Shown here piece by piece: positions 1-64,000 of a stretch of 64,000 bases of DNA (positions are counted from its first letter, which is position 1; the number at the start of each line of letters is the position of its first letter). The notes beneath the pieces were generated by a model, which saw only the letters and a program-made list of their open reading frames with translations, did not search any database and had not been told where the DNA came from. The DNA comes from Magnetococcales bacterium (GTDB lineage Bacteria > Pseudomonadota > Magnetococcia > Magnetococcales > Magnetaquicoccaceae): positions 186,001 to 250,000 of the forward strand of contig JAANAU010000001.1 in the NCBI GenBank assembly GCA_011089965.1, read 5' to 3'. A program made the translations under genes and the position numbers.

Positions 1-2
1 AC

Positions 3-1097
3 ACCCCAACCGGGCTGTCCATCACCCTGGACCAGTTGCGCGGGGCATCGATTCTCGTGGTCGAGGATAACGAGATCAACCAGCAGGTGGCTCTGGAGAT
101 CTTGAGCCAGTGGGGCATGACCGTGACTTTGGCTGGCGATGGTCAGATGGCGGTTCGGGAGGTCGCCAACGCCCGACAACCTTTTGCCATGATCTTCATG
201 GATGTACAGATGCCGGTCATGGATGGGTATCAGGCCACACAGGCCATTCGTCAACTGCCCCGGGGACGCGACATCCCGATCATTGCCATGACCGCCCATG
301 CCATGTCCGGAGATCGGGAACGCAGCCTGGCCGAAGGGATGAACGATCATCTGGTCAAACCCATCGACGTGGAGCTGCTGAAAGCGTGCCTGTTGCGGTG
401 GATCAAACCCTCTGGTGACCAGCCTGTTGCCCTTTCACATGCCCAGATTACGCAGGAACCTTCCGACCTGCGCCTGCCCGCCATATTGCCAGGGATTGAT
501 CTGGATAGCGCCCTGCGTCGTTTGGGGGGCAATCATGCCCTGTTGATCAAACTGCTGATCGATTTCTGTCGCGCCCATGGTGATTCCGGAGAACGTTTGC
601 GTGCATTCCTGGCCAAAGAAGAGATCGAACCCATGCGTCGGCTGCTGCACACCCTTGGCGGGATGACCGGCAATCTGGCTGCACGCACTCTGCATGAGAC
701 CATCCAGACATTGCACGACGCCATCAAGCAGGGAAAAAACAGCTCTTCCATGGAGCCATTACTGGATCGTTTTGATCAGGACTTGCGTATTGTCCTGGAA
801 TCGGCTTTCCTGCTGGAAAGGATGTTCGTGACATCCCCCATGCCTGATGATTCCGCATTGCCGGAACATGATCCGGATCCAGACGTGGTTGTTCCACTGC
901 TTGTCGAGGCCATGGATCAATTGCGTTCCAACAATCTGGCGGTAAAACGGTTGATTCCGCTGATCCGTGAGGCTCTGCCGGGATCGCGTTTCCAGAATGC
1001 GTTGCACACTGTGGAAACAAGTGTGCATCGACTCGATTTTGCCGCTGCCATCCCTTCCCTGGAGGCGATTGTCCAGGCGCTGGTCCCGAACGTATAA
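3..1097 (+). CDS. Hybrid histidine kinase, C-terminal part (receiver plus Hpt), cut by window edge
   Basis: The reading frame is open to the left edge, and the residues before the receiver (ITLDQLRGASILVVEDN) look like the usual linker after a kinase core, so this is probably the tail of a hybrid sensor kinase. The receiver has the acidic pair in VVEDN, the phospho-acceptor Asp in FMDVQMP (codon at 201) and the Lys in HLVKPID. It is followed by an Hpt domain with its candidate phospho-His in LLHTLGG (codon at 648). Most Hpt domains have HTLKG there; here the Lys is Gly. About 100 further residues have no recognised domain. An internal TTG at 36 could start a free receiver-Hpt protein, but I see no good ribosome site. 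The next gene, also a receiver protein, begins 15 bp downstream, so the two may form one phosphorelay. Confidence 0.8.
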   Translation, partial: TPTGLSITLDQLRGASILVVEDNEINQQVALEILSQWGMTVTLAGDGQMAVREVANARQPFAMIFMDVQMPVMDGYQATQAIRQLPRGRDIPIIAMTAHAMSGDRERSLAEGMNDHLVKPIDVELLKACLLRWIKPSGDQPVALSHAQITQEPSDLRLPAILPGIDLDSALRRLGGNHALLIKLLIDFCRAHGDSGERLRAFLAKEEIEPMRRLLHTLGGMTGNLAARTLHETIQTLHDAIKQGKNSSSMEPLLDRFDQDLRIVLESAFLLERMFVTSPMPDDSALPEHDPDPDVVVPLLVEAMDQLRSNNLAVKRLIPLIREALPGSRFQNALHTVETSVHRLDFAAAIPSLEAIVQALVPNV

Positions 1098-1112
1098 CGA
1101 TGGGTGATAGGC

Positions 1113-2045
1113 ATGAAAAAAAGTCGTGAACAACCGGTTGTCCTGATCGTGGATGATGAGCCGATCAATATCGAGGTGTTGGAAGAGATTCTGCGTCATG
1201 ACTATGTGGTGCTGTTTGCCACGGATGGCAGAATGGCCCTGGAGATGGCCATTGCCCAATCACCGGACTTGATTCTGCTCGACATCATGATGCCGGTGAT
1301 GGATGGGCACGCAGTCTGTCGTCAGCTCAAATCCGATGAACGAACGCGGGCCATTCCGGTGGTATTTGTGACCGCCATGTGCGGCAAAGAGGACATTGTC
1401 GAAGGGTTGCGGCTGGGAGCCTACTACTACCTGACCAAACCGGTCGATCCCCCGGCAATTCAAGCCGTGGTTGCTGCGGCCCTGCACGAATATGCCACCC
1501 ACCGCGCCCTGCGCGAAGAGGTCAAAAAGACCGCCAGCACGTTCGGATTGCTGGAGAGCTGTCGTTTTCGTTTTCGGACCATTGAGGAGGCCCGCTCGCT
1601 GGCCGTGCTGCTGGCCAACGCCTGTCCCGAGCCGGAAAAACGGGTTCTGGGATTGACAGAGCTGATGGTCAATGCCGTCGAGCATGGCAACCTGGGGATC
1701 ACCTATCAAGAAAAAAGCGCCTTGCACAAACATGGGGAGTGGGCATCAGAGGTGGAACGGCGGCTCAGCATGCCACACTATGCCACACGCAGCGCCACCA
1801 TCGAATTTGCCCGCGAAGGTGCCATCATCCATTTTCTGATTCGGGATCAGGGAGATGGATTTGATTGGCGCACCTTCATGAAGATCGATCCGGAACGGGC
1901 TTTTGACTCCCATGGCCGCGGGATCGCCATGGCCAACATGTTCAGCTTTGACGAGATCCGCTATCAGGGTAAAGGCAATGAGGTTGTGGCCACCCTTCAT
2001 CTGGAAGGGATGGTTGCATCCTGTGATCCATCAACCGACCTGTGA
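1113..2045 (+). CDS. Response regulator with C-terminal HATPase (anti-sigma-kinase-like) output
   Basis: The protein has an N-terminal receiver with the acidic pair in IVDDEP, phospho-Asp 57 in LLDIMMP and Lys in YLTKPVD. About 35 linker residues follow, then a GHKL ATPase of the RsbW/HATPase_c_2 type: N-box ELMVNAVEHGN and G-box-like DQGDGFDW and HGRGIAMA. There is no HisKA dimerisation helix or His box, so it is not a histidine kinase. Family knowledge suggests phosphorylation of the receiver gates an ATPase that phosphorylates or sequesters a partner, as in partner-switching systems. I chose ATG 1113 over GTG 1104 because no ribosome site favours the longer form. It follows the hybrid kinase tail by 15 bp. 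The last 15 bp overlap the 3' end of the convergent cobC-like gene. The partner protein is not in this window. Confidence 0.85.
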   Translation: MKKSREQPVVLIVDDEPINIEVLEEILRHDYVVLFATDGRMALEMAIAQSPDLILLDIMMPVMDGHAVCRQLKSDERTRAIPVVFVTAMCGKEDIVEGLRLGAYYYLTKPVDPPAIQAVVAAALHEYATHRALREEVKKTASTFGLLESCRFRFRTIEEARSLAVLLANACPEPEKRVLGLTELMVNAVEHGNLGITYQEKSALHKHGEWASEVERRLSMPHYATRSATIEFAREGAIIHFLIRDQGDGFDWRTFMKIDPERAFDSHGRGIAMANMFSFDEIRYQGKGNEVVATLHLEGMVASCDPSTDL

Positions 2046-2678
2046 TCCGGTGATGCCGGCAAAGACCAGCCTGGGCATGATGGTTTCCCCAATGCGATCC
2101 ACACGGATGCGCGCCAGAGAGGCATAGGGCACCGTGATACGGGACAGATGCTCCAAAGGGGTCAGAAGTACCAAACTGAGCAACACCCGGATGACCCCAC
2201 CGTGGGCAATGATCAGGATGCGTTCTCCATCGATACGGGTCATGGTGTCGTGCCAGATGGTGTGCAGGCGACTCTGGACATCACGCAGATGATCTCCGCC
2301 CGGCGGCGGATTCTCCAGAGGATTTTTCCAGAAACGGGTGAGCTGCTCACGATCTTCGGCCATGATTTCTGCAGAGGTCTTGCCTTCCCAGGCACCGAAA
2401 CTCATCTCACGCAGCCCTGGAATGATTTCCGTATGGATGTGCAGCTGTTGACCCAGGGAGGTGGCAAATTCGGCGCAGCGGCGCAATGGGGATGAGAGAA
2501 TCCGATCCCAGGGACCATGATCACGGGTGGTGGCCCACATGGCCTCCCACCCTTCCGGGGCCAGGGGATCATCCAGGGTGCCCCGGTATTTGACACCGCC
2601 CACTGGTGCCCCATGTCGCAAGAGGTCAATGACCAGACCGGTTTCGCCGGGACGATTTTTATAATCTGGAGGAATCAT
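2031..2678 (-). CDS. cobC: Histidine phosphatase family protein, probable alpha-ribazole-phosphate phosphatase (CobC-like)
   Basis: This 215-residue protein has the branch-2 phosphoglycerate-mutase fold signatures: the catalytic RHG in DLLRHGAP near the N-terminus, Arg in SSPLRRCAEF, Glu-rich REMSFGAWEG in the middle and the second catalytic His in IIAHGGVIR. CobC removes the 5'-phosphate from alpha-ribazole-5'-phosphate or from cobalamin-5'-phosphate in nucleotide-loop assembly. The family is broad, so the assignment rests on context: its ATG overlaps the TGA of the upstream cobT paralogue by 4 bp, which implies translational coupling. The CobU and CobS steps are encoded about 48 kb away. 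Without that neighbour it could only be called a histidine phosphatase. Confidence 0.8.
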   Translation of the reverse strand: MIPPDYKNRPGETGLVIDLLRHGAPVGGVKYRGTLDDPLAPEGWEAMWATTRDHGPWDRILSSPLRRCAEFATSLGQQLHIHTEIIPGLREMSFGAWEGKTSAEIMAEDREQLTRFWKNPLENPPPGGDHLRDVQSRLHTIWHDTMTRIDGERILIIAHGGVIRVLLSLVLLTPLEHLSRITVPYASLARIRVDRIGETIMPRLVFAGITGSQVG

Positions 2679-3706
2679 TGTGGCGGCGGCAATGTATGTT
2701 TCAGGAGTGAGCAGGCGGCACGGATGATCGGGAAAGCAGCCAGGGCACCGGTTCCTTCACCCAGACGCATATCCAGATGGAGCAAAGGGCGGCTGTTCAG
2801 ACTGCGAAAGATCGGATATTGACCAGGTTCAGCGGCGTGGTGTCCAAAAAACAACCAATTGTTGAGCGTAGGATGCAAGGTGGCTGCCACCAGGGCGGCC
2901 ACTGACGAACAGAAGCCATCCACAACGGCTGCCATGCCAACTTGACCACATGTGATGTACGCCCCGCACAGTGCAACCGTTTCATAGCCGCCCAGACGTC
3001 TGAGCACATCCAGCGGGTTGGAGAAGAAACGGGCATGGTGATCGACCGCCTCTTGAATCACTTGCGCCTTGACAGCCAGAGCTTCCGGGGAGATGCCGGA
3101 TCCAGGTCCGGCAATGGATTCCGGAGGAATCCCGAGCAGGGCACAGACCAGGGCGCCTGCGGAGGTGGTACGACCAGAACCCGCCTCGCCTCCGATGAAG
3201 AGCCGACATCCGGCCTGATCCGCACGCAGTACAGCATCGCGGCCTGCACCCAAGGCAGCGAAGAGCTGCTGTTCGCTCATGGCGGGGGTGGTGCGAAAAT
3301 CGGTTGTCCCTGGACCGATCCGTTGCTGGATCAAACCAGGCAGGGGTCCAGGATCACGGGCCAGCCCCAGATCCACCACCTCGTAGCGCAAACCCAGGCT
3401 GCGGGCCATGACGGCGCTGGCACTGGTTCCACGCAGGCAATTGCGCAACCACATGGGCGTGACATCTTCGGAGATCCCGGCCACGCCGGCATGGGCCACA
3501 CCATGATCGGCAAAAAAGAGGGTAATCTGGGCCGGGTCAGCCTCCGGATCCATGCGCTGACTCATGGCGGCCATGCGCACCGCGATCTCCTCCAAAGCAC
3601 CCAAGGCACCAGGAGGCCCGGACAAACGGGCAAAGTGGTCCTGTGCCGCCATGGCCATGGGCTTGGAGACCGTTTTGACCGGTTGATGCAGCCAAGAGGT
3701 GAACAC
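2675..3706 (-). CDS. cobT: CobT paralogue 1 (nicotinate-nucleotide:base phosphoribosyltransferase), divergent
   Basis: CobT transfers phosphoribose from nicotinate mononucleotide to the lower-ligand base of cobamides. The 343 residues align over their whole length with CobT: FFADHGVAHAGV near the N-terminus, a GGE-containing glycine loop in the middle, and MRLGEGTGA with the catalytic Glu at residue 317, the same number as in the Salmonella enzyme. Two regions differ from the second copy at 50933-51982. The GISPYPQSVT segment is shortened to GISEDVT, and GEMGIGNTTSA has become GEAGSGRTTSA. Both lie in parts that form the base and nucleotide site in the family, so a different base preference is possible (inference). 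It is coupled to the downstream phosphatase by a 4-bp overlap. No B12 riboswitch was seen upstream. Confidence 0.88.
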   Translation of the reverse strand: MFTSWLHQPVKTVSKPMAMAAQDHFARLSGPPGALGALEEIAVRMAAMSQRMDPEADPAQITLFFADHGVAHAGVAGISEDVTPMWLRNCLRGTSASAVMARSLGLRYEVVDLGLARDPGPLPGLIQQRIGPGTTDFRTTPAMSEQQLFAALGAGRDAVLRADQAGCRLFIGGEAGSGRTTSAGALVCALLGIPPESIAGPGSGISPEALAVKAQVIQEAVDHHARFFSNPLDVLRRLGGYETVALCGAYITCGQVGMAAVVDGFCSSVAALVAATLHPTLNNWLFFGHHAAEPGQYPIFRSLNSRPLLHLDMRLGEGTGALAAFPIIRAACSLLKHTLPPPQ

Positions 3707-3778
3707 GAAGCAACTCCAGCGAATCCGATCTGGAACATGAAAGGGAGATCTGCACGGGATATAATAGCGGCACTTCCT

Positions 3779-3811
3779 GAAAAAGGCCAGTGGTCACACA
3801 AAGGGCACTGG
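3779..3811 (-). terminator. Possible weak intrinsic terminator after ubiA
   Basis: Read on the minus strand, CCAGTG and CACTGG form a 6-bp stem around a 13-nt loop, followed by CC and a run of five T. It lies 16 bp beyond the ubiA stop codon and before the cobT paralogue on the same strand. The stem is short and the loop long, so termination would be partial. Confidence 0.35.
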
Positions 3812-3826
3812 GAGAGCAGCCCGGGA

Positions 3827-4699
3827 TCAAACACCCAGGATAAATCCAGCAAACACAATCCCTCCAAACCATTTGTTCGACAAAAAAGCGCGCAGGGCCA
3901 TCTCCGTGGCCCGATGACGAATCCGATGGAGTTGCCACAGACCGTGCAGCAGGGCGGTCAATACCAGAGCATCATAATAGCCGTTCAACGCCATTCGTTG
4001 GCCGATGATCCAGAGCAGCACCACCGTCACCAGATACAAGAGACCAATGGCCGCCAGATCGAAACGTCCAAAAAAGATCGCTGTGGAGTGGACGCCAACC
4101 TTCAGATCATCCGCACGATCCATCAAGGCGTAAATGGTATCAAATCCCATGGTCCAGGTGAGGGCTGCCAGAAACAACAGCCAGGTCTCCAGGGTCAGGG
4201 TCTGCGTCACCGCCACCCAGGCAATGGGCACCCCCCAGGCAAAAGCCATCCCCAAATGCAACTGTGGTACAGGAATGAACCGTTTGGCAAAAGGATAGGT
4301 CAAAGCGAGCAAAGCCCCGGCCACACAAAGGGCCAGGGACATGGGAGGCAACAACAAACCCAATACCAAGGCAACGGTCAATAAAAAAAACAACAAACGC
4401 CTGGCTGCCCCCAACGAAATGCGACCAGCGGCCAAAGGACGATTGCGGGTCCGGGTCACCAAAGGGTCGATGTCGCGGTCGGTGATGTCATTGGCAACAC
4501 ATCCCGCCGAACGCATCACAAAGGCCCCCAAAGAGAAAATCACCAACAATGACCATGAGGGACGGCCCTGGCTGGCCGCAGCCAATCCCCACAGTGCGGG
4601 CCACAACAACAGCCAGGTGCCAATCGGACGATCCGCCCGCATCAACAACAAAGACTCCCGCAGCCAGGGAATCGGCACATGCCCAATCCAGGTATTCAT
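3827..4699 (-). CDS. ubiA: 4-hydroxybenzoate polyprenyltransferase
   Basis: UbiA attaches the polyprenyl tail to 4-hydroxybenzoate in the inner membrane, the first membrane step of ubiquinone synthesis. The 290-residue protein is a multi-pass membrane protein with both Asp-rich prenyl-diphosphate/Mg motifs: NDITDRDID at residues 70-78 and DRADD at 194-198. The start is the ATG at 4699, which overlaps the ubiC stop as ATGA. A longer open frame upstream (to 4846) only runs antisense-like inside ubiC and lacks family similarity. Gene order ubiC-ubiA with coupling fits the pathway, because UbiC makes the substrate of UbiA. The length is normal for the family. Confidence 0.93.
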   Translation of the reverse strand: MNTWIGHVPIPWLRESLLLMRADRPIGTWLLLWPALWGLAAASQGRPSWSLLVIFSLGAFVMRSAGCVANDITDRDIDPLVTRTRNRPLAAGRISLGAARRLLFFLLTVALVLGLLLPPMSLALCVAGALLALTYPFAKRFIPVPQLHLGMAFAWGVPIAWVAVTQTLTLETWLLFLAALTWTMGFDTIYALMDRADDLKVGVHSTAIFFGRFDLAAIGLLYLVTVVLLWIIGQRMALNGYYDALVLTALLHGLWQLHRIRHRATEMALRAFLSNKWFGGIVFAGFILGV

Positions 4700-5271
4700 G
4701 ACGACAGATCCATCAAAAACAGTTCCACAATGCGCCCGCACACCTGACCTGTCACCAGGAAAAGCGAACGTCGTGCAACAAACACATGATCGGATTGAAA
4801 TCCTGCCCGCCTGGCCAATTCGGGCGCATGACAAGCGGCCAGACATACATGCAACCGTTCCACCGATGCATCACGGGCCAGAAACAACGTTCCCAACGGC
4901 TCCGCACCCTGTTCAACAGCCCGACGAATCTCCACAGAGAAGCTGGACAAGGCCAACTCGGAATGGGCAAACACCCAATCGTTGACCCCCAGAGTCAACC
5001 AGGCATGACGCACAAGCAGAGGTTGCGGCGCAGGCAGCCGATACTCCGGCCCCCAAACCTCCCCGTCATCCGCTTCCAAGGTGCCACAGGATTGATGCTC
5101 CAAACGCACCCGCGATGCAACTCCGGTCAGATCCTCCAAACGCCGGGTCAACGAATCCGTGCTGGCCAGCATCACCTGATAATGCCGGGCAATCGACAGA
5201 TCCGCCAATACGGGAAACGGGGATGGCGTCAACCAGGGGGTGATAAACTGCAAAGAAAAGGGCAACGACAT
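4696..5271 (-). CDS. ubiC: Chorismate lyase
   Basis: UbiC cleaves chorismate to 4-hydroxybenzoate and pyruvate, the entry step into ubiquinone synthesis, in the cytoplasm. The 191 residues fit the UbiC/chorismate pyruvate-lyase family in size and layout: SLTRRLED near residue 40, WVFAHSELAL with the conserved W-x-A-x-S pattern, then EPLGTLFL in the second half. UbiC is poorly conserved in sequence, so much of the weight comes from coupling to ubiA (4-bp overlap of stop and start). It is divergent from rsmE, with about 150 bp between the two starts that must hold both promoters. Confidence 0.85.
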   Translation of the reverse strand: MSLPFSLQFITPWLTPSPFPVLADLSIARHYQVMLASTDSLTRRLEDLTGVASRVRLEHQSCGTLEADDGEVWGPEYRLPAPQPLLVRHAWLTLGVNDWVFAHSELALSSFSVEIRRAVEQGAEPLGTLFLARDASVERLHVCLAACHAPELARRAGFQSDHVFVARRSLFLVTGQVCGRIVELFLMDLSS

Positions 5272-5421
5272 GGCTAGCCAGGGGCGTCAGTCCAAACCGG
5301 GTGGATGAGGGTTGCACGGCTGTGGTAAAAAGTATCCTGGATTGAGGCAACAGGGCAATGCACGCCAACATCTCTGGCATGCTGTCCAACGTTTTTTTTC
5401 TCCTTTCTTTCGATAATCGCC

Positions 5422-6162
5422 ATGACACCACGCATCCATGTACCGCAACTCTTGCAACAACATGCCCGCATTGCCCTGGATGACCATGAACGGCACCGGC
5501 TGCTGCGCACCCTGCGCCTGCATGTGGGAGATGCGATCATTCTGTTCAATGGCGACTCCGGCGCATGGCAGGCGCGCATTGTCGAAACCGGTCCACCCTT
5601 GCAGGTCGAACTGGTCGCTCGCATACCGGATGCCCGTGACGCCGCACTCGCCGTCACCCTGATTCTGGGATTGACCAAAAGCGGTGCGATTGAGCTGGCC
5701 GTGCAGAAGGCGGTCGAGTGTGGGGTTGCACGTCTGATCCCCCTTTTGACCCGTTACGGGGTGAGCCGTCCGGATGCCAGACAAAGCGAAAACAAATCCC
5801 GACGCCTGCAACGGATTGTCATCGAGGCTGCCCAACAATGTGGCCGCACCCGGGTTCCGGAGATCCTCGAACCCGCGACCTGGCATGACTTGCCCGGCTT
5901 GCTGGATCCAGGACCGCGCCTTTTGTTCTGGGAAGAGGCCGAAGATGTGCAGGCGGTCCGATTGCGCACGCTGCCCCATCCGGGAGCGGCGGTCACACTG
6001 CTGATCGGGCCGGAAGGGGGACTGACAGCAGAAGAGGTAACCCATGCGCAAGAACAGATGGGGTTTGTGACGGTCTCATTGGGACCGCGCATCCTGCGAG
6101 CCGAAACAGCGGCCATGGTCACGGTGGCTGCCTGTCAACTGTTGTGGGGAGACATGGGATGA
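5422..6162 (+). CDS. rsmE: 16S rRNA (uracil-1498-N3)-methyltransferase
   Basis: RsmE methylates U1498 of 16S rRNA in the assembled small subunit using S-adenosylmethionine. The 246-residue protein has an N-terminal PUA-like part (HHxR-like region HERHRLLRTLRLHVGD) and the SPOUT methyltransferase C-terminus with the knot motifs LLIGPEGGLTAEEV and LGPRILRAETAAMV. The second motif carries the usual LG.RILR.ETA signature. The ATG at 5422 is the first in frame. It is the first gene of a plus-strand run; its TGA overlaps the apbE ATG by 4 bp, although the two functions are unrelated. Confidence 0.95.
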   Translation: MTPRIHVPQLLQQHARIALDDHERHRLLRTLRLHVGDAIILFNGDSGAWQARIVETGPPLQVELVARIPDARDAALAVTLILGLTKSGAIELAVQKAVECGVARLIPLLTRYGVSRPDARQSENKSRRLQRIVIEAAQQCGRTRVPEILEPATWHDLPGLLDPGPRLLFWEEAEDVQAVRLRTLPHPGAAVTLLIGPEGGLTAEEVTHAQEQMGFVTVSLGPRILRAETAAMVTVAACQLLWGDMG

Positions 6163-7199
6163 ACAACTGGCGTGCCTGGGCCGGACTGCTTGCAATCTCT
6201 GGATTATGCGTGCTGTGGCTCCTGGGCAGCCCGCGTCAAGAGCAGGAGGCAACCCTCTCCGAAACCCGTCTGCTCATGGGCACCCTGGTCTCGATCACCA
6301 CCTGGGGTCACACAGAAGATGAATCAACCCGCGTCATGGAGTTGGCCTTTGCAGAGATTGACCGGGTGGAAGCCATGATGAGCCGTTTTCTGCCTGCAAG
6401 TGCCGTAACGCACCTCAACAACGCACCGCGCGGAGAGAAGATCTCCGCACTTCCCACGGAACTGCTCCAGCTCATCCGCCAGGGACTTGAGATCGGGCAG
6501 ATGAGCAAAGGTGCCTTCGATATCGGCCTGGCACCGTTATCCGATCTGTGGGGATTTTCCCGGGAACCGCCACCCGAAGCCCCGCCACCTGCATCCGATC
6601 TACAGCACTGGTTGACGTTGCGCGCCAACCTGCCAGATGCCGCCATCGAGATCACGCCGGATCACCAGCTTCGACTGGCCAATGCAGCGGTAGGGTTGGA
6701 TCTGGGTGGCATTGCCAAAGGCTATGCCGTGGATCGGGCCATGGAGACTCTGTTGGCCAACGGTGTCACCAATGCCTTGATCAATGCCGGAGGAGATATG
6801 CGCCTGGCCGGTTCCAAAGGGGACAAACCCTGGCACATCGGTCTGCGTGACCCGCGTCAACCAAACGGAGTGGTGGCGGTCATGGATATCCACAAGGCGC
6901 GGGCGATCTCAACTTCGGGTGACTATGAACGGTTCTTTCTGGCCAACGGGGTGCGTTATCACCACATCCTGGATCCCAAAACCGCAGCTCCGGCCCGTTC
7001 CGGACTGATCTCGGTGACCGTTCAGGCTACCGATTCAATGACCGCCGACGCCTTGAGTACCAGCCTGTTCGTGCTGGGCGAACAGGAAGGATTGAAACTG
7101 TTGCAACGCTTTCCCGACTGCGAGGCATTGTTGATCCGTGAAGATGGCAGTATGGTGCAAACCTCAGGATTCATCGCCACCCGGAGCAGATCTCCATGA
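6159..7199 (+). CDS. apbE: FAD:protein FMN transferase (ApbE)
   Basis: ApbE splits FAD and attaches FMN covalently to Thr or Ser of extracytoplasmic redox proteins such as the Rnf/Nqr subunits and FMN-binding domain proteins. The 346-residue product starts with an uncleaved-looking membrane segment (residues 5-20; no convincing lipobox), then MGTLVSITTWG, the FAD/Mg site DLGGIAKGYAVDRA, NAGGDMRLAG and the C-terminal DSMTADALSTSLFVLG, all typical. The start is ATG 6159, overlapping the rsmE stop as ATGA; the GTG 15 bp earlier is less likely. It overlaps the NusG domain II gene by 4 bp. That neighbour and the Gx transporter often accompany apbE in flavinylation loci. Confidence 0.95.
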   Translation: MNNWRAWAGLLAISGLCVLWLLGSPRQEQEATLSETRLLMGTLVSITTWGHTEDESTRVMELAFAEIDRVEAMMSRFLPASAVTHLNNAPRGEKISALPTELLQLIRQGLEIGQMSKGAFDIGLAPLSDLWGFSREPPPEAPPPASDLQHWLTLRANLPDAAIEITPDHQLRLANAAVGLDLGGIAKGYAVDRAMETLLANGVTNALINAGGDMRLAGSKGDKPWHIGLRDPRQPNGVVAVMDIHKARAISTSGDYERFFLANGVRYHHILDPKTAAPARSGLISVTVQATDSMTADALSTSLFVLGEQEGLKLLQRFPDCEALLIREDGSMVQTSGFIATRSRSP

Positions 7200-7597
7200 G
7201 ACTTTTGACCTTGCTGGCACGCACCACCACGCCCGGGGATCGGGTCACCATGGCCCTCTCCGGCATGGCCATCGTCGGTCTGATGCTCTCCACCCGTGGC
7301 GATCCGGGACAACGCGGGGTCATTTACCGGGACAATCGACCGCTGATGACCCTGACCTTGAACCAGGACCAAAAAAAAGAGGTCTCCGGCAAACTGGGTG
7401 CAGTGACCATTCAGGTGGAACAGGGACGGATCCGACTGGTGGAATACAACAGCCCGCGCCTGATCGGCACCCGTACCGGCTGGATTCAGGAAGTGGGACA
7501 GATCAGCGCCTGTGTGCCGTGCGGTATCCTGATCAAGGTGGAAGGGGCACGACCCAAACAGCCACCAACCGTCGAATTTGACGCGGTGAGTCAATGA
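7196..7597 (+). CDS. NusG domain II-containing protein
   Basis: The 133-residue protein has one hydrophobic segment near residues 18-31 (VTMALSGMAIVGLMLS) and a small beta domain resembling the insertion domain II of some NusG proteins (VTIQVEQGRIRLVEYNSPRLIGTRTGWIQEVGQISACVPCGILIKVEG). The ACVPCG pair of cysteines is notable. Proteins of this family commonly sit beside apbE and the Gx transporter and are thought to belong to extracytoplasmic flavinylated electron-transfer systems; their exact role is not settled. Start and stop overlap both neighbours by 4 bp, which indicates one transcript. No FMN-binding domain protein, the usual ApbE target, is in the window. Confidence 0.8.
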   Translation: MRLLTLLARTTTPGDRVTMALSGMAIVGLMLSTRGDPGQRGVIYRDNRPLMTLTLNQDQKKEVSGKLGAVTIQVEQGRIRLVEYNSPRLIGTRTGWIQEVGQISACVPCGILIKVEGARPKQPPTVEFDAVSQ

Positions 7598-8133
7598 ATG
7601 GGCATTTGACGTTGTCACCTTTGCGTCAGGATCTGCTGATTGCCTATCTGACTGCGGCTGCCGTGGTGGCCCATCTGCTGGAGGCTGCCCTGCCCGGAGC
7701 CGGTCCCTGGTTCAAACCGGGCGTAGCGAATGTGTTTGCTTTGGTCGCATTCTTGCGTCTGGGTTGGAAAGCGGCAGCGGCTGTGACCCTGTTGCGCATT
7801 CTGACCAGCTCCATGGCCTTGGGGATGCTGTTCACCCCTGGATTCTGGTTGAGTCTGGCTGGAGGATGCGGAGCAATGGGCGCTTTGGCACTGCTGCGCC
7901 TGCTGCCCAACAGACTCTTGGGACCGGTGGGCATCTCGCTGTTGGCAGCCTTGGCCCACATGGCCGGACAGATCGTGATGGCCTGGGTGTGGATCATCGG
8001 CCATGCCGGAATCCTGTCGCTTCTCCCCTGGTTTCTGGCTGGATCCTGGTTCTCCGGGATCGTGAATGGCGTATTGACCTTTCTGGTATTGGAGCAACTT
8101 GATCGCCATCGCGATCTGCTGACTGCACCATGA
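7594..8133 (+). CDS. Gx transporter family integral membrane protein
   Basis: The 179 residues form about five hydrophobic helices and match the family once named heptaprenyl diphosphate synthase component I, now Gx transporter. Typical pieces are PWFKPGVANVFALVAFLRLGWKAAAAVTLLRIL and the GM/LxxGG-rich helices after it. The family is related to small-substrate energy-coupling-type S components; a cofactor or flavin link is proposed from its association with apbE, but no substrate is established. It overlaps the NusG-II gene upstream and the tonB gene downstream by 4 bp each, so the four genes apbE to tonB are almost certainly co-transcribed. Confidence 0.82.
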   Translation: MNGHLTLSPLRQDLLIAYLTAAAVVAHLLEAALPGAGPWFKPGVANVFALVAFLRLGWKAAAAVTLLRILTSSMALGMLFTPGFWLSLAGGCGAMGALALLRLLPNRLLGPVGISLLAALAHMAGQIVMAWVWIIGHAGILSLLPWFLAGSWFSGIVNGVLTFLVLEQLDRHRDLLTAP

Positions 8134-8957
8134 ACGATACCGTTCCCGACACATCTGACCCGGATGCGCCTGCTCCCCGTCCATCCCATTCCCGTTTTTT
8201 CTGGTTGGCCCTGACGCTCTCCATCCTGGTCCATCTGCTGGTCATGGTACGTTTTGAATGGAGCAGCCGCCATGAACCCCTGACCCCCCCTGCGGCCATG
8301 CCAGTGCATCTGGTTGAATGGCCGGTGGCACCCAAACCCTCCGAACCACCACCCCAGCCCGTGGAACCGCCCCCACCGCCTCCGGTTGCCGCCGAACCCC
8401 CTCCTGCGCCACCTGTCGCCCCACCTGAACCACGCGGGGTGCGTCCCAAGGCCAAACCGCACCAGGCCGACCCACCAAAACCCATGACACCTGGACAGAA
8501 AGAAAACCGAAAAAAAAACGAACCCCAACCTTTGAACCTCGCACCATCGTTGAACGATCTGACCCGCTGGGATCATGAGCGCACCCAACGCAGCCGCGAG
8601 GAGCTGTTCAGGGCACAGGAGGAGACCGTCAACCTCGACACCCCGAAACCGCGCTACACCACCTATTTTGCCCGACTCAAGGAGCGGGTCCAACAGGGTT
8701 GGATCTACCCGGCAGAAGCCAAACGGGCCGGGTTGTCCGGCACACTCTCCTTGCGTTTCACCATTGAAAGAAATGGCATGATCACAGACATCCGCGTGCT
8801 CAACTCCTCTGGAGTCCCGATCCTGGATGAAGCCGCTTTGCAGGCTGTACGCAATCTCTCGCCGTTTCTGCCCCTGCCAGAGGATTGGGAGCTGGAACGA
8901 CTGCATGTCAAAACCATCTTCGAATATGTTCGTGGCGGCTTTCAATGGAAGCGTTGA
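8130..8957 (+). CDS. tonB: TonB family energy transducer
   Basis: The 275-residue protein has an N-terminal transmembrane anchor (about residues 24-44, ending near MVRFEW), a long proline-rich periplasmic spacer (residues 55-115, many PPPP and PAPP runs), and a C-terminal TonB domain. The C-terminal part has the family pattern YPAEAKRAGLSGTLSLRF and LNSSGVPILDEAALQAV. TonB passes ExbB/ExbD energy to outer-membrane receptors. No exbBD pair is in the window. It may serve the BtuB-like receptor at 54.7-56.7 kb, but its immediate operon is the apbE/Gx set, so a dedicated role with that locus is also possible. Its stop overlaps mutY by 13 bp. Confidence 0.9.
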   Translation: MNDTVPDTSDPDAPAPRPSHSRFFWLALTLSILVHLLVMVRFEWSSRHEPLTPPAAMPVHLVEWPVAPKPSEPPPQPVEPPPPPPVAAEPPPAPPVAPPEPRGVRPKAKPHQADPPKPMTPGQKENRKKNEPQPLNLAPSLNDLTRWDHERTQRSREELFRAQEETVNLDTPKPRYTTYFARLKERVQQGWIYPAEAKRAGLSGTLSLRFTIERNGMITDIRVLNSSGVPILDEAALQAVRNLSPFLPLPEDWELERLHVKTIFEYVRGGFQWKR

Positions 8958-10048
8958 ACGATCCGGCCATCCGCACGCTGTTGGCCCAACGTCTGCTGGC
9001 CCATTATCAGCACCACGGTCGCGATCTGCCATGGCGTCACACCCATGACCCCTATCGCATCTGGTTGGCTGAGATCATGTTGCAACAAACCGGGGTCAAG
9101 AGTGTTGCGCCCTATTATCAACGATTCCTGAATCGCTTTCCCACGCTGGCCGATCTGGCCAAAGCACCTTTGGAAGCGGTGTTATCGCTCTGGCAGGGAT
9201 TGGGCTACTACCGCCGTGCGCGCCATTTGCATGCCGCCGCCCAACAGATGATGCACGACCATCAAGGTACTCTGCCCGATCAATACGACCGGTTGCTCCG
9301 GCTGCCCGGCATTGGACCCAGCACTGCCGGGGCCATCCTGGCCATTGCCTTTGGACAGGATCATGCGATTCTCGATGGCAATGTCCAACGGGTTTTGGCC
9401 CGGCTGTTGGCACTGGAGATGCCTCCAGATTCAACCTCTGGCAAAAAAAGGCTTTGGGAGGTGGCCCGACTGCTGACCCCAACGGGTCAGGCCGGATTTT
9501 ATGCCCAGGCGATCATGGATCTGGGGGCTGCGGTATGTCGTCCGCGTCAACCCGACTGTCCGGTCTGTCCCTGGTCTTTCTGGTGTCAGGCCAACGCCTT
9601 CGGGCGTCCGGAAGCGTACCCGGTCACGAAATCCCGTGTGGCCAAACCGCACAAATATCAGTTCAATGCCCTGATAATCCGACCGGATGGCACCCTGTTG
9701 CTCCTGCCAAACGACCATTCCGAGCTGTTGAGCGGTCTGTGGCACCCCCCGGGGAGTGAGTTCGTACTCTCCCCGACCCCACCGGATCCAGAGGTTGTGC
9801 GCCAATGGGTCATGCAAGAATTGGATCTGAATGTGGCACTGCCCGTCATGCTCGCCCCGGTGCATCATATCTTCACCCACTTCCGCCTGACCGTTCACCC
9901 CATGCTCTGCCTCTGGCAGTCAGGAGAGATGGCCGCAACCACCCCCCATCGCTGGATCGATCCGATCAACGATCAAACCACGCCCATCGCCACCCTGCAC
10001 CGCAAGGTGTTGCAGATCATCTCAAATCGGCAAAAGGCGCCATCGTGA
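8945..10048 (+). CDS. mutY: Adenine DNA glycosylase
   Basis: MutY removes adenine mispaired with 8-oxoguanine. The 367 residues contain the catalytic Glu in AEIMLQQTGV, the helix-hairpin-helix LPGIGPSTAGAIL followed by the catalytic Asp in ILDGNVQRVLAR, the four-cysteine iron-sulphur loop CRPRQPDCPVCPWSFWC (spacing C-x6-C-x2-C-x5-C), and a C-terminal NUDIX-like 8-oxoG recognition domain including HHIFTHFRLTVH. The start is ATG 8945, inside the last codons of tonB. The frame is open further upstream, but those residues do not match the family. It ends 6 bp from the convergent MFS gene. Confidence 0.95.
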   Translation: MEALNDPAIRTLLAQRLLAHYQHHGRDLPWRHTHDPYRIWLAEIMLQQTGVKSVAPYYQRFLNRFPTLADLAKAPLEAVLSLWQGLGYYRRARHLHAAAQQMMHDHQGTLPDQYDRLLRLPGIGPSTAGAILAIAFGQDHAILDGNVQRVLARLLALEMPPDSTSGKKRLWEVARLLTPTGQAGFYAQAIMDLGAAVCRPRQPDCPVCPWSFWCQANAFGRPEAYPVTKSRVAKPHKYQFNALIIRPDGTLLLLPNDHSELLSGLWHPPGSEFVLSPTPPDPEVVRQWVMQELDLNVALPVMLAPVHHIFTHFRLTVHPMLCLWQSGEMAATTPHRWIDPINDQTTPIATLHRKVLQIISNRQKAPS

Positions 10049-10054
10049 CCCGAT

Positions 10055-11746
10055 TTATTCAGGTTGAAACCTCAACCCGATGCGAGCGCCGCTGCTGATC
10101 CGCACTGTGACATGCAAGCGCAGGAGATCGGGTCCAACCGCAGGCAGCAACAGATCCTCCGGAATCGCCAACAGCTCCCCGGCAACCAGGGCGCTACGGA
10201 TGGTTGCATCGGCAGAGGCATCCTGTCGAATGGCACCACTTGCACGCCACACGAAACGGCCCAGCCAATTGTGAGGCATGGCATTCGGAACCACACAGCG
10301 CAACGGGCGGTAACAGGCTGCCATCAACAGCCAGAAGATCCGGGGGGTGGTCTGATCAAACAGCAACAAGGCCGGACCGCTGGCCGGGATCAGCTCTGCC
10401 CCCGCCACCTGGAGCCGCAACCGACCACGCACCACCAGCCAGACCAGAAAACGCATCAGGAACTCCGGCAACAGGCTGTAAATATAGAGGGCCACGGCAG
10501 CGTTCCCAAGGGCGGCAATGGCGAAGAGTTCAGGAATGGTGAGGCCATGCCCCAGCAGGGTGGCAGCGGCCAGGGCACCGGCGACCATGAACAGGGCGTT
10601 GTAGATGTTGTTGGCAGCGATCATGCGGGCACGACAGTCGGCAGGGGAACGTTGCTGCACCAGGGCATAAAGCGGCACGATGAAAAAACCGCCAAAGGTG
10701 CCCAACAGGATGAGATCAACCAGGATGCGCCAGATCTCGGGGCGGGTGAGCAAAACCATAGCCGAAAGGAGCGCGCCAGCAGGGTCGCTCACCGCAGGCG
10801 AGGCCCAAGCCAGATCAAGGCCGAACAGGGTCAGACCCAGAGAACCGAATGGCACCAATCCCAGCTCCACACGGCCAGCGGAGAGGCGCTCACAGAGCAG
10901 CGAGCCGATGCTGATGCCGATGGTGAAAGTGGCGAGCAGCAGGGTGACGGCAGACTCGTCACCCCCCAGCACATTGCGGGTATAGGCCGGAAACTGGGCC
11001 AGAAACAAGGCACCATAAAGCCAAAACCAGGAGATGCCCAGAATGGACAGAAAAATCGCACGCTGCTGACGGGGCAGCAGGAGATTGTGCCAGGTTGCAC
11101 GCACGAAGTTGAGCTGGATGCGCAGGGAGTCATCCGGGGGCGGAGCAGCCGGAATGGTGCGGCTGGCCAGATAGCCGACAATGGCAATGGTCAAACCGGC
11201 CACGGTGATGAGATGGCCGCCCGGGTCGTGACCGGCCAGAAGGCCGCCCAACAGAGTGCCGACCAGAATGGCGACAAAGGTGCCAGCCTCGATCAGGGCA
11301 TTGCCACCGATCAATTCCGAATCGTGCAGATGCTGGGGCAGGATGGCGTATTTGACCGGTCCAAACAGGGTGGAGTGACCGCCCAGCAGGAAGAGTCCAA
11401 TGAACAGCACCTCGATGCGATGCAGTGCAAAGCCAAGCCCTGTCACCAGCACGATGAGGATCTCCAGCAACTTGACCAGGCGGGCGAGCCGGGCCTTATC
11501 CACCTTGTCCGCCAATTGACCGGCAGTGGCCGAGAACAGAAAGAAGGGCAGAATGAAAATGCCGGCTGCCAGGTTGGCCAGCACCTCGGGAGGCAGAGTG
11601 GTCCAACTGGAGGCATGAAAGGTGAGCAGCACCACCAGAGCATTCTTGACCACGTTATCGTTGAGAGCACCCAGAAACTGGGTGATGAACAGGGGCAAAA
11701 AACGGCGGGAGCGCAACAATGCGCTTTGGGTGGTGTGGGGATTCAT
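10055..11746 (-). CDS. LplT-like lysophospholipid MFS transporter with degenerate acyltransferase-like C-terminus
   Basis: Residues 1-420 form a 12-helix MFS transporter similar to LplT, which flips lysophospholipids into the cytoplasm for re-acylation (FLPLFITQFLGALNDNVVKNALVVL at the start is characteristic of this group). Residues about 430-563 look like a PlsC-type domain: AGAELIPASGPALLLFDQTTPR matches the strand before the HxxxxD motif, but the catalytic His is absent, so that part is probably not an active acyltransferase. In E. coli lplT is next to aas. Here it is the last gene of an aas-amidohydrolase-lplT run and its ATG overlaps the amidohydrolase stop by 4 bp. Many relatives carry MFS, PlsC and AMP-ligase parts on one chain; this looks like a split version with a vestigial junction. 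Confidence 0.85.
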   Translation of the reverse strand: MNPHTTQSALLRSRRFLPLFITQFLGALNDNVVKNALVVLLTFHASSWTTLPPEVLANLAAGIFILPFFLFSATAGQLADKVDKARLARLVKLLEILIVLVTGLGFALHRIEVLFIGLFLLGGHSTLFGPVKYAILPQHLHDSELIGGNALIEAGTFVAILVGTLLGGLLAGHDPGGHLITVAGLTIAIVGYLASRTIPAAPPPDDSLRIQLNFVRATWHNLLLPRQQRAIFLSILGISWFWLYGALFLAQFPAYTRNVLGGDESAVTLLLATFTIGISIGSLLCERLSAGRVELGLVPFGSLGLTLFGLDLAWASPAVSDPAGALLSAMVLLTRPEIWRILVDLILLGTFGGFFIVPLYALVQQRSPADCRARMIAANNIYNALFMVAGALAAATLLGHGLTIPELFAIAALGNAAVALYIYSLLPEFLMRFLVWLVVRGRLRLQVAGAELIPASGPALLLFDQTTPRIFWLLMAACYRPLRCVVPNAMPHNWLGRFVWRASGAIRQDASADATIRSALVAGELLAIPEDLLLPAVGPDLLRLHVTVRISSGARIGLRFQPE

Positions 11747-12978
11747 GCAGCAGCACTCCGGTCGAAGAAGGAACGGGTCTCAAAGATGCGCGCTGGCCAC
11801 CGGTACGAGCCGAAACGCAAGTGGCGTTTGAGTACAAAATCGAACAGCAGCGGATGATATCCCCGCAGTGCCCGCAACAGCGGCACGCAATCGTCATCGA
11901 GCAGGCCAGCGCGGGCCAGGCTGGCCGGATCGATCAACAGCGGAATACCCGGCAGAGGATAATCACTGCCGTTGAGCAGCCGGTCATGCCAATCGGTACG
12001 TTCCAGCAGGGTACGCAACAGCTCAAGTCGGCGGTTGCGCTGTGTGATGGCCGACAGATCGCCGTACAGCCGTCCATGATAATCAGGATGATCGAGCAGA
12101 CGTGCAAAGAGTTGAAAGCTGGTCACCGGTTGACCGCCATGATCCAGATCCTCATCCTTTCCCAGGCTGGCACAGTGGGCCACAATCACCCGCACACCGC
12201 TCTCCAGGGCAAGACGCAAGCGCAAAGGATTGCCCCACCTCGGCTGCCGCGTTCCATGCAGTGCCTGTTCAGCTCCGGCATGGGTCAGCAGTGGCAGATC
12301 CAACCGCGCCAGCGTGCGATAAAAGGGCAGACAGCGCGCATCCGCCGGATCGATGCCCATGGCTGGCGGCAACCATTTGATCGCCACAGCCCCTTCTGCA
12401 CGAGCCTCCTCCAGCGCAGCACAGGCATCTGCGCGGTAGGGATGAATGGATGCGGCCCATGCCAAACGCTGCGGAAAACTCTGAGCCAACTGTCGGACAT
12501 ACCCATTGGGAATATGACAGGCCGTGCGTTCCGGCAACGGAGAGCCATGATGATCATGCGCCTGGTCCATGGCCAACAACAACAGTTTGAATCCATCAGG
12601 CAACTCGTTCACCAATGCCAGCAGTCGTTCCACATAGCGGGCATCGACCTGTCCTGGCGGTGCGGTGGAGACTCCGGCACCGTTCTTATAGAACACCATT
12701 TGCAGCCGTGGCCAAGGATGCCACAGACTCTGCATGGCCGGAGCGATTCGAATGCCGCTCTCTCCATCGCCGATGCCGCCCAGATGGACATGCATGTCCC
12801 AGCAGTGATGAGGATCGACCCCCTCCCAGGCTGCCTGCACCAGCGGATGGTTGGCCAGCCAGGTCGGCAGGCCAGAGAGGCAGGGGTTCCAGAAACGGTC
12901 CCAGACCACAGACCGCAAAGGAATTGTACCACCTGGTTGGGCTGAGGAAGAGCCATTCCGGTCAGCAGTCATCCCCAT
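11743..12978 (-). CDS. Metal-dependent amidohydrolase family protein
   Basis: The 411-residue protein has the amidohydrolase-2 TIM-barrel signatures in order: HxH in DMHVHLGG near residue 62, a Lys in VAIKWLPP, His in LLTHAGAE, His in VIVAHCASLG and Asp in LNGSDYPLPG near residue 330. These would bind one or two metals for a hydrolase or decarboxylase reaction. The substrate is not evident. It starts with ATG 12978, one base into the aas stop (TAATG), behind a strong ribosome site AGGAGG that lies inside the last aas codons. Its stop overlaps the LplT-like gene. Its position between aas and lplT suggests a link to phospholipid or fatty-acid turnover, which is inference only. Confidence 0.85.
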   Translation of the reverse strand: MGMTADRNGSSSAQPGGTIPLRSVVWDRFWNPCLSGLPTWLANHPLVQAAWEGVDPHHCWDMHVHLGGIGDGESGIRIAPAMQSLWHPWPRLQMVFYKNGAGVSTAPPGQVDARYVERLLALVNELPDGFKLLLLAMDQAHDHHGSPLPERTACHIPNGYVRQLAQSFPQRLAWAASIHPYRADACAALEEARAEGAVAIKWLPPAMGIDPADARCLPFYRTLARLDLPLLTHAGAEQALHGTRQPRWGNPLRLRLALESGVRVIVAHCASLGKDEDLDHGGQPVTSFQLFARLLDHPDYHGRLYGDLSAITQRNRRLELLRTLLERTDWHDRLLNGSDYPLPGIPLLIDPASLARAGLLDDDCVPLLRALRGYHPLLFDFVLKRHLRFGSYRWPARIFETRSFFDRSAAA

Positions 12979-15128
12979 TACACCTCCTCTGCCAGCCGCT
13001 TGAGCGTCACATAATCGGTCTTGCCCGTGCCCAACAGCGGCAGGCTGGCCAGCGGCACGATCTTGCGTGGCACGGCCAGTTCAGCCACTCCCAGCTCGCG
13101 TGCCTGCTGCTGCAACCGCTCACGGGTCAGAGTGGCATCGGTGGTGAAGAGTACCAATGCCTCGCCACGGGCCACATCCGGCTGGCTGGTGGCCCCGTGA
13201 GCAAAACCCGGTGCTGCGGCCTGCGCCACCCGTTCCACGGTCTCCAGACTGACCATTTCGCCCGCCACCTTGGCAAAACGTTTCACCCGCCCCACAATAT
13301 GCACAAAGCCATCAGCATCCACCTCCACCACATCCCCGGTCTCATACCAGCCCGGACCGCACTCGGACTCGGGCGGCTGCAACACCCCGGGCGCATCCAC
13401 TTTCAAATAACCGGCCATTACATTGGGTCCACGCACATGCAACATGCCGCCGCGTTCAATGCCGGACACAGGCAACAGCCGGTACTCGATACCCGGCAGC
13501 AGTTCACCCACACTGCCAAAACGACAGGCAAGCGGGGTGTTGGTGGCCAAAACCGGAGCGGTTTCGGTGGTCCCGTAGCCTTCCAGAATGCGCAGACCAA
13601 ACTTTTCCGACCACAACATGCGCACCGGATCGGTGAGTTTTTCAGCACCAGCGATCACATGCCGCAGTTTGAAGAAATCATACGGATTGGCAAACCGGCC
13701 ATACTGACCCAAAAAGGTGCTGGTGCCAAACAACACCGTGCAGTTGCGATCATAGGCCACCTCGGGAATGAGGCGGTAGTGCAACGGTGACGGATAAAGA
13801 AAGAGTCCACTGCCCGAAAGGATCGGCAACAAGGTTCCGGCAGTCAGACCAAAGGCGTGAAAGATGGGCAAAGCATTGAGGAAGCGGTCATTCTGCGACA
13901 GATCGATCACCGCACGGATTTGCGCCAGATTGGCCAGCAGCGCCCGATGGGGCAGAACGACCCCCTTGGGTTTCCCCTCGGAACCGGAGGTGAACAGCAC
14001 CACGGCTGCCGTTTCCGGTGTTGCCGGTCGCTCAAAGGCGCGAGGACGCCACAGCGCATTGCCCAACAGCCAGAGTTTGTCACGCCAGTTGATCTGTTCA
14101 CGCAACTCCTCCAGATAAAGCAAACGGACATTGCGCAAAGTAGCCAGCCGTTCGGCCAGTTTGGCCTGTTCGACAAAAGCGTGGGAGGTGACAATCACCG
14201 ACAGAGTGGCGGCATCGCATGCTGCCTGCAACGCATCGCTGCCCGAGGTGTAATTGAGCATGGCCGGTATGCGCTGACGCGCGGTCAAACCAAAGATCAA
14301 TGCCACGGTCGGAGTCAGATTGGGCAGCAGCAAACCGATGCGTTGCCCCTCGGTCACTTCGGGAGTGGCCCGTTCCACCAGTCGGGTGAGCATGAGGGTC
14401 ATCTTGAGCAGATCCTGGTAGGAGTATTCGATCTGCTTGAGATCCTCGATCAGACGATAGCCGCGCCCGTGCAAGGCGATGGCGTCACACAGTGCACCAT
14501 AAAGGGTTTGGGATGGACGGGCGGCGAAGGACATCTCCTGCATCAGACGACGCAGATGTTCCCCGGCCAGACGGCGGCGTTGGCGCGCCATGGGGGCTTC
14601 CGGCATGGGGATGTGCGTGGGCGGCAGAATGGTGAGGGTGACCTGTGGCAACAGCCGACGGGGTGCCTTGCCAGTGAGACGGGAGAACAGACTGTATTCC
14701 GTGCTAGCCAGATGGACCCGCAACAATGTGGCACCGGTACGTGCCGCCACAAAAGCCGGACCATCATAGATCTTCATCATGCTGCCGGTGATGGTGATGC
14801 GTCCTTCCGGGAAGATCATCACCGGCTGTCCGCTTTCCAGCAGACGGATCACCTTTTTCATGGTGAGCGGACTGGTCGTATCGACGGTCAGATAATTGAC
14901 CTGGGAGAGCAGCAACCGGAACCAGCCGGAGCGGGCAATGCTGGTGTGGACGATGAACAGCGGCTCCACCGGCAGAAAAAGCCCCAACAACAGCCCATCC
15001 AAAAAGGAGGCATGGTTGGCAACGATCAGCACTCTGGAGGTATCGATGGGCTGATCCCAGCCGGTGACACGAACGCGAAAAAGCCGTTGGATGAGCCAGT
15101 GCAACACGTGGCGAATAAAGGCGCGCAT
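12978..15128 (-). CDS. aas: Aas-like bifunctional acyltransferase / acyl-ACP synthetase
   Basis: Residues 1-190 are a PlsC-type acyltransferase with NHASFLDG (HxxxxD) and FPEGRIT; residues about 230-716 are an AMP-forming acyl ligase with LFTSGSEGKPKGV, EGYGTTETAP, YETGD and a C-terminal Lys in GTGKTDY. E. coli Aas (719 residues) activates fatty acids onto acyl carrier protein and re-acylates lysophosphatidylethanolamine at the inner membrane; this protein has nearly the same length. The downstream LplT-like gene supports the same recycling role. An ArsR-type regulator lies 84 bp upstream on the same strand and may control the operon. The ATG at 15128 starts the first helix that precedes the PlsC motif. 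Confidence 0.92.
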   Translation of the reverse strand: MRAFIRHVLHWLIQRLFRVRVTGWDQPIDTSRVLIVANHASFLDGLLLGLFLPVEPLFIVHTSIARSGWFRLLLSQVNYLTVDTTSPLTMKKVIRLLESGQPVMIFPEGRITITGSMMKIYDGPAFVAARTGATLLRVHLASTEYSLFSRLTGKAPRRLLPQVTLTILPPTHIPMPEAPMARQRRRLAGEHLRRLMQEMSFAARPSQTLYGALCDAIALHGRGYRLIEDLKQIEYSYQDLLKMTLMLTRLVERATPEVTEGQRIGLLLPNLTPTVALIFGLTARQRIPAMLNYTSGSDALQAACDAATLSVIVTSHAFVEQAKLAERLATLRNVRLLYLEELREQINWRDKLWLLGNALWRPRAFERPATPETAAVVLFTSGSEGKPKGVVLPHRALLANLAQIRAVIDLSQNDRFLNALPIFHAFGLTAGTLLPILSGSGLFLYPSPLHYRLIPEVAYDRNCTVLFGTSTFLGQYGRFANPYDFFKLRHVIAGAEKLTDPVRMLWSEKFGLRILEGYGTTETAPVLATNTPLACRFGSVGELLPGIEYRLLPVSGIERGGMLHVRGPNVMAGYLKVDAPGVLQPPESECGPGWYETGDVVEVDADGFVHIVGRVKRFAKVAGEMVSLETVERVAQAAAPGFAHGATSQPDVARGEALVLFTTDATLTRERLQQQARELGVAELAVPRKIVPLASLPLLGTGKTDYVTLKRLAEEV

Positions 15129-15212
15129 GGGCGGATTCTCAGACAGGCTGGAGTTTGACGGAATTCGACATGATCATATGTCTAAGAACGTCGATATGTA
15201 AAGCACAAAATT

Positions 15213-15524
15213 TCAGGTGGACTCGCGAATGTGATCCATGACATTGCCAAAGACGATCAACAGCCAGTTGCGATCAATCCAGTACCAGACCTCTTTGCCG
15301 ATTTTTTCCGAACGCAGGATGCCAGCCTCACGCAACACCTTGAGATGATGGGAAACCGTGGAACGAGAAAGGGTGGAAACCTCGGCGATCATGCCCACAT
15401 TGAGCCGTTCGCCAGGATCAAACAACAACAAGATGCGTTGGCGGTGTTCATCACCCAAGGCGGTGAAGACCCGCGACATGGCGCGCCAGTGTTCGGGGAT
15501 GGTGAGGCGGTAGTTGTTTTTCAT
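15213..15524 (-). CDS. ArsR family transcriptional regulator
   Basis: The 103-residue protein is a small winged-helix regulator: ALGDEHRQRILLLF for helix 1-2, then a recognition helix STLSRSTVSHHLKVLREAGI and a wing EKIGKEVWYWID. The usual ArsR metal cysteines (ELCVCDL) are missing; the matching stretch reads ERLNVGMIAEV, so it is probably not an arsenic or cadmium sensor. It stands 84 bp before aas on the same strand. That gap contains two direct copies of ACATAT 10 bp apart, a possible operator. Control of the phospholipid-recycling operon is inferred from position. Confidence 0.88.
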   Translation of the reverse strand: MKNNYRLTIPEHWRAMSRVFTALGDEHRQRILLLFDPGERLNVGMIAEVSTLSRSTVSHHLKVLREAGILRSEKIGKEVWYWIDRNWLLIVFGNVMDHIREST

Positions 15525-15557
15525 ATCGAAAATGGTAGCATGATCGACAGGTGCATG

Positions 15558-16823
15558 TCAATGTGATTGCGCCTGTTGCCAGGCACCGGCAACGCGCTCA
15601 AAGAGTTCCGGCCAACCTCCGGTCCGGGTCTGTCGAAACAGTCGCATCGACGGATACCAGGGAGAGTGTTCGCCATCCAGCAGCCAGCGCCAATCCGGGA
15701 CATGAGGCAACAACAGCCAGACCGGTCGTTGCAAAGCGCCCGCCAGATGGGCCAAAGAGGTATCCACGGTGATGACCAGATCCAGGGCCGCCACCATGGC
15801 AGCGGTTTCGGCAAAATCGCTCATCTGCGGGGCAAGATCGGCGACAAACAGGTTTTCTGTTCCTGGCAGGGGTTGCCAACGACGATCCATCTCCTTTTGC
15901 ATCCGGAACAGATGGACTCCGGGAATCCGGGCAAGTGCAGAAAAATATTCCGGGAAACAGGAACGGCTGCCATCCTGGGGATGGGAGGCCCGCCCGGCCC
16001 AACAGACCCCGACAGCCGGACGATGCGTACCGAAAAACCGGTTCCAATCGTCCACCCGCTTCCGGGAAGCAGCCAGATACGGCATGCGCCCTGGCAATCG
16101 CTCCTGATCGATCTTGAGAATGCCAGCCAGACTGGCTACAGCCACAAACCGGTCCTTTGGCCCTGGTTCCAGTTTGACTCCCAAAGGGAAGAGGGAGACT
16201 CCAGGCGTCAGGCATTGAAACAGACTCCACAGCTCCTGAGGAGTTTCCAGTACGATTTGAGTTGCGGAAAAGCGGCTGACCAGTTCCGGAACAAAGCGGA
16301 CCATCTGGATCACGTCTCCAAAACCCTGTTCCGCCAATATCAACAGCCGACCTCCGGACAGCTCTTCACCCTGCCAGCGGGGCCGATCCAGTGTACGATG
16401 CCGGAAAGCCGGCACATGAAGACGCTGCTCATACCCCGGCCACCCGTTCTGAAAATCACCACGCAACAATCGACACAAGCCGATGTGATAGTCGGCCAGA
16501 GCCGGGACCGGATCCACAGCTCTGGCCTGGCGAAAAACGGCCTCGGCAGCATCCAACCGGCCCTGATCATGCAAAGCCTTGCCCAAACCCTGCCATGCCT
16601 GCGCCTGACCAGACTCATCGGGATGGGCAGCGGCCAGACGGAAATGGGCCTCGGCCCGACCGGCCTGACCCAGGCTCAAAGACCACACCCCGGCCTGCAA
16701 TCTGGCATCCCAGGCCTCCGGTACGATCAACAACCAACGTTCGATCCGCTCCAATGCCTGGATCAGATCGCCGGATCGATAGGCAGCCACAATCTCTGCG
16801 TGGAGTTGAGGAGGAATCGGCAT
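15558..16823 (-). CDS. TPR protein with glycosyltransferase-9-like C-terminus
   Basis: The 421-residue protein begins with about three TPR units (residues 1-135; YRSGDLIQALERIERWL, GKALHDQGRLDAAEAVFRQA), then a GT-B-like domain: RLLILAEQGFGDVIQMVRFVPEL in the middle, VGVCWAGRASHPQDGSRS and LDLVITVDTSLAHLAGAL near the end, as in heptosyltransferase-type (GT9) proteins that follow TPR arrays. The donor and acceptor are unknown. I used ATG 16823; the frame continues open upstream to 17477, but that part is antisense to the Rpn-like gene and has no family match. No clear ribosome site was found, so the start is uncertain. It ends 33 bp before the arsR start. Confidence 0.8.
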   Translation of the reverse strand: MPIPPQLHAEIVAAYRSGDLIQALERIERWLLIVPEAWDARLQAGVWSLSLGQAGRAEAHFRLAAAHPDESGQAQAWQGLGKALHDQGRLDAAEAVFRQARAVDPVPALADYHIGLCRLLRGDFQNGWPGYEQRLHVPAFRHRTLDRPRWQGEELSGGRLLILAEQGFGDVIQMVRFVPELVSRFSATQIVLETPQELWSLFQCLTPGVSLFPLGVKLEPGPKDRFVAVASLAGILKIDQERLPGRMPYLAASRKRVDDWNRFFGTHRPAVGVCWAGRASHPQDGSRSCFPEYFSALARIPGVHLFRMQKEMDRRWQPLPGTENLFVADLAPQMSDFAETAAMVAALDLVITVDTSLAHLAGALQRPVWLLLPHVPDWRWLLDGEHSPWYPSMRLFRQTRTGGWPELFERVAGAWQQAQSH

Positions 16824-17184
16824 CTGAACGCTGGCGCTCACCCGGATATTGCACGAAAAACGGTGGAGACACCTCTTGAATTCCTTTATAGTCAATACAC
16901 AAGACACGATTTTCAAAGGAGATGTCACCAAACAGATTGTACCGGACAGTTGTTTGCATTTCCAGTCTGCAAACGTCGGAAAGTGGAAGCCGGATTTCAG
17001 GGTAAATCCGGCGAGGGTAAAATCTTTCCCGCACACGGCACAGCACTGAGAAATCCTGAAAAAACAATACAATTGTCTTGACCGGAGTTGCCATGATCCC
17101 GCATACTTGACTCCATGCGGCGATGGATGCGGTTTCCATGGAGCGCATGGAGCCGTGTTGAACATCCCGATGTGATATCCAGCC
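16824..17184. other. Intergenic region between divergent genes (361 bp)
   Basis: No gene was found here. The stretch is richer in A and T than its surroundings and holds the divergent promoters of the TPR-glycosyltransferase gene and the Rpn-like gene. The plus-strand promoter candidate is listed separately. I see no tRNA, riboswitch or terminator. Confidence 0.6.
17078..17107 (+). promoter_or_regulatory. Candidate sigma-70 promoter for the Rpn-like gene
   Basis: TTGACC at 17078 and CATACT at 17102 are separated by 18 bp. This would start transcription about 70 bp before the ATG at 17185. It is a pattern match only. Confidence 0.35.
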
Positions 17185-18168
17185 ATGACCCACGCCTCTT
17201 CTTCCACGCACAAGACCCGTTGGCACTGTTTGTTGGGCAAGGTGCTGGAGGAGCCGTTGACGCGATTGGGAGTGACGGTGCAAACCGAGGTGGATGTGAC
17301 CAGCGCCTCGCCACGCGCCGACATCATTTTGTTGCGTCGGGAGGGTGCGGAGTGGACCGAAGAGCAGAAAAGCTGGCTGGCGGACGGATTGCGGGATACG
17401 AATGCACGGGAACTCTTGATTGAATTCAAGTTCAGCCAGAGTCTGAACGAAGAGTCGATTGCCCAGCTCTTTGTCAATGATCATCTTTACCGTATCAAGC
17501 AGAAACTGGGAGAGGATGATCTGGCCAGTTTTCTGATTTCGTCCCAGACCCCCCGTGCGGCTTTGTTGAAGTCGCATGGTTTCAAGCAGGTCGGAAAGCC
17601 CGGGGTTTACGGAACGACGTATCCGCAGTTCCGTCGTTTCCGTTTGATTTTGTTGAATGAGCTGGAGGATGTGCCCCACAATGCCCCGGTGAAGAGCTTT
17701 GCCAGCCGAAAGAGCGAGTGGCGCAAGGGATTGGACCGGATGTTGGCGCGGGGTTTGAGCCAGGTTTCGATCCATTTTGAACATTTCTTCTCTGGAATCA
17801 GGAGTGTACGCATGAAAGGTCTGATGGATGACATCATGCAGGAAGCGGATCAACACGGCTGGACACCGGAATCGGTGATGGAACTGGGTCGGTTGACCTG
17901 GTTTGAGGCGATGATGAACAACATACCCGAGGAGAGACTTTTTCAGATCCCCCGAGCGATGGAGATCCGCCAGGAGGGACGCGAAGAAGAAGGCCGAAAA
18001 ATCGTTCAACGCCTGTTGACCCGTCGTTTCGGCCCTTTGCCGGAATACGTTATGAACAAAATCGCCCATGCCGATGCGGAGTCTCTGGAACGCTGGGGGG
18101 ATCGACTGCTGGATGCGGGTTCCCTGGATGAGGTCTTTGCCACCGATCCACCGGTTGTGACCCATTGA
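17185..18168 (+). CDS. Rpn/DUF4351-type PD-(D/E)XK nuclease-like protein
   Basis: The 327 residues fit the Rpn/YhgA-type proteins. Near the N-terminus RADIILL, then ELLIEFKFSQSLNEES give the Asp...Glu-x-Lys pattern of the PD-(D/E)XK nuclease fold. The C-terminus (QEGREEEGRKIVQRLLTRRFGPLPE...ERWGDRLLDAGSLDEVF) is a DUF4351-like helical tail. Rpn proteins are DNA endonucleases thought to promote recombination; they tend to multiply in genomes. A damaged partial copy follows at once (18175-18300), so this family has duplicated here. The start ATG 17185 has only a weak ribosome site. Confidence 0.75.
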   Translation: MTHASSSTHKTRWHCLLGKVLEEPLTRLGVTVQTEVDVTSASPRADIILLRREGAEWTEEQKSWLADGLRDTNARELLIEFKFSQSLNEESIAQLFVNDHLYRIKQKLGEDDLASFLISSQTPRAALLKSHGFKQVGKPGVYGTTYPQFRRFRLILLNELEDVPHNAPVKSFASRKSEWRKGLDRMLARGLSQVSIHFEHFFSGIRSVRMKGLMDDIMQEADQHGWTPESVMELGRLTWFEAMMNNIPEERLFQIPRAMEIRQEGREEEGRKIVQRLLTRRFGPLPEYVMNKIAHADAESLERWGDRLLDAGSLDEVFATDPPVVTH

Positions 18169-18174
18169 TCTCCG

Positions 18175-18300
18175 CTTCTTCCACGCACAAAACCCGTTGG
18201 CACTGTTTGTTGGGCAAAGTGCGACGCGATTGGGGGTAACGGTGCGTTTCCTGATTTCGTCCCACCCCCCCCGTGCGGCTTTGTTGAAGTCGCACGGTTT
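18175..18300 (+). pseudogene. Deletion remnant of a second copy of the Rpn-like gene
   Basis: About 72 bp from 18175 match the first codons of the adjacent gene (17197-17283) with a small internal gap. They are fused directly to about 52 bp matching 17531-17582 (the TTCTGATTTCGTCCC to CGCA(T/C)GGTTT stretch). About 250 bp between these blocks and everything after are missing. No open frame of useful length remains. The copy lies in direct orientation 7 bp after the intact gene, as expected for tandem duplication followed by deletion. Confidence 0.8.
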
Positions 18301-18405
18301 AAAACAAGAGTATTTGCAATAAAATCAATACTGGCCAACCGGTTCCATGGGGATTATACTGCCCCCCATCGCCACACCAACCCACTCTGCCCTGAGGTTC
18401 ATGCC

Positions 18406-19533
18406 ATGGAACCGGCCCGTTTTTTTCCACACATTCTTGTGCTGGCCTTGGTTGTGACCGCCTGCTCCCAGGAAAAAAACGAGAACAAAGCCAACCCGAC
18501 ACCAGCTCCGGTATTGGTCTCAGTGGCCAATGTCATCCAGAAGAGCGTACCTCTGACCATCCAGACCATGGGCAATGCCGAAACCTGTCATGCGGTCACC
18601 ATCAAATCCAGAGTGGATGGTGAAATCGTCAAGACCCACATCCAGGACGGTCAGGAACTTGCCCAGGGGGCACCGCTGTTTGATCTGGACGACCGCCCCT
18701 TCCAGTATCGCCTCCGACAGCTCAAGGCCAATCTGGAACGCGACCTGGCTGTGCTGGAAAATGCCCGCGCCAAAGAGCAACGTCAGGTGGTACTCAACAA
18801 GCAGAAAATCGCCTCGGAAGAGACTTTGACCGCCCTGGTGGCCAGCCGTCAGGCAGCTGAGGCGAATGTGGCCGCAGACCGCGCTGCCATTGCCGAAGGG
18901 GAGTTGCAGTTGGGCTTCAGCCGCATCACGGCCCCGATCTCCGGCATGGCAGGATCGATCCTGGTGCAATCAGGCAATCTGGTGAAGGCCAACGATACCG
19001 CATTGGTGCTGCTCCAGCAAATGGATCCGATCTGCCTGACCTTCACCGTGGCCGAAACCCACCTGACAGCCATTCGCACCAACCACTCCCAGACCCCGCT
19101 GACCGTAACGGTATTTCCCAATCGCGAAACCAGCGCCCCAATTGCCGCCACCCTCTATGCCCTCGACAACAGCGTGGATCGTCAGACCGGCACCATCCGT
19201 CTGAAGGCCAAAGCACCCAACAAGGATCGTCGCTTGTGGCCCGGATTGTTCGTCACTCTCTCGATCCAGCTCAGCGAACGCCCGCATGCCCTGGTCATTC
19301 CCACTCGCGCCCTCCAGACCGGCTCCAAAGGATCCTTTGTCTACCGTGTCAAATCCGATGACAGCGTGGAAAACAGCCCGGTCACCATTGCCAGCGAAGA
19401 GCAGAACGAAACCGTCATCACCTCAGGTCTGAACCCGGGGGATCGGGTGGTCACGGTCGGCCAGTGGCGTCTGAAACCGGGTGCCAAAGTGGAACTGTCC
19501 GCCAAGGACGATCCAAACCCGGACAAAAAGTGA
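18406..19533 (+). CDS. RND efflux periplasmic adaptor (membrane fusion) lipoprotein
   Basis: This 375-residue protein bridges an inner-membrane RND pump and an outer-membrane channel. It has a lipoprotein signal with lipobox VTAC at residues 18-21, then the lipoyl/barrel-sandwich hybrid halves (SRVDGEIVKTHIQDGQELAQGAPLFDLD and FSRITAPISGMAGSILVQSGNLVKA) around a helical hairpin, the beta-barrel (RQTGTIRLKAKAPN) and a membrane-proximal domain. It resembles the MdtA/AcrA group. The permease starts 7 bp downstream, so they are co-transcribed. No outer-membrane factor is encoded in the window. Confidence 0.94.
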   Translation: MEPARFFPHILVLALVVTACSQEKNENKANPTPAPVLVSVANVIQKSVPLTIQTMGNAETCHAVTIKSRVDGEIVKTHIQDGQELAQGAPLFDLDDRPFQYRLRQLKANLERDLAVLENARAKEQRQVVLNKQKIASEETLTALVASRQAAEANVAADRAAIAEGELQLGFSRITAPISGMAGSILVQSGNLVKANDTALVLLQQMDPICLTFTVAETHLTAIRTNHSQTPLTVTVFPNRETSAPIAATLYALDNSVDRQTGTIRLKAKAPNKDRRLWPGLFVTLSIQLSERPHALVIPTRALQTGSKGSFVYRVKSDDSVENSPVTIASEEQNETVITSGLNPGDRVVTVGQWRLKPGAKVELSAKDDPNPDKK

Positions 19534-19540
19534 TCGCGCC

Positions 19541-22500
19541 ATGAACATCACCGGTTTTTTCGTCCACCGCCCGGTCACCACGGTCTTGACCATGCTCGGG
19601 CTGTTTTTGTTTGGTCTGCTCGCCTACCGTCAACTGCCGGTATCGGCACTGCCCACCGTCGATTATCCCCCCTTGCAGGTGTCGGCCACCTTGACCGGCG
19701 CATCTCCGGAGACCATGGCCAACTCCGTGGCCTTGCCTCTGGAAAAGGAGTTTTCCACCATCGCCGGTCTGGAATCCATGACCTCAACCAGTGGTCTGGG
19801 GACCACGCAGATTTCGTTGCAATTCACTCTGGAAAAAGATATCGATGCCGTGGCCCAGGATGTCCAGGCAGCGATCTCGGCAGCCCAGCGTCGCCTGCCC
19901 AACAACATGACCACACCACCCTACTACCGCAAGGTTAATCCGGCTGATCTGCCGATCTTCTATCTGGCCCTCACCTCCGAAACCCTGCCCCTGACGGAAG
20001 TCTCGGAGTTTGCCGACACCACCTTGTCGCAACGCATCTCCACCCTGCCTGGCGTGGCCCAGGTGAGCATTTATGGTCGTCAAAACCCCTCGGTGCGGGT
20101 CAAGGTCAATCCCCATGCCCTGGCTGCCCACGGCATAGCCCTGGAAGAGGTGGAACAGGCGATCCAACAGCACAATCCCAATCTGCCCACGGGTTACCTG
20201 TTGAGCGCCAATCGCATGCTGGCCCTGGAAACCCCGGACCGCGCCCCGGAGGCCAAAAGCTACCGCTCCATCGTCATCGCCCAAAAAAGCGGCGCTCCCT
20301 TGCGTCTGGAAGATGTGGCGCGGGTGGTCGATGGACCGGAAAACGATCTTCAGGCTGCCTGGCACAACAACACCCGAGGTGTCGTACTCGCCATCCAGCG
20401 GCAACCCGGATCCAATACCATTGCGGTTGCCGATGCCATCCGCGCCATCGTACCCAACCTGCGCCAGCAACTGCCGGCTGCCACCAATCTGGAGATCCTC
20501 TACGACCGTTCCCAGAGCATCCGGGAGTCGATCCATGACGTGCAGTTGACCTTGTTGTTTTCGCTGGTCCTGGTGGTGTTGGTGATCTATCTCTTTCTGG
20601 GTAATGCCTCGGCCACGTTGATTCCCAGCCTGGCCTTGCCGATCTCTTTGGTCGGGGTCTTTCCGATCATGTTGGAGTTGAACATGAGCCTCAACATCAT
20701 CTCTCTGATGGCCCTGACCCTGTCGGTGGGCTTTGTGGTGGATGATGCCATCGTCATGCTGGAAAACATCTCGCGCCACATGGAGGAAAAAGGATTGTCA
20801 CCCTGGCAGGCCACCTTGATCGGTGGTCGTCAGATCGCCTTCACCATCGTTTCGATGACCCTCTCGCTGGCAGCGGTATTCATCCCGGTGTTGTTCATGG
20901 GCGGAATCCTGGGCCGTTTGCTGCATGAGTTTTCGGTGGCCATCATGGCGGCGGTCCTGTTGTCCGGGGTGGTCTCTCTCTCGCTCACCCCCATGCTCTG
21001 CTCACGTCTGCTCAAACCCCACACCCCGCAACCAGCCAACTGGCTGATCCGGGGGAGCGAGGCGCTGTTTCTGGCCGCAAAACGCGGCTATGCCGTCACT
21101 CTGGACTGGACTCTGCACCATCGCCGCCTGGTACTGGCACTGTTCATCCTGATGGCAGCCTGGTCGGTCCAGGTCGGCAACGACATGCCCAAAGGGTTCA
21201 TGCCCAGCGAGGATACCGGTCAACTCTTCTGCATCACCGAAACCGAACAGGAGATCGGTTTTCAGGCCATGGTGGAGCGACAACGTCAGGTGGCGGCCAT
21301 CATCGGGGCCGATCCGGGAGTCAGCACCACCATGTCCTTTATCGGTGGCGGGGCCGTGCAATCGGCGCTCAACAATGGTCGCATCTTCGTGCGGCTCAAA
21401 CCGCGCTCCGAAAGACCCCATGCCGATGAGATCGTCAAACGGTTGCGTCCCCAACTCGCCCAGATCCCGGGCATCAAGGCCTTTATCCAAAACCTGCCGG
21501 TGATCCGCATCGGCACCCAATTGACCAAAAGTCAGTATCAATTCACACTCCAGGCCACAGAGACCAGCGAACTGTTCCCCTGGGCCGAAAAGGTGGAAAA
21601 ACGGCTGCGGGAGCTGCCGGGGTTTTTGAATGTCACATCCGACATGCAACTCGCCAAACCCCAAACCCTGATCGAGATCGACCGCGACAAGGCCGCAACC
21701 CTGGGGATCACGCCGGAACGGCTGGAAAAGAGCCTCTATGCCGCCTTTGGCCCCAAACAGATCTCCACCATTTATGCCCCCGGCAACCAGTATGCCCTGC
21801 TTCTGGAGGTTGATGATCCGTTCCGTACCGATCCATCCATGCTCTCCCTGCTCCACATCCGTGCCAGCAACAACGCCCTGATTCCACTGGACGCCATTGC
21901 CCGCATCTCCCGATCAGTGGGACCAGCCACCATCTCGCATCTCGGACAACTGCCGGCAGTCACGTTGTCATTCGATCTGACGCCCGGACTCTCTCTGGGA
22001 CAGGCCATCGAGGCCATCAACCAGGCCAAAGAGCAGATGGGCATGCCCGCCACCATCACATCCAGTTTCCAAGGATCGGCCCAGGTGTTTCAATCTTCCC
22101 TGGCGGGCATGGGATGGCTGTTGGGTCTGGCGGTGTTGGTGATCTATCTGGTGCTGGGCATGCTGTATGAGAGCTACATCCATCCTTTGACCATTCTGTC
22201 CGGTCTTCCGGCTGCTGGTCTGGGTGCCCTGCTGACCTTGAAATTCTTCGGCATGGAGTTGAATCTGTACGGCTTTGTGGGATTGATCATGCTGATTGGC
22301 ATCGTCAAGAAGAATGCCATCATGATGATCGATTTTGCCATCGAGGCTGGTCGTGACCATCACATGCCCCCGCTGGAAGCCATCCGTACCGCTGGTCTGG
22401 TCCGTTTCCGTCCGATCATGATGACCACCATGGCGGCCCTGGTCGGCACCCTGCCCATTGCCCTCGGCATGGGCGCAGGTGGCGAAGCGCGTCAACCCCT

Positions 22501-22660
22501 CGGGCTGGCCGTGGTCGGAGGGTTGATCCTCTCCCAATGGCTCACCCTCTACATCACGCCGGTGATCTATCTCTATCTTGAGAAGATCCGGCCCGGGATC
22601 GATCCAAAGCCTGCACACCCATCCGCACTCATCCCAACAGAAACAGATGAACGCCCATGA
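19541..22660 (+). CDS. RND multidrug efflux permease (HAE-1 type, MdtB/MdtC-like)
   Basis: The 1039-residue protein has the 12-helix RND layout with two large periplasmic loops. The N-terminus FFVHRPVTTVLTM is typical. TM4 has the proton-relay Asp pair in GFVVDDAIVMLEN and TM10 has the Lys in GIVKKNAIMMIDF. It uses the proton gradient to export substrates from the periplasm or outer leaflet; substrates are unknown. Start is ATG 19541 after the adaptor stop; the frame is open 60 bp earlier but that part lies inside the adaptor. There is a single permease, not the MdtBC pair. Confidence 0.95.
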   Translation: MNITGFFVHRPVTTVLTMLGLFLFGLLAYRQLPVSALPTVDYPPLQVSATLTGASPETMANSVALPLEKEFSTIAGLESMTSTSGLGTTQISLQFTLEKDIDAVAQDVQAAISAAQRRLPNNMTTPPYYRKVNPADLPIFYLALTSETLPLTEVSEFADTTLSQRISTLPGVAQVSIYGRQNPSVRVKVNPHALAAHGIALEEVEQAIQQHNPNLPTGYLLSANRMLALETPDRAPEAKSYRSIVIAQKSGAPLRLEDVARVVDGPENDLQAAWHNNTRGVVLAIQRQPGSNTIAVADAIRAIVPNLRQQLPAATNLEILYDRSQSIRESIHDVQLTLLFSLVLVVLVIYLFLGNASATLIPSLALPISLVGVFPIMLELNMSLNIISLMALTLSVGFVVDDAIVMLENISRHMEEKGLSPWQATLIGGRQIAFTIVSMTLSLAAVFIPVLFMGGILGRLLHEFSVAIMAAVLLSGVVSLSLTPMLCSRLLKPHTPQPANWLIRGSEALFLAAKRGYAVTLDWTLHHRRLVLALFILMAAWSVQVGNDMPKGFMPSEDTGQLFCITETEQEIGFQAMVERQRQVAAIIGADPGVSTTMSFIGGGAVQSALNNGRIFVRLKPRSERPHADEIVKRLRPQLAQIPGIKAFIQNLPVIRIGTQLTKSQYQFTLQATETSELFPWAEKVEKRLRELPGFLNVTSDMQLAKPQTLIEIDRDKAATLGITPERLEKSLYAAFGPKQISTIYAPGNQYALLLEVDDPFRTDPSMLSLLHIRASNNALIPLDAIARISRSVGPATISHLGQLPAVTLSFDLTPGLSLGQAIEAINQAKEQMGMPATITSSFQGSAQVFQSSLAGMGWLLGLAVLVIYLVLGMLYESYIHPLTILSGLPAAGLGALLTLKFFGMELNLYGFVGLIMLIGIVKKNAIMMIDFAIEAGRDHHMPPLEAIRTAGLVRFRPIMMTTMAALVGTLPIALGMGAGGEARQPLGLAVVGGLILSQWLTLYITPVIYLYLEKIRPGIDPKPAHPSALIPTETDERP

Positions 22661-22750
22661 ATAACAACCCCTTTGTATCCGGAACCCATCCTGACGTAAA
22701 CTGTCTGTTGGTCTATTTCATCCTTATCCATGAACCGAGGAAACAACACC

Positions 22751-24103
22751 GTGTCTGACTGGCAGATCCACTCCTGGAAACAATTCCCGGCGCTTCAGCA
22801 ACCCGATTGGCCCGATTCCCAAGCACTGACCGAAACCTGCAACACCCTCTCCCGTTATCCCCCGCTGGTCTTTGCCGGTGAGGTACGCGCTCTGAAGGCC
22901 CATCTGGCCAAGGTGGCCAAAGGTGAGGCATTTTTGCTGCAAGGCGGCGATTGCGCCGAGTCCTTCAATGATTTCACCGCCAATTCGATCCGCGACAAAC
23001 TCAAGGTGTTGCTGCAAATGGCGGTAATCCTGACCCATGGCATCTCCAAACCGGTGATCAAGGTGGGACGCATTGCCGGCCAGTTTGCCAAACCCCGCTC
23101 CAGCCCGTTTGAAACCCAGAACGGGGTTTCGCTGCCCAGCTTTCGCGGCGAATCGGTCAATGATCCGGCCTTTACCGAAGAGGCCCGTCAACCAGACCCG
23201 TCCCGTCTGGAACGGGCCTACTTCCAGTCGGCCAGCACTCTGAATCTGCTGCGGGCCTTTACCCATGGCGGTTTTGCCCATCTGAGCCGGGTCCACACCT
23301 GGAACCAGGATTTTGTCGCCAACAGCCCGCAAGGGCAACGGTATGCCCACATGGCCGATGAAATCACCAAATCCCTGGATTTCATGCAGGCCATTGGCCT
23401 GAATGCCATGAACAGCCCGGTGCTGAATGAGGTGGAATACTTCACCAGTCACGAAGCGTTGCTTTTGGAGTATGAAACTGCGCTCACCCGGCAGGACTCT
23501 CTCACCGGGGATTATTATGACTGTTCAGCCCACATGATCTGGATCGGCGAGCGTACCCGCCAACCCGATGGGGCGCATGTGGAGTTTTTGCGAGGGGTGA
23601 AAAATCCGCTGGGGGTCAAGATCGGACCCAAGGCCTCTGTGGATGAACTCATACGGTTATGCGACAAGCTCAACCCCTTGAACGAACCGGGTCGTTTGAC
23701 CTTTATCGGTCGTTTTGGTCACGACCAGATTGCCCGTGCCTTTCCGGCTTTGCTGCGCGCCATCCGCAGCGAGGGTCGCGAGATCATCTGGAGTTGCGAT
23801 CCCATGCACGGCAACACCTATACCGCACCCACCGGTCTGAAAACCCGCGCCCTGGATCACATTCTCAAAGAGTTGCAGCAATTCATTGCCATCATGCAAT
23901 CCGAGAATGTGTGGCCAGGAGGGGTCCATTTTGAATTGACCGGTGACAACGTCACCGAATGCGTCGGCGGCTCGCACGATATCCGCGAAGAGCAGTTGAC
24001 CGAACGTTATGAAACCACCTGTGATCCGCGTCTCAACGCGGCCCAAAGTCTGGATGTGGCTTTCCTGGTGGCCGAAGCCTTGCGGGGGGTTCAGATCCGT
24101 TAA
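22751..24103 (+). CDS. aroG: Class II 3-deoxy-7-phosphoheptulonate (DAHP) synthase
   Basis: The enzyme joins phosphoenolpyruvate and erythrose-4-phosphate, the first step of the shikimate pathway. Its roughly 450 residues match the plant-type class II family along their length: LLQGGDCAESF (metal-binding Cys), GRIAGQFAKPRSSPFE, SFRGESVND, EPGRLTFIGRFGHD, WSCDPMHGNTY and HFELTGDNVTECVGG. I prefer the GTG at 22751, which gives the usual SDWQIHSWK beginning and has GAGGA 9 bp ahead; ATG 22730 is the alternative. It stands alone, between the RND operon and a long intergenic region. It feeds chorismate, which UbiC in this window consumes. Confidence 0.94.
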   Translation: MSDWQIHSWKQFPALQQPDWPDSQALTETCNTLSRYPPLVFAGEVRALKAHLAKVAKGEAFLLQGGDCAESFNDFTANSIRDKLKVLLQMAVILTHGISKPVIKVGRIAGQFAKPRSSPFETQNGVSLPSFRGESVNDPAFTEEARQPDPSRLERAYFQSASTLNLLRAFTHGGFAHLSRVHTWNQDFVANSPQGQRYAHMADEITKSLDFMQAIGLNAMNSPVLNEVEYFTSHEALLLEYETALTRQDSLTGDYYDCSAHMIWIGERTRQPDGAHVEFLRGVKNPLGVKIGPKASVDELIRLCDKLNPLNEPGRLTFIGRFGHDQIARAFPALLRAIRSEGREIIWSCDPMHGNTYTAPTGLKTRALDHILKELQQFIAIMQSENVWPGGVHFELTGDNVTECVGGSHDIREEQLTERYETTCDPRLNAAQSLDVAFLVAEALRGVQIR

Positions 24104-24658
24104 CGTACGACCAGCTGCCCGGCATCCGCAACAGGGTCGGACGCAGACACTTGCCACCCTTGGGAAAGAGTGGTGCCGCGATTTGGGTCGCCTGGAAGTT
24201 CATGCTTCACCTCCAGCCACCGGAGATTCCAGGCGCGCCCAACCGGTCCGATGTCCCACCCCGGAGATCCCGCGACCAAAACCGAACGACCAACCGCGCC
24301 AAGCGGACGGATTAGGATTGGTCTGCTGTTCCGGGGCATTGACAAACCCTCTGGCAAGCAATCCATTACTAAAAGCGTTTCTCTTGCAGTCACGCATTTC
24401 TATAATCATTGCAATAGCACTCCTCATGCATGGATAGCGGATTGGCCTACCAAATGTCAATGGCCAGAAATGTGGAATGAGTCGTCAACATTCCTTGGTT
24501 GCGTTGTGACGCAGCATCGGATTAAAGAAATCCAGAAGAGCGTCATACTGCTGCCATCCTATGCATGCAATCCATCTGCCAACATGCATTAATTGTTGAT
24601 CTATTTGTTTTTTTATTTAAATATCAATTATGTATCCATACATATCCAGATGACGGAA
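24104..24658. other. Intergenic region (555 bp), AT-rich towards the right
   Basis: No convincing gene. Open frames on both strands are short and have no family resemblance. From about 24480 the composition drops sharply in GC (the stretch 24590-24660 is mostly A and T). Small palindromic words occur (for example ATGCATGCA near 24560). Nothing like a tRNA or riboswitch was seen. It may be degraded sequence or a 3' region shared by two convergent genes. Confidence 0.55.
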
Positions 24659-26464
24659 TCATGACCTGTCAAAAAAGGCAACACCCTCCAAACCGACACG
24701 CAGTGGCGCTGGCGGCAGGCCGGAAACGTGACGCGCCCAAATGGCCTCAAAAGCCCGCTCCAGTTTGCGGGCAAAGGCAGATCCGGAAAAAAGATCGGAG
24801 TGGACAACCCGCTCTTGCAAACGGGAGCGTGCCTGGACACGATACGTATCATTGCGGGCCAGATGCAGGGCAATCTGAAGATAATGCTCCCGATCCCTGG
24901 CAATCCACTCGGGAAAGCCCAAAGCATTCAAAAGCGAAGCCCCAACACGACCGGCAAAAGTGGTGCCTGGACAGGTGACGACCGGACAACCGGCCCACAA
25001 GGCATCACTGGCCGTGGTGTGGGCATTGCACGGCAAGGTGTCCAAAAACAGATCGGCCAGGTGGTAGCGCGCCAGATGTTGATCATACGGCAAGGTCGGG
25101 GCAAAAATCAGCCGCTCCGGATGGATGCCGAACCGGGCTGCATGGTTGCGGACATGGTGTTGAGCCACACTGTTGAAGGCCAACAACCACAAGACACTGC
25201 CCGGTACGGCCTGGAGCAGTTGCAACCAGATCATGAAAAAATCAGGGGTGATCTTGACTGTCTGGTTGAAGCAACAATAAACGATCCCCTGCTCCGGCAG
25301 ACCATGATCGGCCCGGCCTGTTGACCATTCAGGCCGCAGACGACGACTGTCATTGACCTGATAGGAGCCTGGCAGATAAATGGGAGATTCGGCAAAATGG
25401 GAGATCTGTGCCATGGGCAGCACCACTTCGTCGGCGATCACATAATCCATGAACCGGCCCCCCATGGTGCCGGGATAGCCCAGATAGGCCACCTGGAGCG
25501 GGGCAGGCCGCAAGGCCAATATGCACGGGCGGGCATCGCGGGTATACCCTTTCAGATCCACCAGAATGTCAATGGCATCGTCGGCAATGCGTTGCGCCAC
25601 ATCGGCATCATGCCACTGACCACACTCTGTGAACCGATCCAATCCCCGGATCACATCCGCCCGCAAGGCAGAGCCATCATCCGGGCCGTAGGAATAACCG
25701 ATCAGCTCGAATCGTGAACGGTCATGGGCACCGAACAGCTCTCTGGCCAGAATCACGGTGGCATGTTGATGAAAATCTCCGGACAGATAACCGATGCGCA
25801 ACCGCTGATCTGCGCTGGATCTGGCCCGCACATGACGGACAGGCGTCATGGCATGGGCCTGATGTGCGACCCGCCGGGCAAAATGATCGGCACAGCGCCG
25901 CATCTCGCCGGGATCGTGACACAGAAACAAAAACGAAAACGGATTGATCTCGTCGTGATCGCGATGCATCTGCACCACCAGACGATGGATCAAAGGATCC
26001 AGACCTTCCCAATGGCAAGCCTGCTGTTTCTGGTGGATGAGATGCATCAGGGCCTGGGTATGATCAGGGTGCTGGCGCAATGCCTGCTGGAAAGCCGGAA
26101 TCGCCTCCTCCACCGCCCCCAGACGGACCAGGGCAATACCCAGATTGGTCCAGGCAAGATGATGACGGGGATTCAGGGCCACACAGCGACGATAGGCAGC
26201 GACTGCCGGAGCAAAGCGTTGCTGATCCGCCAGAATGATGCCCAGGTTGTTCCACGCTTCGGCATGTTCGGGATTGAGCTGCAACGCCCGACGGCAGGCC
26301 GCCTCAGCCTCCCGGGAGCGATGCAACTGGTTCAAGGCCATGGAGAGATTGGTCCAGGAGTACAGATGGGTCGCATCCTGCTCCAGTTGACCACGATACG
26401 CTGCAACGGCCTGTTCCAGACGTCCCGCCCGATGGTGGTTCAGGGCAGTGTCAAACCGGTTCAT
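24659..26464 (-). CDS. TPR protein with O-GlcNAc-transferase-like (GT41/SPINDLY) domain
   Basis: About 601 residues. Residues 1-130 hold at least three TPR units (WTNLSMALNQLHRSREAEAACRRAL, WNNLGIILADQQRFAPAVAAYRR, WTNLGIALVRLGAVEEAIPAFQQAL). The rest is a GT41 domain: RIGYLSGDFHQHATV, VDLKGYTRDARP, VAYLGYPGTMG, FNQTVKITPDFF, LPYDQHLARYHLADLFLDTLPCNAHTTASDALWAGCPVVTCPG. Such bacterial enzymes transfer sugars to proteins, including flagellins and adhesins. The start may be ATG 26464 or GTG 26467; GGGGAG lies 7 bp before the latter. It follows the Hsp70-like gene by about 85 bp on the same strand. Confidence 0.88.
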   Translation of the reverse strand: MNRFDTALNHHRAGRLEQAVAAYRGQLEQDATHLYSWTNLSMALNQLHRSREAEAACRRALQLNPEHAEAWNNLGIILADQQRFAPAVAAYRRCVALNPRHHLAWTNLGIALVRLGAVEEAIPAFQQALRQHPDHTQALMHLIHQKQQACHWEGLDPLIHRLVVQMHRDHDEINPFSFLFLCHDPGEMRRCADHFARRVAHQAHAMTPVRHVRARSSADQRLRIGYLSGDFHQHATVILARELFGAHDRSRFELIGYSYGPDDGSALRADVIRGLDRFTECGQWHDADVAQRIADDAIDILVDLKGYTRDARPCILALRPAPLQVAYLGYPGTMGGRFMDYVIADEVVLPMAQISHFAESPIYLPGSYQVNDSRRLRPEWSTGRADHGLPEQGIVYCCFNQTVKITPDFFMIWLQLLQAVPGSVLWLLAFNSVAQHHVRNHAARFGIHPERLIFAPTLPYDQHLARYHLADLFLDTLPCNAHTTASDALWAGCPVVTCPGTTFAGRVGASLLNALGFPEWIARDREHYLQIALHLARNDTYRVQARSRLQERVVHSDLFSGSAFARKLERAFEAIWARHVSGLPPAPLRVGLEGVAFFDRS

Positions 26465-26548
26465 CACCGGGTCAGCTCCCCGATCCTGCACAGATGATGC
26501 CTCTCACATGAAGCGTACTTTCCAGCCCGCAGAAACCATTGGTTCCGA

Positions 26549-29431
26549 CTACTGCAACAAAATTTTCATCTGATGCAGGATCTCTTCAGGCCGTTGCTGG
26601 ATCTGTTCCAAGGAGTCGGCCAGACAGAGTTCCACCTCCGTGGGACCGATGGCTTGGATGAACAACCGTTTCTCTTTGATCTGGCCCGGACCAAAGGTGA
26701 TGCTTTTCTCCTGCAACTCCTGGGAGCCGCGCGGCAGATTGCCCATGCCGGCCTGGGGAGAGTTGGAATAGAGCAGGACAAAAGCCCCGCGCGTGGGCAC
26801 ACCCAATTCGCGCCATTCGCGATAGGGACCGTTCTGATGCAATACCGGCTGGAAATAGCCGCTGTTGAGACGCCCGACAAAGATCCGGAACGGCGCCTCG
26901 CCGGTTTCGCACGAAGGTGTGGCATTGAGCGCCAGCAAGGTTTCACCTGGAATCAGCTTCAACAGACCGATGGCCACGCCGGTCTTGGCTGTGGGACGAT
27001 ACGGATTGTCCGGATCCCCGACCGGCGGACGATGGACAATGAAACGCGGAAAAGCCACCGCCTTTTGGATCTCTTCCAGGGCGGTATTCTTGGCAATCCC
27101 TTCGGGAGGAGGACACCATTTGAACATCTTGTTTTGCAACATGGCAGCGAACAATGCCTGCACCAACAAGGCACGACTGGCATTGCCGGCCTGAAGGATA
27201 TGCACCTCGCGCGGGGCGAGGTTGCGATCCTCAAAGGCGCGTTTCATGGCAATGAAAAAGCGGTGAATCCCCTTGCCCACCCGCCTGACCAGAAAATGGT
27301 TGATCTGATCCCGGTCGATGCGAAACATCACCGGCACCTTTTCCCGGCCACGGTTCAACAACTCCAATTGAACCTCCAGTATGGTATCCGGTTGGGCAAC
27401 CGTCATGGTGCCGGAGGCCAGTGCAAAATTCTCATCCACCAGATATTGACTCAAGGCATCCGCAATCCGGTCCGATTGGCGACGGGCACTCTTTTTCTGG
27501 GTTGCATCGCCCGGCGGATCTTCCAGATCCCAACGGAAATTCTCCCACATCTGCCGCACCTTGGCATTCACCAATGCCGTATTGGTCTGGGCCACATGAG
27601 AGTTGTCGAGAAACAGCTCATGACCTGGAAACTTCTCTGCTTCAGGTGGCATGGAGAAGGGCAATTGATGTTCCCGACACAGCTCCAGATTTTGCTTGAA
27701 GGCCAGAAAAGCCAGATTGGCCACCAGGTTCTCGCCACCCAGATACATGTCACCACTGGCTCCAAACCGTTCGATCACCCGTTCATACCCCTGTTCGGTC
27801 TCCTGGGGGGTGGGCAGGCGATAGAGGCCAAAATCAAAATCCGTACTGCCCCCACCAAAATCAAACACTGCATACGCCGTACCGTGCAGCGTTGGGGCGA
27901 TATCCAGCTCTTCCAGGGCACAGGCGGCATAGGCTGCGGGTTCGGATGCCTCCTCTGTGACATGAAACCGCTCCATCAGCGGGCTGGACATCAAAGACTC
28001 CGGCAGACTGCGCATGATGCCCCGGGCGAACGCGGTACGAATGGTCCGTTTGATCTCACGGGGATAGGTGACAGGGAAGGTCATATAATACTCCAAGAAC
28101 AAACCATTGGAGCGATGATTGATGAAGAGTCCCAGATAGTAGGCATACAGTTCAATGGGGTCAAAAGGATCCTCGCGCGTCACGGAGATCGATTGTCCCC
28201 GCACCGGCATCGGGGCATCGGTGGCGTTGATCTCCACCTCCTGGCCGGTATTCTGATCCGTAATGCGGCGTGACCGCTGATCCGGCGGCGACAAGGGCCA
28301 TTGCTTGATATTGGTCAGCATGCTGGCCACAATGCGTTGATTGGCCTCATTCTCCCGATAGTTTTTCAACGCCTCATGAGAAAAGTGGAAATCGTCCCAA
28401 CGGGTCAAGGGCTGATGGGCATCCCCGGTCCAAGCCGCCAACAAACGCGGCAGATGGATGAACTCCAACACCGTGGGATTCTGGTAGTCGGCAGGGGCCG
28501 GTTTGCGGAAGAAATCGGGCATGCCGACCCGCAACAGCGTGGTCTTGCCATTTTCCCGACAGGCAACCACCGTGGAACTGGTCCCGAAATCGATGGCAAT
28601 CACCCCTTTATGCACATCCAGCTCCGGATTGCGCGCCTCCCAGGGCGGATCCAGGGTCATTTCGATCCATCCCTTGCCCGTGGGTGGAACCGGCTGATAC
28701 AGCTCCCATAACCCTTTTTCCATATCCAACAGGTAAGACGGCTCCAGGATTGGCAGACGCGCCCGGATCCAATCCCCCTCCAGCAAACGGTTCTGCAAGG
28801 CTTTAAGAGAAGGGAGTGCCGGTTCCGAGGTGTTACGGCTCTTGTCGTTCAACTCCTTGGTCATCAGATAGAGTTCGTGCATCTTGTCACCCACCCCGGT
28901 CACATCCCGCGGGATCAGGCCATTGCTCAGGATGAAAGAGAAAACGTCCCTTTGCGCCACGCGATGAATCGGCAACACCATCCATTGCGCATCGACCCCA
29001 TTGCTCTCCCCGGCCACGCCGCCAAAGGTGCAGGTGCGATACCCTGGTCCTGTGCCGACCGGATCGTGGGAGAGGAAGGTGGCCCCGCGAAACTTCTCAT
29101 GGCTGCGGAACAGCTCCTCACGCGCAATGGAGCGCAACTCCTCGATGGAGGGAACTTCCCAGTGCCGGAAGGCATAGATCTGCAACCGTGCCACATGCTG
29201 AAACATCAGATCCGGCGTGGTGGTGAACTCATGCAGCAGCCACAGGCAGTTGAGCTGATTGTCAAAATGGAGCTTCGGCTGCTTGATGAACGAAATGAAG
29301 CGTTGCCGTGTCAGCAGGGCAAGGATCTCCTCGCGCAGGTCACGCAACCTTTTGCGGGCTTGCGGGTCCACCTCGTTGGGCAAACGGGGGACCAGACGAT
29401 TCTCGCGCAGACGAATGCTGTAAACCTTCAT
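26549..29431 (-). CDS. Hsp70/actin-fold ATPase with unusual N-terminal extension
   Basis: 960 residues. An Hsp70/actin-type ATPase core begins only after about 275 residues: phosphate-1 loop VIAIDFGTSSTVVA at 277-290, phosphate-2 loop YAVFDFGGGSTDFDF near 520-534, a connecting EPAAYAACAL just before it, and adenosine motif VHILQAGNASRALL around 760. There is no typical DnaK substrate-binding domain; about 200 other residues follow. The first 275 residues have no domain I recognise. The size recalls SrfB-like proteins, but I cannot confirm that. It lies in a minus-strand cluster with a hybrid kinase, a 141-residue orphan and a GT41 protein. Role unknown. Confidence 0.8.
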   Translation of the reverse strand: MKVYSIRLRENRLVPRLPNEVDPQARKRLRDLREEILALLTRQRFISFIKQPKLHFDNQLNCLWLLHEFTTTPDLMFQHVARLQIYAFRHWEVPSIEELRSIAREELFRSHEKFRGATFLSHDPVGTGPGYRTCTFGGVAGESNGVDAQWMVLPIHRVAQRDVFSFILSNGLIPRDVTGVGDKMHELYLMTKELNDKSRNTSEPALPSLKALQNRLLEGDWIRARLPILEPSYLLDMEKGLWELYQPVPPTGKGWIEMTLDPPWEARNPELDVHKGVIAIDFGTSSTVVACRENGKTTLLRVGMPDFFRKPAPADYQNPTVLEFIHLPRLLAAWTGDAHQPLTRWDDFHFSHEALKNYRENEANQRIVASMLTNIKQWPLSPPDQRSRRITDQNTGQEVEINATDAPMPVRGQSISVTREDPFDPIELYAYYLGLFINHRSNGLFLEYYMTFPVTYPREIKRTIRTAFARGIMRSLPESLMSSPLMERFHVTEEASEPAAYAACALEELDIAPTLHGTAYAVFDFGGGSTDFDFGLYRLPTPQETEQGYERVIERFGASGDMYLGGENLVANLAFLAFKQNLELCREHQLPFSMPPEAEKFPGHELFLDNSHVAQTNTALVNAKVRQMWENFRWDLEDPPGDATQKKSARRQSDRIADALSQYLVDENFALASGTMTVAQPDTILEVQLELLNRGREKVPVMFRIDRDQINHFLVRRVGKGIHRFFIAMKRAFEDRNLAPREVHILQAGNASRALLVQALFAAMLQNKMFKWCPPPEGIAKNTALEEIQKAVAFPRFIVHRPPVGDPDNPYRPTAKTGVAIGLLKLIPGETLLALNATPSCETGEAPFRIFVGRLNSGYFQPVLHQNGPYREWRELGVPTRGAFVLLYSNSPQAGMGNLPRGSQELQEKSITFGPGQIKEKRLFIQAIGPTEVELCLADSLEQIQQRPEEILHQMKILLQ

Positions 29432-29513
29432 GGGAGACTCCAGTGGCGCAACGTGACAGGTTTGTAAAGCATATTATGACACCATGAAACAGGCCAGGCA
29501 CAAGGCGCCAGGA

Positions 29514-29939
29514 TCAATGCGACTCAGCGCCCACATGGATCACCTGAAAATCGGGCCAGATCGGTTTCACCCCGGCCAGGATCTCCCAGACGGCCCGAAT
29601 CGGATCCCCATGCTCTTCACTGGCCAACATGGCCTCTTCGATGGGGAGACGGTACAGAGGCCATTCACCGATATCATCCAGAAAACTCTTGGCAAGGGCA
29701 AAGGCCCAACAGGGCAGATCTGCCCGATCCTCCAGATAAGCCACATAGCGTTGCCGATCCTCCTGCGGGCCATCTTCGGTGACCACGACCCAACGTGCCT
29801 GGGGAGACTCCATGATGGCTGCCAACCATTCCGGCGGGTGTTCCCGTCCCAAAGCCAACCAACGGTGCAGGCGTCCGGAGGGCGGCACCGTGGTTTCCTG
29901 ATCTTCCGGGTTCAGATCTTCTTGATATAATTCTCGCAC
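29514..29939 (-). CDS. Uncharacterised 141-residue protein, paired with the Hsp70-like gene
   Basis: I do not recognise this family. The product is acidic and Trp-rich, with no signal peptide or membrane helix; it contains PPEWLAAIMESPQARWVVV, CWAFALAKSFLDDIGEWPLYRL and a Trp-rich end. I chose GTG 29939 because AAGGAG lies 8 bp upstream inside the end of the hybrid kinase gene, which it overlaps by 28 bp; an ATG at 29981 lacks a ribosome site. It precedes the Hsp70-like gene by 82 bp on the same strand. It may be a partner or adaptor of that ATPase (inference). Confidence 0.65.
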   Translation of the reverse strand: MRELYQEDLNPEDQETTVPPSGRLHRWLALGREHPPEWLAAIMESPQARWVVVTEDGPQEDRQRYVAYLEDRADLPCWAFALAKSFLDDIGEWPLYRLPIEEAMLASEEHGDPIRAVWEILAGVKPIWPDFQVIHVGAESH

Positions 29940-32353
29940 CGGCGATACTCCTTTTGAATCCGCTCCATCAGCAGCCGACACTCACTCCAGTCGTTGTTCT
30001 TGACCGTTTCTTGCAGTTGCACGCAGAGCTGAGACATCAGATGCGCGCCCATATTGGCGCTGGCCCCTTTCAGCTCATGGGCATTCTCGTCCACGGCAAC
30101 GGCATCTTTGATCTTAAGATTTTTCTTCAGCTTTGCAATGATCACTGATGAGGAAGAGAGAAAGGCCTCGACAAACTCCATGAGCACTTTGGGATCGTGT
30201 CCAAAATGGCCGCGCAGAAGATCGATGGAAAGCGGCGGCAAGGTCTGGGCTTCGCTGGCATCCGGTGTCGGAAATTGCGGCAACACCCGATGAGGCAGCC
30301 ACTCATTGAACAGCTCGGCCAGGTCCTCGATCCGGATCGGCTTGTGCAGGGTGGCATCCATGCCGGAATCGAGGCAACGCTGGGGATCCCCAGGCAGGAC
30401 GTTCGATGTCAGGGCAATGATCGGAATGCGCGTACGATTTTCGGAGCTTTCGAGTTGACGAATGGCCCGGGCTGCCTGCAAACCGTCCAGAATCGGCATG
30501 TGGCAATCCATGAGAACCATGGCATAGGTGCCGGACTGAATGGCATGCACCGCATCCCGGCCATTGGCCACGGTATGGACGGAGAGTCCCAGCCGGTTGA
30601 TCTGCATCTGGGCCACTTTCTGATTGACCGCATTGTCTTCGGCCAACAGGATTTTGCGCTCACTGCTTTCGGTGCCGGTGACATGGGTGGCGACCTGGGG
30701 AGTGATCCGTTCCGGCGGTTTGGGAGCCGGTTCTGTCTGTTGTTCCGGATTGAGCAGGGTCAGCAGGCGATCCAGGAGTTGATGACGGTGCAAAGGTCGG
30801 GTCAGATGGGCCATGAAACCCACCTTGCGCGCCTCTTCAAACCATTTCTTTTCGTGGATGCCGGTGATCAGCAACAAACCAACCGGCGGAATGGCAGGAT
30901 CTTCGGTGATGGCGCGTCCGAACTCCAGGCAGTGATCCAAAGAGAGCGGGGAGGTGGAGAGCAGCAGCAGGTCACACGGGACACCTGCCCGCGCCTCATG
31001 CCGGAGATAGGCCACGGCCTCTTCCAGACTCTCCACGGCTGCCCCTTTCATGTTCCAGTTGAGCAGGTGATTGAGCAGGATGGTCTGGCTGGTCTGGCGG
31101 GGATCCACCACCAACACCTTGACCCCGCGCAACCGCTCCAGCGGGGGAGCCGAAGGGGCATCGGTACTCTCCCCAGCCATCGAAATCGGAAACGGCACCG
31201 TAAACCAGAAAGTCGATCCTTTGCCCCGACGGCTGGTCATACCCATCTCGCCGCCCAACAACTCCACCAGACGGTTGGCAATCGACAGTCCCAACCCCAT
31301 GCCTCCAAAAGCCCGGGTCGAGGAGCCATCCACCTGGGTGAAAGGCTGGAACAGACGATGCCAGGCGGTTTTCGGAATGCCGATACCCGTATCAGTGACG
31401 GCAAAACGGACCATGAGGGGTGACTTGGTCTTGGCTGTCAGCCGCGCCTGAATCACCACCTGTCCTTTGCGGGTGAACTTGACCGCATTGGCCACGAGAT
31501 TGACCAGAATCTGCCGCAACCGGGCCGGATCACCCATCAGGATATTGGGCAGTTTCGGACTGACATCGGTCAGAAGTTCCAGATTTTTCCGTTGCGCCTG
31601 GGAGGACATCAATTCAGCCACCTCTTCCACCACCTTGATCGGACTGAACGGGGTGGCCGAGGTCTCCATCTTGCCCGCTTCCAGGCTGGAAAAATCCAGG
31701 ATGTCGTTGATGATGGTCAGCAACGCCTGGGCGGATTCGCGTAATGTTGTGGCCAGCTCTTTTTGTTCTTTGTTCAGTTTGCTGTCGAGCAGCAGATCGG
31801 TCATGCCGATCACGCCATTGATCGGGGTACGGATTTCATGGCTCATATTGGCCAGAAATTCCGACTTGAGCCGGGCGGTCTCCAGAGCAATGTCGCGGGC
31901 GTGACGAAGTTCCCGTTCCCACTGCTTGCGCAGATTGAGATCCTTGAACAGGGTGAAGCTGCCCACCACCCGGCCCTGCTCCAGGATCGGGGCTGCCTTG
32001 AGGGAAACCGGAATCAGATGCCCGTCGCGATGGGTGAAGACATCCTCCGAGGCGTAATAACTCTCTCCACGTTGGACCCGTTGCAAGATCGGGCACTGCT
32101 CGGTGGGGATGCGTTCACCCGAGGCGTTCTGAAAATGGATCAGCTCATGGGGATTGCGTCCAAGCAGCTCTTCCTGTTTCCAACCCAGGAGCTGTTCGGC
32201 AACGGCATTGAGAAAAGTGACGCGACCCTCTGCATCCAGAAAATACAAACCCTGTTCAAGATGGGCAGAGAGTTGCTGAAAGAGAGAGGTTCCCGACAGG
32301 TGCGCAGGCAATGGATTCGTTCCGGACAAAGGGGGCACAGGATAGGGGTTCAT
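29912..32353 (-). CDS. Hybrid sensor histidine kinase (PAS-HisKA-HATPase-REC-REC-Hpt)
   Basis: 813 residues, without clear membrane segments. Order: PAS 24-145; HisKA with phospho-His 172 in NMSHEIRTPIN; HATPase with VNLVANAVKFT, DTGIGI and GMGLGLS (residues 285-390); a first receiver-like domain 410-535; a true receiver 567-690 with phospho-Asp 616 in VLMDCHMP; Hpt at 710-813 with His 759 in AHELKGASANMGA. The first receiver has LLLLS where the Asp should be, so it is a pseudo-receiver. The PAS domain suggests cytoplasmic sensing of a ligand or redox state. It lies 35 bp after rluD and overlaps the next small gene by 28 bp. Its output regulator is not obvious nearby. Confidence 0.93.
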   Translation of the reverse strand: MNPYPVPPLSGTNPLPAHLSGTSLFQQLSAHLEQGLYFLDAEGRVTFLNAVAEQLLGWKQEELLGRNPHELIHFQNASGERIPTEQCPILQRVQRGESYYASEDVFTHRDGHLIPVSLKAAPILEQGRVVGSFTLFKDLNLRKQWERELRHARDIALETARLKSEFLANMSHEIRTPINGVIGMTDLLLDSKLNKEQKELATTLRESAQALLTIINDILDFSSLEAGKMETSATPFSPIKVVEEVAELMSSQAQRKNLELLTDVSPKLPNILMGDPARLRQILVNLVANAVKFTRKGQVVIQARLTAKTKSPLMVRFAVTDTGIGIPKTAWHRLFQPFTQVDGSSTRAFGGMGLGLSIANRLVELLGGEMGMTSRRGKGSTFWFTVPFPISMAGESTDAPSAPPLERLRGVKVLVVDPRQTSQTILLNHLLNWNMKGAAVESLEEAVAYLRHEARAGVPCDLLLLSTSPLSLDHCLEFGRAITEDPAIPPVGLLLITGIHEKKWFEEARKVGFMAHLTRPLHRHQLLDRLLTLLNPEQQTEPAPKPPERITPQVATHVTGTESSERKILLAEDNAVNQKVAQMQINRLGLSVHTVANGRDAVHAIQSGTYAMVLMDCHMPILDGLQAARAIRQLESSENRTRIPIIALTSNVLPGDPQRCLDSGMDATLHKPIRIEDLAELFNEWLPHRVLPQFPTPDASEAQTLPPLSIDLLRGHFGHDPKVLMEFVEAFLSSSSVIIAKLKKNLKIKDAVAVDENAHELKGASANMGAHLMSQLCVQLQETVKNNDWSECRLLMERIQKEYRRCENYIKKI

Positions 32354-32388
32354 CCGGTTTTTATATAATAATCCGCACTCAAAGCCAA

Positions 32389-33393
32389 TTATTTTTTCGC
32401 ATCAACCTCACGTAACGCCGCCAATAGTGTTTGCAGATCCTCTGGCGGATCGACGGAGAAAATCATCTCCTGCAAACGGGTCGGATGGAGAATGGTCAAT
32501 TGGGCGGCATGCAGCGCCTGACGACGAAACGCGGTCACAACGGCCCGGCTCTCCTCTGGCCAGGTTGACGGGGGATGAAAGGGGCGGGCATAAAGTGGAT
32601 CTCCAAGCAAGGGATGACCCAGATGGGCCATGTGGACCCGGATCTGATGGGTGCGTCCGGTTTCCAGGCGGCAGGCAACCACAGTGAAACCGGCACAGGT
32701 TTCCTGGCGTTGCCAGTGGGTGATGGCCGCACGGCCATGACGGGGTTCAACCGCCATTTTCTGGCGCTCCCGGGGATGGCGACCAATCGGGGCATCGATG
32801 GTTCCGTGGGTTGCAGACAACAAACCGCGCACCACAGCCAGATAGCGCCGTGCTGCGGTATGGGCTGCGAACTGGTCAGCCAGATGCAGATGGGCACGGT
32901 CATTCTTGGCCGCCACCAGGAGTCCGCTGGTCTCCATGTCGAGCCGATGGACAATCCCGGGCCGGATGGCCCCGCCAATGCCGGAGAGTCCACCCGTGCG
33001 TTCCGGTCCGCCACAGTGGTGCAGCAGGGCATTGACCAGCACCCCATCCACACGTCCGGCCCCGGCATGCACTGCCAAACCTGCTGGCTTGTTGATCACA
33101 ATGATGTCATCATCTTCATACACCACATCCAGAGGTATGGCCTCGGGCCGGGCAGCAATGGGTTGGGGGGCCGGAATGCGGATCTGAAAAGATTCTCCGG
33201 CCACGGCCTTGTCATCGGCCTGGGGCAAGGATCCGTCCAGGCGTGTGACAGCCCCCTCTTTGAGCAACCGTTGGATGGCTGCCCGGCTCAATTCCGGATC
33301 AGCCTGGGCCAATGCCCGGTCGAGCCGTTCACCGGCCAAAGGAGCGGGAATCGTGATCAGACGCGACTCGCAGGGTGTGGAGTGACCATTCAT
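32389..33393 (-). CDS. rluD: 23S rRNA pseudouridine synthase (RluD family)
   Basis: RluD-type enzymes make pseudouridines in helix 69 of 23S rRNA. The 334-residue protein has an N-terminal S4 domain (GERLDRALAQADPELSRAAIQRLLKEG), then the catalytic domain with INKPAGLAVHAG, the catalytic Asp in IVHRLDMETSGLLV, and LETGRTHQIRVHMAHLGHPLLGDPLY. These are the standard RluA/RluD motifs; the S4 domain favours RluD over RluA. It starts 22 bp from a divergent small membrane protein gene. The hybrid kinase follows in the same direction. Confidence 0.93.
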   Translation of the reverse strand: MNGHSTPCESRLITIPAPLAGERLDRALAQADPELSRAAIQRLLKEGAVTRLDGSLPQADDKAVAGESFQIRIPAPQPIAARPEAIPLDVVYEDDDIIVINKPAGLAVHAGAGRVDGVLVNALLHHCGGPERTGGLSGIGGAIRPGIVHRLDMETSGLLVAAKNDRAHLHLADQFAAHTAARRYLAVVRGLLSATHGTIDAPIGRHPRERQKMAVEPRHGRAAITHWQRQETCAGFTVVACRLETGRTHQIRVHMAHLGHPLLGDPLYARPFHPPSTWPEESRAVVTAFRRQALHAAQLTILHPTRLQEMIFSVDPPEDLQTLLAALREVDAKK

Positions 33394-33415
33394 GGCTTAT
33401 TGGGAGTGAGCGGCA

Positions 33416-33748
33416 ATGCGGGCAGTCAAATTTTTCGTCATTTTCGGAGCAGTCATGATCCTGGTCGGATTGGGGGCGCTGGTGGCCCGGCTGCATGATC
33501 GAACCACCTCTGCGCACAACCCCGCCCCAACCCCTGATCCCACCCTACCCATCGAAGAGACCCTGCATCTGCCCACCAATGCGCAGGTTGCACAGGTGGT
33601 GGGCATGGATGCGGGTGCAGTCATCTGGATCGAACAGCCGCAGGGAGCGGGTCAACTGCTCTTTTTCTCTGCCCAGGGCAAACTGAAACGGCGCATCACT
33701 CTGACACCCGCAGATCCGCCAGCCGCACCCCGTAGCCCAAATAATTGA
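33416..33748 (+). CDS. Small single-pass membrane protein
   Basis: The 110-residue protein has one N-terminal transmembrane segment (residues 6-24, FFVIFGAVMILVGLGALVA), then a proline-rich stretch and a short beta-rich part (AQVAQVVGMDAGAVIWIEQPQGAGQLLFF). Similar small proteins of unknown function occur beside rluD in Alphaproteobacteria. It is divergent from rluD with 22 bp between starts, and its last 53 bp overlap the 3' end of ubiG on the other strand. Confidence 0.65.
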   Translation: MRAVKFFVIFGAVMILVGLGALVARLHDRTTSAHNPAPTPDPTLPIEETLHLPTNAQVAQVVGMDAGAVIWIEQPQGAGQLLFFSAQGKLKRRITLTPADPPAAPRSPNN

Positions 33749-34430
33749 CCTCGGCCTTGCCCACGGCCAACTCCCAGCCATCCTGCAAGGGGAGATAGCG
33801 CATTCCGGTCACATCCCGCATGCTGATGCCGCACTGGCGCAGCCAGCGTCCCAAATCCGAAGGACGAATGAACTTGTCATACTGATGTGTGCCCTTGGGC
33901 AACCAGCGCAGCACGTATTCGGCTCCGACAATGGCCAGCAACCACGCCTGAACCGTCTTGTTGAGTGTGGCAAAGAAAAACAACCCGCCCGGCTTGAGCA
34001 GGGTGGCACACTCGATCAGGAAGGTGGGCACATCCGGTACGTGCTCCAGAACCTCCATGGCCATCACCACATCAAAGCCAGCAGGGCGCTCCTGAGCCAA
34101 CTCGGCCAGACTCTGCACCCGATAGTTCACCTGGGAACCGCTCTCCTTCTGGTGAGCACGTGCCACGCCGATAATGGTTTCGGAACGGTCGATGGCGGTT
34201 ACCCGGGCACCGAGGCCATCGATGGATTCGGACAGGATCCCGCCCCCACATCCGATATCCAGCACTTCCAACCCTTCCAACCCCCAGCCCGCCGCCTGCA
34301 CCCGTTGCCGTATGTATTCGGTACGCAATGGATTGATGCGATGCAAAGGCCTGAACTTGCCATCCGGATCCCACCATTCACTGGCCATCCGTTCAAACTT
34401 GGCGATCTCTTCTGGATCCTCCGTGGACAT
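33696..34430 (-). CDS. ubiG: Ubiquinone biosynthesis O-methyltransferase
   Basis: UbiG performs both O-methylations of ubiquinone synthesis using S-adenosylmethionine. The 244-residue protein starts with FERMASEWWDPDGKFRPLHRINPLR, which is diagnostic for UbiG, followed by the SAM motif VLDIGCGGGILSE, then MEVLEHVPD and KPGGLFFFATLNKT. The length matches the family. It is the third ubiquinone gene in the window, 29 kb from ubiA-ubiC. Its start at 34430 is the first ATG and lies opposite the amidase gene in a 274-bp divergent gap. Confidence 0.95.
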   Translation of the reverse strand: MSTEDPEEIAKFERMASEWWDPDGKFRPLHRINPLRTEYIRQRVQAAGWGLEGLEVLDIGCGGGILSESIDGLGARVTAIDRSETIIGVARAHQKESGSQVNYRVQSLAELAQERPAGFDVVMAMEVLEHVPDVPTFLIECATLLKPGGLFFFATLNKTVQAWLLAIVGAEYVLRWLPKGTHQYDKFIRPSDLGRWLRQCGISMRDVTGMRYLPLQDGWELAVGKAEVNYLGYGVRLADLRVSE

Positions 34431-34704
34431 GGACTCCTCCCGGATTGCTGACTGTTCTGCTCATGAAGATGCATTCAATGGCCGAAGATACCATATCACA
34501 ACCCGGACAGCTAACCCTGGCACACGATTTCTGACCGGATGGTGTCAAAAAATCCGGCTCCGAGTCCGGTACAGGATTTGCTTGCAATATGCCCAACCCG
34601 GAACAACAACGGGGCCTACTCTACTAGAATGTTGATAGATAAAGACTTAGTGATTACTTCTCAAGATTCACCAAAAAAATCTGAATAAAGGAGAGCAGAG
34701 GGCT

Positions 34705-35520
34705 ATGTTTGATCGGCGCACGATGTTGAAGGCCATGGCCATGACCGTGGGCAGCATTTGTCTCCCGACTTCCGTGGCGCATGCCGCCATGGAGTCGTTC
34801 AATCGCACCTCCAAACGTGGCGTGGTGATTGCCATTGATCCGGGCCATGGGGGTGAAGATCCAGGAGCCATCGGTCGCAGCGGGTTGATGGAAAAAGAGG
34901 TCACCCTGGCTGTGGCCAATCGGGTCGCCAATGCCATCAATGCCGTTCCCGGTTTCACGGCCCGTCTGACCCGGACAGGCGACTATTTCGTACCCCTCAA
35001 CCAAAGGGTCTCTCTGGCGCGCAAATACCAGGCTGATCTGTTCATCAGTCTGCATGCCGACGCCTTTCACGTCAGTTCTGCCCGTGGCGCCTCGGTCTAC
35101 TGTCTTTCCGAACGGGGCAAACCCTCACCGGACAAGGCCATCCGTCTGCTGGAACGCCGGGAGAACAACGTGGATCTGATAGGTGGCGTTGATCTGGATG
35201 AAGTGGCGGATCAGGAGGTCAAGGGTATTTTGATGGATCTGTCGCAACGCGACTCCTTGAATCGCTCCTTGCTGCTGGGCAACAACCTGCTGGCATCGAT
35301 CTCCAACACCCCCCCTTTGTCACTCCATTTCAAAACCATCAAACAGGCCGGTTTTGCCGTCCTCAAGGCACCTGACATCCCGTCGGTACTGGTCGAGATG
35401 GCCTTTCTCTCCAACCGCGAAGAAGAACAAATGCTCCAGCAACCCTACCACCAGGAGTCGCTGGCCAAGGCCGTCACCCAGGGCGCGCAACGTTTTGCCC
35501 GGGCATCGGGACTGGCTTGA
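34705..35520 (+). CDS. N-acetylmuramoyl-L-alanine amidase, probable Tat substrate
   Basis: This zinc amidase cleaves the peptide stem from peptidoglycan, normally during daughter-cell separation. The 271-residue protein has a signal peptide with twin Arg in FDRRTMLKA and a cleavage region near SVAHAA. The Amidase_3 motifs follow: AIDPGHGGEDPGA (zinc His), EKEVTLAVA (zinc Glu), FISLHADAF (zinc His) and SVLVEMAFLSN (catalytic Glu). There is no AMIN domain, so it is the short AmiA/AmiC-like form without septal targeting. AGGAG lies 11 bp before the ATG. A strong terminator follows the stop. Confidence 0.93.
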   Translation: MFDRRTMLKAMAMTVGSICLPTSVAHAAMESFNRTSKRGVVIAIDPGHGGEDPGAIGRSGLMEKEVTLAVANRVANAINAVPGFTARLTRTGDYFVPLNQRVSLARKYQADLFISLHADAFHVSSARGASVYCLSERGKPSPDKAIRLLERRENNVDLIGGVDLDEVADQEVKGILMDLSQRDSLNRSLLLGNNLLASISNTPPLSLHFKTIKQAGFAVLKAPDIPSVLVEMAFLSNREEEQMLQQPYHQESLAKAVTQGAQRFARASGLA

Positions 35521-35533
35521 TCCGCAACGCTTT

Positions 35534-35568
35534 CCGGTCGAAGTCGGAGTCAGACTTCGACCGGTTTT
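35534..35568 (+). terminator. Intrinsic terminator after the amidase gene
   Basis: CCGGTCGAAGTC pairs perfectly with GACTTCGACCGG around a 7-nt loop, followed by TTTT. It starts 14 bp after the amidase stop. The stem may also slow transcription from the convergent chemotaxis-type gene, but the T run favours the plus strand. Confidence 0.85.
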
Positions 35569-35575
35569 CCCGGTT

Positions 35576-36406
35576 TCACACTGTACGCAAAAAGGGATAA
35601 CGCACCATGAAACGGTGCATGTCCAACAACAGAATCGGTGTGTCCACCGTACGCGCATCACGCTTTGGATGACCAACCGCAGCAATGAAGTCAAACCGAT
35701 TGTTTTCCAGATCGGCAGAGAGATTCTTTTCGATCTTGAGCAAACGACCAAAAAAATTGATCTTGTCGGTCGCCATGGCAAAACGGACCCCACCGACATT
35801 GAAGACGATCACATACTCCAACAGATACAAACGAATCTGCTCCTTGACCCCATCAAACAACTCAATCAGGCGCATCAACAATCCCCCTTCGGTCATGTGG
35901 ATCAAATGACGCGCTTCGTCCGCCCGTCCGGCTTCCAACAGACGGGCAGCATCCACGGCAACCTGATGAATCTGACGATGGGGATCGTCAAAATATTGCA
36001 TATGGGCATTCAGATTCAGATTGTCGGTCTTGAAGGTTTTGTACCACTGGCCAAAGGCACACAGATCCGGGTTCATCTGCACAGTGATCGGTTTGTTGCC
36101 GAACACCTCCTGTTTCAACTGTAAGACCCAGTTGATATGATCCTGTTTGCGCAACAGCATGGTCTGGACCAGCTCCTGGGTCTCTTGCAGCCGGGTGGAC
36201 TCCCCGAAACAGACGCGCAAATCGAACAACGGAATGCTCTCCCCCTGATACACCATCAATCCACGCACTTCGGGAGGCATGCCCGGCATGACCGTATACC
36301 CCGGCAGATCGAGAATCGACATCACCGCATGATGCGCCACCCCATAACGCCGCTGGTTCAAGGTGAAAACCAGATAATCGGTATCTGTACTCGACAATTC
36401 AGCCAT
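35576..36406 (-). CDS. CheW-like protein with central CZB (zinc-binding) domain
   Basis: 276 residues. The N-terminal part (LVFTLNQRRYGVAHHAVMSILDLPGYTVMPGMPPEVRGLMVYQGESIPLFDLR in outline) is a CheW fold, which couples receptors to CheA. The middle is a CZB domain: His in HINWVLQLK, Cys in CAFGQW, then H and H in DDPHRQIH, the usual 3His/1Cys zinc site that senses zinc or hypochlorite. The C-terminal third (EYVIVFNVGGVRFAMATDKINFF...PILLLDMHRF) looks like a second CheW-like half. ATG 36406 was chosen; a GTG 36 bp upstream is possible. It is near cheD and a pseudokinase, but no cheA, cheB or cheR is in the window. Confidence 0.85.
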   Translation of the reverse strand: MAELSSTDTDYLVFTLNQRRYGVAHHAVMSILDLPGYTVMPGMPPEVRGLMVYQGESIPLFDLRVCFGESTRLQETQELVQTMLLRKQDHINWVLQLKQEVFGNKPITVQMNPDLCAFGQWYKTFKTDNLNLNAHMQYFDDPHRQIHQVAVDAARLLEAGRADEARHLIHMTEGGLLMRLIELFDGVKEQIRLYLLEYVIVFNVGGVRFAMATDKINFFGRLLKIEKNLSADLENNRFDFIAAVGHPKRDARTVDTPILLLDMHRFMVRYPFLRTV

Positions 36407-36545
36407 TCCCAGGTCGCGTCCCAATCCCTGCCCCTGTCTCACGGGTCATGAGGTGCAAACGGTTGCATCAACATGCCGTCATGATAGAACAACTGCTTTT
36501 GATTCAGCAAGTCATGACACCCGACAGAAAAAACAGATGAGGTCG

Positions 36546-37076
36546 CTACCCGCACCGGTCCTGGTCACAGTGGGGCAATGGCGGTTCGGCAACCGAAATG
36601 ACCTCCAACGGGATCCAAACCTCTCTCCCGCCGAACAAGGCATCCAAAAAAGCCACGGTCTGACTGTAAATGCCCCGATTGCCCCGTTCACGCGGACCGG
36701 CGACGTTCAGAATCCGGATACGTTGGCCATACAACCAGGTGCGCATCTCCTCCAGATCCGCGTTGCGGTTCAGATGCACCAAACGATGCACCTTCTTCAT
36801 CGAACGCGCCAGTTGAACGGTGAGCAATGTCCCGCCGGTCAACTCCCCTCGATAAAAGATCAAGGCACCATCGCAATCCCGCATGTTCCAGAACGTACGC
36901 TGTCGATACTCGGAGCGTGGTGTTTCGCGCAATGGATAGTGCGCCTCAATCGGCCCGTCATCGGCTTTGCGCCCCTTGGGACACCACCCACCCACCGGCA
37001 TCCCATGGGCCATGGCGAAATCCAATGCTGCCCGGTCCACACCGGTTTGCCCACCTGAAATTATCTTGATATACAT
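36546..37076 (-). CDS. Putative molybdenum carrier / SLOG-type protein
   Basis: The 176-residue protein begins IKIISGGQTGVDRAALDFAMAHG, the hallmark of the family annotated as putative molybdenum carrier and grouped with YpsA/LOG-like Rossmannoid (SLOG) proteins. Further matches are GGWCPKGRKADDGPI and GALIFYRGELTGGTLLT. The fold binds nucleotides; the name comes from a structural relative and does not prove molybdenum binding. The ATG at 37076 begins exactly at the conserved strand; a longer open frame upstream overlaps the next gene's promoter and has no match. It is a single gene, divergent from the pseudokinase. Confidence 0.85.
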   Translation of the reverse strand: MYIKIISGGQTGVDRAALDFAMAHGMPVGGWCPKGRKADDGPIEAHYPLRETPRSEYRQRTFWNMRDCDGALIFYRGELTGGTLLTVQLARSMKKVHRLVHLNRNADLEEMRTWLYGQRIRILNVAGPRERGNRGIYSQTVAFLDALFGGREVWIPLEVISVAEPPLPHCDQDRCG

Positions 37077-37227
37077 TGTATCCTCTCGACGGATGGGATT
37101 ATTCTTCAGATAATACACCCGCCTCAAACTTTTTTCAAGTCCGGCAATGCTGGCACTTAGCGATTTTCTGGTGTATGCTGTGTCATCTTTTTTCCGCATC
37201 AAAAAAAACTCGTTGGAGACCTGAATC

Positions 37228-38130
37228 ATGGATATGTTAAGCGACGATGAACTCATTGCCGAATTGAAAAAACGGTTCGACCAGACCAAACAGGCCCTGT
37301 ACGATGTCAAGATGATCAGCAAAAAACTGGAGGATGTCAATCACAAACTTCAGTTGTCAGAACAAGTCAAAAGCAATTTCGTTTCACATATGAAGAACGA
37401 AATAAACAATCCATTATCATGCATTCTCGGCCTTTCACAACAGCTTGTTTCTGCCAGTTCTGATCCGGCCATGGTGACCAATGCCGCAGCACTGATTTAC
37501 AACGAAGCATTCAGCCTGGATTTTCAACTGCGCAACATTTTTGCAGCAGCCGAACTGGAGTCTGGCGAAACCACGCTCCAGGTCTCCATGGTGGATATCA
37601 ACACCTTGATCTTAAGCACAATTGAGTCGTTCCAACACCTGATCCAGGATAAACGGCTGACCATTGAGTTCACGCCCCAAGGTGATGAACGCAACCGTCT
37701 GCTCTTCAAAACCGATGCCGAGCGGTTACGTCTGGTCTTCACCAATCTGCTCTCGAACGCCATCGAATTCAACCGCGAAGAGGGTCTGATCACCATTCAG
37801 GCCGCCCAACTGGATGATCTGTTGACCTTGACCGTCTCCGATACCGGTGTCGGCATCGACATGAGCCAACTGCATCGCCTGTTTGACCGTTTCGTGCAGG
37901 GTGAATCGGGCATGCGCAAAAGCCACAAGGGACATGGTCTGGGTCTGTCCATTACGCAAGCCGTGCTGGATCTGATGCAGGGTACGGTCTCGGTCAATTC
38001 ACAGGAAGGGAGCGGTGCAACCTTTACCATTTCGGTTCCAGAACTGCCATCGGATGCAGAAGCCGATGCCTTTTCAGTCGATGGCAATGAGTTTCTGTTT
38101 GGCGACGATGATGGAGCTGAGGCTTTCTGA
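37228..38130 (+). CDS. Histidine-kinase-like protein lacking the phospho-acceptor His
   Basis: 300 residues, soluble. A coiled coil (5-48) leads to a HisKA-like helix where the usual M-S-H-E-I-R-T-P-L is MKNEINNPL (residues 55-63): the phospho-His position is Asn 57. A His exists at 54, outside the motif register. The ATPase domain looks intact: N-box FTNLLSNAIEFN, DTGVGID, FDRFVQGESG and GHGLGLS. It may act on another protein's histidine, act as an ATP-gated scaffold, or be inactive. GGAG precedes the ATG by 9 bp. cheD follows 3 bp later, so a chemosensory role is likely. Confidence 0.88.
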   Translation: MDMLSDDELIAELKKRFDQTKQALYDVKMISKKLEDVNHKLQLSEQVKSNFVSHMKNEINNPLSCILGLSQQLVSASSDPAMVTNAAALIYNEAFSLDFQLRNIFAAAELESGETTLQVSMVDINTLILSTIESFQHLIQDKRLTIEFTPQGDERNRLLFKTDAERLRLVFTNLLSNAIEFNREEGLITIQAAQLDDLLTLTVSDTGVGIDMSQLHRLFDRFVQGESGMRKSHKGHGLGLSITQAVLDLMQGTVSVNSQEGSGATFTISVPELPSDAEADAFSVDGNEFLFGDDDGAEAF

Positions 38131-38133
38131 TCC

Positions 38134-38610
38134 ATGACCACAACCGGCAGCGACCCATCCAAGCCCTTTCTGATGCCCGGCGCACTGTTTGCGCAAAACG
38201 GGGCTTATATCATTACCACGGTACTGGGTTCGTGCATTGCGGTCTGTCTGTGGGACCGGGTGCGCAAAGAGGGCGGCATGAACCATTACAAACTGCCGCT
38301 GTGGAACGGTGATGGCCTGCCCTCCCCCAAATTCGGCAACATTGCCATTGCCAAACTGATCGAACGCCTGGATGAAATGGGATGTCAACGCCGGAATATC
38401 GTGGCCAAGGTGTTTGGGGGCGGAGCGGTGATCAAAAGCACCTCAGGCCTGTTGAACGTGGGGGAACGGAACATCGAGGTGGCAGTGGACTATCTGGCCC
38501 GGGAGAACATTCCCATCATTGCCTCGGACATGGGAGGGGATTACAGCCGCAAAATCATCTTCCATACCGAAGACGGCTCCATTCTGATGAAAAAGGCCGC
38601 ACCCAGTTGA
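38134..38610 (+). CDS. cheD: Chemoreceptor glutamine deamidase CheD
   Basis: CheD deamidates glutamines on chemoreceptors and in some bacteria binds CheC or CheY-P. The 158 residues include the catalytic Cys 34 in VLGSCIAVCLWD and His 51 in GGMNHYKLP, followed by KFGNIAIAKLIERL, KVFGGGAVI and VGERNIEVAVDYL, all standard. It begins 3 bp after the pseudokinase stop, so the two are co-translated or nearly so. No receptor gene is in the window; the closest sensor-like protein is at 42.8 kb. It ends 7 bp from the convergent permease gene. Confidence 0.95.
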   Translation: MTTTGSDPSKPFLMPGALFAQNGAYIITTVLGSCIAVCLWDRVRKEGGMNHYKLPLWNGDGLPSPKFGNIAIAKLIERLDEMGCQRRNIVAKVFGGGAVIKSTSGLLNVGERNIEVAVDYLARENIPIIASDMGGDYSRKIIFHTEDGSILMKKAAPS

Positions 38611-38617
38611 TGATACC

Positions 38618-41101
38618 TCAAACCGATGTGTGCAGTGCCCGGAGTATGGGTTGATCCAGATCGCGCCGCGTTGCGGCATAACCGATGGCCGCCACCAGAA
38701 CCGACCCGCCCAGCCAGATCCCCACTGTTGCCACAGGCAACCACTCCCTGGAATCATCGAACAACACCGTGATCACCCCAGAGGTCACGCCATGCCCCAC
38801 CAACAACCCGGCAAACGTGGCAATACCACCGATCAACCAGGATTCGGCCCACGCCACACGGGTGAGATCCTGCCGTGTTGCTCCCAGCAGCCGTCGGATG
38901 GCCGCATCCCTAACACGCCGCCGTCGCATCAAGGTGACACTCACAGCCAGAGCCGTCAACCCGGCAACCATGGCCAGACCTCCAGCCAGTCGAATCGCCC
39001 CGATCAACTGTTCGAGCAACATACGCGCCTGAAGCAGCACCTGACGCGCAGAGATCACCGACACATTGGGGAAGTGCGTCACCAAGACAGCCCGCAACGA
39101 CTCCTCCTGCTCCGGAGCGATCACCAGAGTGGCCAGATTGGAATAGGGCGCACCCGCCAACACGGCAGGCGAGAATATGACAAAGAAATTCAACCCCATG
39201 TCTGACCAACGCAGATCCCGAATGGAAGTGACGGGAACCTGGATCTCCGTACCCAGAATGTCAAAGGTCAGGGTATCACCCAATTGCAGGTTCAACGCCT
39301 GCGCCATCTCCCGTTCCACACTGGCCTCAAGGGCCTGGGGACGACTCCACCACTGACCACGGATCACCCGATTGCCCACCGGCACCTCTTGTGCCCAGGT
39401 CAATACATATTCACGCTGGAAGCGCCATGCCTGGGGATGGCTCTGCAACCACTCGGGAGTCACCGGCATCCCTTTGATGCCCTTGAGCCGACCACGCACC
39501 ACAGGCGTCAACCGCAACGCATCCACCGGGAAACGGGCGGCCAGTTGCTGCAACGGCTGCTCCTGATCCGGTTGCACATCGATCAGGAACAGACCTGGCA
39601 CGCGACCAGGCAGACGGGACACCAATTGACGGTCCAGGTTGTATTCCACAAACAGAACCGCACATAAAACCCCCACCCCCAATCCCACCGAGACCAGTGA
39701 TCCCATGGTGCCTGCCCCGCGCGCCGTCACCGAACGCACTGCCTGACGCCATACTGGATGGGATGGTTGCCAAAGGTGCAACAGTGCTACAGCGCCTCTG
39801 GCCACCAGAGCCAACAATGCAAAAGAACACAGAACCCCAACAGCCAACAACCCACCCCCTTTCCATCCGGCCTGCCACCCCAACAACCCGGCAGCCAGAC
39901 CGGTCATGCCTATGGGCACCCCCCAGCGCCACTTCCAATGGATCCACTCCAGCCCCCCATCCCACTCCACAGAGCGGAACAACATGCCCGGTTGGACACT
40001 CCGGGTACTCCAGAAGGCACCGAATGAGCTGATCAGCGCCACCAGCACACCAAAACCAACCCCGGACAGTGCTATCGGCCACAGAGCCATGCGTGGCCAA
40101 TCCACCGGCCACACACCCAACAGCAGAGGAAACAGTATCCCGATGCCCGCTCCACCCACGGAAGCAGGTGCAGCAACCATCAGAACGCGCAACAGAAAGA
40201 TCCCCATCACCGTACGATGTGCAGCCCCGAGAGAGCGCAGGATGGCAAGCTGGTTCCGGTTTTCCCGGGCGTGGGCGGCCATGGCTCCAGCCATGGCATA
40301 TCCTCCGGTCAACAAAGTCAAGAGGGTCATCAGATGCAAAAAAATGGCAAACCGGTCGATAAAACGACGCGAGGCCATCAAACTCTCTGCCGGAGTAACG
40401 ACCCGCACGGATGATCCGGCAGCCAACTGCTCCAACTGTCGGACCACAGTGGAAAGTTTCTCCTCCTCGGGCAGACGCACCAGGGCCACATGCTGCACCC
40501 GGCTGCCAAAACCCAACAGACCGGTCTCCAGAGCGCGCGCCCTGGAAATGATCAGGCGCGGTCCCCAACGAAAAAAACGAACGACACGATCCGGTTCCTT
40601 GAGCAACCGATCCGTCACGCGCACACGGGCCTGACCCAGTTGCAATACAGGATGGGCGGAGCTGCCAAGACGCTCCAACACCCCCGACTCCACGACAGCA
40701 CCATCTTCATGCAGGGCCACACTCAATGGCTTCCCGGAGGCCAACAACAATTCACCACGCACCGGATGTTCCGGTGCTGCGGCCAGAACCTCCACCAGCA
40801 CCACCCGCTCCGGGTCATCTGCCCGCACCATGGCAGTGAATTCGAGATTTTCCGCCACCCGCCATCCGGGTTGATGCAAAAATGCCCGCATCTGGTCCGT
40901 AAACGGATGCATGGATTCCAGCCGCACATCCGCTGCCAACATGGCCCGGCTCTCCTGATCCACCCCGATGCGCAAAGCGTGCGCCGTGGCCACCACCCCG
41001 GCAGTCGTGGCCACTGTCAACAAAACGGCCCAACCAAAAGCCAGAAAATCCCGATACGCACCGCGTATCCCCCGCCAGGCAATCACCCAGATCGCTTTCA
41101 T
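38618..41101 (-). CDS. FtsX-like ABC transporter permease (YbbP-like)
   Basis: 827 residues with four-plus-four transmembrane helices and large periplasmic loops, typical of the FtsX/MacB-type permeases of the YbbP group. The start MKAIWVIAWRGIRGAYRDF and the repeated helix motifs (LTLLTGGYAMAGAMAAHARENRNQLAILRSLGAAHRTV; MRRRRVRDAAIRRLLGATRQDL) mark the two coupling-helix regions. Its ATPase partner (YbbA-like) is not adjacent in this window. Such proteins extract or move lipids or lipoproteins, but no substrate can be named. Start is ATG 41101; the open frame upstream to 41188 has no match. Confidence 0.87.
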   Translation of the reverse strand: MKAIWVIAWRGIRGAYRDFLAFGWAVLLTVATTAGVVATAHALRIGVDQESRAMLAADVRLESMHPFTDQMRAFLHQPGWRVAENLEFTAMVRADDPERVVLVEVLAAAPEHPVRGELLLASGKPLSVALHEDGAVVESGVLERLGSSAHPVLQLGQARVRVTDRLLKEPDRVVRFFRWGPRLIISRARALETGLLGFGSRVQHVALVRLPEEEKLSTVVRQLEQLAAGSSVRVVTPAESLMASRRFIDRFAIFLHLMTLLTLLTGGYAMAGAMAAHARENRNQLAILRSLGAAHRTVMGIFLLRVLMVAAPASVGGAGIGILFPLLLGVWPVDWPRMALWPIALSGVGFGVLVALISSFGAFWSTRSVQPGMLFRSVEWDGGLEWIHWKWRWGVPIGMTGLAAGLLGWQAGWKGGGLLAVGVLCSFALLALVARGAVALLHLWQPSHPVWRQAVRSVTARGAGTMGSLVSVGLGVGVLCAVLFVEYNLDRQLVSRLPGRVPGLFLIDVQPDQEQPLQQLAARFPVDALRLTPVVRGRLKGIKGMPVTPEWLQSHPQAWRFQREYVLTWAQEVPVGNRVIRGQWWSRPQALEASVEREMAQALNLQLGDTLTFDILGTEIQVPVTSIRDLRWSDMGLNFFVIFSPAVLAGAPYSNLATLVIAPEQEESLRAVLVTHFPNVSVISARQVLLQARMLLEQLIGAIRLAGGLAMVAGLTALAVSVTLMRRRRVRDAAIRRLLGATRQDLTRVAWAESWLIGGIATFAGLLVGHGVTSGVITVLFDDSREWLPVATVGIWLGGSVLVAAIGYAATRRDLDQPILRALHTSV

Positions 41102-41219
41102 GACCGCATCATCCGTTCCAAACAAACCCCCTGCCCACAGTGGGTATGGAAAATTTTGTATTTTGCCGCTTGACCTTTGCCACGTCACGGATTATAACTG
41201 CCCACCAGTTCCACAGTAT

Positions 41220-41297
41220 GCGCTCGTAGCTCAGCCCGGATAGAGCAATTGGCTACGAACCAATAGGCCGGAGGTTCGAATCCTTCCGAGCGCGCCA
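41220..41297 (+). tRNA. tRNA-Arg (anticodon ACG)
   Basis: The acceptor stem GCGCTCG pairs with CGAGCGC, the D arm is GCTCAGCCCGGATAGAGC, the anticodon loop CTACGAA sits on the TTGG/CCAA stem, and the T arm holds GGTTCGAATCC. The discriminator is G and CCA is encoded. The ACG anticodon would be read with inosine at the first position and covers CGU, CGC and CGA. Confidence 0.95.
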
Positions 41298-41310
41298 ATC
41301 AAGAAGATAG

Positions 41311-41334
41311 AGCCACTCGCAAGAGTGGCTTTTT
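41311..41334 (+). terminator. Intrinsic terminator of tRNA-Arg
   Basis: AGCCACTC and GAGTGGCT form a perfect 8-bp stem with a GCAA tetraloop, followed by TTTTCGTTT. It lies 13 bp after the tRNA. Confidence 0.9.
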
Positions 41335-41411
41335 CGTTTGGGGTAACGCGGGGGTGACTTTTTGAATTTCACCCCGGCCCGCGCCAAGTCATCCTCCATA
41401 TCCAAACAGGG

Positions 41412-42518
41412 TTACGACAGATCCAGACTGATCACGCGACGGATCTCATCGGTCTTGAAACCCAGTGCCATCGGGGTCCGAACCCCTGGAAGGGTGATGA
41501 CATCGTAGATCTCGTTCAACATCCCTTCAAACCGCAGCCAGTGTACTGCGTCACCGGTGCGCAGATCAATCACCTGGATCCCGCAACGCGGCTGGGCGTT
41601 CCGGGCCTGGAGCATCGCATCGAGCGGCAGACCGGAGAAGGTCCGGTTGTGGCGCGGCAGCGAGGTTCCCACCAGGGCAAAATCCCCATGAAAGTGCAAC
41701 CCGCGCAGATAACCGGCACAGAAGGTCACCGGCTCGAATCGTCCGCTCTCCGGTTCGATGTAGCCGAACTCCCCGGAACCGGCATTGAGCAACCAGAGTC
41801 GCCCATTATACCAGCGTGGGGAGTGGGGCATGGAGAGTCCACGGGCGATGATCTCATTGCTGGCCACATCCATCACGATCCCACCGCCGGAACGCAACTC
41901 GCGCCAGCCGTCGGCCACATCCGACTCGCCAACGATGGTCACAAAGGCCGAAGCGCCATCCTTCATGGCCAACCCGTTGAGATGGCAACGATCCTCTGCG
42001 GCGAGTTTGCTGATGAAGGGCGGACGCCACAAGGGCTTGAAACTGTGGGTCTGGCTCAAGGTGGCCAGACAGCCGAACAGGGTGTTGACGAAGACCAGAC
42101 GCCCCGCGCCATCCACCGCCATGTCATGAATATCCAGATCCCCGGTGGTATACCCCACCTGGGGCACATAAAGCCGGTCATACCCATCCTGCCGTTCCCC
42201 AAACCGGAACAGATTCTCGAAACGCCACACCTGATAGAGACTGCTCAGGTAGAAACCGTTCTCCGTGGCACACATCCCCATGCAGCGGTTGAACGTACGC
42301 TCAAAGATCGACAGGTTACCGTTCTCCTTCAAACCGATCAGGAAGAGCTTGCCGATCTGATAGGTGGTCAGAGCGATGGAGAGACGTTGCTCGTCCAACC
42401 AGGCGAGCATCTGCCGCGAGGTGGTGATCTCCATCTGGGGGGATTCGGTCGAGATACTGTAATCCATGCGTTGCATCCGTAGGCTGGAATGGGGGGACGA
42501 CTCCGGTCCAGGAGCCAT
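41412..42518 (-). CDS. TIGR03032 family protein
   Basis: The 368-residue protein belongs to the TIGR03032/DUF4915-type family of uncharacterised proteins with a beta-propeller-like pattern. Characteristic stretches are LSIALTTYQIGKLFLIGL, GYTTGDLDIHDMAVDGAGRLVFVNTLFGCLA, HLNGLAMKDG, MPHSPRWYNGRLWLLNAGSGEFG and LPRHNRTFSGLPL. No signal peptide is visible. The family is sometimes found near TPR and glycosyltransferase genes, but its function is unknown. Several starts are possible; the first ATG at 42518 gives about 30 extra residues before the conserved part and lacks a ribosome site, so the true start may be the ATG near 42432. Confidence 0.8.
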   Translation of the reverse strand: MAPGPESSPHSSLRMQRMDYSISTESPQMEITTSRQMLAWLDEQRLSIALTTYQIGKLFLIGLKENGNLSIFERTFNRCMGMCATENGFYLSSLYQVWRFENLFRFGERQDGYDRLYVPQVGYTTGDLDIHDMAVDGAGRLVFVNTLFGCLATLSQTHSFKPLWRPPFISKLAAEDRCHLNGLAMKDGASAFVTIVGESDVADGWRELRSGGGIVMDVASNEIIARGLSMPHSPRWYNGRLWLLNAGSGEFGYIEPESGRFEPVTFCAGYLRGLHFHGDFALVGTSLPRHNRTFSGLPLDAMLQARNAQPRCGIQVIDLRTGDAVHWLRFEGMLNEIYDVITLPGVRTPMALGFKTDEIRRVISLDLS

Positions 42519-42845
42519 AACAGGGGGAGTGGGAAAAGCGATCCGGAGGGCGTGACGGTCGATGGTCAGAACCGGCGGTTTCCCCCCGTGACGAACGCAA
42601 CCGCAATCGTTGTGCCATGCCCACCTCGAACACTCCCATGAAATCGTCTCCTCCCCGCCCTCTACTCCTAATTGATTGGGGGGTCAGTGTCTCGCTTATC
42701 ATTGGCACAGAGGGAATATCCATAAAATCCATAAAAAATACCCGCATCTCTTTATGCACCGCACCATTGCTTGTAAAGTGGTCCATGGGAGCCATCATGC
42801 TCCCAATACCCCTTGCCTGAACCCATCCACGGAACCAAACAAACC
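42519..42845. other. Intergenic region between divergent genes (327 bp)
   Basis: No gene that I can support. It separates the TIGR03032 gene and the PAS sensor gene. The middle (42700-42780) is AT-rich and contains the tandem word CCATAAAATCCATAAAA near 42719, which may belong to a promoter. No hairpin of note. Confidence 0.5.
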
Positions 42846-45083
42846 ATGCATTTATTGCTTGCCGCCCTGGAAAGACAAACGCTCAAAGTCAAACTGATCT
42901 TTGGATTCATCAGTTTGCTGCTGATCATCCTGGGAATCGGACTGGACAGCCTGCATAACCAGACCATCCTGAATGACAGCATCCAACTGATCCACGATAA
43001 AGGCATGATGGGACTCTCCAAAGCAAAGGATGCTCAACTGAATTACACACTGATTGGCCGCACCCTGCGTCAGGCCATCATTGCCACCGATGCCGAAGGA
43101 CGGGAACTGGCGCTGAAACAGCTCTCCCAAGTCCGCTCACAACTCCCAAAAAATATCGATGACATCCGTACCCGACTCATCCAGGACGAAAATCAGACAT
43201 CGCTGGCTCACTATGAAGAGGCCCTGGCTGCCTATATGCGCGAAGTGGACAAGGCACTGCTGCTGCTCAATGCCAATCAGATTCCAGAAGCACAAATCCT
43301 TGTTGCCTCTCATAAATTTCAGGATGTTGGGATTCACGCAACCGCCAAACTGACCCAAATGATCCAAATCAAGGAACAGGCAGCCAAAGAGGTGGCTCAG
43401 AAAGCACAACACATCGCCCAACACGGTTTGTGGCTGACCGGCTTGTTGGTGACAAGTGGCTTGCTGTCAGGTATCCTGTGCGGAATCCTGGTCGGCCACT
43501 CCATCCGTCGCCCCCTCAATCACATCCGCGATGCCGTCGTGGTCCTCTCACAGGGCCATCTGGATCATCCCATACCCCATGCCGATGCCCCCAATGAACT
43601 CGGAGAACTGGCCCGAGCCATCACCGTGCTGCAAACAGAAGCCCGCCAAATGGAAACTCAACGCTGGATCAAAAGTCACAGCGCGGAAATCTCCGGCGCC
43701 TTGCAAATGGCCTCCACCATGCCCGATCTGGCACAAAAATTCTTCTCAAAAACAGCTCCGGTGATTCAACTGGGGCATGGTGCGTTCTACCTCTGGGATG
43801 AGACCTCCCAACAGTTACACCTGCTCGCCGGTTATGCCCATCTGAATCAACCCAATCCGCAAACCTCTATCGCTATCGGTCAGGGTCTGGTCGGTCAATG
43901 CGCACGGGAACAACAACTCATCATACTGCACAATCCTCCCGCAGAGTATATACGCATTCAATCCGGGCTGGGAACCAGTCCGCCCCGCAGCATCGTGATC
44001 ATTCCGATCCTGCGCAACCGCCAATTGCTGGCGGTCGTGGAACTGGCCACCTTGACCCCATACAACAACGATAAACAAAGCCTGCTCGACCACCTCCTGC
44101 CAATCCTGGCCGTGAGTCTGGAAATCCTGGATCGCAGCAACAAAACCGCCCGCCTGCTGGAAGAAACCCAAAGCCAGGCAGCCAAACTGGAAGAACAAAC
44201 CATCGAACTGGCAGCCCGACAACAACGCATCATCGTCACCGAAGCCTGGTATCGCGGCATCATCGAATCCGCTCCAGATGGCATGTTGGTATTGGATGCG
44301 GCTGGCCACATCACCTTGACCAATCCACGCATCGAAATGATGTTCGGCTATTCCAGCAGCGAATTGATTCATCACTCCATCACCACCCTGATGCCCGATC
44401 TGACCTCATGGGAACAGTTGATGGAGAAAGAAAAATCAACCAATCGCGAACGATATGCCATCCACAAGGAGGGTGCATCCATCCCCCTCGAATATGCCAT
44501 CACCCCCATGTTCCAGAATGACCGGTTGATCGGAACCGTTGTGGTTCTGCGCGATATTACGTTACGCAAACAAACGGAAATGGCTCTGCGCGATCAGTCG
44601 GCATTTCAACAAGCCCTGATCGATACCATTCCCTATCCGGTCTTTTACAAAGGTGCGGATACCCGGTTTCTTGGTTTCAACCGGGCCTACGAGGAGACAT
44701 TCGCCGTGCACAGACAGGATCTCATCGGTAAACGGGTGCTCGATCTGGAATACCTGCCCGAAGCAGACCGCATCGCTTATCAAAACGAAGACGAAATGGT
44801 GATTCATCAGGCCACCTCGGTCCAACGGGAAATGCCCATCCCCTTTGCAGACGGCAAAATGCACGACACCTTGTATTTCGTTTCCGGGTTCCGCCGTGCC
44901 GACGGCACACCAGGCGGACTGGTCGGAACCTTCATCGATGTCTCGGATCGTAAAAAAGTCGAAGATCTGGAGCGCCTGACCCTCCTGACCGTGAAACATG
45001 AGGCGCATATCACTGAACTCAAACGTGAAATCAATGCTCTGGCTGCACAACTGCACCACCCCACCCTCTCTGATCTTCCATAA
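42846..45083 (+). CDS. Membrane sensor protein (4HB-HAMP-GAF-PAS-PAS) without output domain
   Basis: 745 residues. A transmembrane helix (about 17-35) precedes a periplasmic four-helix-bundle region, a second transmembrane helix (about 195-215), a HAMP (SIRRPLNHIRDAVVVLSQGHLD), a GAF-like domain (290-430), a coiled coil, and two PAS domains (from GIIESAPDGMLVLD and from LIDTIPYPVFYKGA). After the second PAS there is only a short helix (LTLLTVKHEAHITELKREINALAAQL), no HisKA, GGDEF, EAL or MCP signalling tip. It may signal through partner contacts. The ATG at 42846 was preferred to an upstream TTG. The carrier-protein cluster starts 149 bp downstream on the same strand. Confidence 0.85.
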   Translation: MHLLLAALERQTLKVKLIFGFISLLLIILGIGLDSLHNQTILNDSIQLIHDKGMMGLSKAKDAQLNYTLIGRTLRQAIIATDAEGRELALKQLSQVRSQLPKNIDDIRTRLIQDENQTSLAHYEEALAAYMREVDKALLLLNANQIPEAQILVASHKFQDVGIHATAKLTQMIQIKEQAAKEVAQKAQHIAQHGLWLTGLLVTSGLLSGILCGILVGHSIRRPLNHIRDAVVVLSQGHLDHPIPHADAPNELGELARAITVLQTEARQMETQRWIKSHSAEISGALQMASTMPDLAQKFFSKTAPVIQLGHGAFYLWDETSQQLHLLAGYAHLNQPNPQTSIAIGQGLVGQCAREQQLIILHNPPAEYIRIQSGLGTSPPRSIVIIPILRNRQLLAVVELATLTPYNNDKQSLLDHLLPILAVSLEILDRSNKTARLLEETQSQAAKLEEQTIELAARQQRIIVTEAWYRGIIESAPDGMLVLDAAGHITLTNPRIEMMFGYSSSELIHHSITTLMPDLTSWEQLMEKEKSTNRERYAIHKEGASIPLEYAITPMFQNDRLIGTVVVLRDITLRKQTEMALRDQSAFQQALIDTIPYPVFYKGADTRFLGFNRAYEETFAVHRQDLIGKRVLDLEYLPEADRIAYQNEDEMVIHQATSVQREMPIPFADGKMHDTLYFVSGFRRADGTPGGLVGTFIDVSDRKKVEDLERLTLLTVKHEAHITELKREINALAAQLHHPTLSDLP

Positions 45084-45146
45084 AATGCAAAAAAAAATCT
45101 CATCACCCGCTCCCGGCACGACACGCACAACCAGACCTTGAATCCG

Positions 45147-45170
45147 TACAAAAAATGAGGCATTTTTGTA
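45147..45170. repeat. A/T-rich inverted repeat before the carrier-protein gene
   Basis: TACAAAAAATG and CATTTTTGTA pair across a 3-nt loop with one bulged A. It lies 63 bp after the sensor gene and 62 bp before the carrier-protein start. It could terminate transcription or bind a regulator; no T run follows directly on the plus strand. Confidence 0.5.
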
Positions 45171-45232
45171 GACAGGGCAGGTTCCAAGGCCACAGAGAAG
45201 ATAAACCAAGCAACAAAATATAGGGGTTTAGA

Positions 45233-45484
45233 GTGACTCACTCCAATCGAGACCTACTGATCCAATTTCTGGCAACCATCAAACGCCCAGATCTGCCCAT
45301 GGATCGCATCACGGATAACGACGGATTGATCAAATCCGGTCTGATCGACTCTTTGGCCATGCTGGAGATCATCGCCTTCCTGGAGTCGCGCTTCGGTATC
45401 GACTTCTCCGAAACCGGAGTCGATCCGGTCGATCTCGAATCCATTCAGAAAATCCTCGATCTGATTGACAGATATAAGCAATGA
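45233..45484 (+). CDS. Acyl/peptidyl carrier protein (DltC-like)
   Basis: The 83-residue protein is a phosphopantetheine carrier: the attachment Ser 40 lies in SGLIDSLAMLEIIAFLESRFGIDF (GLIDSLAML is the DSL motif) and the fold has the expected four-helix spacing. It resembles DltC and stand-alone peptidyl carriers more than fatty-acid ACP. Its GTG start follows AGGGG closely. It overlaps the MBOAT-like gene by 4 bp. With the adenylation enzyme two genes on, it would carry an amino or other carboxylic acid as thioester to the membrane protein. Confidence 0.9.
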   Translation: MTHSNRDLLIQFLATIKRPDLPMDRITDNDGLIKSGLIDSLAMLEIIAFLESRFGIDFSETGVDPVDLESIQKILDLIDRYKQ

Positions 45485-46917
45485 CTCTTCAGAATCAGGT
45501 CCGTCGTCTGACCCAATTTCATGAAGAACCCTCTCTTCATGCATGGTCAATAACTTCAGTCGGCAATTTTTCCCTATGGTTAATTGTATTACTCATCCTT
45601 TTTCAGACCGAATATCTGTTTCTGGTGCCACTCATGGTACTGGCGCAGATCTTTCCTCAACATCGCACATGGATCATGACCGTGGGTGGAGGTGGACTGT
45701 TTCTGTTCAAAAAATTGAACCAGCTGCAAGTCACCTCTCCCTTCTGGTTTGCCTTTGACACCTTGATGATCGTTGGATTTCTCTATCTGTTCTATCGCAT
45801 CGCCAAATCGTTCGCAAAACTCCCGAAAATCATCAAGAATCATCCGCAACTGTTTCTGCATGCCCTGCTGTGGGTCGGTATCGGCCTGATGTTTCTCTTC
45901 CCAGCCGAGGCACGCCGCGATCCATCCCGGATGCTCGCACTCAACCTGACCGCATGTCTTGTCTTTTTCGCCTTTTTGATCTGGCGCATCGGCTTCATGC
46001 TCTACTCAGGCAAACGCGGCACCATCAAACAACAAGGATTTGTCGAACATCTCATTTACTGCCTGCCCTATCTCGGCTCCAGTCAGGTGCCCTATGGCAA
46101 AGGATTGGACTATCTGAATTCCAAACGCTCTACTGACCGGCTGGAGTTGGCCAGGATTCAACTGGCGGGTCTGAAACTCTTGCTGTTGGCCTCCATCTGG
46201 GAACTGGCCCTGACCGTCGTCGATGCCGCTTTCTTCAGCACCGCGGTCGATGCCGAACCACTCTTCCGACTGCACCATATCTCTGAACTGATTGCCATCA
46301 GCACCCTGCATATGCCAGGACCAGTCACGATCTGGGGCAGCCTCATCGTGGACATGGTCTATGAAACCACCCAACTGGCCATTACCGGCCACTTGATCAT
46401 CGGCTGTCTGCGACTGTTTGGCTTCAACCTGTTCCGCAATACCTACAAACCGCTACTGGCCAGAACCCTGATCGACTTCTGGAATCGATATTATTTTTAC
46501 TTCAAAGAGTTATTGGTCGATTTCTTTTTCTTTCCAGTCTATCTGGCCGTCTTCAAACACCACCCAAAACTGCGCATCTTTGCCGCCACCATGGCATCAG
46601 CCTGCCTGGGCAACCTTTATTATCATGTATTGCAACATTTTGATCTATTGATGATCACCGGTAATTTGCCGTCGTTTGCCCGCTTCTCCTCCTATCTGTT
46701 TTATTCCTTTGTATTGGGTCTGGCCATCTTTGTCAGCATCTTGCGAGAGCAGAATCAACGCGGCCAACCCCATGTGCAACATTCCATCTGGGTGACACTG
46801 CGCAAAATCGCCGGAGTCTGGATCTTTTTTGCCCTGCTGCGCATTTGGGACCACTCCTCTTCGGCATTCATGCAAGATACCACCTTCTTCTTGGCCATTT
46901 TTGGCATACGCCTCTGA
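45481..46917 (+). CDS. MBOAT-like integral membrane acyltransferase (DltB-like)
   Basis: 478 residues with about ten to twelve hydrophobic helices. The motif TLIDFWNRYYFYFKELLVDFF near residue 330 matches the FWRRWHxSLxxWLxDYxY signature of MBOAT proteins such as DltB, PatA and AlgI. A candidate catalytic His is in GNLYYHVLQHF about 45 residues later; the canonical GxWHG is not intact, so activity is not certain. DltB moves the acyl group from the DltC carrier across the membrane to an extracytoplasmic acceptor. Overlaps of 4 bp with the carrier gene and 1 bp with the adenylation gene make one unit. No DltD homologue is present. Confidence 0.75.
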   Translation: MTLQNQVRRLTQFHEEPSLHAWSITSVGNFSLWLIVLLILFQTEYLFLVPLMVLAQIFPQHRTWIMTVGGGGLFLFKKLNQLQVTSPFWFAFDTLMIVGFLYLFYRIAKSFAKLPKIIKNHPQLFLHALLWVGIGLMFLFPAEARRDPSRMLALNLTACLVFFAFLIWRIGFMLYSGKRGTIKQQGFVEHLIYCLPYLGSSQVPYGKGLDYLNSKRSTDRLELARIQLAGLKLLLLASIWELALTVVDAAFFSTAVDAEPLFRLHHISELIAISTLHMPGPVTIWGSLIVDMVYETTQLAITGHLIIGCLRLFGFNLFRNTYKPLLARTLIDFWNRYYFYFKELLVDFFFFPVYLAVFKHHPKLRIFAATMASACLGNLYYHVLQHFDLLMITGNLPSFARFSSYLFYSFVLGLAIFVSILREQNQRGQPHVQHSIWVTLRKIAGVWIFFALLRIWDHSSSAFMQDTTFFLAIFGIRL

Positions 46918-48524
46918 TGCACACCAACATTGCCCACTGGTTTCACAATAGCGCGCTCCAATACAGTGCGCGTCCCGCCCTGTTTGCAGCCAATTGTCAT
47001 CATACCTATGCAGAGCTGCTCCAACAGGTTCAACAACTCGCATCCGCCATCGACCGCCACCATCCGGATCCACCCCACCCCACCGTGGCCATGTTCGGAT
47101 ATCGCTCCCTGACCGCCTATGCGTCGATTTTGGCCATCCTGTATGCTGGCAAAGGCTATGTTCCTCTCAATCCCCACTTTCCGGTAGCCCGCAACCGTCA
47201 CATCATCACGCTTTCAGAGGTCAAACTGCTGATCCTCGATGCCCGCTGCACACCCGAAGCCCAAGAACTGTTGCAACAGGTTCCCAACCCGCTCATCGTG
47301 TTGCTGCCCGATCATCCCACCCGGCCTGACTGGACCGGATCCTTGCAAACACACAGGTTTATCGCCCAGGATGAACTCTTCTCCCAACCTGCCCACATCC
47401 TGGCCCCCAAAACATCTCACGATCCGATTGCCTATCTGCTCTTCACCTCTGGCAGCACAGGCGTACCCAAAGGGGTCATGGTCTCTCACGATAATGTCAA
47501 TGCCTTTGTGTCCGGCATGCTGACACGCTATCAACCCACCTGTGAAGAGCGTTTCTCCCAACACAGCGATCTCACCTTCGATGCCTCGGTCTATGACCAA
47601 TTCGTCTGCTGGGCCGCAGGTGCAACACTCTATCCGATTCCAGAAGCCATGCGCATGGCCCCGGCATCCTTCATTAAAGAGCATGCCCTGACCTTCTGGG
47701 AATCCGTACCGGCAGTGATTTACTTCATGCAACGGCTCTATCAATTGCGTCCAGGTTCGCTGCCTTCATTGCGCTGGTGCATCTTTGGCGGCGAACGATT
47801 GACCCTGGAGGCCGCACGACTTTGGCAGCAGGCTGCCTCGAATGCCACCATCGACAACAGCTACGGCCCAACCGAAGGCACCATCTGCGTTACCGGTTAT
47901 TTTTGGAATCCAGCACGCTCAGAAACAGAATGCCTCAATGGGGTAGTGCCGATTGGACTCCCCTATCCCGGTCAATCCGCAGCCCTGCTGGTCGATGGAG
48001 AACTGGTAACCCCACTGGATGGCATGCGCGGCGAACTCTGCCTCTCCGGTTCCCAGGTCACCCCAGGATACTGGAACAATCCCCAAGAAACCGACCGCAG
48101 CTATTTTGAACAGATGAACAACTCTGGCACAACCAGCCGTTGGTATAAAACCGGTGATCTGGTGCTCTGGCAAGACGGGATTGGTTATCACCATCTGGAT
48201 CGGGTGGACCGACAACTCAAAATTCGTGGCTATCGGGTGGAACTGGCAGAAATCGAACATGTTTTGAGACAAGTCGCCGCCAGCGATCAGGTGGCTGTAG
48301 TCGGGTGGCCGGTCTCTGCGGATAATGTCACTTGTGTCATCGGTTTTGTCTGCGGCTCAAAACGAAGCGATGCCGAAATCCTGAGTGGCTGTGCAACACG
48401 GCTTCCCCCCTACATGGTGCCGCGCCACCTCCAAAGACTGGCCCAACTCCCCCTGAACGCCAATGGCAAAACCGATCTACTGCGTCTGGCTGACCTCGTC
48501 ACTCTGCCCGCCCAGGAGCCTTGA
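46917..48524 (+). CDS. Amino-acid adenylation enzyme (DltA-like / stand-alone A domain)
   Basis: 535 residues. Core motifs: A3 LFTSGSTGVPKGV (175-187), A4 FDASVYD with Asp 222, A5 NSYGPTEGT (314-322), A7 WYKTGDL (409-415), A8 DRVDRQLKIRGYRVEL (428-443) and the A10 Lys 518 in NANGKTD. The Asp 222 is the one that holds the alpha-amino group in NRPS A domains, so an amino acid substrate is likely; which one cannot be read from sequence. It would load the carrier protein of this cluster. The ATG overlaps the membrane gene stop (TGATG). Its end overlaps the convergent peptidase gene by 48 bp. No condensation or thioesterase domain is attached. Confidence 0.88.
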   Translation: MHTNIAHWFHNSALQYSARPALFAANCHHTYAELLQQVQQLASAIDRHHPDPPHPTVAMFGYRSLTAYASILAILYAGKGYVPLNPHFPVARNRHIITLSEVKLLILDARCTPEAQELLQQVPNPLIVLLPDHPTRPDWTGSLQTHRFIAQDELFSQPAHILAPKTSHDPIAYLLFTSGSTGVPKGVMVSHDNVNAFVSGMLTRYQPTCEERFSQHSDLTFDASVYDQFVCWAAGATLYPIPEAMRMAPASFIKEHALTFWESVPAVIYFMQRLYQLRPGSLPSLRWCIFGGERLTLEAARLWQQAASNATIDNSYGPTEGTICVTGYFWNPARSETECLNGVVPIGLPYPGQSAALLVDGELVTPLDGMRGELCLSGSQVTPGYWNNPQETDRSYFEQMNNSGTTSRWYKTGDLVLWQDGIGYHHLDRVDRQLKIRGYRVELAEIEHVLRQVAASDQVAVVGWPVSADNVTCVIGFVCGSKRSDAEILSGCATRLPPYMVPRHLQRLAQLPLNANGKTDLLRLADLVTLPAQEP

Positions 48525-50171
48525 TCGCACGGGTTGAAACACCACATCCACAGGAATGGTCTGCTCCTCGATTCGCCGCAGATCGACCAACAAATCCGCA
48601 GTCAACACCCCGAAATGACGCTCCAGCTCCCGCACCCCAGCCAGATCCCCATTCCCCTGTACCATCAGGATGCGCCTGGCCAACTCCTGGGAGGCCACAC
48701 GCATGCGAGGAATATTGACACGATAATAACCCCAATCATCCCGTTCAAAAGCCCCGGCCTCACGCAGAAAATTGAATCGAATCAAATTGGCACGGGCGTG
48801 GGCGCTGCCAGGACCAAACCGGATCGCACGCAAAATCGAAACAAATTCAGTTAAATAACGGTTCTCTTGAGGAATCACCTCAACATCCGGCCCAGGATCA
48901 TGTGCCTCCAACTGGCCATCCTGATCCCCCAGCCATAAGGCCAAAGCATCGGCTTTGCCCTCTTCCATCATCCAGGCATCCTCCTTCAAGGCATCGTTTA
49001 CGGTCCCGCTCTCGTGTACCCCGGAGATGGTCTTCTTGATCCCCAAACCGTGCGCCACCTCGTGAAACAAAGTATTCACAAACAATGCCTCAAAGGTGAC
49101 CCGACACAGCTGCTCCGGATCAAGCAACAGCCTGGCAATGGGCAAAAGAATCTTGTCAAATTTCGCGTGCATGGCATTACGCAATTGCAACCGTCTGGAC
49201 CCTTTCTCCAATTGCACCTGTTCATCATTCGGCAGATTGATGGCAATCGGACGGGTGGCAGCAGCATCTCCGGTCATCAACAGTACGTCATACACCCCCA
49301 GATCCGATTCCGCACCAGGCTGCTCTGCACGATAAATCTCCGGAACAGGCAAACGTGCCTGATAGGTGGCCAGACGTGCTGTCTGACGGGCCAAACGCCG
49401 CTCCCACACCCGATCCTTGATCAGCAACAGCCCCTCATGAGCGGTCTTGACCCCCAACAGGCCATCTTCATACGTTTCAATGGGACCGATGATCAGATCC
49501 AGACGATTCTCCTTCATCTCCATCCAGGCTTGATCACTCGCCCGGTACTGATCATTCAACAACGCCTCTGCACGCAAGGTGAGATAACGCGCCAACGCCG
49601 GATCCGTGGACAGAGCCGCAGCCTTGTGCAAACGATCCGCAGCCCGCTGATGCCACGGAGCATAGGCTTGATGATAAGGGAGAGCCGTCAATCCTCCCGC
49701 CGCATCACGACGCACCACGGTATACGGATCCTTCAAGGCCGGCTGCATTTGTACGGCACGCTCCAAGGCTGCGCGCGTCACATCCGGTGGGTAAAAACGG
49801 GCACCTTCCGGTTTGTGGGCAATCCCGGTCAACAGAGGACGATTGTTCTCCATGCGATCCCAGGGACCAAAATGAATCGCCAACAATTGACGCATGGCCA
49901 TGGTCCAGGGAATGGCAAACAGCAACTCGGGATCCCCCAGACTCTGCTGCCAGAAAACCGCATCCATGGCACGCGCGGCATCTGCCAACAAAGGAAGCAT
50001 CTGCTGCTCGGCCTGATCCAGACCACTCAGGTCCGCCTCCAACGGCACTGTGACATAACGCCGCAGTTGCGCCTCGACACTGGAGTCATCCGCCCACCCT
50101 GTGAACGGACAAAGCAGCAGCACGACCAAGCAACCGCTCCAAACCAGGCTACGCAACCCGAATCGCGCCAT
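48477..50171 (-). CDS. Secreted zinc peptidase-like protein of the M49 (dipeptidyl peptidase III) type
   Basis: 564 residues with a signal peptide (cleavage near TGWADD, residue 28). Zinc motif HEVAH at 370-374 and downstream EEGKADALAL (Glu 403/404) match the M49 layout HExx(G)H and EExRAE/D; the extra residue typical of DPP III HExxGH is absent, giving a plain HExxH. The family also contains Nudix-linked hydrolases without proven peptidase activity. It ends in the 3' part of the adenylation gene (48-bp overlap, opposite strand) and lies 18 bp downstream of cobS on the same strand, so it may be read from the cobUTS transcript. Confidence 0.8.
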   Translation of the reverse strand: MARFGLRSLVWSGCLVVLLLCPFTGWADDSSVEAQLRRYVTVPLEADLSGLDQAEQQMLPLLADAARAMDAVFWQQSLGDPELLFAIPWTMAMRQLLAIHFGPWDRMENNRPLLTGIAHKPEGARFYPPDVTRAALERAVQMQPALKDPYTVVRRDAAGGLTALPYHQAYAPWHQRAADRLHKAAALSTDPALARYLTLRAEALLNDQYRASDQAWMEMKENRLDLIIGPIETYEDGLLGVKTAHEGLLLIKDRVWERRLARQTARLATYQARLPVPEIYRAEQPGAESDLGVYDVLLMTGDAAATRPIAINLPNDEQVQLEKGSRRLQLRNAMHAKFDKILLPIARLLLDPEQLCRVTFEALFVNTLFHEVAHGLGIKKTISGVHESGTVNDALKEDAWMMEEGKADALALWLGDQDGQLEAHDPGPDVEVIPQENRYLTEFVSILRAIRFGPGSAHARANLIRFNFLREAGAFERDDWGYYRVNIPRMRVASQELARRILMVQGNGDLAGVRELERHFGVLTADLLVDLRRIEEQTIPVDVVFQPVRSRLLGGQSDEVSQTQ

Positions 50172-50189
50172 GATGACCGTGTTCCCTCT

Positions 50190-50936
50190 TCAAAGCAGCC
50201 ATGCCGTCAATACAACCGTCTCAAGCAACTCACAGGCAGCCCCAGCCGTATCTCCGGTGGTGCCACCAAAGCGGTCCAACCAGGAAGCGCGCAACCGCCA
50301 CAAAACCACAACCCAACCACCCACAACCATCCATCCACACCCCAACAGCACCGCCGATACGATACTGACCAGACACACACTCCAACCGCCTGAACGCGGC
50401 ACAGCACGTGCTGCCTCCTCCCCCATGCCACCCGGTCGCGCATAAGGTAAAGTCATAAACAGCACCACGATACCCGCCCGTCCCAACAAGGGCGCTACCA
50501 GCAACACCCCCCAATCCGCACTTTCCAGTACCACCCGCAGCCCGTTCCACTTGAGAAGCAGCAGCAACAGCAGGGCCATCACCCCAAAAGGACCGCAATG
50601 AGGATCCTTCAATATGGCCAGGGCACGGCTCGGATTCCCCATTCCCCCAATCCAGCCATCTGCCGTATCGGCCAACCCCTCCAGATGCATGCCACCGGTC
50701 AAACCGACCCACACGCTCAACAACAGTGCTGCTTGCAACCCGGTATCCAGACGGGCTGGCATGCTCCAGGCCACGCCAGCCAGGGCCAGCCCGATCACCA
50801 CACCCACCAACGGATAAAACAATACAGACCGCCCCAACTCCACTGTATCCGCATCCGACACACCATGGCCAACCGGAATGCGTGTCAACAGCCCCAAGGC
50901 TATACGCATGGGACGCCACAAAGAACCAATACTCAC
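50190..50936 (-). CDS. cobS: Adenosylcobinamide-GDP ribazoletransferase
   Basis: CobS joins adenosylcobinamide-GDP with alpha-ribazole (phosphate) in the inner membrane, the last assembly step of cobalamin. The 248-residue protein is a multi-pass membrane protein with ALGLLTRIPVG at the N-terminus, GGMHLEGLADTADGW (the Asp-containing active motif) and LKDPHCGPFGVMAL. It starts with GTG 50936, sharing GTGA with the stop of cobT; longer starts are inside cobT. It is the last biosynthetic gene of cobU-cobT-cobS. Confidence 0.94.
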   Translation of the reverse strand: MSIGSLWRPMRIALGLLTRIPVGHGVSDADTVELGRSVLFYPLVGVVIGLALAGVAWSMPARLDTGLQAALLLSVWVGLTGGMHLEGLADTADGWIGGMGNPSRALAILKDPHCGPFGVMALLLLLLLKWNGLRVVLESADWGVLLVAPLLGRAGIVVLFMTLPYARPGGMGEEAARAVPRSGGWSVCLVSIVSAVLLGCGWMVVGGWVVVLWRLRASWLDRFGGTTGDTAGAACELLETVVLTAWLL

Positions 50937-51982
50937 CCGGCTGAAATCCCGGCCTCGGCAAAGGTCGCCATCTCGCGATGCAGCGCACACGCAAGACGCA
51001 AAACCGGAACGGCCACTGCTGCCCCGCTGGCCTCTCCCAAACGCATGCCCAGACGCAGCAAGGGGGCAGCCTGCATCTCATCCAGAACCAAACGGTGTCC
51101 TGGTTCTGCCGATTCATGGGCAAACAACAACCAGGGTCGCACATCTCCCCGCAACCGGGTGGCGTATAATGCCGCAACCGAGGCAATGAACCCATCGACC
51201 AGGACCGGAATTCTACGCTGGGCAGCCGCAATGAAAGCCCCCACCAGGGCAACGATTTCAAAACCACCCAGAGCAATCAACATCTCCACCGGATTGTTCA
51301 ACACATGTCGATGCCTGGTCAGTGACTCCTCGATCACGGCCACCTTGCGCGCCACCCCCACTGGATCCAGCCCGGCCCCTGGACCCGCCAACAGCTCTGG
51401 AGCCTTGCGCATCAGGGCGCTGGCCAAAGCAGCCGCAGACGTGGTATTCCCGATACCCATCTCCCCGCCAATAAAGAGATCGCACCCCTCTTCTGCCGCC
51501 CGCCAGGCAGCCTCGGCCCCGGCCTGCAAGGCGCTGCGCCACTCTTCGTGGGTCATGGCTGGCGCAAAGCGAAAATCTCTGGTGCCAGCTCCGGCACGCT
51601 TGGACACCACTCCTGGCAACGGACCAGGATCAAGCAGCGCCCCGACATCCACCACCTCCAGACGGGCCTGAAGCATGCGTGCCAATACATTGATCGCAGC
51701 CCCGCCACGCGAAAAATTGCGAATCATCTCCACCGTGACCGACTGGGGATAGGGGGAAATCCCGGCCACAGCCACGCCGTGATCCGCTGCAAAAATCGCG
51801 ATGCCTACCCGGTCTGCTGCCGGATACTCCCGATCCTGCAACCCAGCCAAAAGCATTGCCATCTCTTCCAGACGTCCCAATGAGCCACGCGGCTTGGTCA
51901 ACTGCTCCTGACGCGCCTTGGCCACGGCCATGCATACGACTGAAGGAACGGCAATCGGATCGGATAACCAGGAAGGGGTCAT
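50933..51982 (-). CDS. cobT: Nicotinate-nucleotide--dimethylbenzimidazole phosphoribosyltransferase (CobT copy 2)
   Basis: This copy is the canonical one: 349 residues with IFAADHGVAVAGISPYPQSVT, NFSRGGAAIN, GGEMGIGNTTSAAALA, AHESAEPGH and MRLGEASGA with catalytic Glu 317. It makes alpha-ribazole-5'-phosphate from nicotinate mononucleotide and dimethylbenzimidazole. It overlaps cobU upstream and cobS downstream by 4 bp each, in the classical order for nucleotide-loop assembly. The paralogue at 2675-3706 differs at the base-site segments. No riboswitch was found ahead of cobU. Confidence 0.95.
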   Translation of the reverse strand: MTPSWLSDPIAVPSVVCMAVAKARQEQLTKPRGSLGRLEEMAMLLAGLQDREYPAADRVGIAIFAADHGVAVAGISPYPQSVTVEMIRNFSRGGAAINVLARMLQARLEVVDVGALLDPGPLPGVVSKRAGAGTRDFRFAPAMTHEEWRSALQAGAEAAWRAAEEGCDLFIGGEMGIGNTTSAAALASALMRKAPELLAGPGAGLDPVGVARKVAVIEESLTRHRHVLNNPVEMLIALGGFEIVALVGAFIAAAQRRIPVLVDGFIASVAALYATRLRGDVRPWLLFAHESAEPGHRLVLDEMQAAPLLRLGMRLGEASGAAVAVPVLRLACALHREMATFAEAGISAG

Positions 51983-52521
51983 GACACAGCTCCTTTAAGA
52001 TTGAATGGCAATCCCGCCACCATCAGCGTAACCCGATCACACCTTCGTGCCAACTCTTGATGCAACCAGCCACTCTCATCGACAAAACGACGCGCAATGG
52101 CACCCATGGGAACCACACCCAATCCGGTTTCATTGCTCACCAGCACCACCGGTCCAGGCAGATGCGACACGGCATCCAATAACGCCTGACGTTCTCCAGG
52201 AAAGCGTTGCTCTCCATCCGGATCCAGCAACAGGTTGGTCAACCACAATGTAAGGCAATCCACCACCACAAAACGATCCCGCCTCGAACAGGCCAACAGA
52301 GCGTGCGCCAATCGAACCGGCTCTTCCACCACCTGCCATGCCGCCTCAGAGCGTTCTGTCCGATGCCGGGCAATACGGGCCGCCATCTCCGCATCTTCCG
52401 CCCGGGCTGTGGCAATCAACCAGGCGTTCAACCCGCTCCCTCGGGCCAGTTGGGCGGCCATGGCACTCTTGCCGGAGCGTGCTCCACCCAAAATCAGATG
52501 TACAGACACTGTATCGTTCAC
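51979..52521 (-). CDS. cobU: Adenosylcobinamide kinase / guanylyltransferase
   Basis: CobU phosphorylates adenosylcobinamide and then transfers GMP to it. The 180-residue protein has the P-loop GGARSGKS at 12-19, the guanylylation His 53 in ARHRTERS, DCLTLWLTNLL and VSNETGLGVVPMGAIAR, all standard. It is the first gene of cobU-cobT-cobS. Its presence shows that the cell can salvage cobinamide or finish cobalamin. The upstream 450 bp contain a palindromic repeat but no B12 box. Confidence 0.95.
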   Translation of the reverse strand: MNDTVSVHLILGGARSGKSAMAAQLARGSGLNAWLIATARAEDAEMAARIARHRTERSEAAWQVVEEPVRLAHALLACSRRDRFVVVDCLTLWLTNLLLDPDGEQRFPGERQALLDAVSHLPGPVVLVSNETGLGVVPMGAIARRFVDESGWLHQELARRCDRVTLMVAGLPFNLKGAVS

Positions 52522-52973
52522 CTTCCATGCCGGAATAAAAGTTTTCCTAAACCAAAACCATTTTGGAATGTGTCATTTGTTTTGTTGGGGCGTTGCCCCA
52601 AACCCCACCAAGGGCCATAGGCTCTTGGACCCCCTTGACATAAACAACGCATCCCGAAATGGGTGCTGCGGTTTAATACCGTTCCCGTGAAATGGAAATG
52701 ATAACCCATTTCGTTCTTGTCCGTCCAGTTTACTCTTGAATAAACGTTATCTCACATCCACTTTTTTCCCCGTACCCTACCACAGTCGGTCCAACAGACC
52801 GACAACACCGTTTCACCGCAGCATGTAGACAAAAAAATGACATAAAAAACAATAAACTAGCATTGCAAAAACCATCAAAGTACGCTATTCTGACACGCAC
52901 CAATAGACAAAAACCCCCATTCTGTCTATCTGACAAACAAAAAAGATACAACAAAATTCCGAGGAAGGATAAA
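52522..52973. other. Intergenic region (452 bp) with a palindromic repeat and an AT-rich half
   Basis: No gene is supported. The left half contains the nested hairpins listed separately; the right half (52740-52970) is AT-rich and probably carries the promoter of the repeat protein. The words TTGGAATG and CATTTCC near 52564 and 52690 may be part of further weak hairpins. Confidence 0.6.
52584..52638. repeat. Intergenic palindromic element of the GGGGCGnTGCCCC...CCAAGG type
   Basis: GGGG-CGTTG-CCCC forms one hairpin (52587-52599). CCAAGGGC and GCTCTTGG around CATAG form a second (52608-52628). The pattern GGGGCGYTGCCCCAAACCCC-ACCA-AGGG...-TGGACCCC is known from intergenic repeats in many Proteobacteria. 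I saw only one copy here. It could act as a bidirectional terminator between cobU and the upstream region. Confidence 0.6.
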
Positions 52974-53756
52974 ATGAAAATTGATGAAGAGATCCGCAAT
53001 CAGGTCATCATTACTGCGGTCACAATTGGCTTTCTGTTGATGCTGGTGGACACTGTCATGGATGAAAAGGGATTACAACCCTCCCGGCAGACCATGACTC
53101 AAACAGTCACCAAACCCGCAACGGATCAAAATGCCAAAGCAGCCCCGGAAGCAGGCAAAGCCACTCCTCAGACCAAACCTGTGGTTCCTGCTGCGACTCC
53201 GGCCAAGAGCGAACCCGTACCCCCATCCGCAGCCAAAAGCCCACCGACACCGGTGGCACTGATCAAAACCGAAGCTGCGGTACTGACCGCCAAGAGTGAA
53301 CCTGTTGCTTACGATATGCAAGCCTACAAGGATGCCCTGGCCAAAGGGGCAGCACAAAAAGAACCGACCATTCAGAGAGATTCAACCCCGGCAGCCGCCT
53401 CAACCAAAGTCACGCCTGCCCTGGTCAACGAGCCGGTGGCGTATGACATGCCAGCCTACAAGGATGCCTTGGCCAGGGGGGCAGCAGAAAAAGAGAACCT
53501 CTCCAAACAGAGTGCCGAAACCCCAGTGCTTATGGCCAAGAATGACCCCATCGTGGCATATGACATGCAAGCCTACAAGGAGGCTTTGGCCAGAGGGGCA
53601 GCAGACCGGAATCCATCCGCCCCACAGCCCTCGTCAGCCCCTGCTCCGACTCCTGCGGCTCCTGTAGCCAATAATGACCCGGTGGTCGCTTATGACATGC
53701 AAGCCTACAAAGAGGCCTTGGCCAGAGGCGCGGCAGAACAGGCCAAAACAAAATAG
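52974..53756 (+). CDS. Membrane-anchored protein with four VAYDMQAYKxALAxGAA repeats
   Basis: I do not recognise this protein. 260 residues: a transmembrane helix at about 11-28 (VIITAVTIGFLLMLVDTVM), a Pro/Ala/Lys/Thr-rich spacer (40-100), then four copies of an 18-residue motif VAYDMQAYKDALAKGAA at about 111, 155, 194 and 238, spaced 40-44 residues, the last one at the C-terminus. The spacer implies an extended periplasmic (or cytoplasmic) arm carrying four identical binding sites. GAGGAAGG precedes the ATG by 6 bp, which fixes the start. btuF begins 82 bp downstream on the same strand. Confidence 0.85.
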   Translation: MKIDEEIRNQVIITAVTIGFLLMLVDTVMDEKGLQPSRQTMTQTVTKPATDQNAKAAPEAGKATPQTKPVVPAATPAKSEPVPPSAAKSPPTPVALIKTEAAVLTAKSEPVAYDMQAYKDALAKGAAQKEPTIQRDSTPAAASTKVTPALVNEPVAYDMPAYKDALARGAAEKENLSKQSAETPVLMAKNDPIVAYDMQAYKEALARGAADRNPSAPQPSSAPAPTPAAPVANNDPVVAYDMQAYKEALARGAAEQAKTK

Positions 53757-53838
53757 ACCCACGGTTCGGGTTGATCGGCATACCCGCCAACTCTGCTTCT
53801 GTCACGCGCTCAACCCTTTTGGCCGTGACAGAACCGCC

Positions 53839-54753
53839 ATGCAATCAGCATGGCATCTGTGGATATGGGCGGTATGGATCATGATCCAACCGGTATGTGG
53901 TTGGTCCGCAGAGATCTCTGTCACGGATGCCACGGACCGCACAGTGGTCCTGTCCCAGCCTGCCCGGCGCGTGGTTGCCCTGGCTCCCCATCTGACTGAA
54001 CTGATGTTTGCAATCGGGGCTGGGAACCTGGTTGTGGGGGCTGCGGATTACAGTGACCACCCTGCTCCTGCCGTTCACATCCCGCGCATTGGGGGCTATG
54101 ATCGCTTTAATCTCGAAGCCGTGATCGCTTTACGTCCGGATCTGATTCTGGGATGGGAAAATGGCAATCCGCCGCATCTGTTGGAACGATTGGAACGGTT
54201 TGGCCTGCCTTTGCTGCGCACCGATCCCAAAGAATTGGAAGAGATCCCTCTGGACCTGGAACGACTGGGAGATTTGACCGGACATCCAGACCAAGCCAAA
54301 GAGGCTGCACAAAGGTTTCGCGCCCGGCAGACCGAACTGGGCCAGCGGTTTCAAGACCGCCCCAGAATCACGACCTTCTATCAGGTCTGGAATACACCAC
54401 TCATGACCGTCAATGACCGCCACCTGATCAGCGCGGTCATTCGATTATGCGGAGGTCTTAACCCTTTTGGTTCCCTGCCCACCCTGGCCCCGATTCTCCA
54501 GGTGGAAGCCGTCCTGGAGGCCAATCCGGAGGCAATCATTGCCAGTGGCATGAACCAGCAACGCCCGGAGTGGTTGGATCAATGGCGCACCTGGCCCACA
54601 TTGCATGCCGTAAAAAACGACAATCTGTTTTTCATTCCTCCGGATCTGCTGCAACGCCACACGCCACGCATTCTGGATGGTGCCGAACAGCTGTGCCACC
54701 AGTTGGAAGCTGTCCGGCTGCGTCGTTCCAAAGGGCCTAAAACCGGGCTGTAG
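53839..54753 (+). CDS. btuF: Periplasmic cobalamin-binding protein (BtuF-like)
   Basis: 304 residues. A hydrophobic signal peptide (MQSAWHLWIWAVWIM...CGWSA) leads to a class III binding-protein fold: VTDATDRTVVLSQPARRVVALAPHLTELMFAIGAG, then DLILGWENG, and in the C-lobe IRLCGGLNPFG and EAVLEANPEAIIASG, as in BtuF/FhuD-type proteins. It would deliver B12 to BtuCD. ATG 53839 fits the signal peptide; upstream residues in frame belong to the repeat gene. The 3' end overlaps the convergent btuB by 17 bp. The ABC parts are 5-8 kb away on the other strand. Confidence 0.88.
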   Translation: MQSAWHLWIWAVWIMIQPVCGWSAEISVTDATDRTVVLSQPARRVVALAPHLTELMFAIGAGNLVVGAADYSDHPAPAVHIPRIGGYDRFNLEAVIALRPDLILGWENGNPPHLLERLERFGLPLLRTDPKELEEIPLDLERLGDLTGHPDQAKEAAQRFRARQTELGQRFQDRPRITTFYQVWNTPLMTVNDRHLISAVIRLCGGLNPFGSLPTLAPILQVEAVLEANPEAIIASGMNQQRPEWLDQWRTWPTLHAVKNDNLFFIPPDLLQRHTPRILDGAEQLCHQLEAVRLRRSKGPKTGL

Positions 54754-56704
54754 CTCCGATCATGAAGCGACGTTCTGGAGATGGATACCAGGCACGCTCC
54801 AAAGGAAAACCTCCCAACACCCCATACTCGGCATACTCCCTCCCCAACAGATTGGTGACCTCCAACCAACCGGTCACAGTCGGCCAACGGTAACGCCAAG
54901 AGGTATCCACAACCACATATCCTGCCTGTTTGTCGAACTGATTGGCAAAATCGCTGATGAATGGACGGGATCCGACATATCGCCCGGTCACATCCCAATC
55001 CAACGCTTCCCAAGGTTGCCAACCCAGCTTGACACTCCCTTGCAGAGTCGGAACGCCAGGGAAGGCTTGATCCGCCATACTGCCGGAACGCACCTCAGCC
55101 CGGGTCCAGGTGGCATTTCCGGAGAGCCGCCAATCATCAAAACGCTTCTCCAACTCAACGGTAACCCCTCGACGCTGTACGCGACCGTCAAGATTGGCAT
55201 TGTTATAGGTCACGATATCAAAATAAAGCTCGTCCCGGGTAGTCACCAGGAACCCGGACAGTTCACTGCTCAAGGTTGGGGTCCAGTTCCGGTTCCAACC
55301 AAGCTGCAACTCCCGCACCTGCTGAGGTTTCAGAGTGGTGTTGACCGTATTGGTGAAGAAGCTGTACTGCTCATCCAACAGGGGGTAGCGGAAACTTTCA
55401 GAAAATTGGAGATAGATGGATTGACCCTCCTCCCAATCATGACGCACTCCCAACGACAGGGCATGACGGTCCATATCCCTGCGTTCTGCAACACTGGGGG
55501 TGAAAAAGAATTCGGCCTGATCCCAACGCACCCCTTGTGAGAAGACCCAATGTTCCGGAAACAACAATTCGTTATGGAGATAACCAGCCCGACTGTGCTT
55601 GCGCAAAAGAAAGTCACCGATGGTGCGCACACCCAGATAAAGTGAATCATTCTGAATTTCCTCGCGGTCCACATGCCAATCACCACCCACGGTCAAACGA
55701 TCCACTACACCATCCCAATCCCCATGCAACAAAACGCGCGGTGCCACCCCCCAAACCTGCACGGACGATTGACCAGTGAACTGACCGGCGGTGAAATTGG
55801 CAAAGCTGGTCGCATCCCGATCACGCCAGGTCAAATCCACCAATAGACGATTCTCGCCAGACCACTGGATTTCAGGTATCATGTGCAGATAATAATCCAC
55901 AACTTTGGAATAATCATCCGGTGTAACCGTCATGCGTCGGGAGAGTCCCCGATCCAGATCGCTCGCTTTCAATGCCGATGGCCAACCCACCCGATCATTC
56001 TGATAACCGGCACTGAACTGAAGGCCAAAATTCGGACCATGTTTCACGTGAAACATCCCCCCCAACTCAGTGGCTTGCGTATCCCCATTGTCCCGATAAC
56101 CATCCAAGGTGCGATATGCAGCATTGAGGGAATATTGATAGGCTGACTGACGCTGTTCCAGGGTGATTGCTCCTTTTGCCTGTCCATGGCTGCCGGTCTG
56201 CACGGTCACGGCACTCTCTGGCTGATTGCCGGAACGGGTGATGATATTGATCACTCCCCCGGAGCTGTTATCGCCATACAGAACCGCACCTGATCCACCA
56301 CGCACGATTTCAACCCGTTCCACTCTGGCCAAGGGGATCTGTGCCCAATCGACCACCTGATCGGCCTGATTGAGTCGTCTCCCATCAATCAAGACCAGGG
56401 TATTAAAACCGGCATTCTCGCCAAACCCCCGCAAATCCACCAGGAAGCCACGACCATTGCCGGTCATGTCCATCACATGGATGCCAGCCTGACCGCGCAA
56501 CAGATCAGGCAACGATGTGGCACTGCTGGCCCGGATCTCTTCAGGGGTGATGATCGTGACATGCGCCGGAATGGCAGAACGTTTGACCGGAAAGCGGGTG
56601 GCTGTCACCACCAACTCTTCCAAAGAGTGCTCGACTGCTGCATAAGAGGAGGAAATCGAACAGAATAACGACAAACTGACAAAGCACGACAAACGATTTT
56701 GCAT
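54737..56704 (-). CDS. btuB: TonB-dependent vitamin B12 receptor (BtuB-like)
   Basis: This outer-membrane receptor binds cobalamin outside and imports it with TonB energy. 655 residues: signal peptide (MQNRLSCFVSLSLFCSISSSYAA), TonB box region LEELVVTATRFP, plug domain with LPDLLRGQAGIHV, LIDGRRLNQ and VERVEIVRGGSGAVLYGDNSSGGVINII, and a 22-strand-type barrel ending in RRFMIGATARF. A cobalamin riboswitch about 165 bp upstream supports the B12 assignment. ATG 56704 fits the signal peptide; ATG 56719, close to GAAGGTGG, is an alternative. It converges with btuF. Confidence 0.93.
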   Translation of the reverse strand: MQNRLSCFVSLSLFCSISSSYAAVEHSLEELVVTATRFPVKRSAIPAHVTIITPEEIRASSATSLPDLLRGQAGIHVMDMTGNGRGFLVDLRGFGENAGFNTLVLIDGRRLNQADQVVDWAQIPLARVERVEIVRGGSGAVLYGDNSSGGVINIITRSGNQPESAVTVQTGSHGQAKGAITLEQRQSAYQYSLNAAYRTLDGYRDNGDTQATELGGMFHVKHGPNFGLQFSAGYQNDRVGWPSALKASDLDRGLSRRMTVTPDDYSKVVDYYLHMIPEIQWSGENRLLVDLTWRDRDATSFANFTAGQFTGQSSVQVWGVAPRVLLHGDWDGVVDRLTVGGDWHVDREEIQNDSLYLGVRTIGDFLLRKHSRAGYLHNELLFPEHWVFSQGVRWDQAEFFFTPSVAERRDMDRHALSLGVRHDWEEGQSIYLQFSESFRYPLLDEQYSFFTNTVNTTLKPQQVRELQLGWNRNWTPTLSSELSGFLVTTRDELYFDIVTYNNANLDGRVQRRGVTVELEKRFDDWRLSGNATWTRAEVRSGSMADQAFPGVPTLQGSVKLGWQPWEALDWDVTGRYVGSRPFISDFANQFDKQAGYVVVDTSWRYRWPTVTGWLEVTNLLGREYAEYGVLGGFPLERAWYPSPERRFMIGATARF

Positions 56705-56868
56705 GAAAGTCTCGCCCATTCCACCTTCGGTGCTCTCCCGCACCGAAAAAGAAGAAAACAGGCGTCACGCCAGGATGGAGAAAATACGACGGATCAAGCC
56801 GGGAAAACCGTCTGAATGGTATCCACACAAAACGATCTCCAAGCCGTCGCCCCGCGCGACGCAACTTG

Positions 56869-57080
56869 TGGACCGCAAGGCCGGTCTCCGGGCTGACGAG
56901 GGAACAGATCAATGCAGACAGATCCGTTCGGCGAAAAAACCTTCCCACCCTGATCGGGCAGTGGTTATGACTTTTTTTCGCGTTGACTCGATCACCGTTG
57001 CGGGGGCAGCGCCGGATTGATCCACACATCTGGACCATCACCGAACTTCCCGTTTCACCCCCCGGTCAGGGGGGAACCTT
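56869..57080 (-). promoter_or_regulatory. Cobalamin (AdoCbl) riboswitch upstream of btuB
   Basis: On the minus strand, the element starts with GGTTCCCCCCTGACCGGGGGGTGAAACGGGAA-type sequence (57080 down to 57047), followed by GCTGCCCCCGCAACGGT (about 57000), ACCACTGCCC and GGGAAGG, and the B12 box GTCAGCCCGGAGACCGGCC at 56897-56879. Order and spacing match the AdoCbl riboswitch of btuB leaders. Bound coenzyme B12 would reduce btuB expression. The 165 bp after it carry the expression platform. Confidence 0.93.
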
Positions 57081-57173
57081 GTGGTTGGACATCAGGGTAG
57101 GAGGGGTGTGACACCCTGGTCAAGGGAAAAATGACGACCAGGGCCTGGCATAAAATAAACCGGCATATGATGA

Positions 57174-58400
57174 TCAATACTTGCCCAGACAATCAGGCCA
57201 CCAATGGATCACCTGATCATCTTTTTTGGTCAAACCGCTGATGGGTCCGTCCTGGGAGATGACAAAAGCCGCAGAACCGGAATAGTGACCGACAAAATTG
57301 ACCGTGGCATTGTGGCGCGTGCCGTAGCGGGAGAACAACTCATCACGCTCCAGGTGACGCGCCTTATTGTTTTTCCAGTAGATGATGCGTTCCTGCCAGA
57401 TCGGTGCCGACAGAAAGGCCCCAAAAGAGAGTGGACGCAAACGGTCTGAGAGGATCAACGCTCCGTCGACACAAGTCATTTGAGCCAACAACTCAGCATG
57501 TTCAATCACCTTGCGTTTGCACTCCAGTACCGTCTCCCCAATAATACAGATGGTGGCCAGCGAGGAGGTTTCAGACACATCGTTGCGGAAACGCTCCTGC
57601 TTCTGCTCCACGTCACACAGATCAGCCAGCAAAGAGGCCCCATCCGGACTCTCCTCCAGATTGTATTTGGTGATCACACTGTGCCCATCGGTTTCGATGG
57701 TGTCGGACGGCAGCCAGACAATGATTCCTCCATGACCACGCCGGTCGGTCTCCATCAATAAATAATCAATAAAATCTCGATAGGTATGCCAATATTTCAT
57801 ACCCAACTTCTGAAATTCCGGATGACGCTTGACCACCTCCAAGAAACGCCAACCCATCAACCCCGAGGTGAAATGGGTGTGAACCGGTTCCAGAAACCGT
57901 CCGGATTTGAAACGGGCGATCAACTCATCCCCCTGATAGATCGAGAGCGAACCAGTACGCTTGGAAATGATTGCCAACGAGTTGGGAGCGGGTTGTTCCA
58001 ACGGCAAGGCATCGAAACGGTTCCGCCCCCGATGGGTGGTGAATACGGCACTCCAGATCTCCAATTCGGTCGGATCCTCCTCAGCCCCCCAAACCGCAAG
58101 CAACGTGGTATCCGGATCAAAGGCCGGTGCCAGTTTGACCAGGGTATCGACGGTCAAAAGCGGTCTGGAACTCAAGCGCATGACGATACTCTCTCCGGAC
58201 CGTCCCCGGTCCGGCAATAACGCAGGATCGGTCAACGAAACCCCCACCCGCACCGGACGATCCTCATCGCGCTTGAGACCAGCCAGAAACACCATCTCCA
58301 TGATGGTGCGGACCTGCTGGAATAAAACCGGATCCTCGGATGCCGACACATTCGGCTTCCACAGCGCAATGATCTCTTCAATGATCAAGGGATCGAACAC
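57174..58400 (-). CDS. DAC-like (DACNV-type) sensor protein
   Basis: 408 residues, soluble. The C-terminal third resembles diadenylate cyclase (DisA_N) domains: DGALILSDRLRPLSFGAFL aligns with the DGA motif region, and RYGTRHNATVNFVGHYSGSAAFVISQDGPISGL with the GTRHRAA...VVSEETG region. The catalytic RHR is RHN followed by A-T-V, the N-V pattern of the DACNV group, which is predicted to sense rather than make cyclic dinucleotides. The N-terminal 270 residues are family-specific. Start is GTG 58400 with GGGAGGA 6 bp ahead. It lies between the btuB riboswitch and the antiporter gene; any link to either is unproven. Confidence 0.8.
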   Translation of the reverse strand: MFDPLIIEEIIALWKPNVSASEDPVLFQQVRTIMEMVFLAGLKRDEDRPVRVGVSLTDPALLPDRGRSGESIVMRLSSRPLLTVDTLVKLAPAFDPDTTLLAVWGAEEDPTELEIWSAVFTTHRGRNRFDALPLEQPAPNSLAIISKRTGSLSIYQGDELIARFKSGRFLEPVHTHFTSGLMGWRFLEVVKRHPEFQKLGMKYWHTYRDFIDYLLMETDRRGHGGIIVWLPSDTIETDGHSVITKYNLEESPDGASLLADLCDVEQKQERFRNDVSETSSLATICIIGETVLECKRKVIEHAELLAQMTCVDGALILSDRLRPLSFGAFLSAPIWQERIIYWKNNKARHLERDELFSRYGTRHNATVNFVGHYSGSAAFVISQDGPISGLTKKDDQVIHWWPDCLGKY

Positions 58401-58756
58401 GACACATCCTCCCGTGATGAAAACCAAGCCGGAACCTTGAAGGCTGGCAGGCCCATCCTGGACTCAACCGGTGGACCCGAATTAAAGCAGCATAATGCGC
58501 TTCGTGACTGATGGAAACCAATTTTGTGGTTTGTTTCACAATCTGAATGCAGCATTCAGCCTCATCGATTAAACTTGAATTATAACTTAATAAATGATAA
58601 GTATAAACATGATGCGAATACCTTCCAATTTTGCCGATCTTACGCAACAACAATATTATTTGTAATCTATTTTTTCCCTTGATGGCGCATGATTCAATAC
58701 TTAAAGATAAATAACCCATTATCTTGCAACCCTCTCAACCAGCCAGGAGCATTCCA
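58401..58756. other. Intergenic region between divergent genes (356 bp), AT-rich
   Basis: No gene. From about 58540 to 58710 the sequence is unusually AT-rich (for example AATTATAACTTAATAAATGATAAG near 58570 in outline), a likely promoter zone for the antiporter gene. No riboswitch or terminator signature was noticed. Confidence 0.55.
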
Positions 58757-60121
58757 TTGAAACGACACTTTTTTTTCATCTTTCTTGCGGTCTTGGCAAC
58801 CATTGGGCTGACTCCTGAGGAGGTTTGGGCCTACACCCGTCTGGATGGTCCGTCTGTAGCCGGTATTCCGGTTGATTTCATTTTGTTTGCAATGACCCTG
58901 ATCGGGGTGGCGCTGTTTCACAACCGGGTGTTGCAGGTGGCACTCAGCGGCATGACCGTCATTCTGCTTTATAATTTCCTGGTCACAGGATTCAAACAGG
59001 GCAGCGGCATGAGCGGGCTTGTCGCCCATTTTGGCCATGAGTGGGTCATTTTGACCAATCTGTTTTGCTTGCTGGTTGGATTTGCGCTCTTGGCCGATCA
59101 GTTCGAGCGCAGCCATGTTCCTCTTTTGATACCAAAAGCACTTCCAGGAGGTTGGGTTGGCAATTTCGTATTATTGACACTGATCTTCATTCTCTCCAGT
59201 TTTCTCGACAACATTGCCGCCGCGATCATCGGTGGAACCGTGGCCATGTCGATTTTCAACAAAAAGGTCCATATCGGCTATGTGGCAGCCATTGTGGCCG
59301 CCTCGAACGCGGGAGGTGCGGGCAGTGTCGTGGGGGACACCACGACAACCATGATGTGGATTGCGGGTGTGAGTCCTCTGGATGTGCTGCCCGCCTATCT
59401 CGCCGCAGTCGTGGCATTGGTGGTCTTCGGGATCCCGGCCTCCATTCAGCAAGCCAAACATGCCAGCATTGTCTCCGGAGGCGATGAGACGGTCCATGTG
59501 GACAAGGCACGTCTGGCCATCGTCTTCATCATTCTGGTGGCTGCCATTGCCACCAATGTCACGGTAAACATACGCTTCAATCACCTGGCCGATCATTTTC
59601 CGTTCATAGGCGTAGCTGTGTGGGTAGCACTGATCGCCACTTCATTCTGGCGCACCCCGGACTGGAAACTGATTCCCGGAACAGCTGGCGGATCGCTGTT
59701 CCTGCTGGCACTGGTCACCTGCGCCTCACTGATGCCTGTGGAAAAACTCCCAGCCCCCTCCTGGGAAAGCACATTGATCTTGGGATTCATCTCCTCGATC
59801 TTCGACAATATTCCATTGACGGCGCTCGCCATCAAGCAAGGCGGCTACGACTGGGGCATGCTTGCATATACCGTGGGATTTGGTGGCTCGATGATCTGGT
59901 TTGGCTCCTCGGCAGGGGTTGCGATTTCCAATATCATTCACGAAGCCAAATCAGTTGGTGACTGGTTGAAAAATGGTTGGCATGTGGCAATGGGTTATGT
60001 GGTCGGTTTTGCCGTGATGCTGGCTGTTCTCGGTTGGCAACCCACTCCGATTGGCAATACGCCATCTGCCGCCGCACCCGCCCCATCTCAATCCGGAACC
60101 CAGCTGACGCCACCTCGATGA
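58757..60121 (+). CDS. NhaD-like sodium:proton antiporter / ion transporter superfamily protein
   Basis: 454 residues with about 11-12 membrane helices preceded by a signal-like segment (KRHFFFIFLAVLATIGLTPEEVWA). Characteristic are SSFLDNIAAAIIGGTVAM, ASNAGGAGSVVGDTTTTMMWIAGV and the second repeat SSIFDNIPLTALAIKQG, the paired SxxxDNIxxT-type motifs of the NhaD/ArsB ion-transporter superfamily. Na+/H+ antiport is most likely; another ion or a dicarboxylate cannot be excluded. I chose TTG 58757, 7 bp after AGGAG; a TTG 33 bp earlier lacks a ribosome site. Its last 34 bp overlap the convergent btuD. Confidence 0.85.
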   Translation: MKRHFFFIFLAVLATIGLTPEEVWAYTRLDGPSVAGIPVDFILFAMTLIGVALFHNRVLQVALSGMTVILLYNFLVTGFKQGSGMSGLVAHFGHEWVILTNLFCLLVGFALLADQFERSHVPLLIPKALPGGWVGNFVLLTLIFILSSFLDNIAAAIIGGTVAMSIFNKKVHIGYVAAIVAASNAGGAGSVVGDTTTTMMWIAGVSPLDVLPAYLAAVVALVVFGIPASIQQAKHASIVSGGDETVHVDKARLAIVFIILVAAIATNVTVNIRFNHLADHFPFIGVAVWVALIATSFWRTPDWKLIPGTAGGSLFLLALVTCASLMPVEKLPAPSWESTLILGFISSIFDNIPLTALAIKQGGYDWGMLAYTVGFGGSMIWFGSSAGVAISNIIHEAKSVGDWLKNGWHVAMGYVVGFAVMLAVLGWQPTPIGNTPSAAAPAPSQSGTQLTPPR

Positions 60122-60858
60122 GGCACGGCCTGCATGGGATGACCGTATAATCGACTGAGCAGCGGGGCATGCAGCATCTGCGTACGTGTTCCGCTGCCAG
60201 ACGTACCATCTCCAAACAAAAACAAAAAGTGATCGCAATACCGGGCTGCCAGATTGATATCGTGCAGGACCATGATCATGGCACCTGTTTGGGCACGGCA
60301 AGCGGCCTGCATCCGCTCCATGAGCAGCAACTGATACGCCAGATCCAAATGGTTGGTTGGTTCATCCAGCAGCCACAGCCGTGGCGACTGCACCAGCAGC
60401 ACCGCAGCCTCCATGCGGCGACGCTCACCACCTGAGAGGGTATCCACCGGTCGTTGTGCCAGATGGGCCAAACCCATGGTACTCAATGCCTCTTCAACCC
60501 GTAGCTGATCCTCGACAGACCCGGCAGCCCAAAACGGCAGATGGGGATAGCGTCCGGCCAACACCGTTTCAAAGACCGTGGCCGGAAAGAGATACTCCTG
60601 ATCCTGAAACAGAATCCCGACGTTTTGGGCCACCTGACGGCGCGACCATTGATCCAGGGGACGCCCATTCAACCGGATCATGCCATTCAAGATCGGTCTC
60701 AATCCGGCCAAAGCCAGCAACAATGTGGATTTGCCTGCGCCATTTGGTCCCAACACGCCCCAACACTCACCCTGGGCCACGGACCATTGCAGATCCTGAC
60801 AGAACACGCGTGCACCGATCCCCAGTGCCACGCCATGCAACTCCAACAGTGGGTTCAC
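60088..60858 (-). CDS. btuD: ABC transporter ATP-binding protein (BtuD-like)
   Basis: 256 residues. Walker A GPNGAGKSTLL, Q-loop LFQDQEYLFPATV, signature LSGGERRRMEAAVLL, Walker B PRLWLLDEPTNHLD and switch His in MIMVLHDINLA. It belongs to the FecE/BtuD/HemV group for siderophores, haem and cobalamin. The start is GTG 60858, sharing GTGA with the permease stop; longer open sequence upstream is inside the permease gene. Assignment to B12 comes from the nearby btuF and riboswitch-controlled btuB, and the group itself does not settle substrate. Confidence 0.88.
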   Translation of the reverse strand: MNPLLELHGVALGIGARVFCQDLQWSVAQGECWGVLGPNGAGKSTLLLALAGLRPILNGMIRLNGRPLDQWSRRQVAQNVGILFQDQEYLFPATVFETVLAGRYPHLPFWAAGSVEDQLRVEEALSTMGLAHLAQRPVDTLSGGERRRMEAAVLLVQSPRLWLLDEPTNHLDLAYQLLLMERMQAACRAQTGAMIMVLHDINLAARYCDHFLFLFGDGTSGSGTRTQMLHAPLLSRLYGHPMQAVPHRGGVSWVPD

Positions 60859-61835
60859 GGTCGGCTCCGACGCAACAGCCACAAAAACAGAGGGGCACCC
60901 AACAATGCGGTCAGAATCCCTGCTGGCATCTGTTGCGGGGCGATCACGGTGCGCGCCACCAGGTCGGCCAGGGTCAACAGCCCTCCCCCCAACAAGACCG
61001 AGGCTGGCAGCAGCCAGCGGTGATCCGTATAACCCAACAATCGCAACAGATGGGGTGCCACCAGTCCGATAAAACCAATGCTGCCCGCAGTGGCCACTGC
61101 CGCAGCCGCTGCCAAAGTAGCCAGCAGATACAACAGCAGACGCAGCGGAGTTACGGCCACACCCAGACCGGCAGCCCGCATTGACCCGGACGCCAAAAGA
61201 TTCAGAGCGCGTCCCCAGGGCCAAACCAGCACCATGACCAGGAGCAGCACGAAACCTGCCCAGAATGCCTCTCCGCCCTGATCCAGATCCCCCATCAACC
61301 AGAACAGAGCTGTGCGCAACCGTTCATCCGGCAACAAATAGAGCAAAAAACTGACACCCGCTCCCCAACCAGAGGCCACCACCACCCCGGTCAGCAACAG
61401 ACGCGATCCCCGCTCCCATGCTTCGATCCCGCCGGCCAGCCAAAAAACCATCATCATGGTTGTCAGGGCACCCAGCCAGGCCCCGGCATTGACCCAGAAT
61501 CCGGAAGCTCCGGCCAGCAATGCCAGAATGGCTCCAAACGACGCCCCACCCGACACCCCCAGCACATACGGATCCGCCAATGGATTGCGCACCAACACCT
61601 GCATCAAGGCACCCGACAAGGCCAGCAGACCACCCACTGCCATGGCCCCGGCCACGCGCGGCAGACGCAACTCCAGCACCACCCGGCCAAACAACGGATC
61701 CCCCTGGCCCAGCATCCACTCCCACAGTGCCGCACCTCCCCCGGCAACACGGCCACTGCTCAAGGCCACAAAAAACACGCCGACCGTTGCCACCAACAAC
61801 ACCAACAATCCGACACCCTGTACATGGAATTTCAT
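60855..61835 (-). CDS. btuC: FecCD-family ABC permease (BtuC-like)
   Basis: 326 residues with about ten helices, typical of FecCD/BtuC permeases: LRLPRVAGAMAVGGLLALSGALMQVLVRNPLADPYVLGVSGGASFGAI near the N-terminus, and GSIGFIGLVAPHLLRLLGYTDHRWLLPASVLLGGGLL near the end. It forms a homodimer with the BtuD-like ATPase. ATG 61835 starts just before the first helix; a longer open frame has no match. It is coupled to the ATPase gene by a 4-bp overlap. No riboswitch lies upstream, in contrast to btuB. Confidence 0.9.
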   Translation of the reverse strand: MKFHVQGVGLLVLLVATVGVFFVALSSGRVAGGGAALWEWMLGQGDPLFGRVVLELRLPRVAGAMAVGGLLALSGALMQVLVRNPLADPYVLGVSGGASFGAILALLAGASGFWVNAGAWLGALTTMMMVFWLAGGIEAWERGSRLLLTGVVVASGWGAGVSFLLYLLPDERLRTALFWLMGDLDQGGEAFWAGFVLLLVMVLVWPWGRALNLLASGSMRAAGLGVAVTPLRLLLYLLATLAAAAAVATAGSIGFIGLVAPHLLRLLGYTDHRWLLPASVLLGGGLLTLADLVARTVIAPQQMPAGILTALLGAPLFLWLLRRSRP

Positions 61836-62258
61836 CGGTTCACAATATTTACTCTTGACACGGGAGCATTCCCTATTTGTCAACGAGCCTCAAACGAGGC
61901 TGGCGTGACTGCGCTGCATAGTGGTTGAAAACCCGCTTGACACTTGACACTCTCCCCGGATAGAACGAACCACGCATCCAAGGGCAATATTATGGGTTCA
62001 CTTGCATATCATTTCATATCATTTCAACAGGAGCAGCACAACCCGGAACCGATTCAAATACACCCATGGATCATGATCTCTCTTTTGACATGCCGAACAG
62101 CAATTGCGCCAATTGCGCTCCCAATGGCGGCGTGGATTGTATTATGCGGGCAAACAGTTGGAACATGTGTCAATTTACACGCCAGCATGTCGGCTATGGC
62201 CTGCCAGGCCATGGTCGGTCAAACCCATAGCCGAAACGTGGCGAATAAAGGTGTGGAG
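61836..62258. other. Intergenic region (423 bp) upstream of btuC
   Basis: It contains a small hairpin AGCCTC-AAAC-GAGGCT near 61887-61902 and two adjacent copies of CATATCATTT near 62005-62024. An open frame crosses it in phase with the next small gene, but its residues look non-coding. Promoters for btuCD (minus) and the next gene (plus) must be here. Confidence 0.5.
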
Positions 62259-62591
62259 ATGGAAGACGTACTGATCCTGGACCGGGAACACGTTGCAGAA
62301 TTACGCCTTATCGTTACCAGGCATGGGCTGCGCATCATGCAAGAGGCATCGCCCTGGGTAATACTGGTCGAAGGCGAAATTGATAATTTTGCTGTGTTTG
62401 AAAATAAAAAAGGTATATTCTCCATCTCCACAACCCTTTCCAGCCAGAATGAAGCTCATTTAACCCCTTTCAACCTTACGGCAAACGAAATATTATTCAT
62501 AAAGGCATGGATACACAGAAAAACTTTATTTAAGAAAAACCGTCCCGGTGATGGATGCGAATGGGATTCAACCGGATTTTCCTGTCCTTAA
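62259..62591 (+). CDS. Small hypothetical protein
   Basis: The 110-residue product (from ATG 62259, AAGG 7 bp ahead) is not recognised. It starts EDVLILDREHVAELRLIVTRHG and has a mixed beta/helix pattern up to ANEILFIKAWIHRKT, without membrane helix or signal. The frame is open from 61944, so a longer protein is possible, but the earlier residues have biased, non-coding-like composition. Composition is more AT-rich than in neighbouring genes, suggesting recent acquisition or decay. Confidence 0.4.
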   Translation: MEDVLILDREHVAELRLIVTRHGLRIMQEASPWVILVEGEIDNFAVFENKKGIFSISTTLSSQNEAHLTPFNLTANEILFIKAWIHRKTLFKKNRPGDGCEWDSTGFSCP

Positions 62592-62815
62592 CCACTTCAA
62601 ACACATTTTCAATCGACTCCTCCCAAAGCCTGCACAAGAGATCGAACAATCCATATCGACCCTGCATCCAAATTCCTTGCGTGCACGCACAATCTGTCTG
62701 ATCATCTTGTACTGATGTCCTGCGCTGGCAACCTCGAAGAGCGCTCTTTCTTGCATATTTCCACTTCGCACACACTCCGGAAAGACCACCACAGGCAAAG
62801 GCAGAGAGCCAACCG
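62592..62815. other. Short gap, possibly with a decayed minus-strand gene
   Basis: On the minus strand two overlapping frames each look partly coding: one with NMQERALFEVASAGHQYKM (about 62760-62700) and the other with EESIENVFEVVKDRKIRL (about 62620-62570). Joined by a frameshift they might form a small lost gene that runs into 62530. This is weak evidence. Confidence 0.2.
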
Positions 62816-63382
62816 ATGATTCTTGAGAAAGAATTTTTTGAATATGTCACCGATGATCAAGGACGGACCCATCTTGCGCTGCGCGTCAAGGTTCCTCATC
62901 ATCTGTTGCAGGCCATGGGATTGCTCACCGACGCATCAGACGAAGAGAGCGCCCTCCTGATCACCCAGATCCCGCTCAAAAGCATACGGGACATCCAGGA
63001 ACGCTGCGTTTTCACCGCAGAGTTCGCCACAGTGGAGGAGAATCCTGAATTCAACCCCCCGGTGCAACTGGTCACCATTCCCTGCCGGTCTGCGATAGGG
63101 CATGGCCGCTGCAAACGCACGGGGGAGGATCGCCCCTGCACCCTGTTTGGAGTCATGTCGTCGGTCCAAACCGGCGACAAGGATCCGGTTCATCTCATCG
63201 TGGCACCCAAACCTCCCGGTACGGAACTGCTGCCCTCTGAAGAGACCTGGCTGCTTCAAAAACGGGACACCTATGAACACTCCTTGCGTCAATGGGATGA
63301 TCTTTTGACACCTGTTCATCTGGTTTTGGATGCCACAACACGGGGGGTGCAATTCTGGTTGCGCTCCTGGCTGGGCAAATAG
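62816..63382 (+). CDS. Conserved-looking hypothetical protein
   Basis: The 188-residue soluble protein is not recognised. It starts ILEKEFFEYVTDDQGRTHLALRVKVP and has four Cys in the middle: VTIPCRSAIGHGRCKRTGEDRPCTLFGV contains three within 20 residues, a possible metal site. The C-terminus TPVHLVLDATTRGVQFWLRSWLGK is amphipathic. Its stop lies 9 bp before the cupin gene, so they may be co-transcribed. The base composition matches the host. Confidence 0.65.
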   Translation: MILEKEFFEYVTDDQGRTHLALRVKVPHHLLQAMGLLTDASDEESALLITQIPLKSIRDIQERCVFTAEFATVEENPEFNPPVQLVTIPCRSAIGHGRCKRTGEDRPCTLFGVMSSVQTGDKDPVHLIVAPKPPGTELLPSEETWLLQKRDTYEHSLRQWDDLLTPVHLVLDATTRGVQFWLRSWLGK

Positions 63383-63391
63383 GCGGTGCGC

Positions 63392-63826
63392 ATGACTCTT
63401 TCGACACGTTCATTATGGGTACTGGTTTTCATGCTGGCCCCGGTGTGGGCTGGACATGCCGACACTGCCTACCAGAAAGTCCAGCCTCTGCTCTCCACAA
63501 CCCACACCGTACTCAACGAACCTTTGCAACATGGTGACGGTTCTCCCTTGCAGATCAATTCCGCCATCATCACCATTCAACCGGGTGAAGAGACGGCCTG
63601 GCACAAGCATGGCATGCCCATGTACGCCTACATCCTGTCCGGAAGCGTGACCGTAAACTATGGGGAACAAGGCGAACGCACCTTCGCTGCCGGCAGCGCC
63701 ATGGTCGAAGCCATGGATCACTGGCATCGCGGCACCAATCGCGGTCTGGAGCCGGTACGCATTCTGGTGGTCTATTTCGGCAACCCATCTTCCAAGCAGG
63801 TCATTCTGCAAGAGCGAACCCCATGA
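63392..63826 (+). CDS. Secreted cupin-domain protein
   Basis: 144 residues with a signal peptide (LWVLVFMLAPVWAGHA) and a single cupin barrel: IITIQPGEETAWHKHGMPMYAYILSGSVTVNYGE carries motif 1 (HxH...E-like pattern with Y in place of Glu partly) and MVEAMDHWHRGTNRG motif 2 with its His residues. A periplasmic metal-binding or small-molecule enzyme or sensor is likely; the substrate is unknown. ATG 63392 fits the signal peptide better than GTG 63386. The stop shares ATGA with the next gene. Confidence 0.85.
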   Translation: MTLSTRSLWVLVFMLAPVWAGHADTAYQKVQPLLSTTHTVLNEPLQHGDGSPLQINSAIITIQPGEETAWHKHGMPMYAYILSGSVTVNYGEQGERTFAAGSAMVEAMDHWHRGTNRGLEPVRILVVYFGNPSSKQVILQERTP

Positions 63827-64000
63827 ACTGGATCTGGATTTTACCTGTCATACTGGTCATTGCACTGTTATGGACCTTTCATCCGGTGTTCCTGCGCCGG
63901 GGTGGTGATCCTTTGCCTGTCGGACTTGAAGGGGATCTGCGCGCAGAGTGGATGACGCAAAAGGAGTCACTGCTGCTGCAACTCAAGGAGATGGAACTGG
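63823..64000 (+). CDS. Membrane-anchored protein, 5' end only
   Basis: The window ends after 59 codons. The visible part is NWIWILPVILVIALLWTFHPVFLRR, a single transmembrane helix, followed by a charged segment AEWMTQKESLLLQLKEMEL that looks helical. The pattern recalls the N-terminus of CcmI-like or zinc-ribbon-type proteins in which one helix precedes a KExLLxxLKELE stretch, but too little is present to name it. Its ATG overlaps the cupin stop, so it belongs to the same transcript. Confidence 0.75.
   Translation, partial: MNWIWILPVILVIALLWTFHPVFLRRGGDPLPVGLEGDLRAEWMTQKESLLLQLKEMEL

Follow-up and report, generated by a model that had tools for sequence, protein, structure and literature searches.

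What might a carrier protein, a membrane protein and a stand-alone adenylation (A) domain achieve together in a Gram-negative bacterium without DltD? The question is raised by three overlapping genes in the window, by which we mean the whole analysed stretch of 64,000 nucleotides from a bacterium of magnetotactic type (Magnetococcales). An earlier note, made from the letters alone, took them for a Dlt-like system of envelope modification. Carrier-fed aminoacylation of envelopes is known for teichoic acids (Dlt) and for lipid A of Vibrio, where the AlmEFG transferase is unrelated. In the open-access literature that we searched, no Gram-negative is described as having an A-carrier-MBOAT trio that lacks DltD. 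We lean towards the view that the trio is a Dlt-like and AlmEFG-like pathway, which would transfer a cationic amino acid directly to an acceptor of the membrane or envelope.

The three genes and their products

The features considered here are the following:

45233-45484, + strand: carrier protein, 83 amino acids (GTG start at 45233, stop at 45482-45484)
45481-46917, + strand: membrane protein with predicted MBOAT fold, 478 amino acids (ATG at 45481, stop at 46915-46917)
46917-48524, + strand: stand-alone A domain, 535 amino acids (ATG at 46917, stop at 48522-48524)
42813-45083, ending 149 bp upstream of the carrier gene: membrane sensor with the Pfam domains 4HB-HAMP-GAF-PAS-PAS and no output domain

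Coordinates, strand and overlaps of the trio (4 bp between the genes of carrier and membrane protein, 1 bp between those of membrane protein and A domain) are as the earlier note had them. Because of these overlaps, we suggest that the trio is one translation-coupled unit. The sequence AGGGG lies about 7 nt upstream of the GTG at 45233; a scan of the trio region for promoters and terminators gave sites not in excess of shuffled sequence.

The DSL serine ascribed to the carrier is Ser40, the phosphopantetheine site, and the protein matches PF00550 (PP-binding) with E=2e-4, above the Pfam gathering cut-off. Its scores with NCBIfam models of DltC-, AsbD- and AmcB-like carriers are weak and far under the cut-offs of those models; the DltC model gives 20.7 bits, its cut-off being 68.

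The membrane protein has no sequence match in Pfam, NCBIfam or PDB when searched as single sequence (in PDB also as profile), and PF03062 is matched by none of the 25 aligned family members (24 homologues of the window protein included), even at E=1. Since the family is invisible to Pfam and NCBIfam models, its members are probably all annotated as hypothetical proteins. Its relationship becomes visible in structure prediction. With an AlphaFold2 model built from 16 window and locus sequences (pLDDT 81, pTM 0.81), all 12 top Foldseek matches in PDB are MBOATs: DltB 6bug comes first (E 1.1e-5, TM 0.58/0.66), followed by DltB 8jem, HHAT, MBOAT7, ACAT, DGAT1 and LPCAT3. When compared by hhalign, the profile of the membrane protein reached 91-95% with both canonical MBOATs encoded by the host genome, as against 1.6% at most for the controls, namely profiles in reverse and seven further membrane proteins. 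On the model, the protein is of MBOAT fold with DltB as its best solved match; the fold on which the Dlt-like reading depends is thus predicted.

The histidine motif is indeed non-canonical. In the profile alignment, the first MBOAT histidine (FWxxWH; FWQSWH in a canonical protein) is aligned with Tyr338 of FWNRYY, and both Tyr337 and Tyr338 are invariant in 16 homologues of the trio MBOAT. The histidine left is His382, the sole invariant one of the alignment, which stands at about the right spacing for the second motif (GLWHG-like), in a region aligned without confidence. We infer, from an alignment that is locally unreliable, that His382 would be the catalytic histidine.

The A domain matches AMP-binding PF00501 with E=2.8e-66 and exceeds the cut-off of the amino-acid adenylation model TIGR01733; with the DltA model it reaches 239.9 bits, about half of the cut-off of 476. 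The nearest solved A domains are 8k4r, 6akd and, in third place, 4oxi. Asp222 (numbered from the ATG at 46917), previously taken to indicate an amino acid substrate, is the first residue of the specificity code of an amino-acid-type A domain. The complete code in the window reads D222 A223 Y226 E262 I289 G291 S315 I323 C324 K518. It is nearly fixed as D-A-Y/H-E-V/I-G-S/T-I-C-K, with Glu at position 4, Gly at 6 and Ser at 7, in 15 A domains of the family, sequences which otherwise share 57-75% identity with the window enzyme. With a published code for ornithine, DVGEIGSIDK (PMC3992020), the window code has seven of ten residues in common. According to a structural study of an ornithine-activating A domain, module 2 of BacB (the ornithine domain of bacitracin) has a charge-pairing Glu at code position 4, and Ala or another small residue at position 2 accompanies longer diamino substrates such as lysine (PMC10522769). 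Because the code is near DVGEIGSIDK, with Glu at position 4 and a small residue at position 2, specificity prediction points, as a best guess, to ornithine or lysine. Judged by code resemblance, the substrate is thus fairly probably one of these cationic amino acids, with the reservation that the predictive value of such codes is low outside characterised clades.

In other lineages, the code of the trio A domain departs widely from this one; a Coxiellaceae MAG, for example, has D-L-F-F-L-A-L-V-S-K. At L029 (3793-7000) and L034 (5690-8762), the same pair of MBOAT and carrier is accompanied by an AMP-ligase that lacks the amino-acid Asp and has G-H-C-S-H at the first code positions. The acyl group there is probably not an amino acid, and on this pairing strict aminoacyl specificity cannot be ascribed to the MBOAT family. 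From the differing codes and these ligases, it seems that acyl groups of several kinds are handled by this family of transferases.

Distribution and surroundings

A search of further genomes for the trio and for shared neighbours showed that the trio recurs. It is present in every genome of the host's Magnetococcales family with completeness of at least 80%. The MBOAT occurs in 15 of the 18 genomes of this family; completeness is 57-77% in the three that lack it. The best relatives of the trio sit on contigs of Magnetococcales MAGs. Homologues of the carrier (53-87% identity) lie next to the MBOAT gene at all family loci whose flanks are complete; carrier and MBOAT stand together in 11 of 11 larger family loci, and the A gene is linked to them in nine. 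At the remaining two, L022 and L023 (genomes G002 and G001), it is retained on a separate contig and is 65-66% identical. Outside the family, the trio is sporadic (Coxiellaceae, Bradyrhizobium, Rhizobium, Acidobacteria), usually in the order A-MBOAT-carrier. Since it is linked in nine of 11 family loci, complete in the other two genomes and present in distant lineages, the trio is not a chance grouping. Among Alphaproteobacteria it is rare (one of 386 sampled genomes; one of 150 in the Bradyrhizobium-like family), so the search there added no new neighbours. We also looked for plasmid carriage of the trio and found none.

In the 11 family loci compared, no gene beyond the three is conserved, and none of their neighbours indicates lipid, LPS or polysaccharide. 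Of the adjoining genes, the M49-like peptidase gene and the cobalamin genes are common to only four of the 11 loci, the upstream sensor to two. The lack of an output domain in this sensor, pointed out before, agrees with the domain scan. That the sensor belongs to the system is not supported by conservation: apart from the window, L026, the closest relative, is the only locus where it accompanies the trio, and we therefore rejected it as a component. Its C-terminal end resembles, by eye, a short coiled coil.

Several further observations concern the surroundings. In the window, 41412-42518 encodes a protein with strong match to TIGR03032/DUF4915, a family of unknown function. In the ORF at 52863-53756, as seen by eye, a peptide like AYDMQAYKEALARGAA occurs four times in an Ala/Pro-rich context, and this ORF adjoins a BtuF-like one. 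In one relative, L028, an OmpR-type regulator and a histidine kinase (4992-7106) lie just upstream of the trio. Their top NCBIfam scores are for PmrA and PhoQ, below cut-offs, which is a hint from a single genome. In Bradyrhizobium, a gene with a C-terminal remnant of an A domain and a methyltransferase domain (by family scan) precedes the trio at L031 (4546-5766); L033 has its counterpart at 4607-5833, judged by position and similar N-terminus. These genes suggest a methylated aminoacyl group.

A distant MBOAT paralogue of 570 amino acids comes with its own A domain at L062 (8748-12380), L063 (6424-14101), L064 (7837-16102) and L061 (4816-8354). The first three belong to other Magnetococcales families, and a carrier also adjoins the paralogue in L061 and L064. 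Around it, L063 has a sulfatase-family gene, a gene for a membrane protein of 266 amino acids, a phosphatidylserine-decarboxylase-like gene (PF02666) and a TPR gene; ORFs similar to these neighbours were seen by eye in L062 and L064. Possibly, the paralogue loci represent a second aminoacyl-lipid system.

Possible routes of the activated amino acid

The genome background narrows down what the trio could do. As the earlier note supposed from the locus, DltD is missing: PF04914 is absent genome-wide, the positive controls of B. subtilis and L. lactis being detected. In Dlt and MBOAT-SGNH systems, a C-terminal FXYXXF is carried by the MBOAT or by DltX, and its Tyr accepts the acyl group and passes it to an SGNH protein (PMC12148441). 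This motif ends none of the 19 trio MBOATs and none of the four 570-amino-acid paralogues, and no DltX-like small ORF with FXYXXF lies within 4 kb of the trio MBOATs. As an internal control, both canonical MBOATs encoded by the host genome do have the motif, ending in FIYFRF and FIYFQF. The genome has neither an NRPS condensation domain (PF00668) nor an MprF-type synthase. Because of the missing PF00668, we rejected membership of A domain and carrier in an NRPS or siderophore pathway, as the Dlt-like reading requires. LpxC is present, so that an outer membrane bearing lipid A is expected; with MprF-type synthase and condensation domain absent, cationic aminoacyl modification of a lipid or of lipid A is plausible.

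In the pathway we propose, the A enzyme would adenylate an amino acid, most likely cationic (ornithine or lysine), and load it as thioester onto the phosphopantetheine arm of the 83-amino-acid carrier. The loaded carrier would dock at the MBOAT-fold protein on its cytoplasmic face, and this protein would hand on the aminoacyl group, the acceptor being located in or at the membrane. Transfer would most likely be direct, to a membrane lipid or a lipid-linked component of the envelope, with no SGNH relay to a polymer. The envelope would become more positively charged, as with Dlt, AlmEFG and MprF. The parts of this scheme differ in strength. That the MBOAT uses the carrier as donor is very probable. 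For the acceptor, we give some preference to a membrane lipid or lipid-linked molecule, and on the charge effect our opinion is evenly balanced. Direct transfer is the simplest reading for an MBOAT without FXYXXF and with no DltX- or DltD-like partner. More tentatively, and with some doubt, we can imagine tRNA-independent transfer of ornithine or lysine straight to membrane lipid or lipid A by a single-histidine MBOAT that needs neither shuttle nor SGNH protein, sister trios elsewhere carrying different amino acids.

Three other routes must be weighed against this. The aminoacyl group might instead travel as in true Dlt, being taken by shuttle to an unlinked periplasmic SGNH protein that decorates a polysaccharide. 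This is the mechanism of all well-studied bacterial cell-envelope MBOATs (PMC12148441); the genome has further MBOATs, one of which (L037) lies beside ORFs that look SGNH-like (by eye only), and an SGNH partner from a family other than PF04914 could act in trans. The relay would nevertheless have to dispense with DltD and with FXYXXF on the MBOATs, on the paralogues and on nearby small ORFs, and no partner is conserved as a fourth gene in the 11 family loci, so we think it quite improbable. An unlikely outcome, too, is a small diffusible metabolite (an aminoacyl ester or amide, an autoinducer or an antibiotic), formed when the amino acid is moved to a small hydrophobic alcohol or amine. Small lipophilic acceptors are among the substrates that MBOATs can acylate, 8k4r and 6akd are annotated as NRPS or stand-alone synthetases, and the methyltransferase added in the Bradyrhizobium loci is reminiscent of natural-product clusters. 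Such a product is at odds with the absence of a C domain and of any exporter, resistance or tailoring gene conserved beside the trio, and retention across the family fits a housekeeping trait more than a biosynthetic cluster.

The reaction might even run the other way, the carrier-presented amino acid being itself acylated to an amino-lipid similar to ornithine or lysine lipids. The predicted substrate would suit this, and the top-scoring NCBIfam model of the carrier is that of an ornithine-lipid pathway carrier, NF052616. The match is weak, however (37.5 bits, cut-off 130), the published OlsH needs no carrier protein (PMC12493201), and the second acyl donor required would call for a further acyltransferase, none of which is conserved beside the trio. 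We hold this route to be very improbable and rejected the link to ornithine-lipid synthesis (OlsH/OlsI) on the grounds of score and of the carrier-independence of OlsH.

Comparison with known systems

The trio has its nearest counterparts in four known systems. Like MprF-type aminoacyl-phosphatidylglycerol synthases, it may yield a cationic aminoacyl lipid; those synthases are tRNA-dependent, unrelated and absent from the host genome. With the polymer acetyltransferases PatAB and AlgIJ, the trio shares an MBOAT fold in a Gram-negative, and the host genome has two canonical members of this class. MBOAT-SGNH acetyltransferases of this kind use acyl-CoA and end in FXYXXF (PMC12148441). The trio MBOAT, by contrast, lacks FXYXXF and is encoded together with an A enzyme and a carrier of its own.

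AlmE, AlmF and AlmG add glycine to lipid A in Vibrio cholerae. The resemblance consists in an A enzyme and a carrier in a Gram-negative, no SGNH protein, and 4oxi, which we take to be the AlmE structure, among the three nearest solved A domains. In the alignment with 4oxi, the specificity residues of the trio enzyme differ. AlmG is an LPLAT-domain acyltransferase (PMC3783018), whereas the trio transferase has the predicted MBOAT fold; because of this difference, the trio is not a member of AlmEFG.

In Gram-positive bacteria, DltA-DltB-DltC(-DltX-DltD) performs D-alanylation of teichoic acids. The trio has the same stand-alone A enzyme, small carrier and MBOAT-fold protein, with DltB as best structural match. 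It departs from Dlt in the A domain at about half of the DltA cut-off, the carrier under that of DltC, an MBOAT with neither a detectable Pfam MBOAT domain nor the first histidine, the missing DltX, shuttle and DltD, the Gram-negative host, the gene order and the specificity code. The earlier Dlt-like reading therefore stands for the logic of A enzyme, carrier and MBOAT without DltD, which the fold and the lack of a C domain uphold. The trio is not a member of Dlt, as A enzyme and carrier stay under the DltA and DltC cut-offs and DltD and shuttle are absent. Eukaryotic MBOATs pass the acyl group directly to a membrane acceptor, and the trio would test whether bacterial ones do so as well. Should our reading be true, an AlmE/DltA-like enzyme joined to a divergent MBOAT without shuttle or SGNH protein would represent, next to Dlt and AlmEFG, a third solution to carrier-fed aminoacylation of the envelope.
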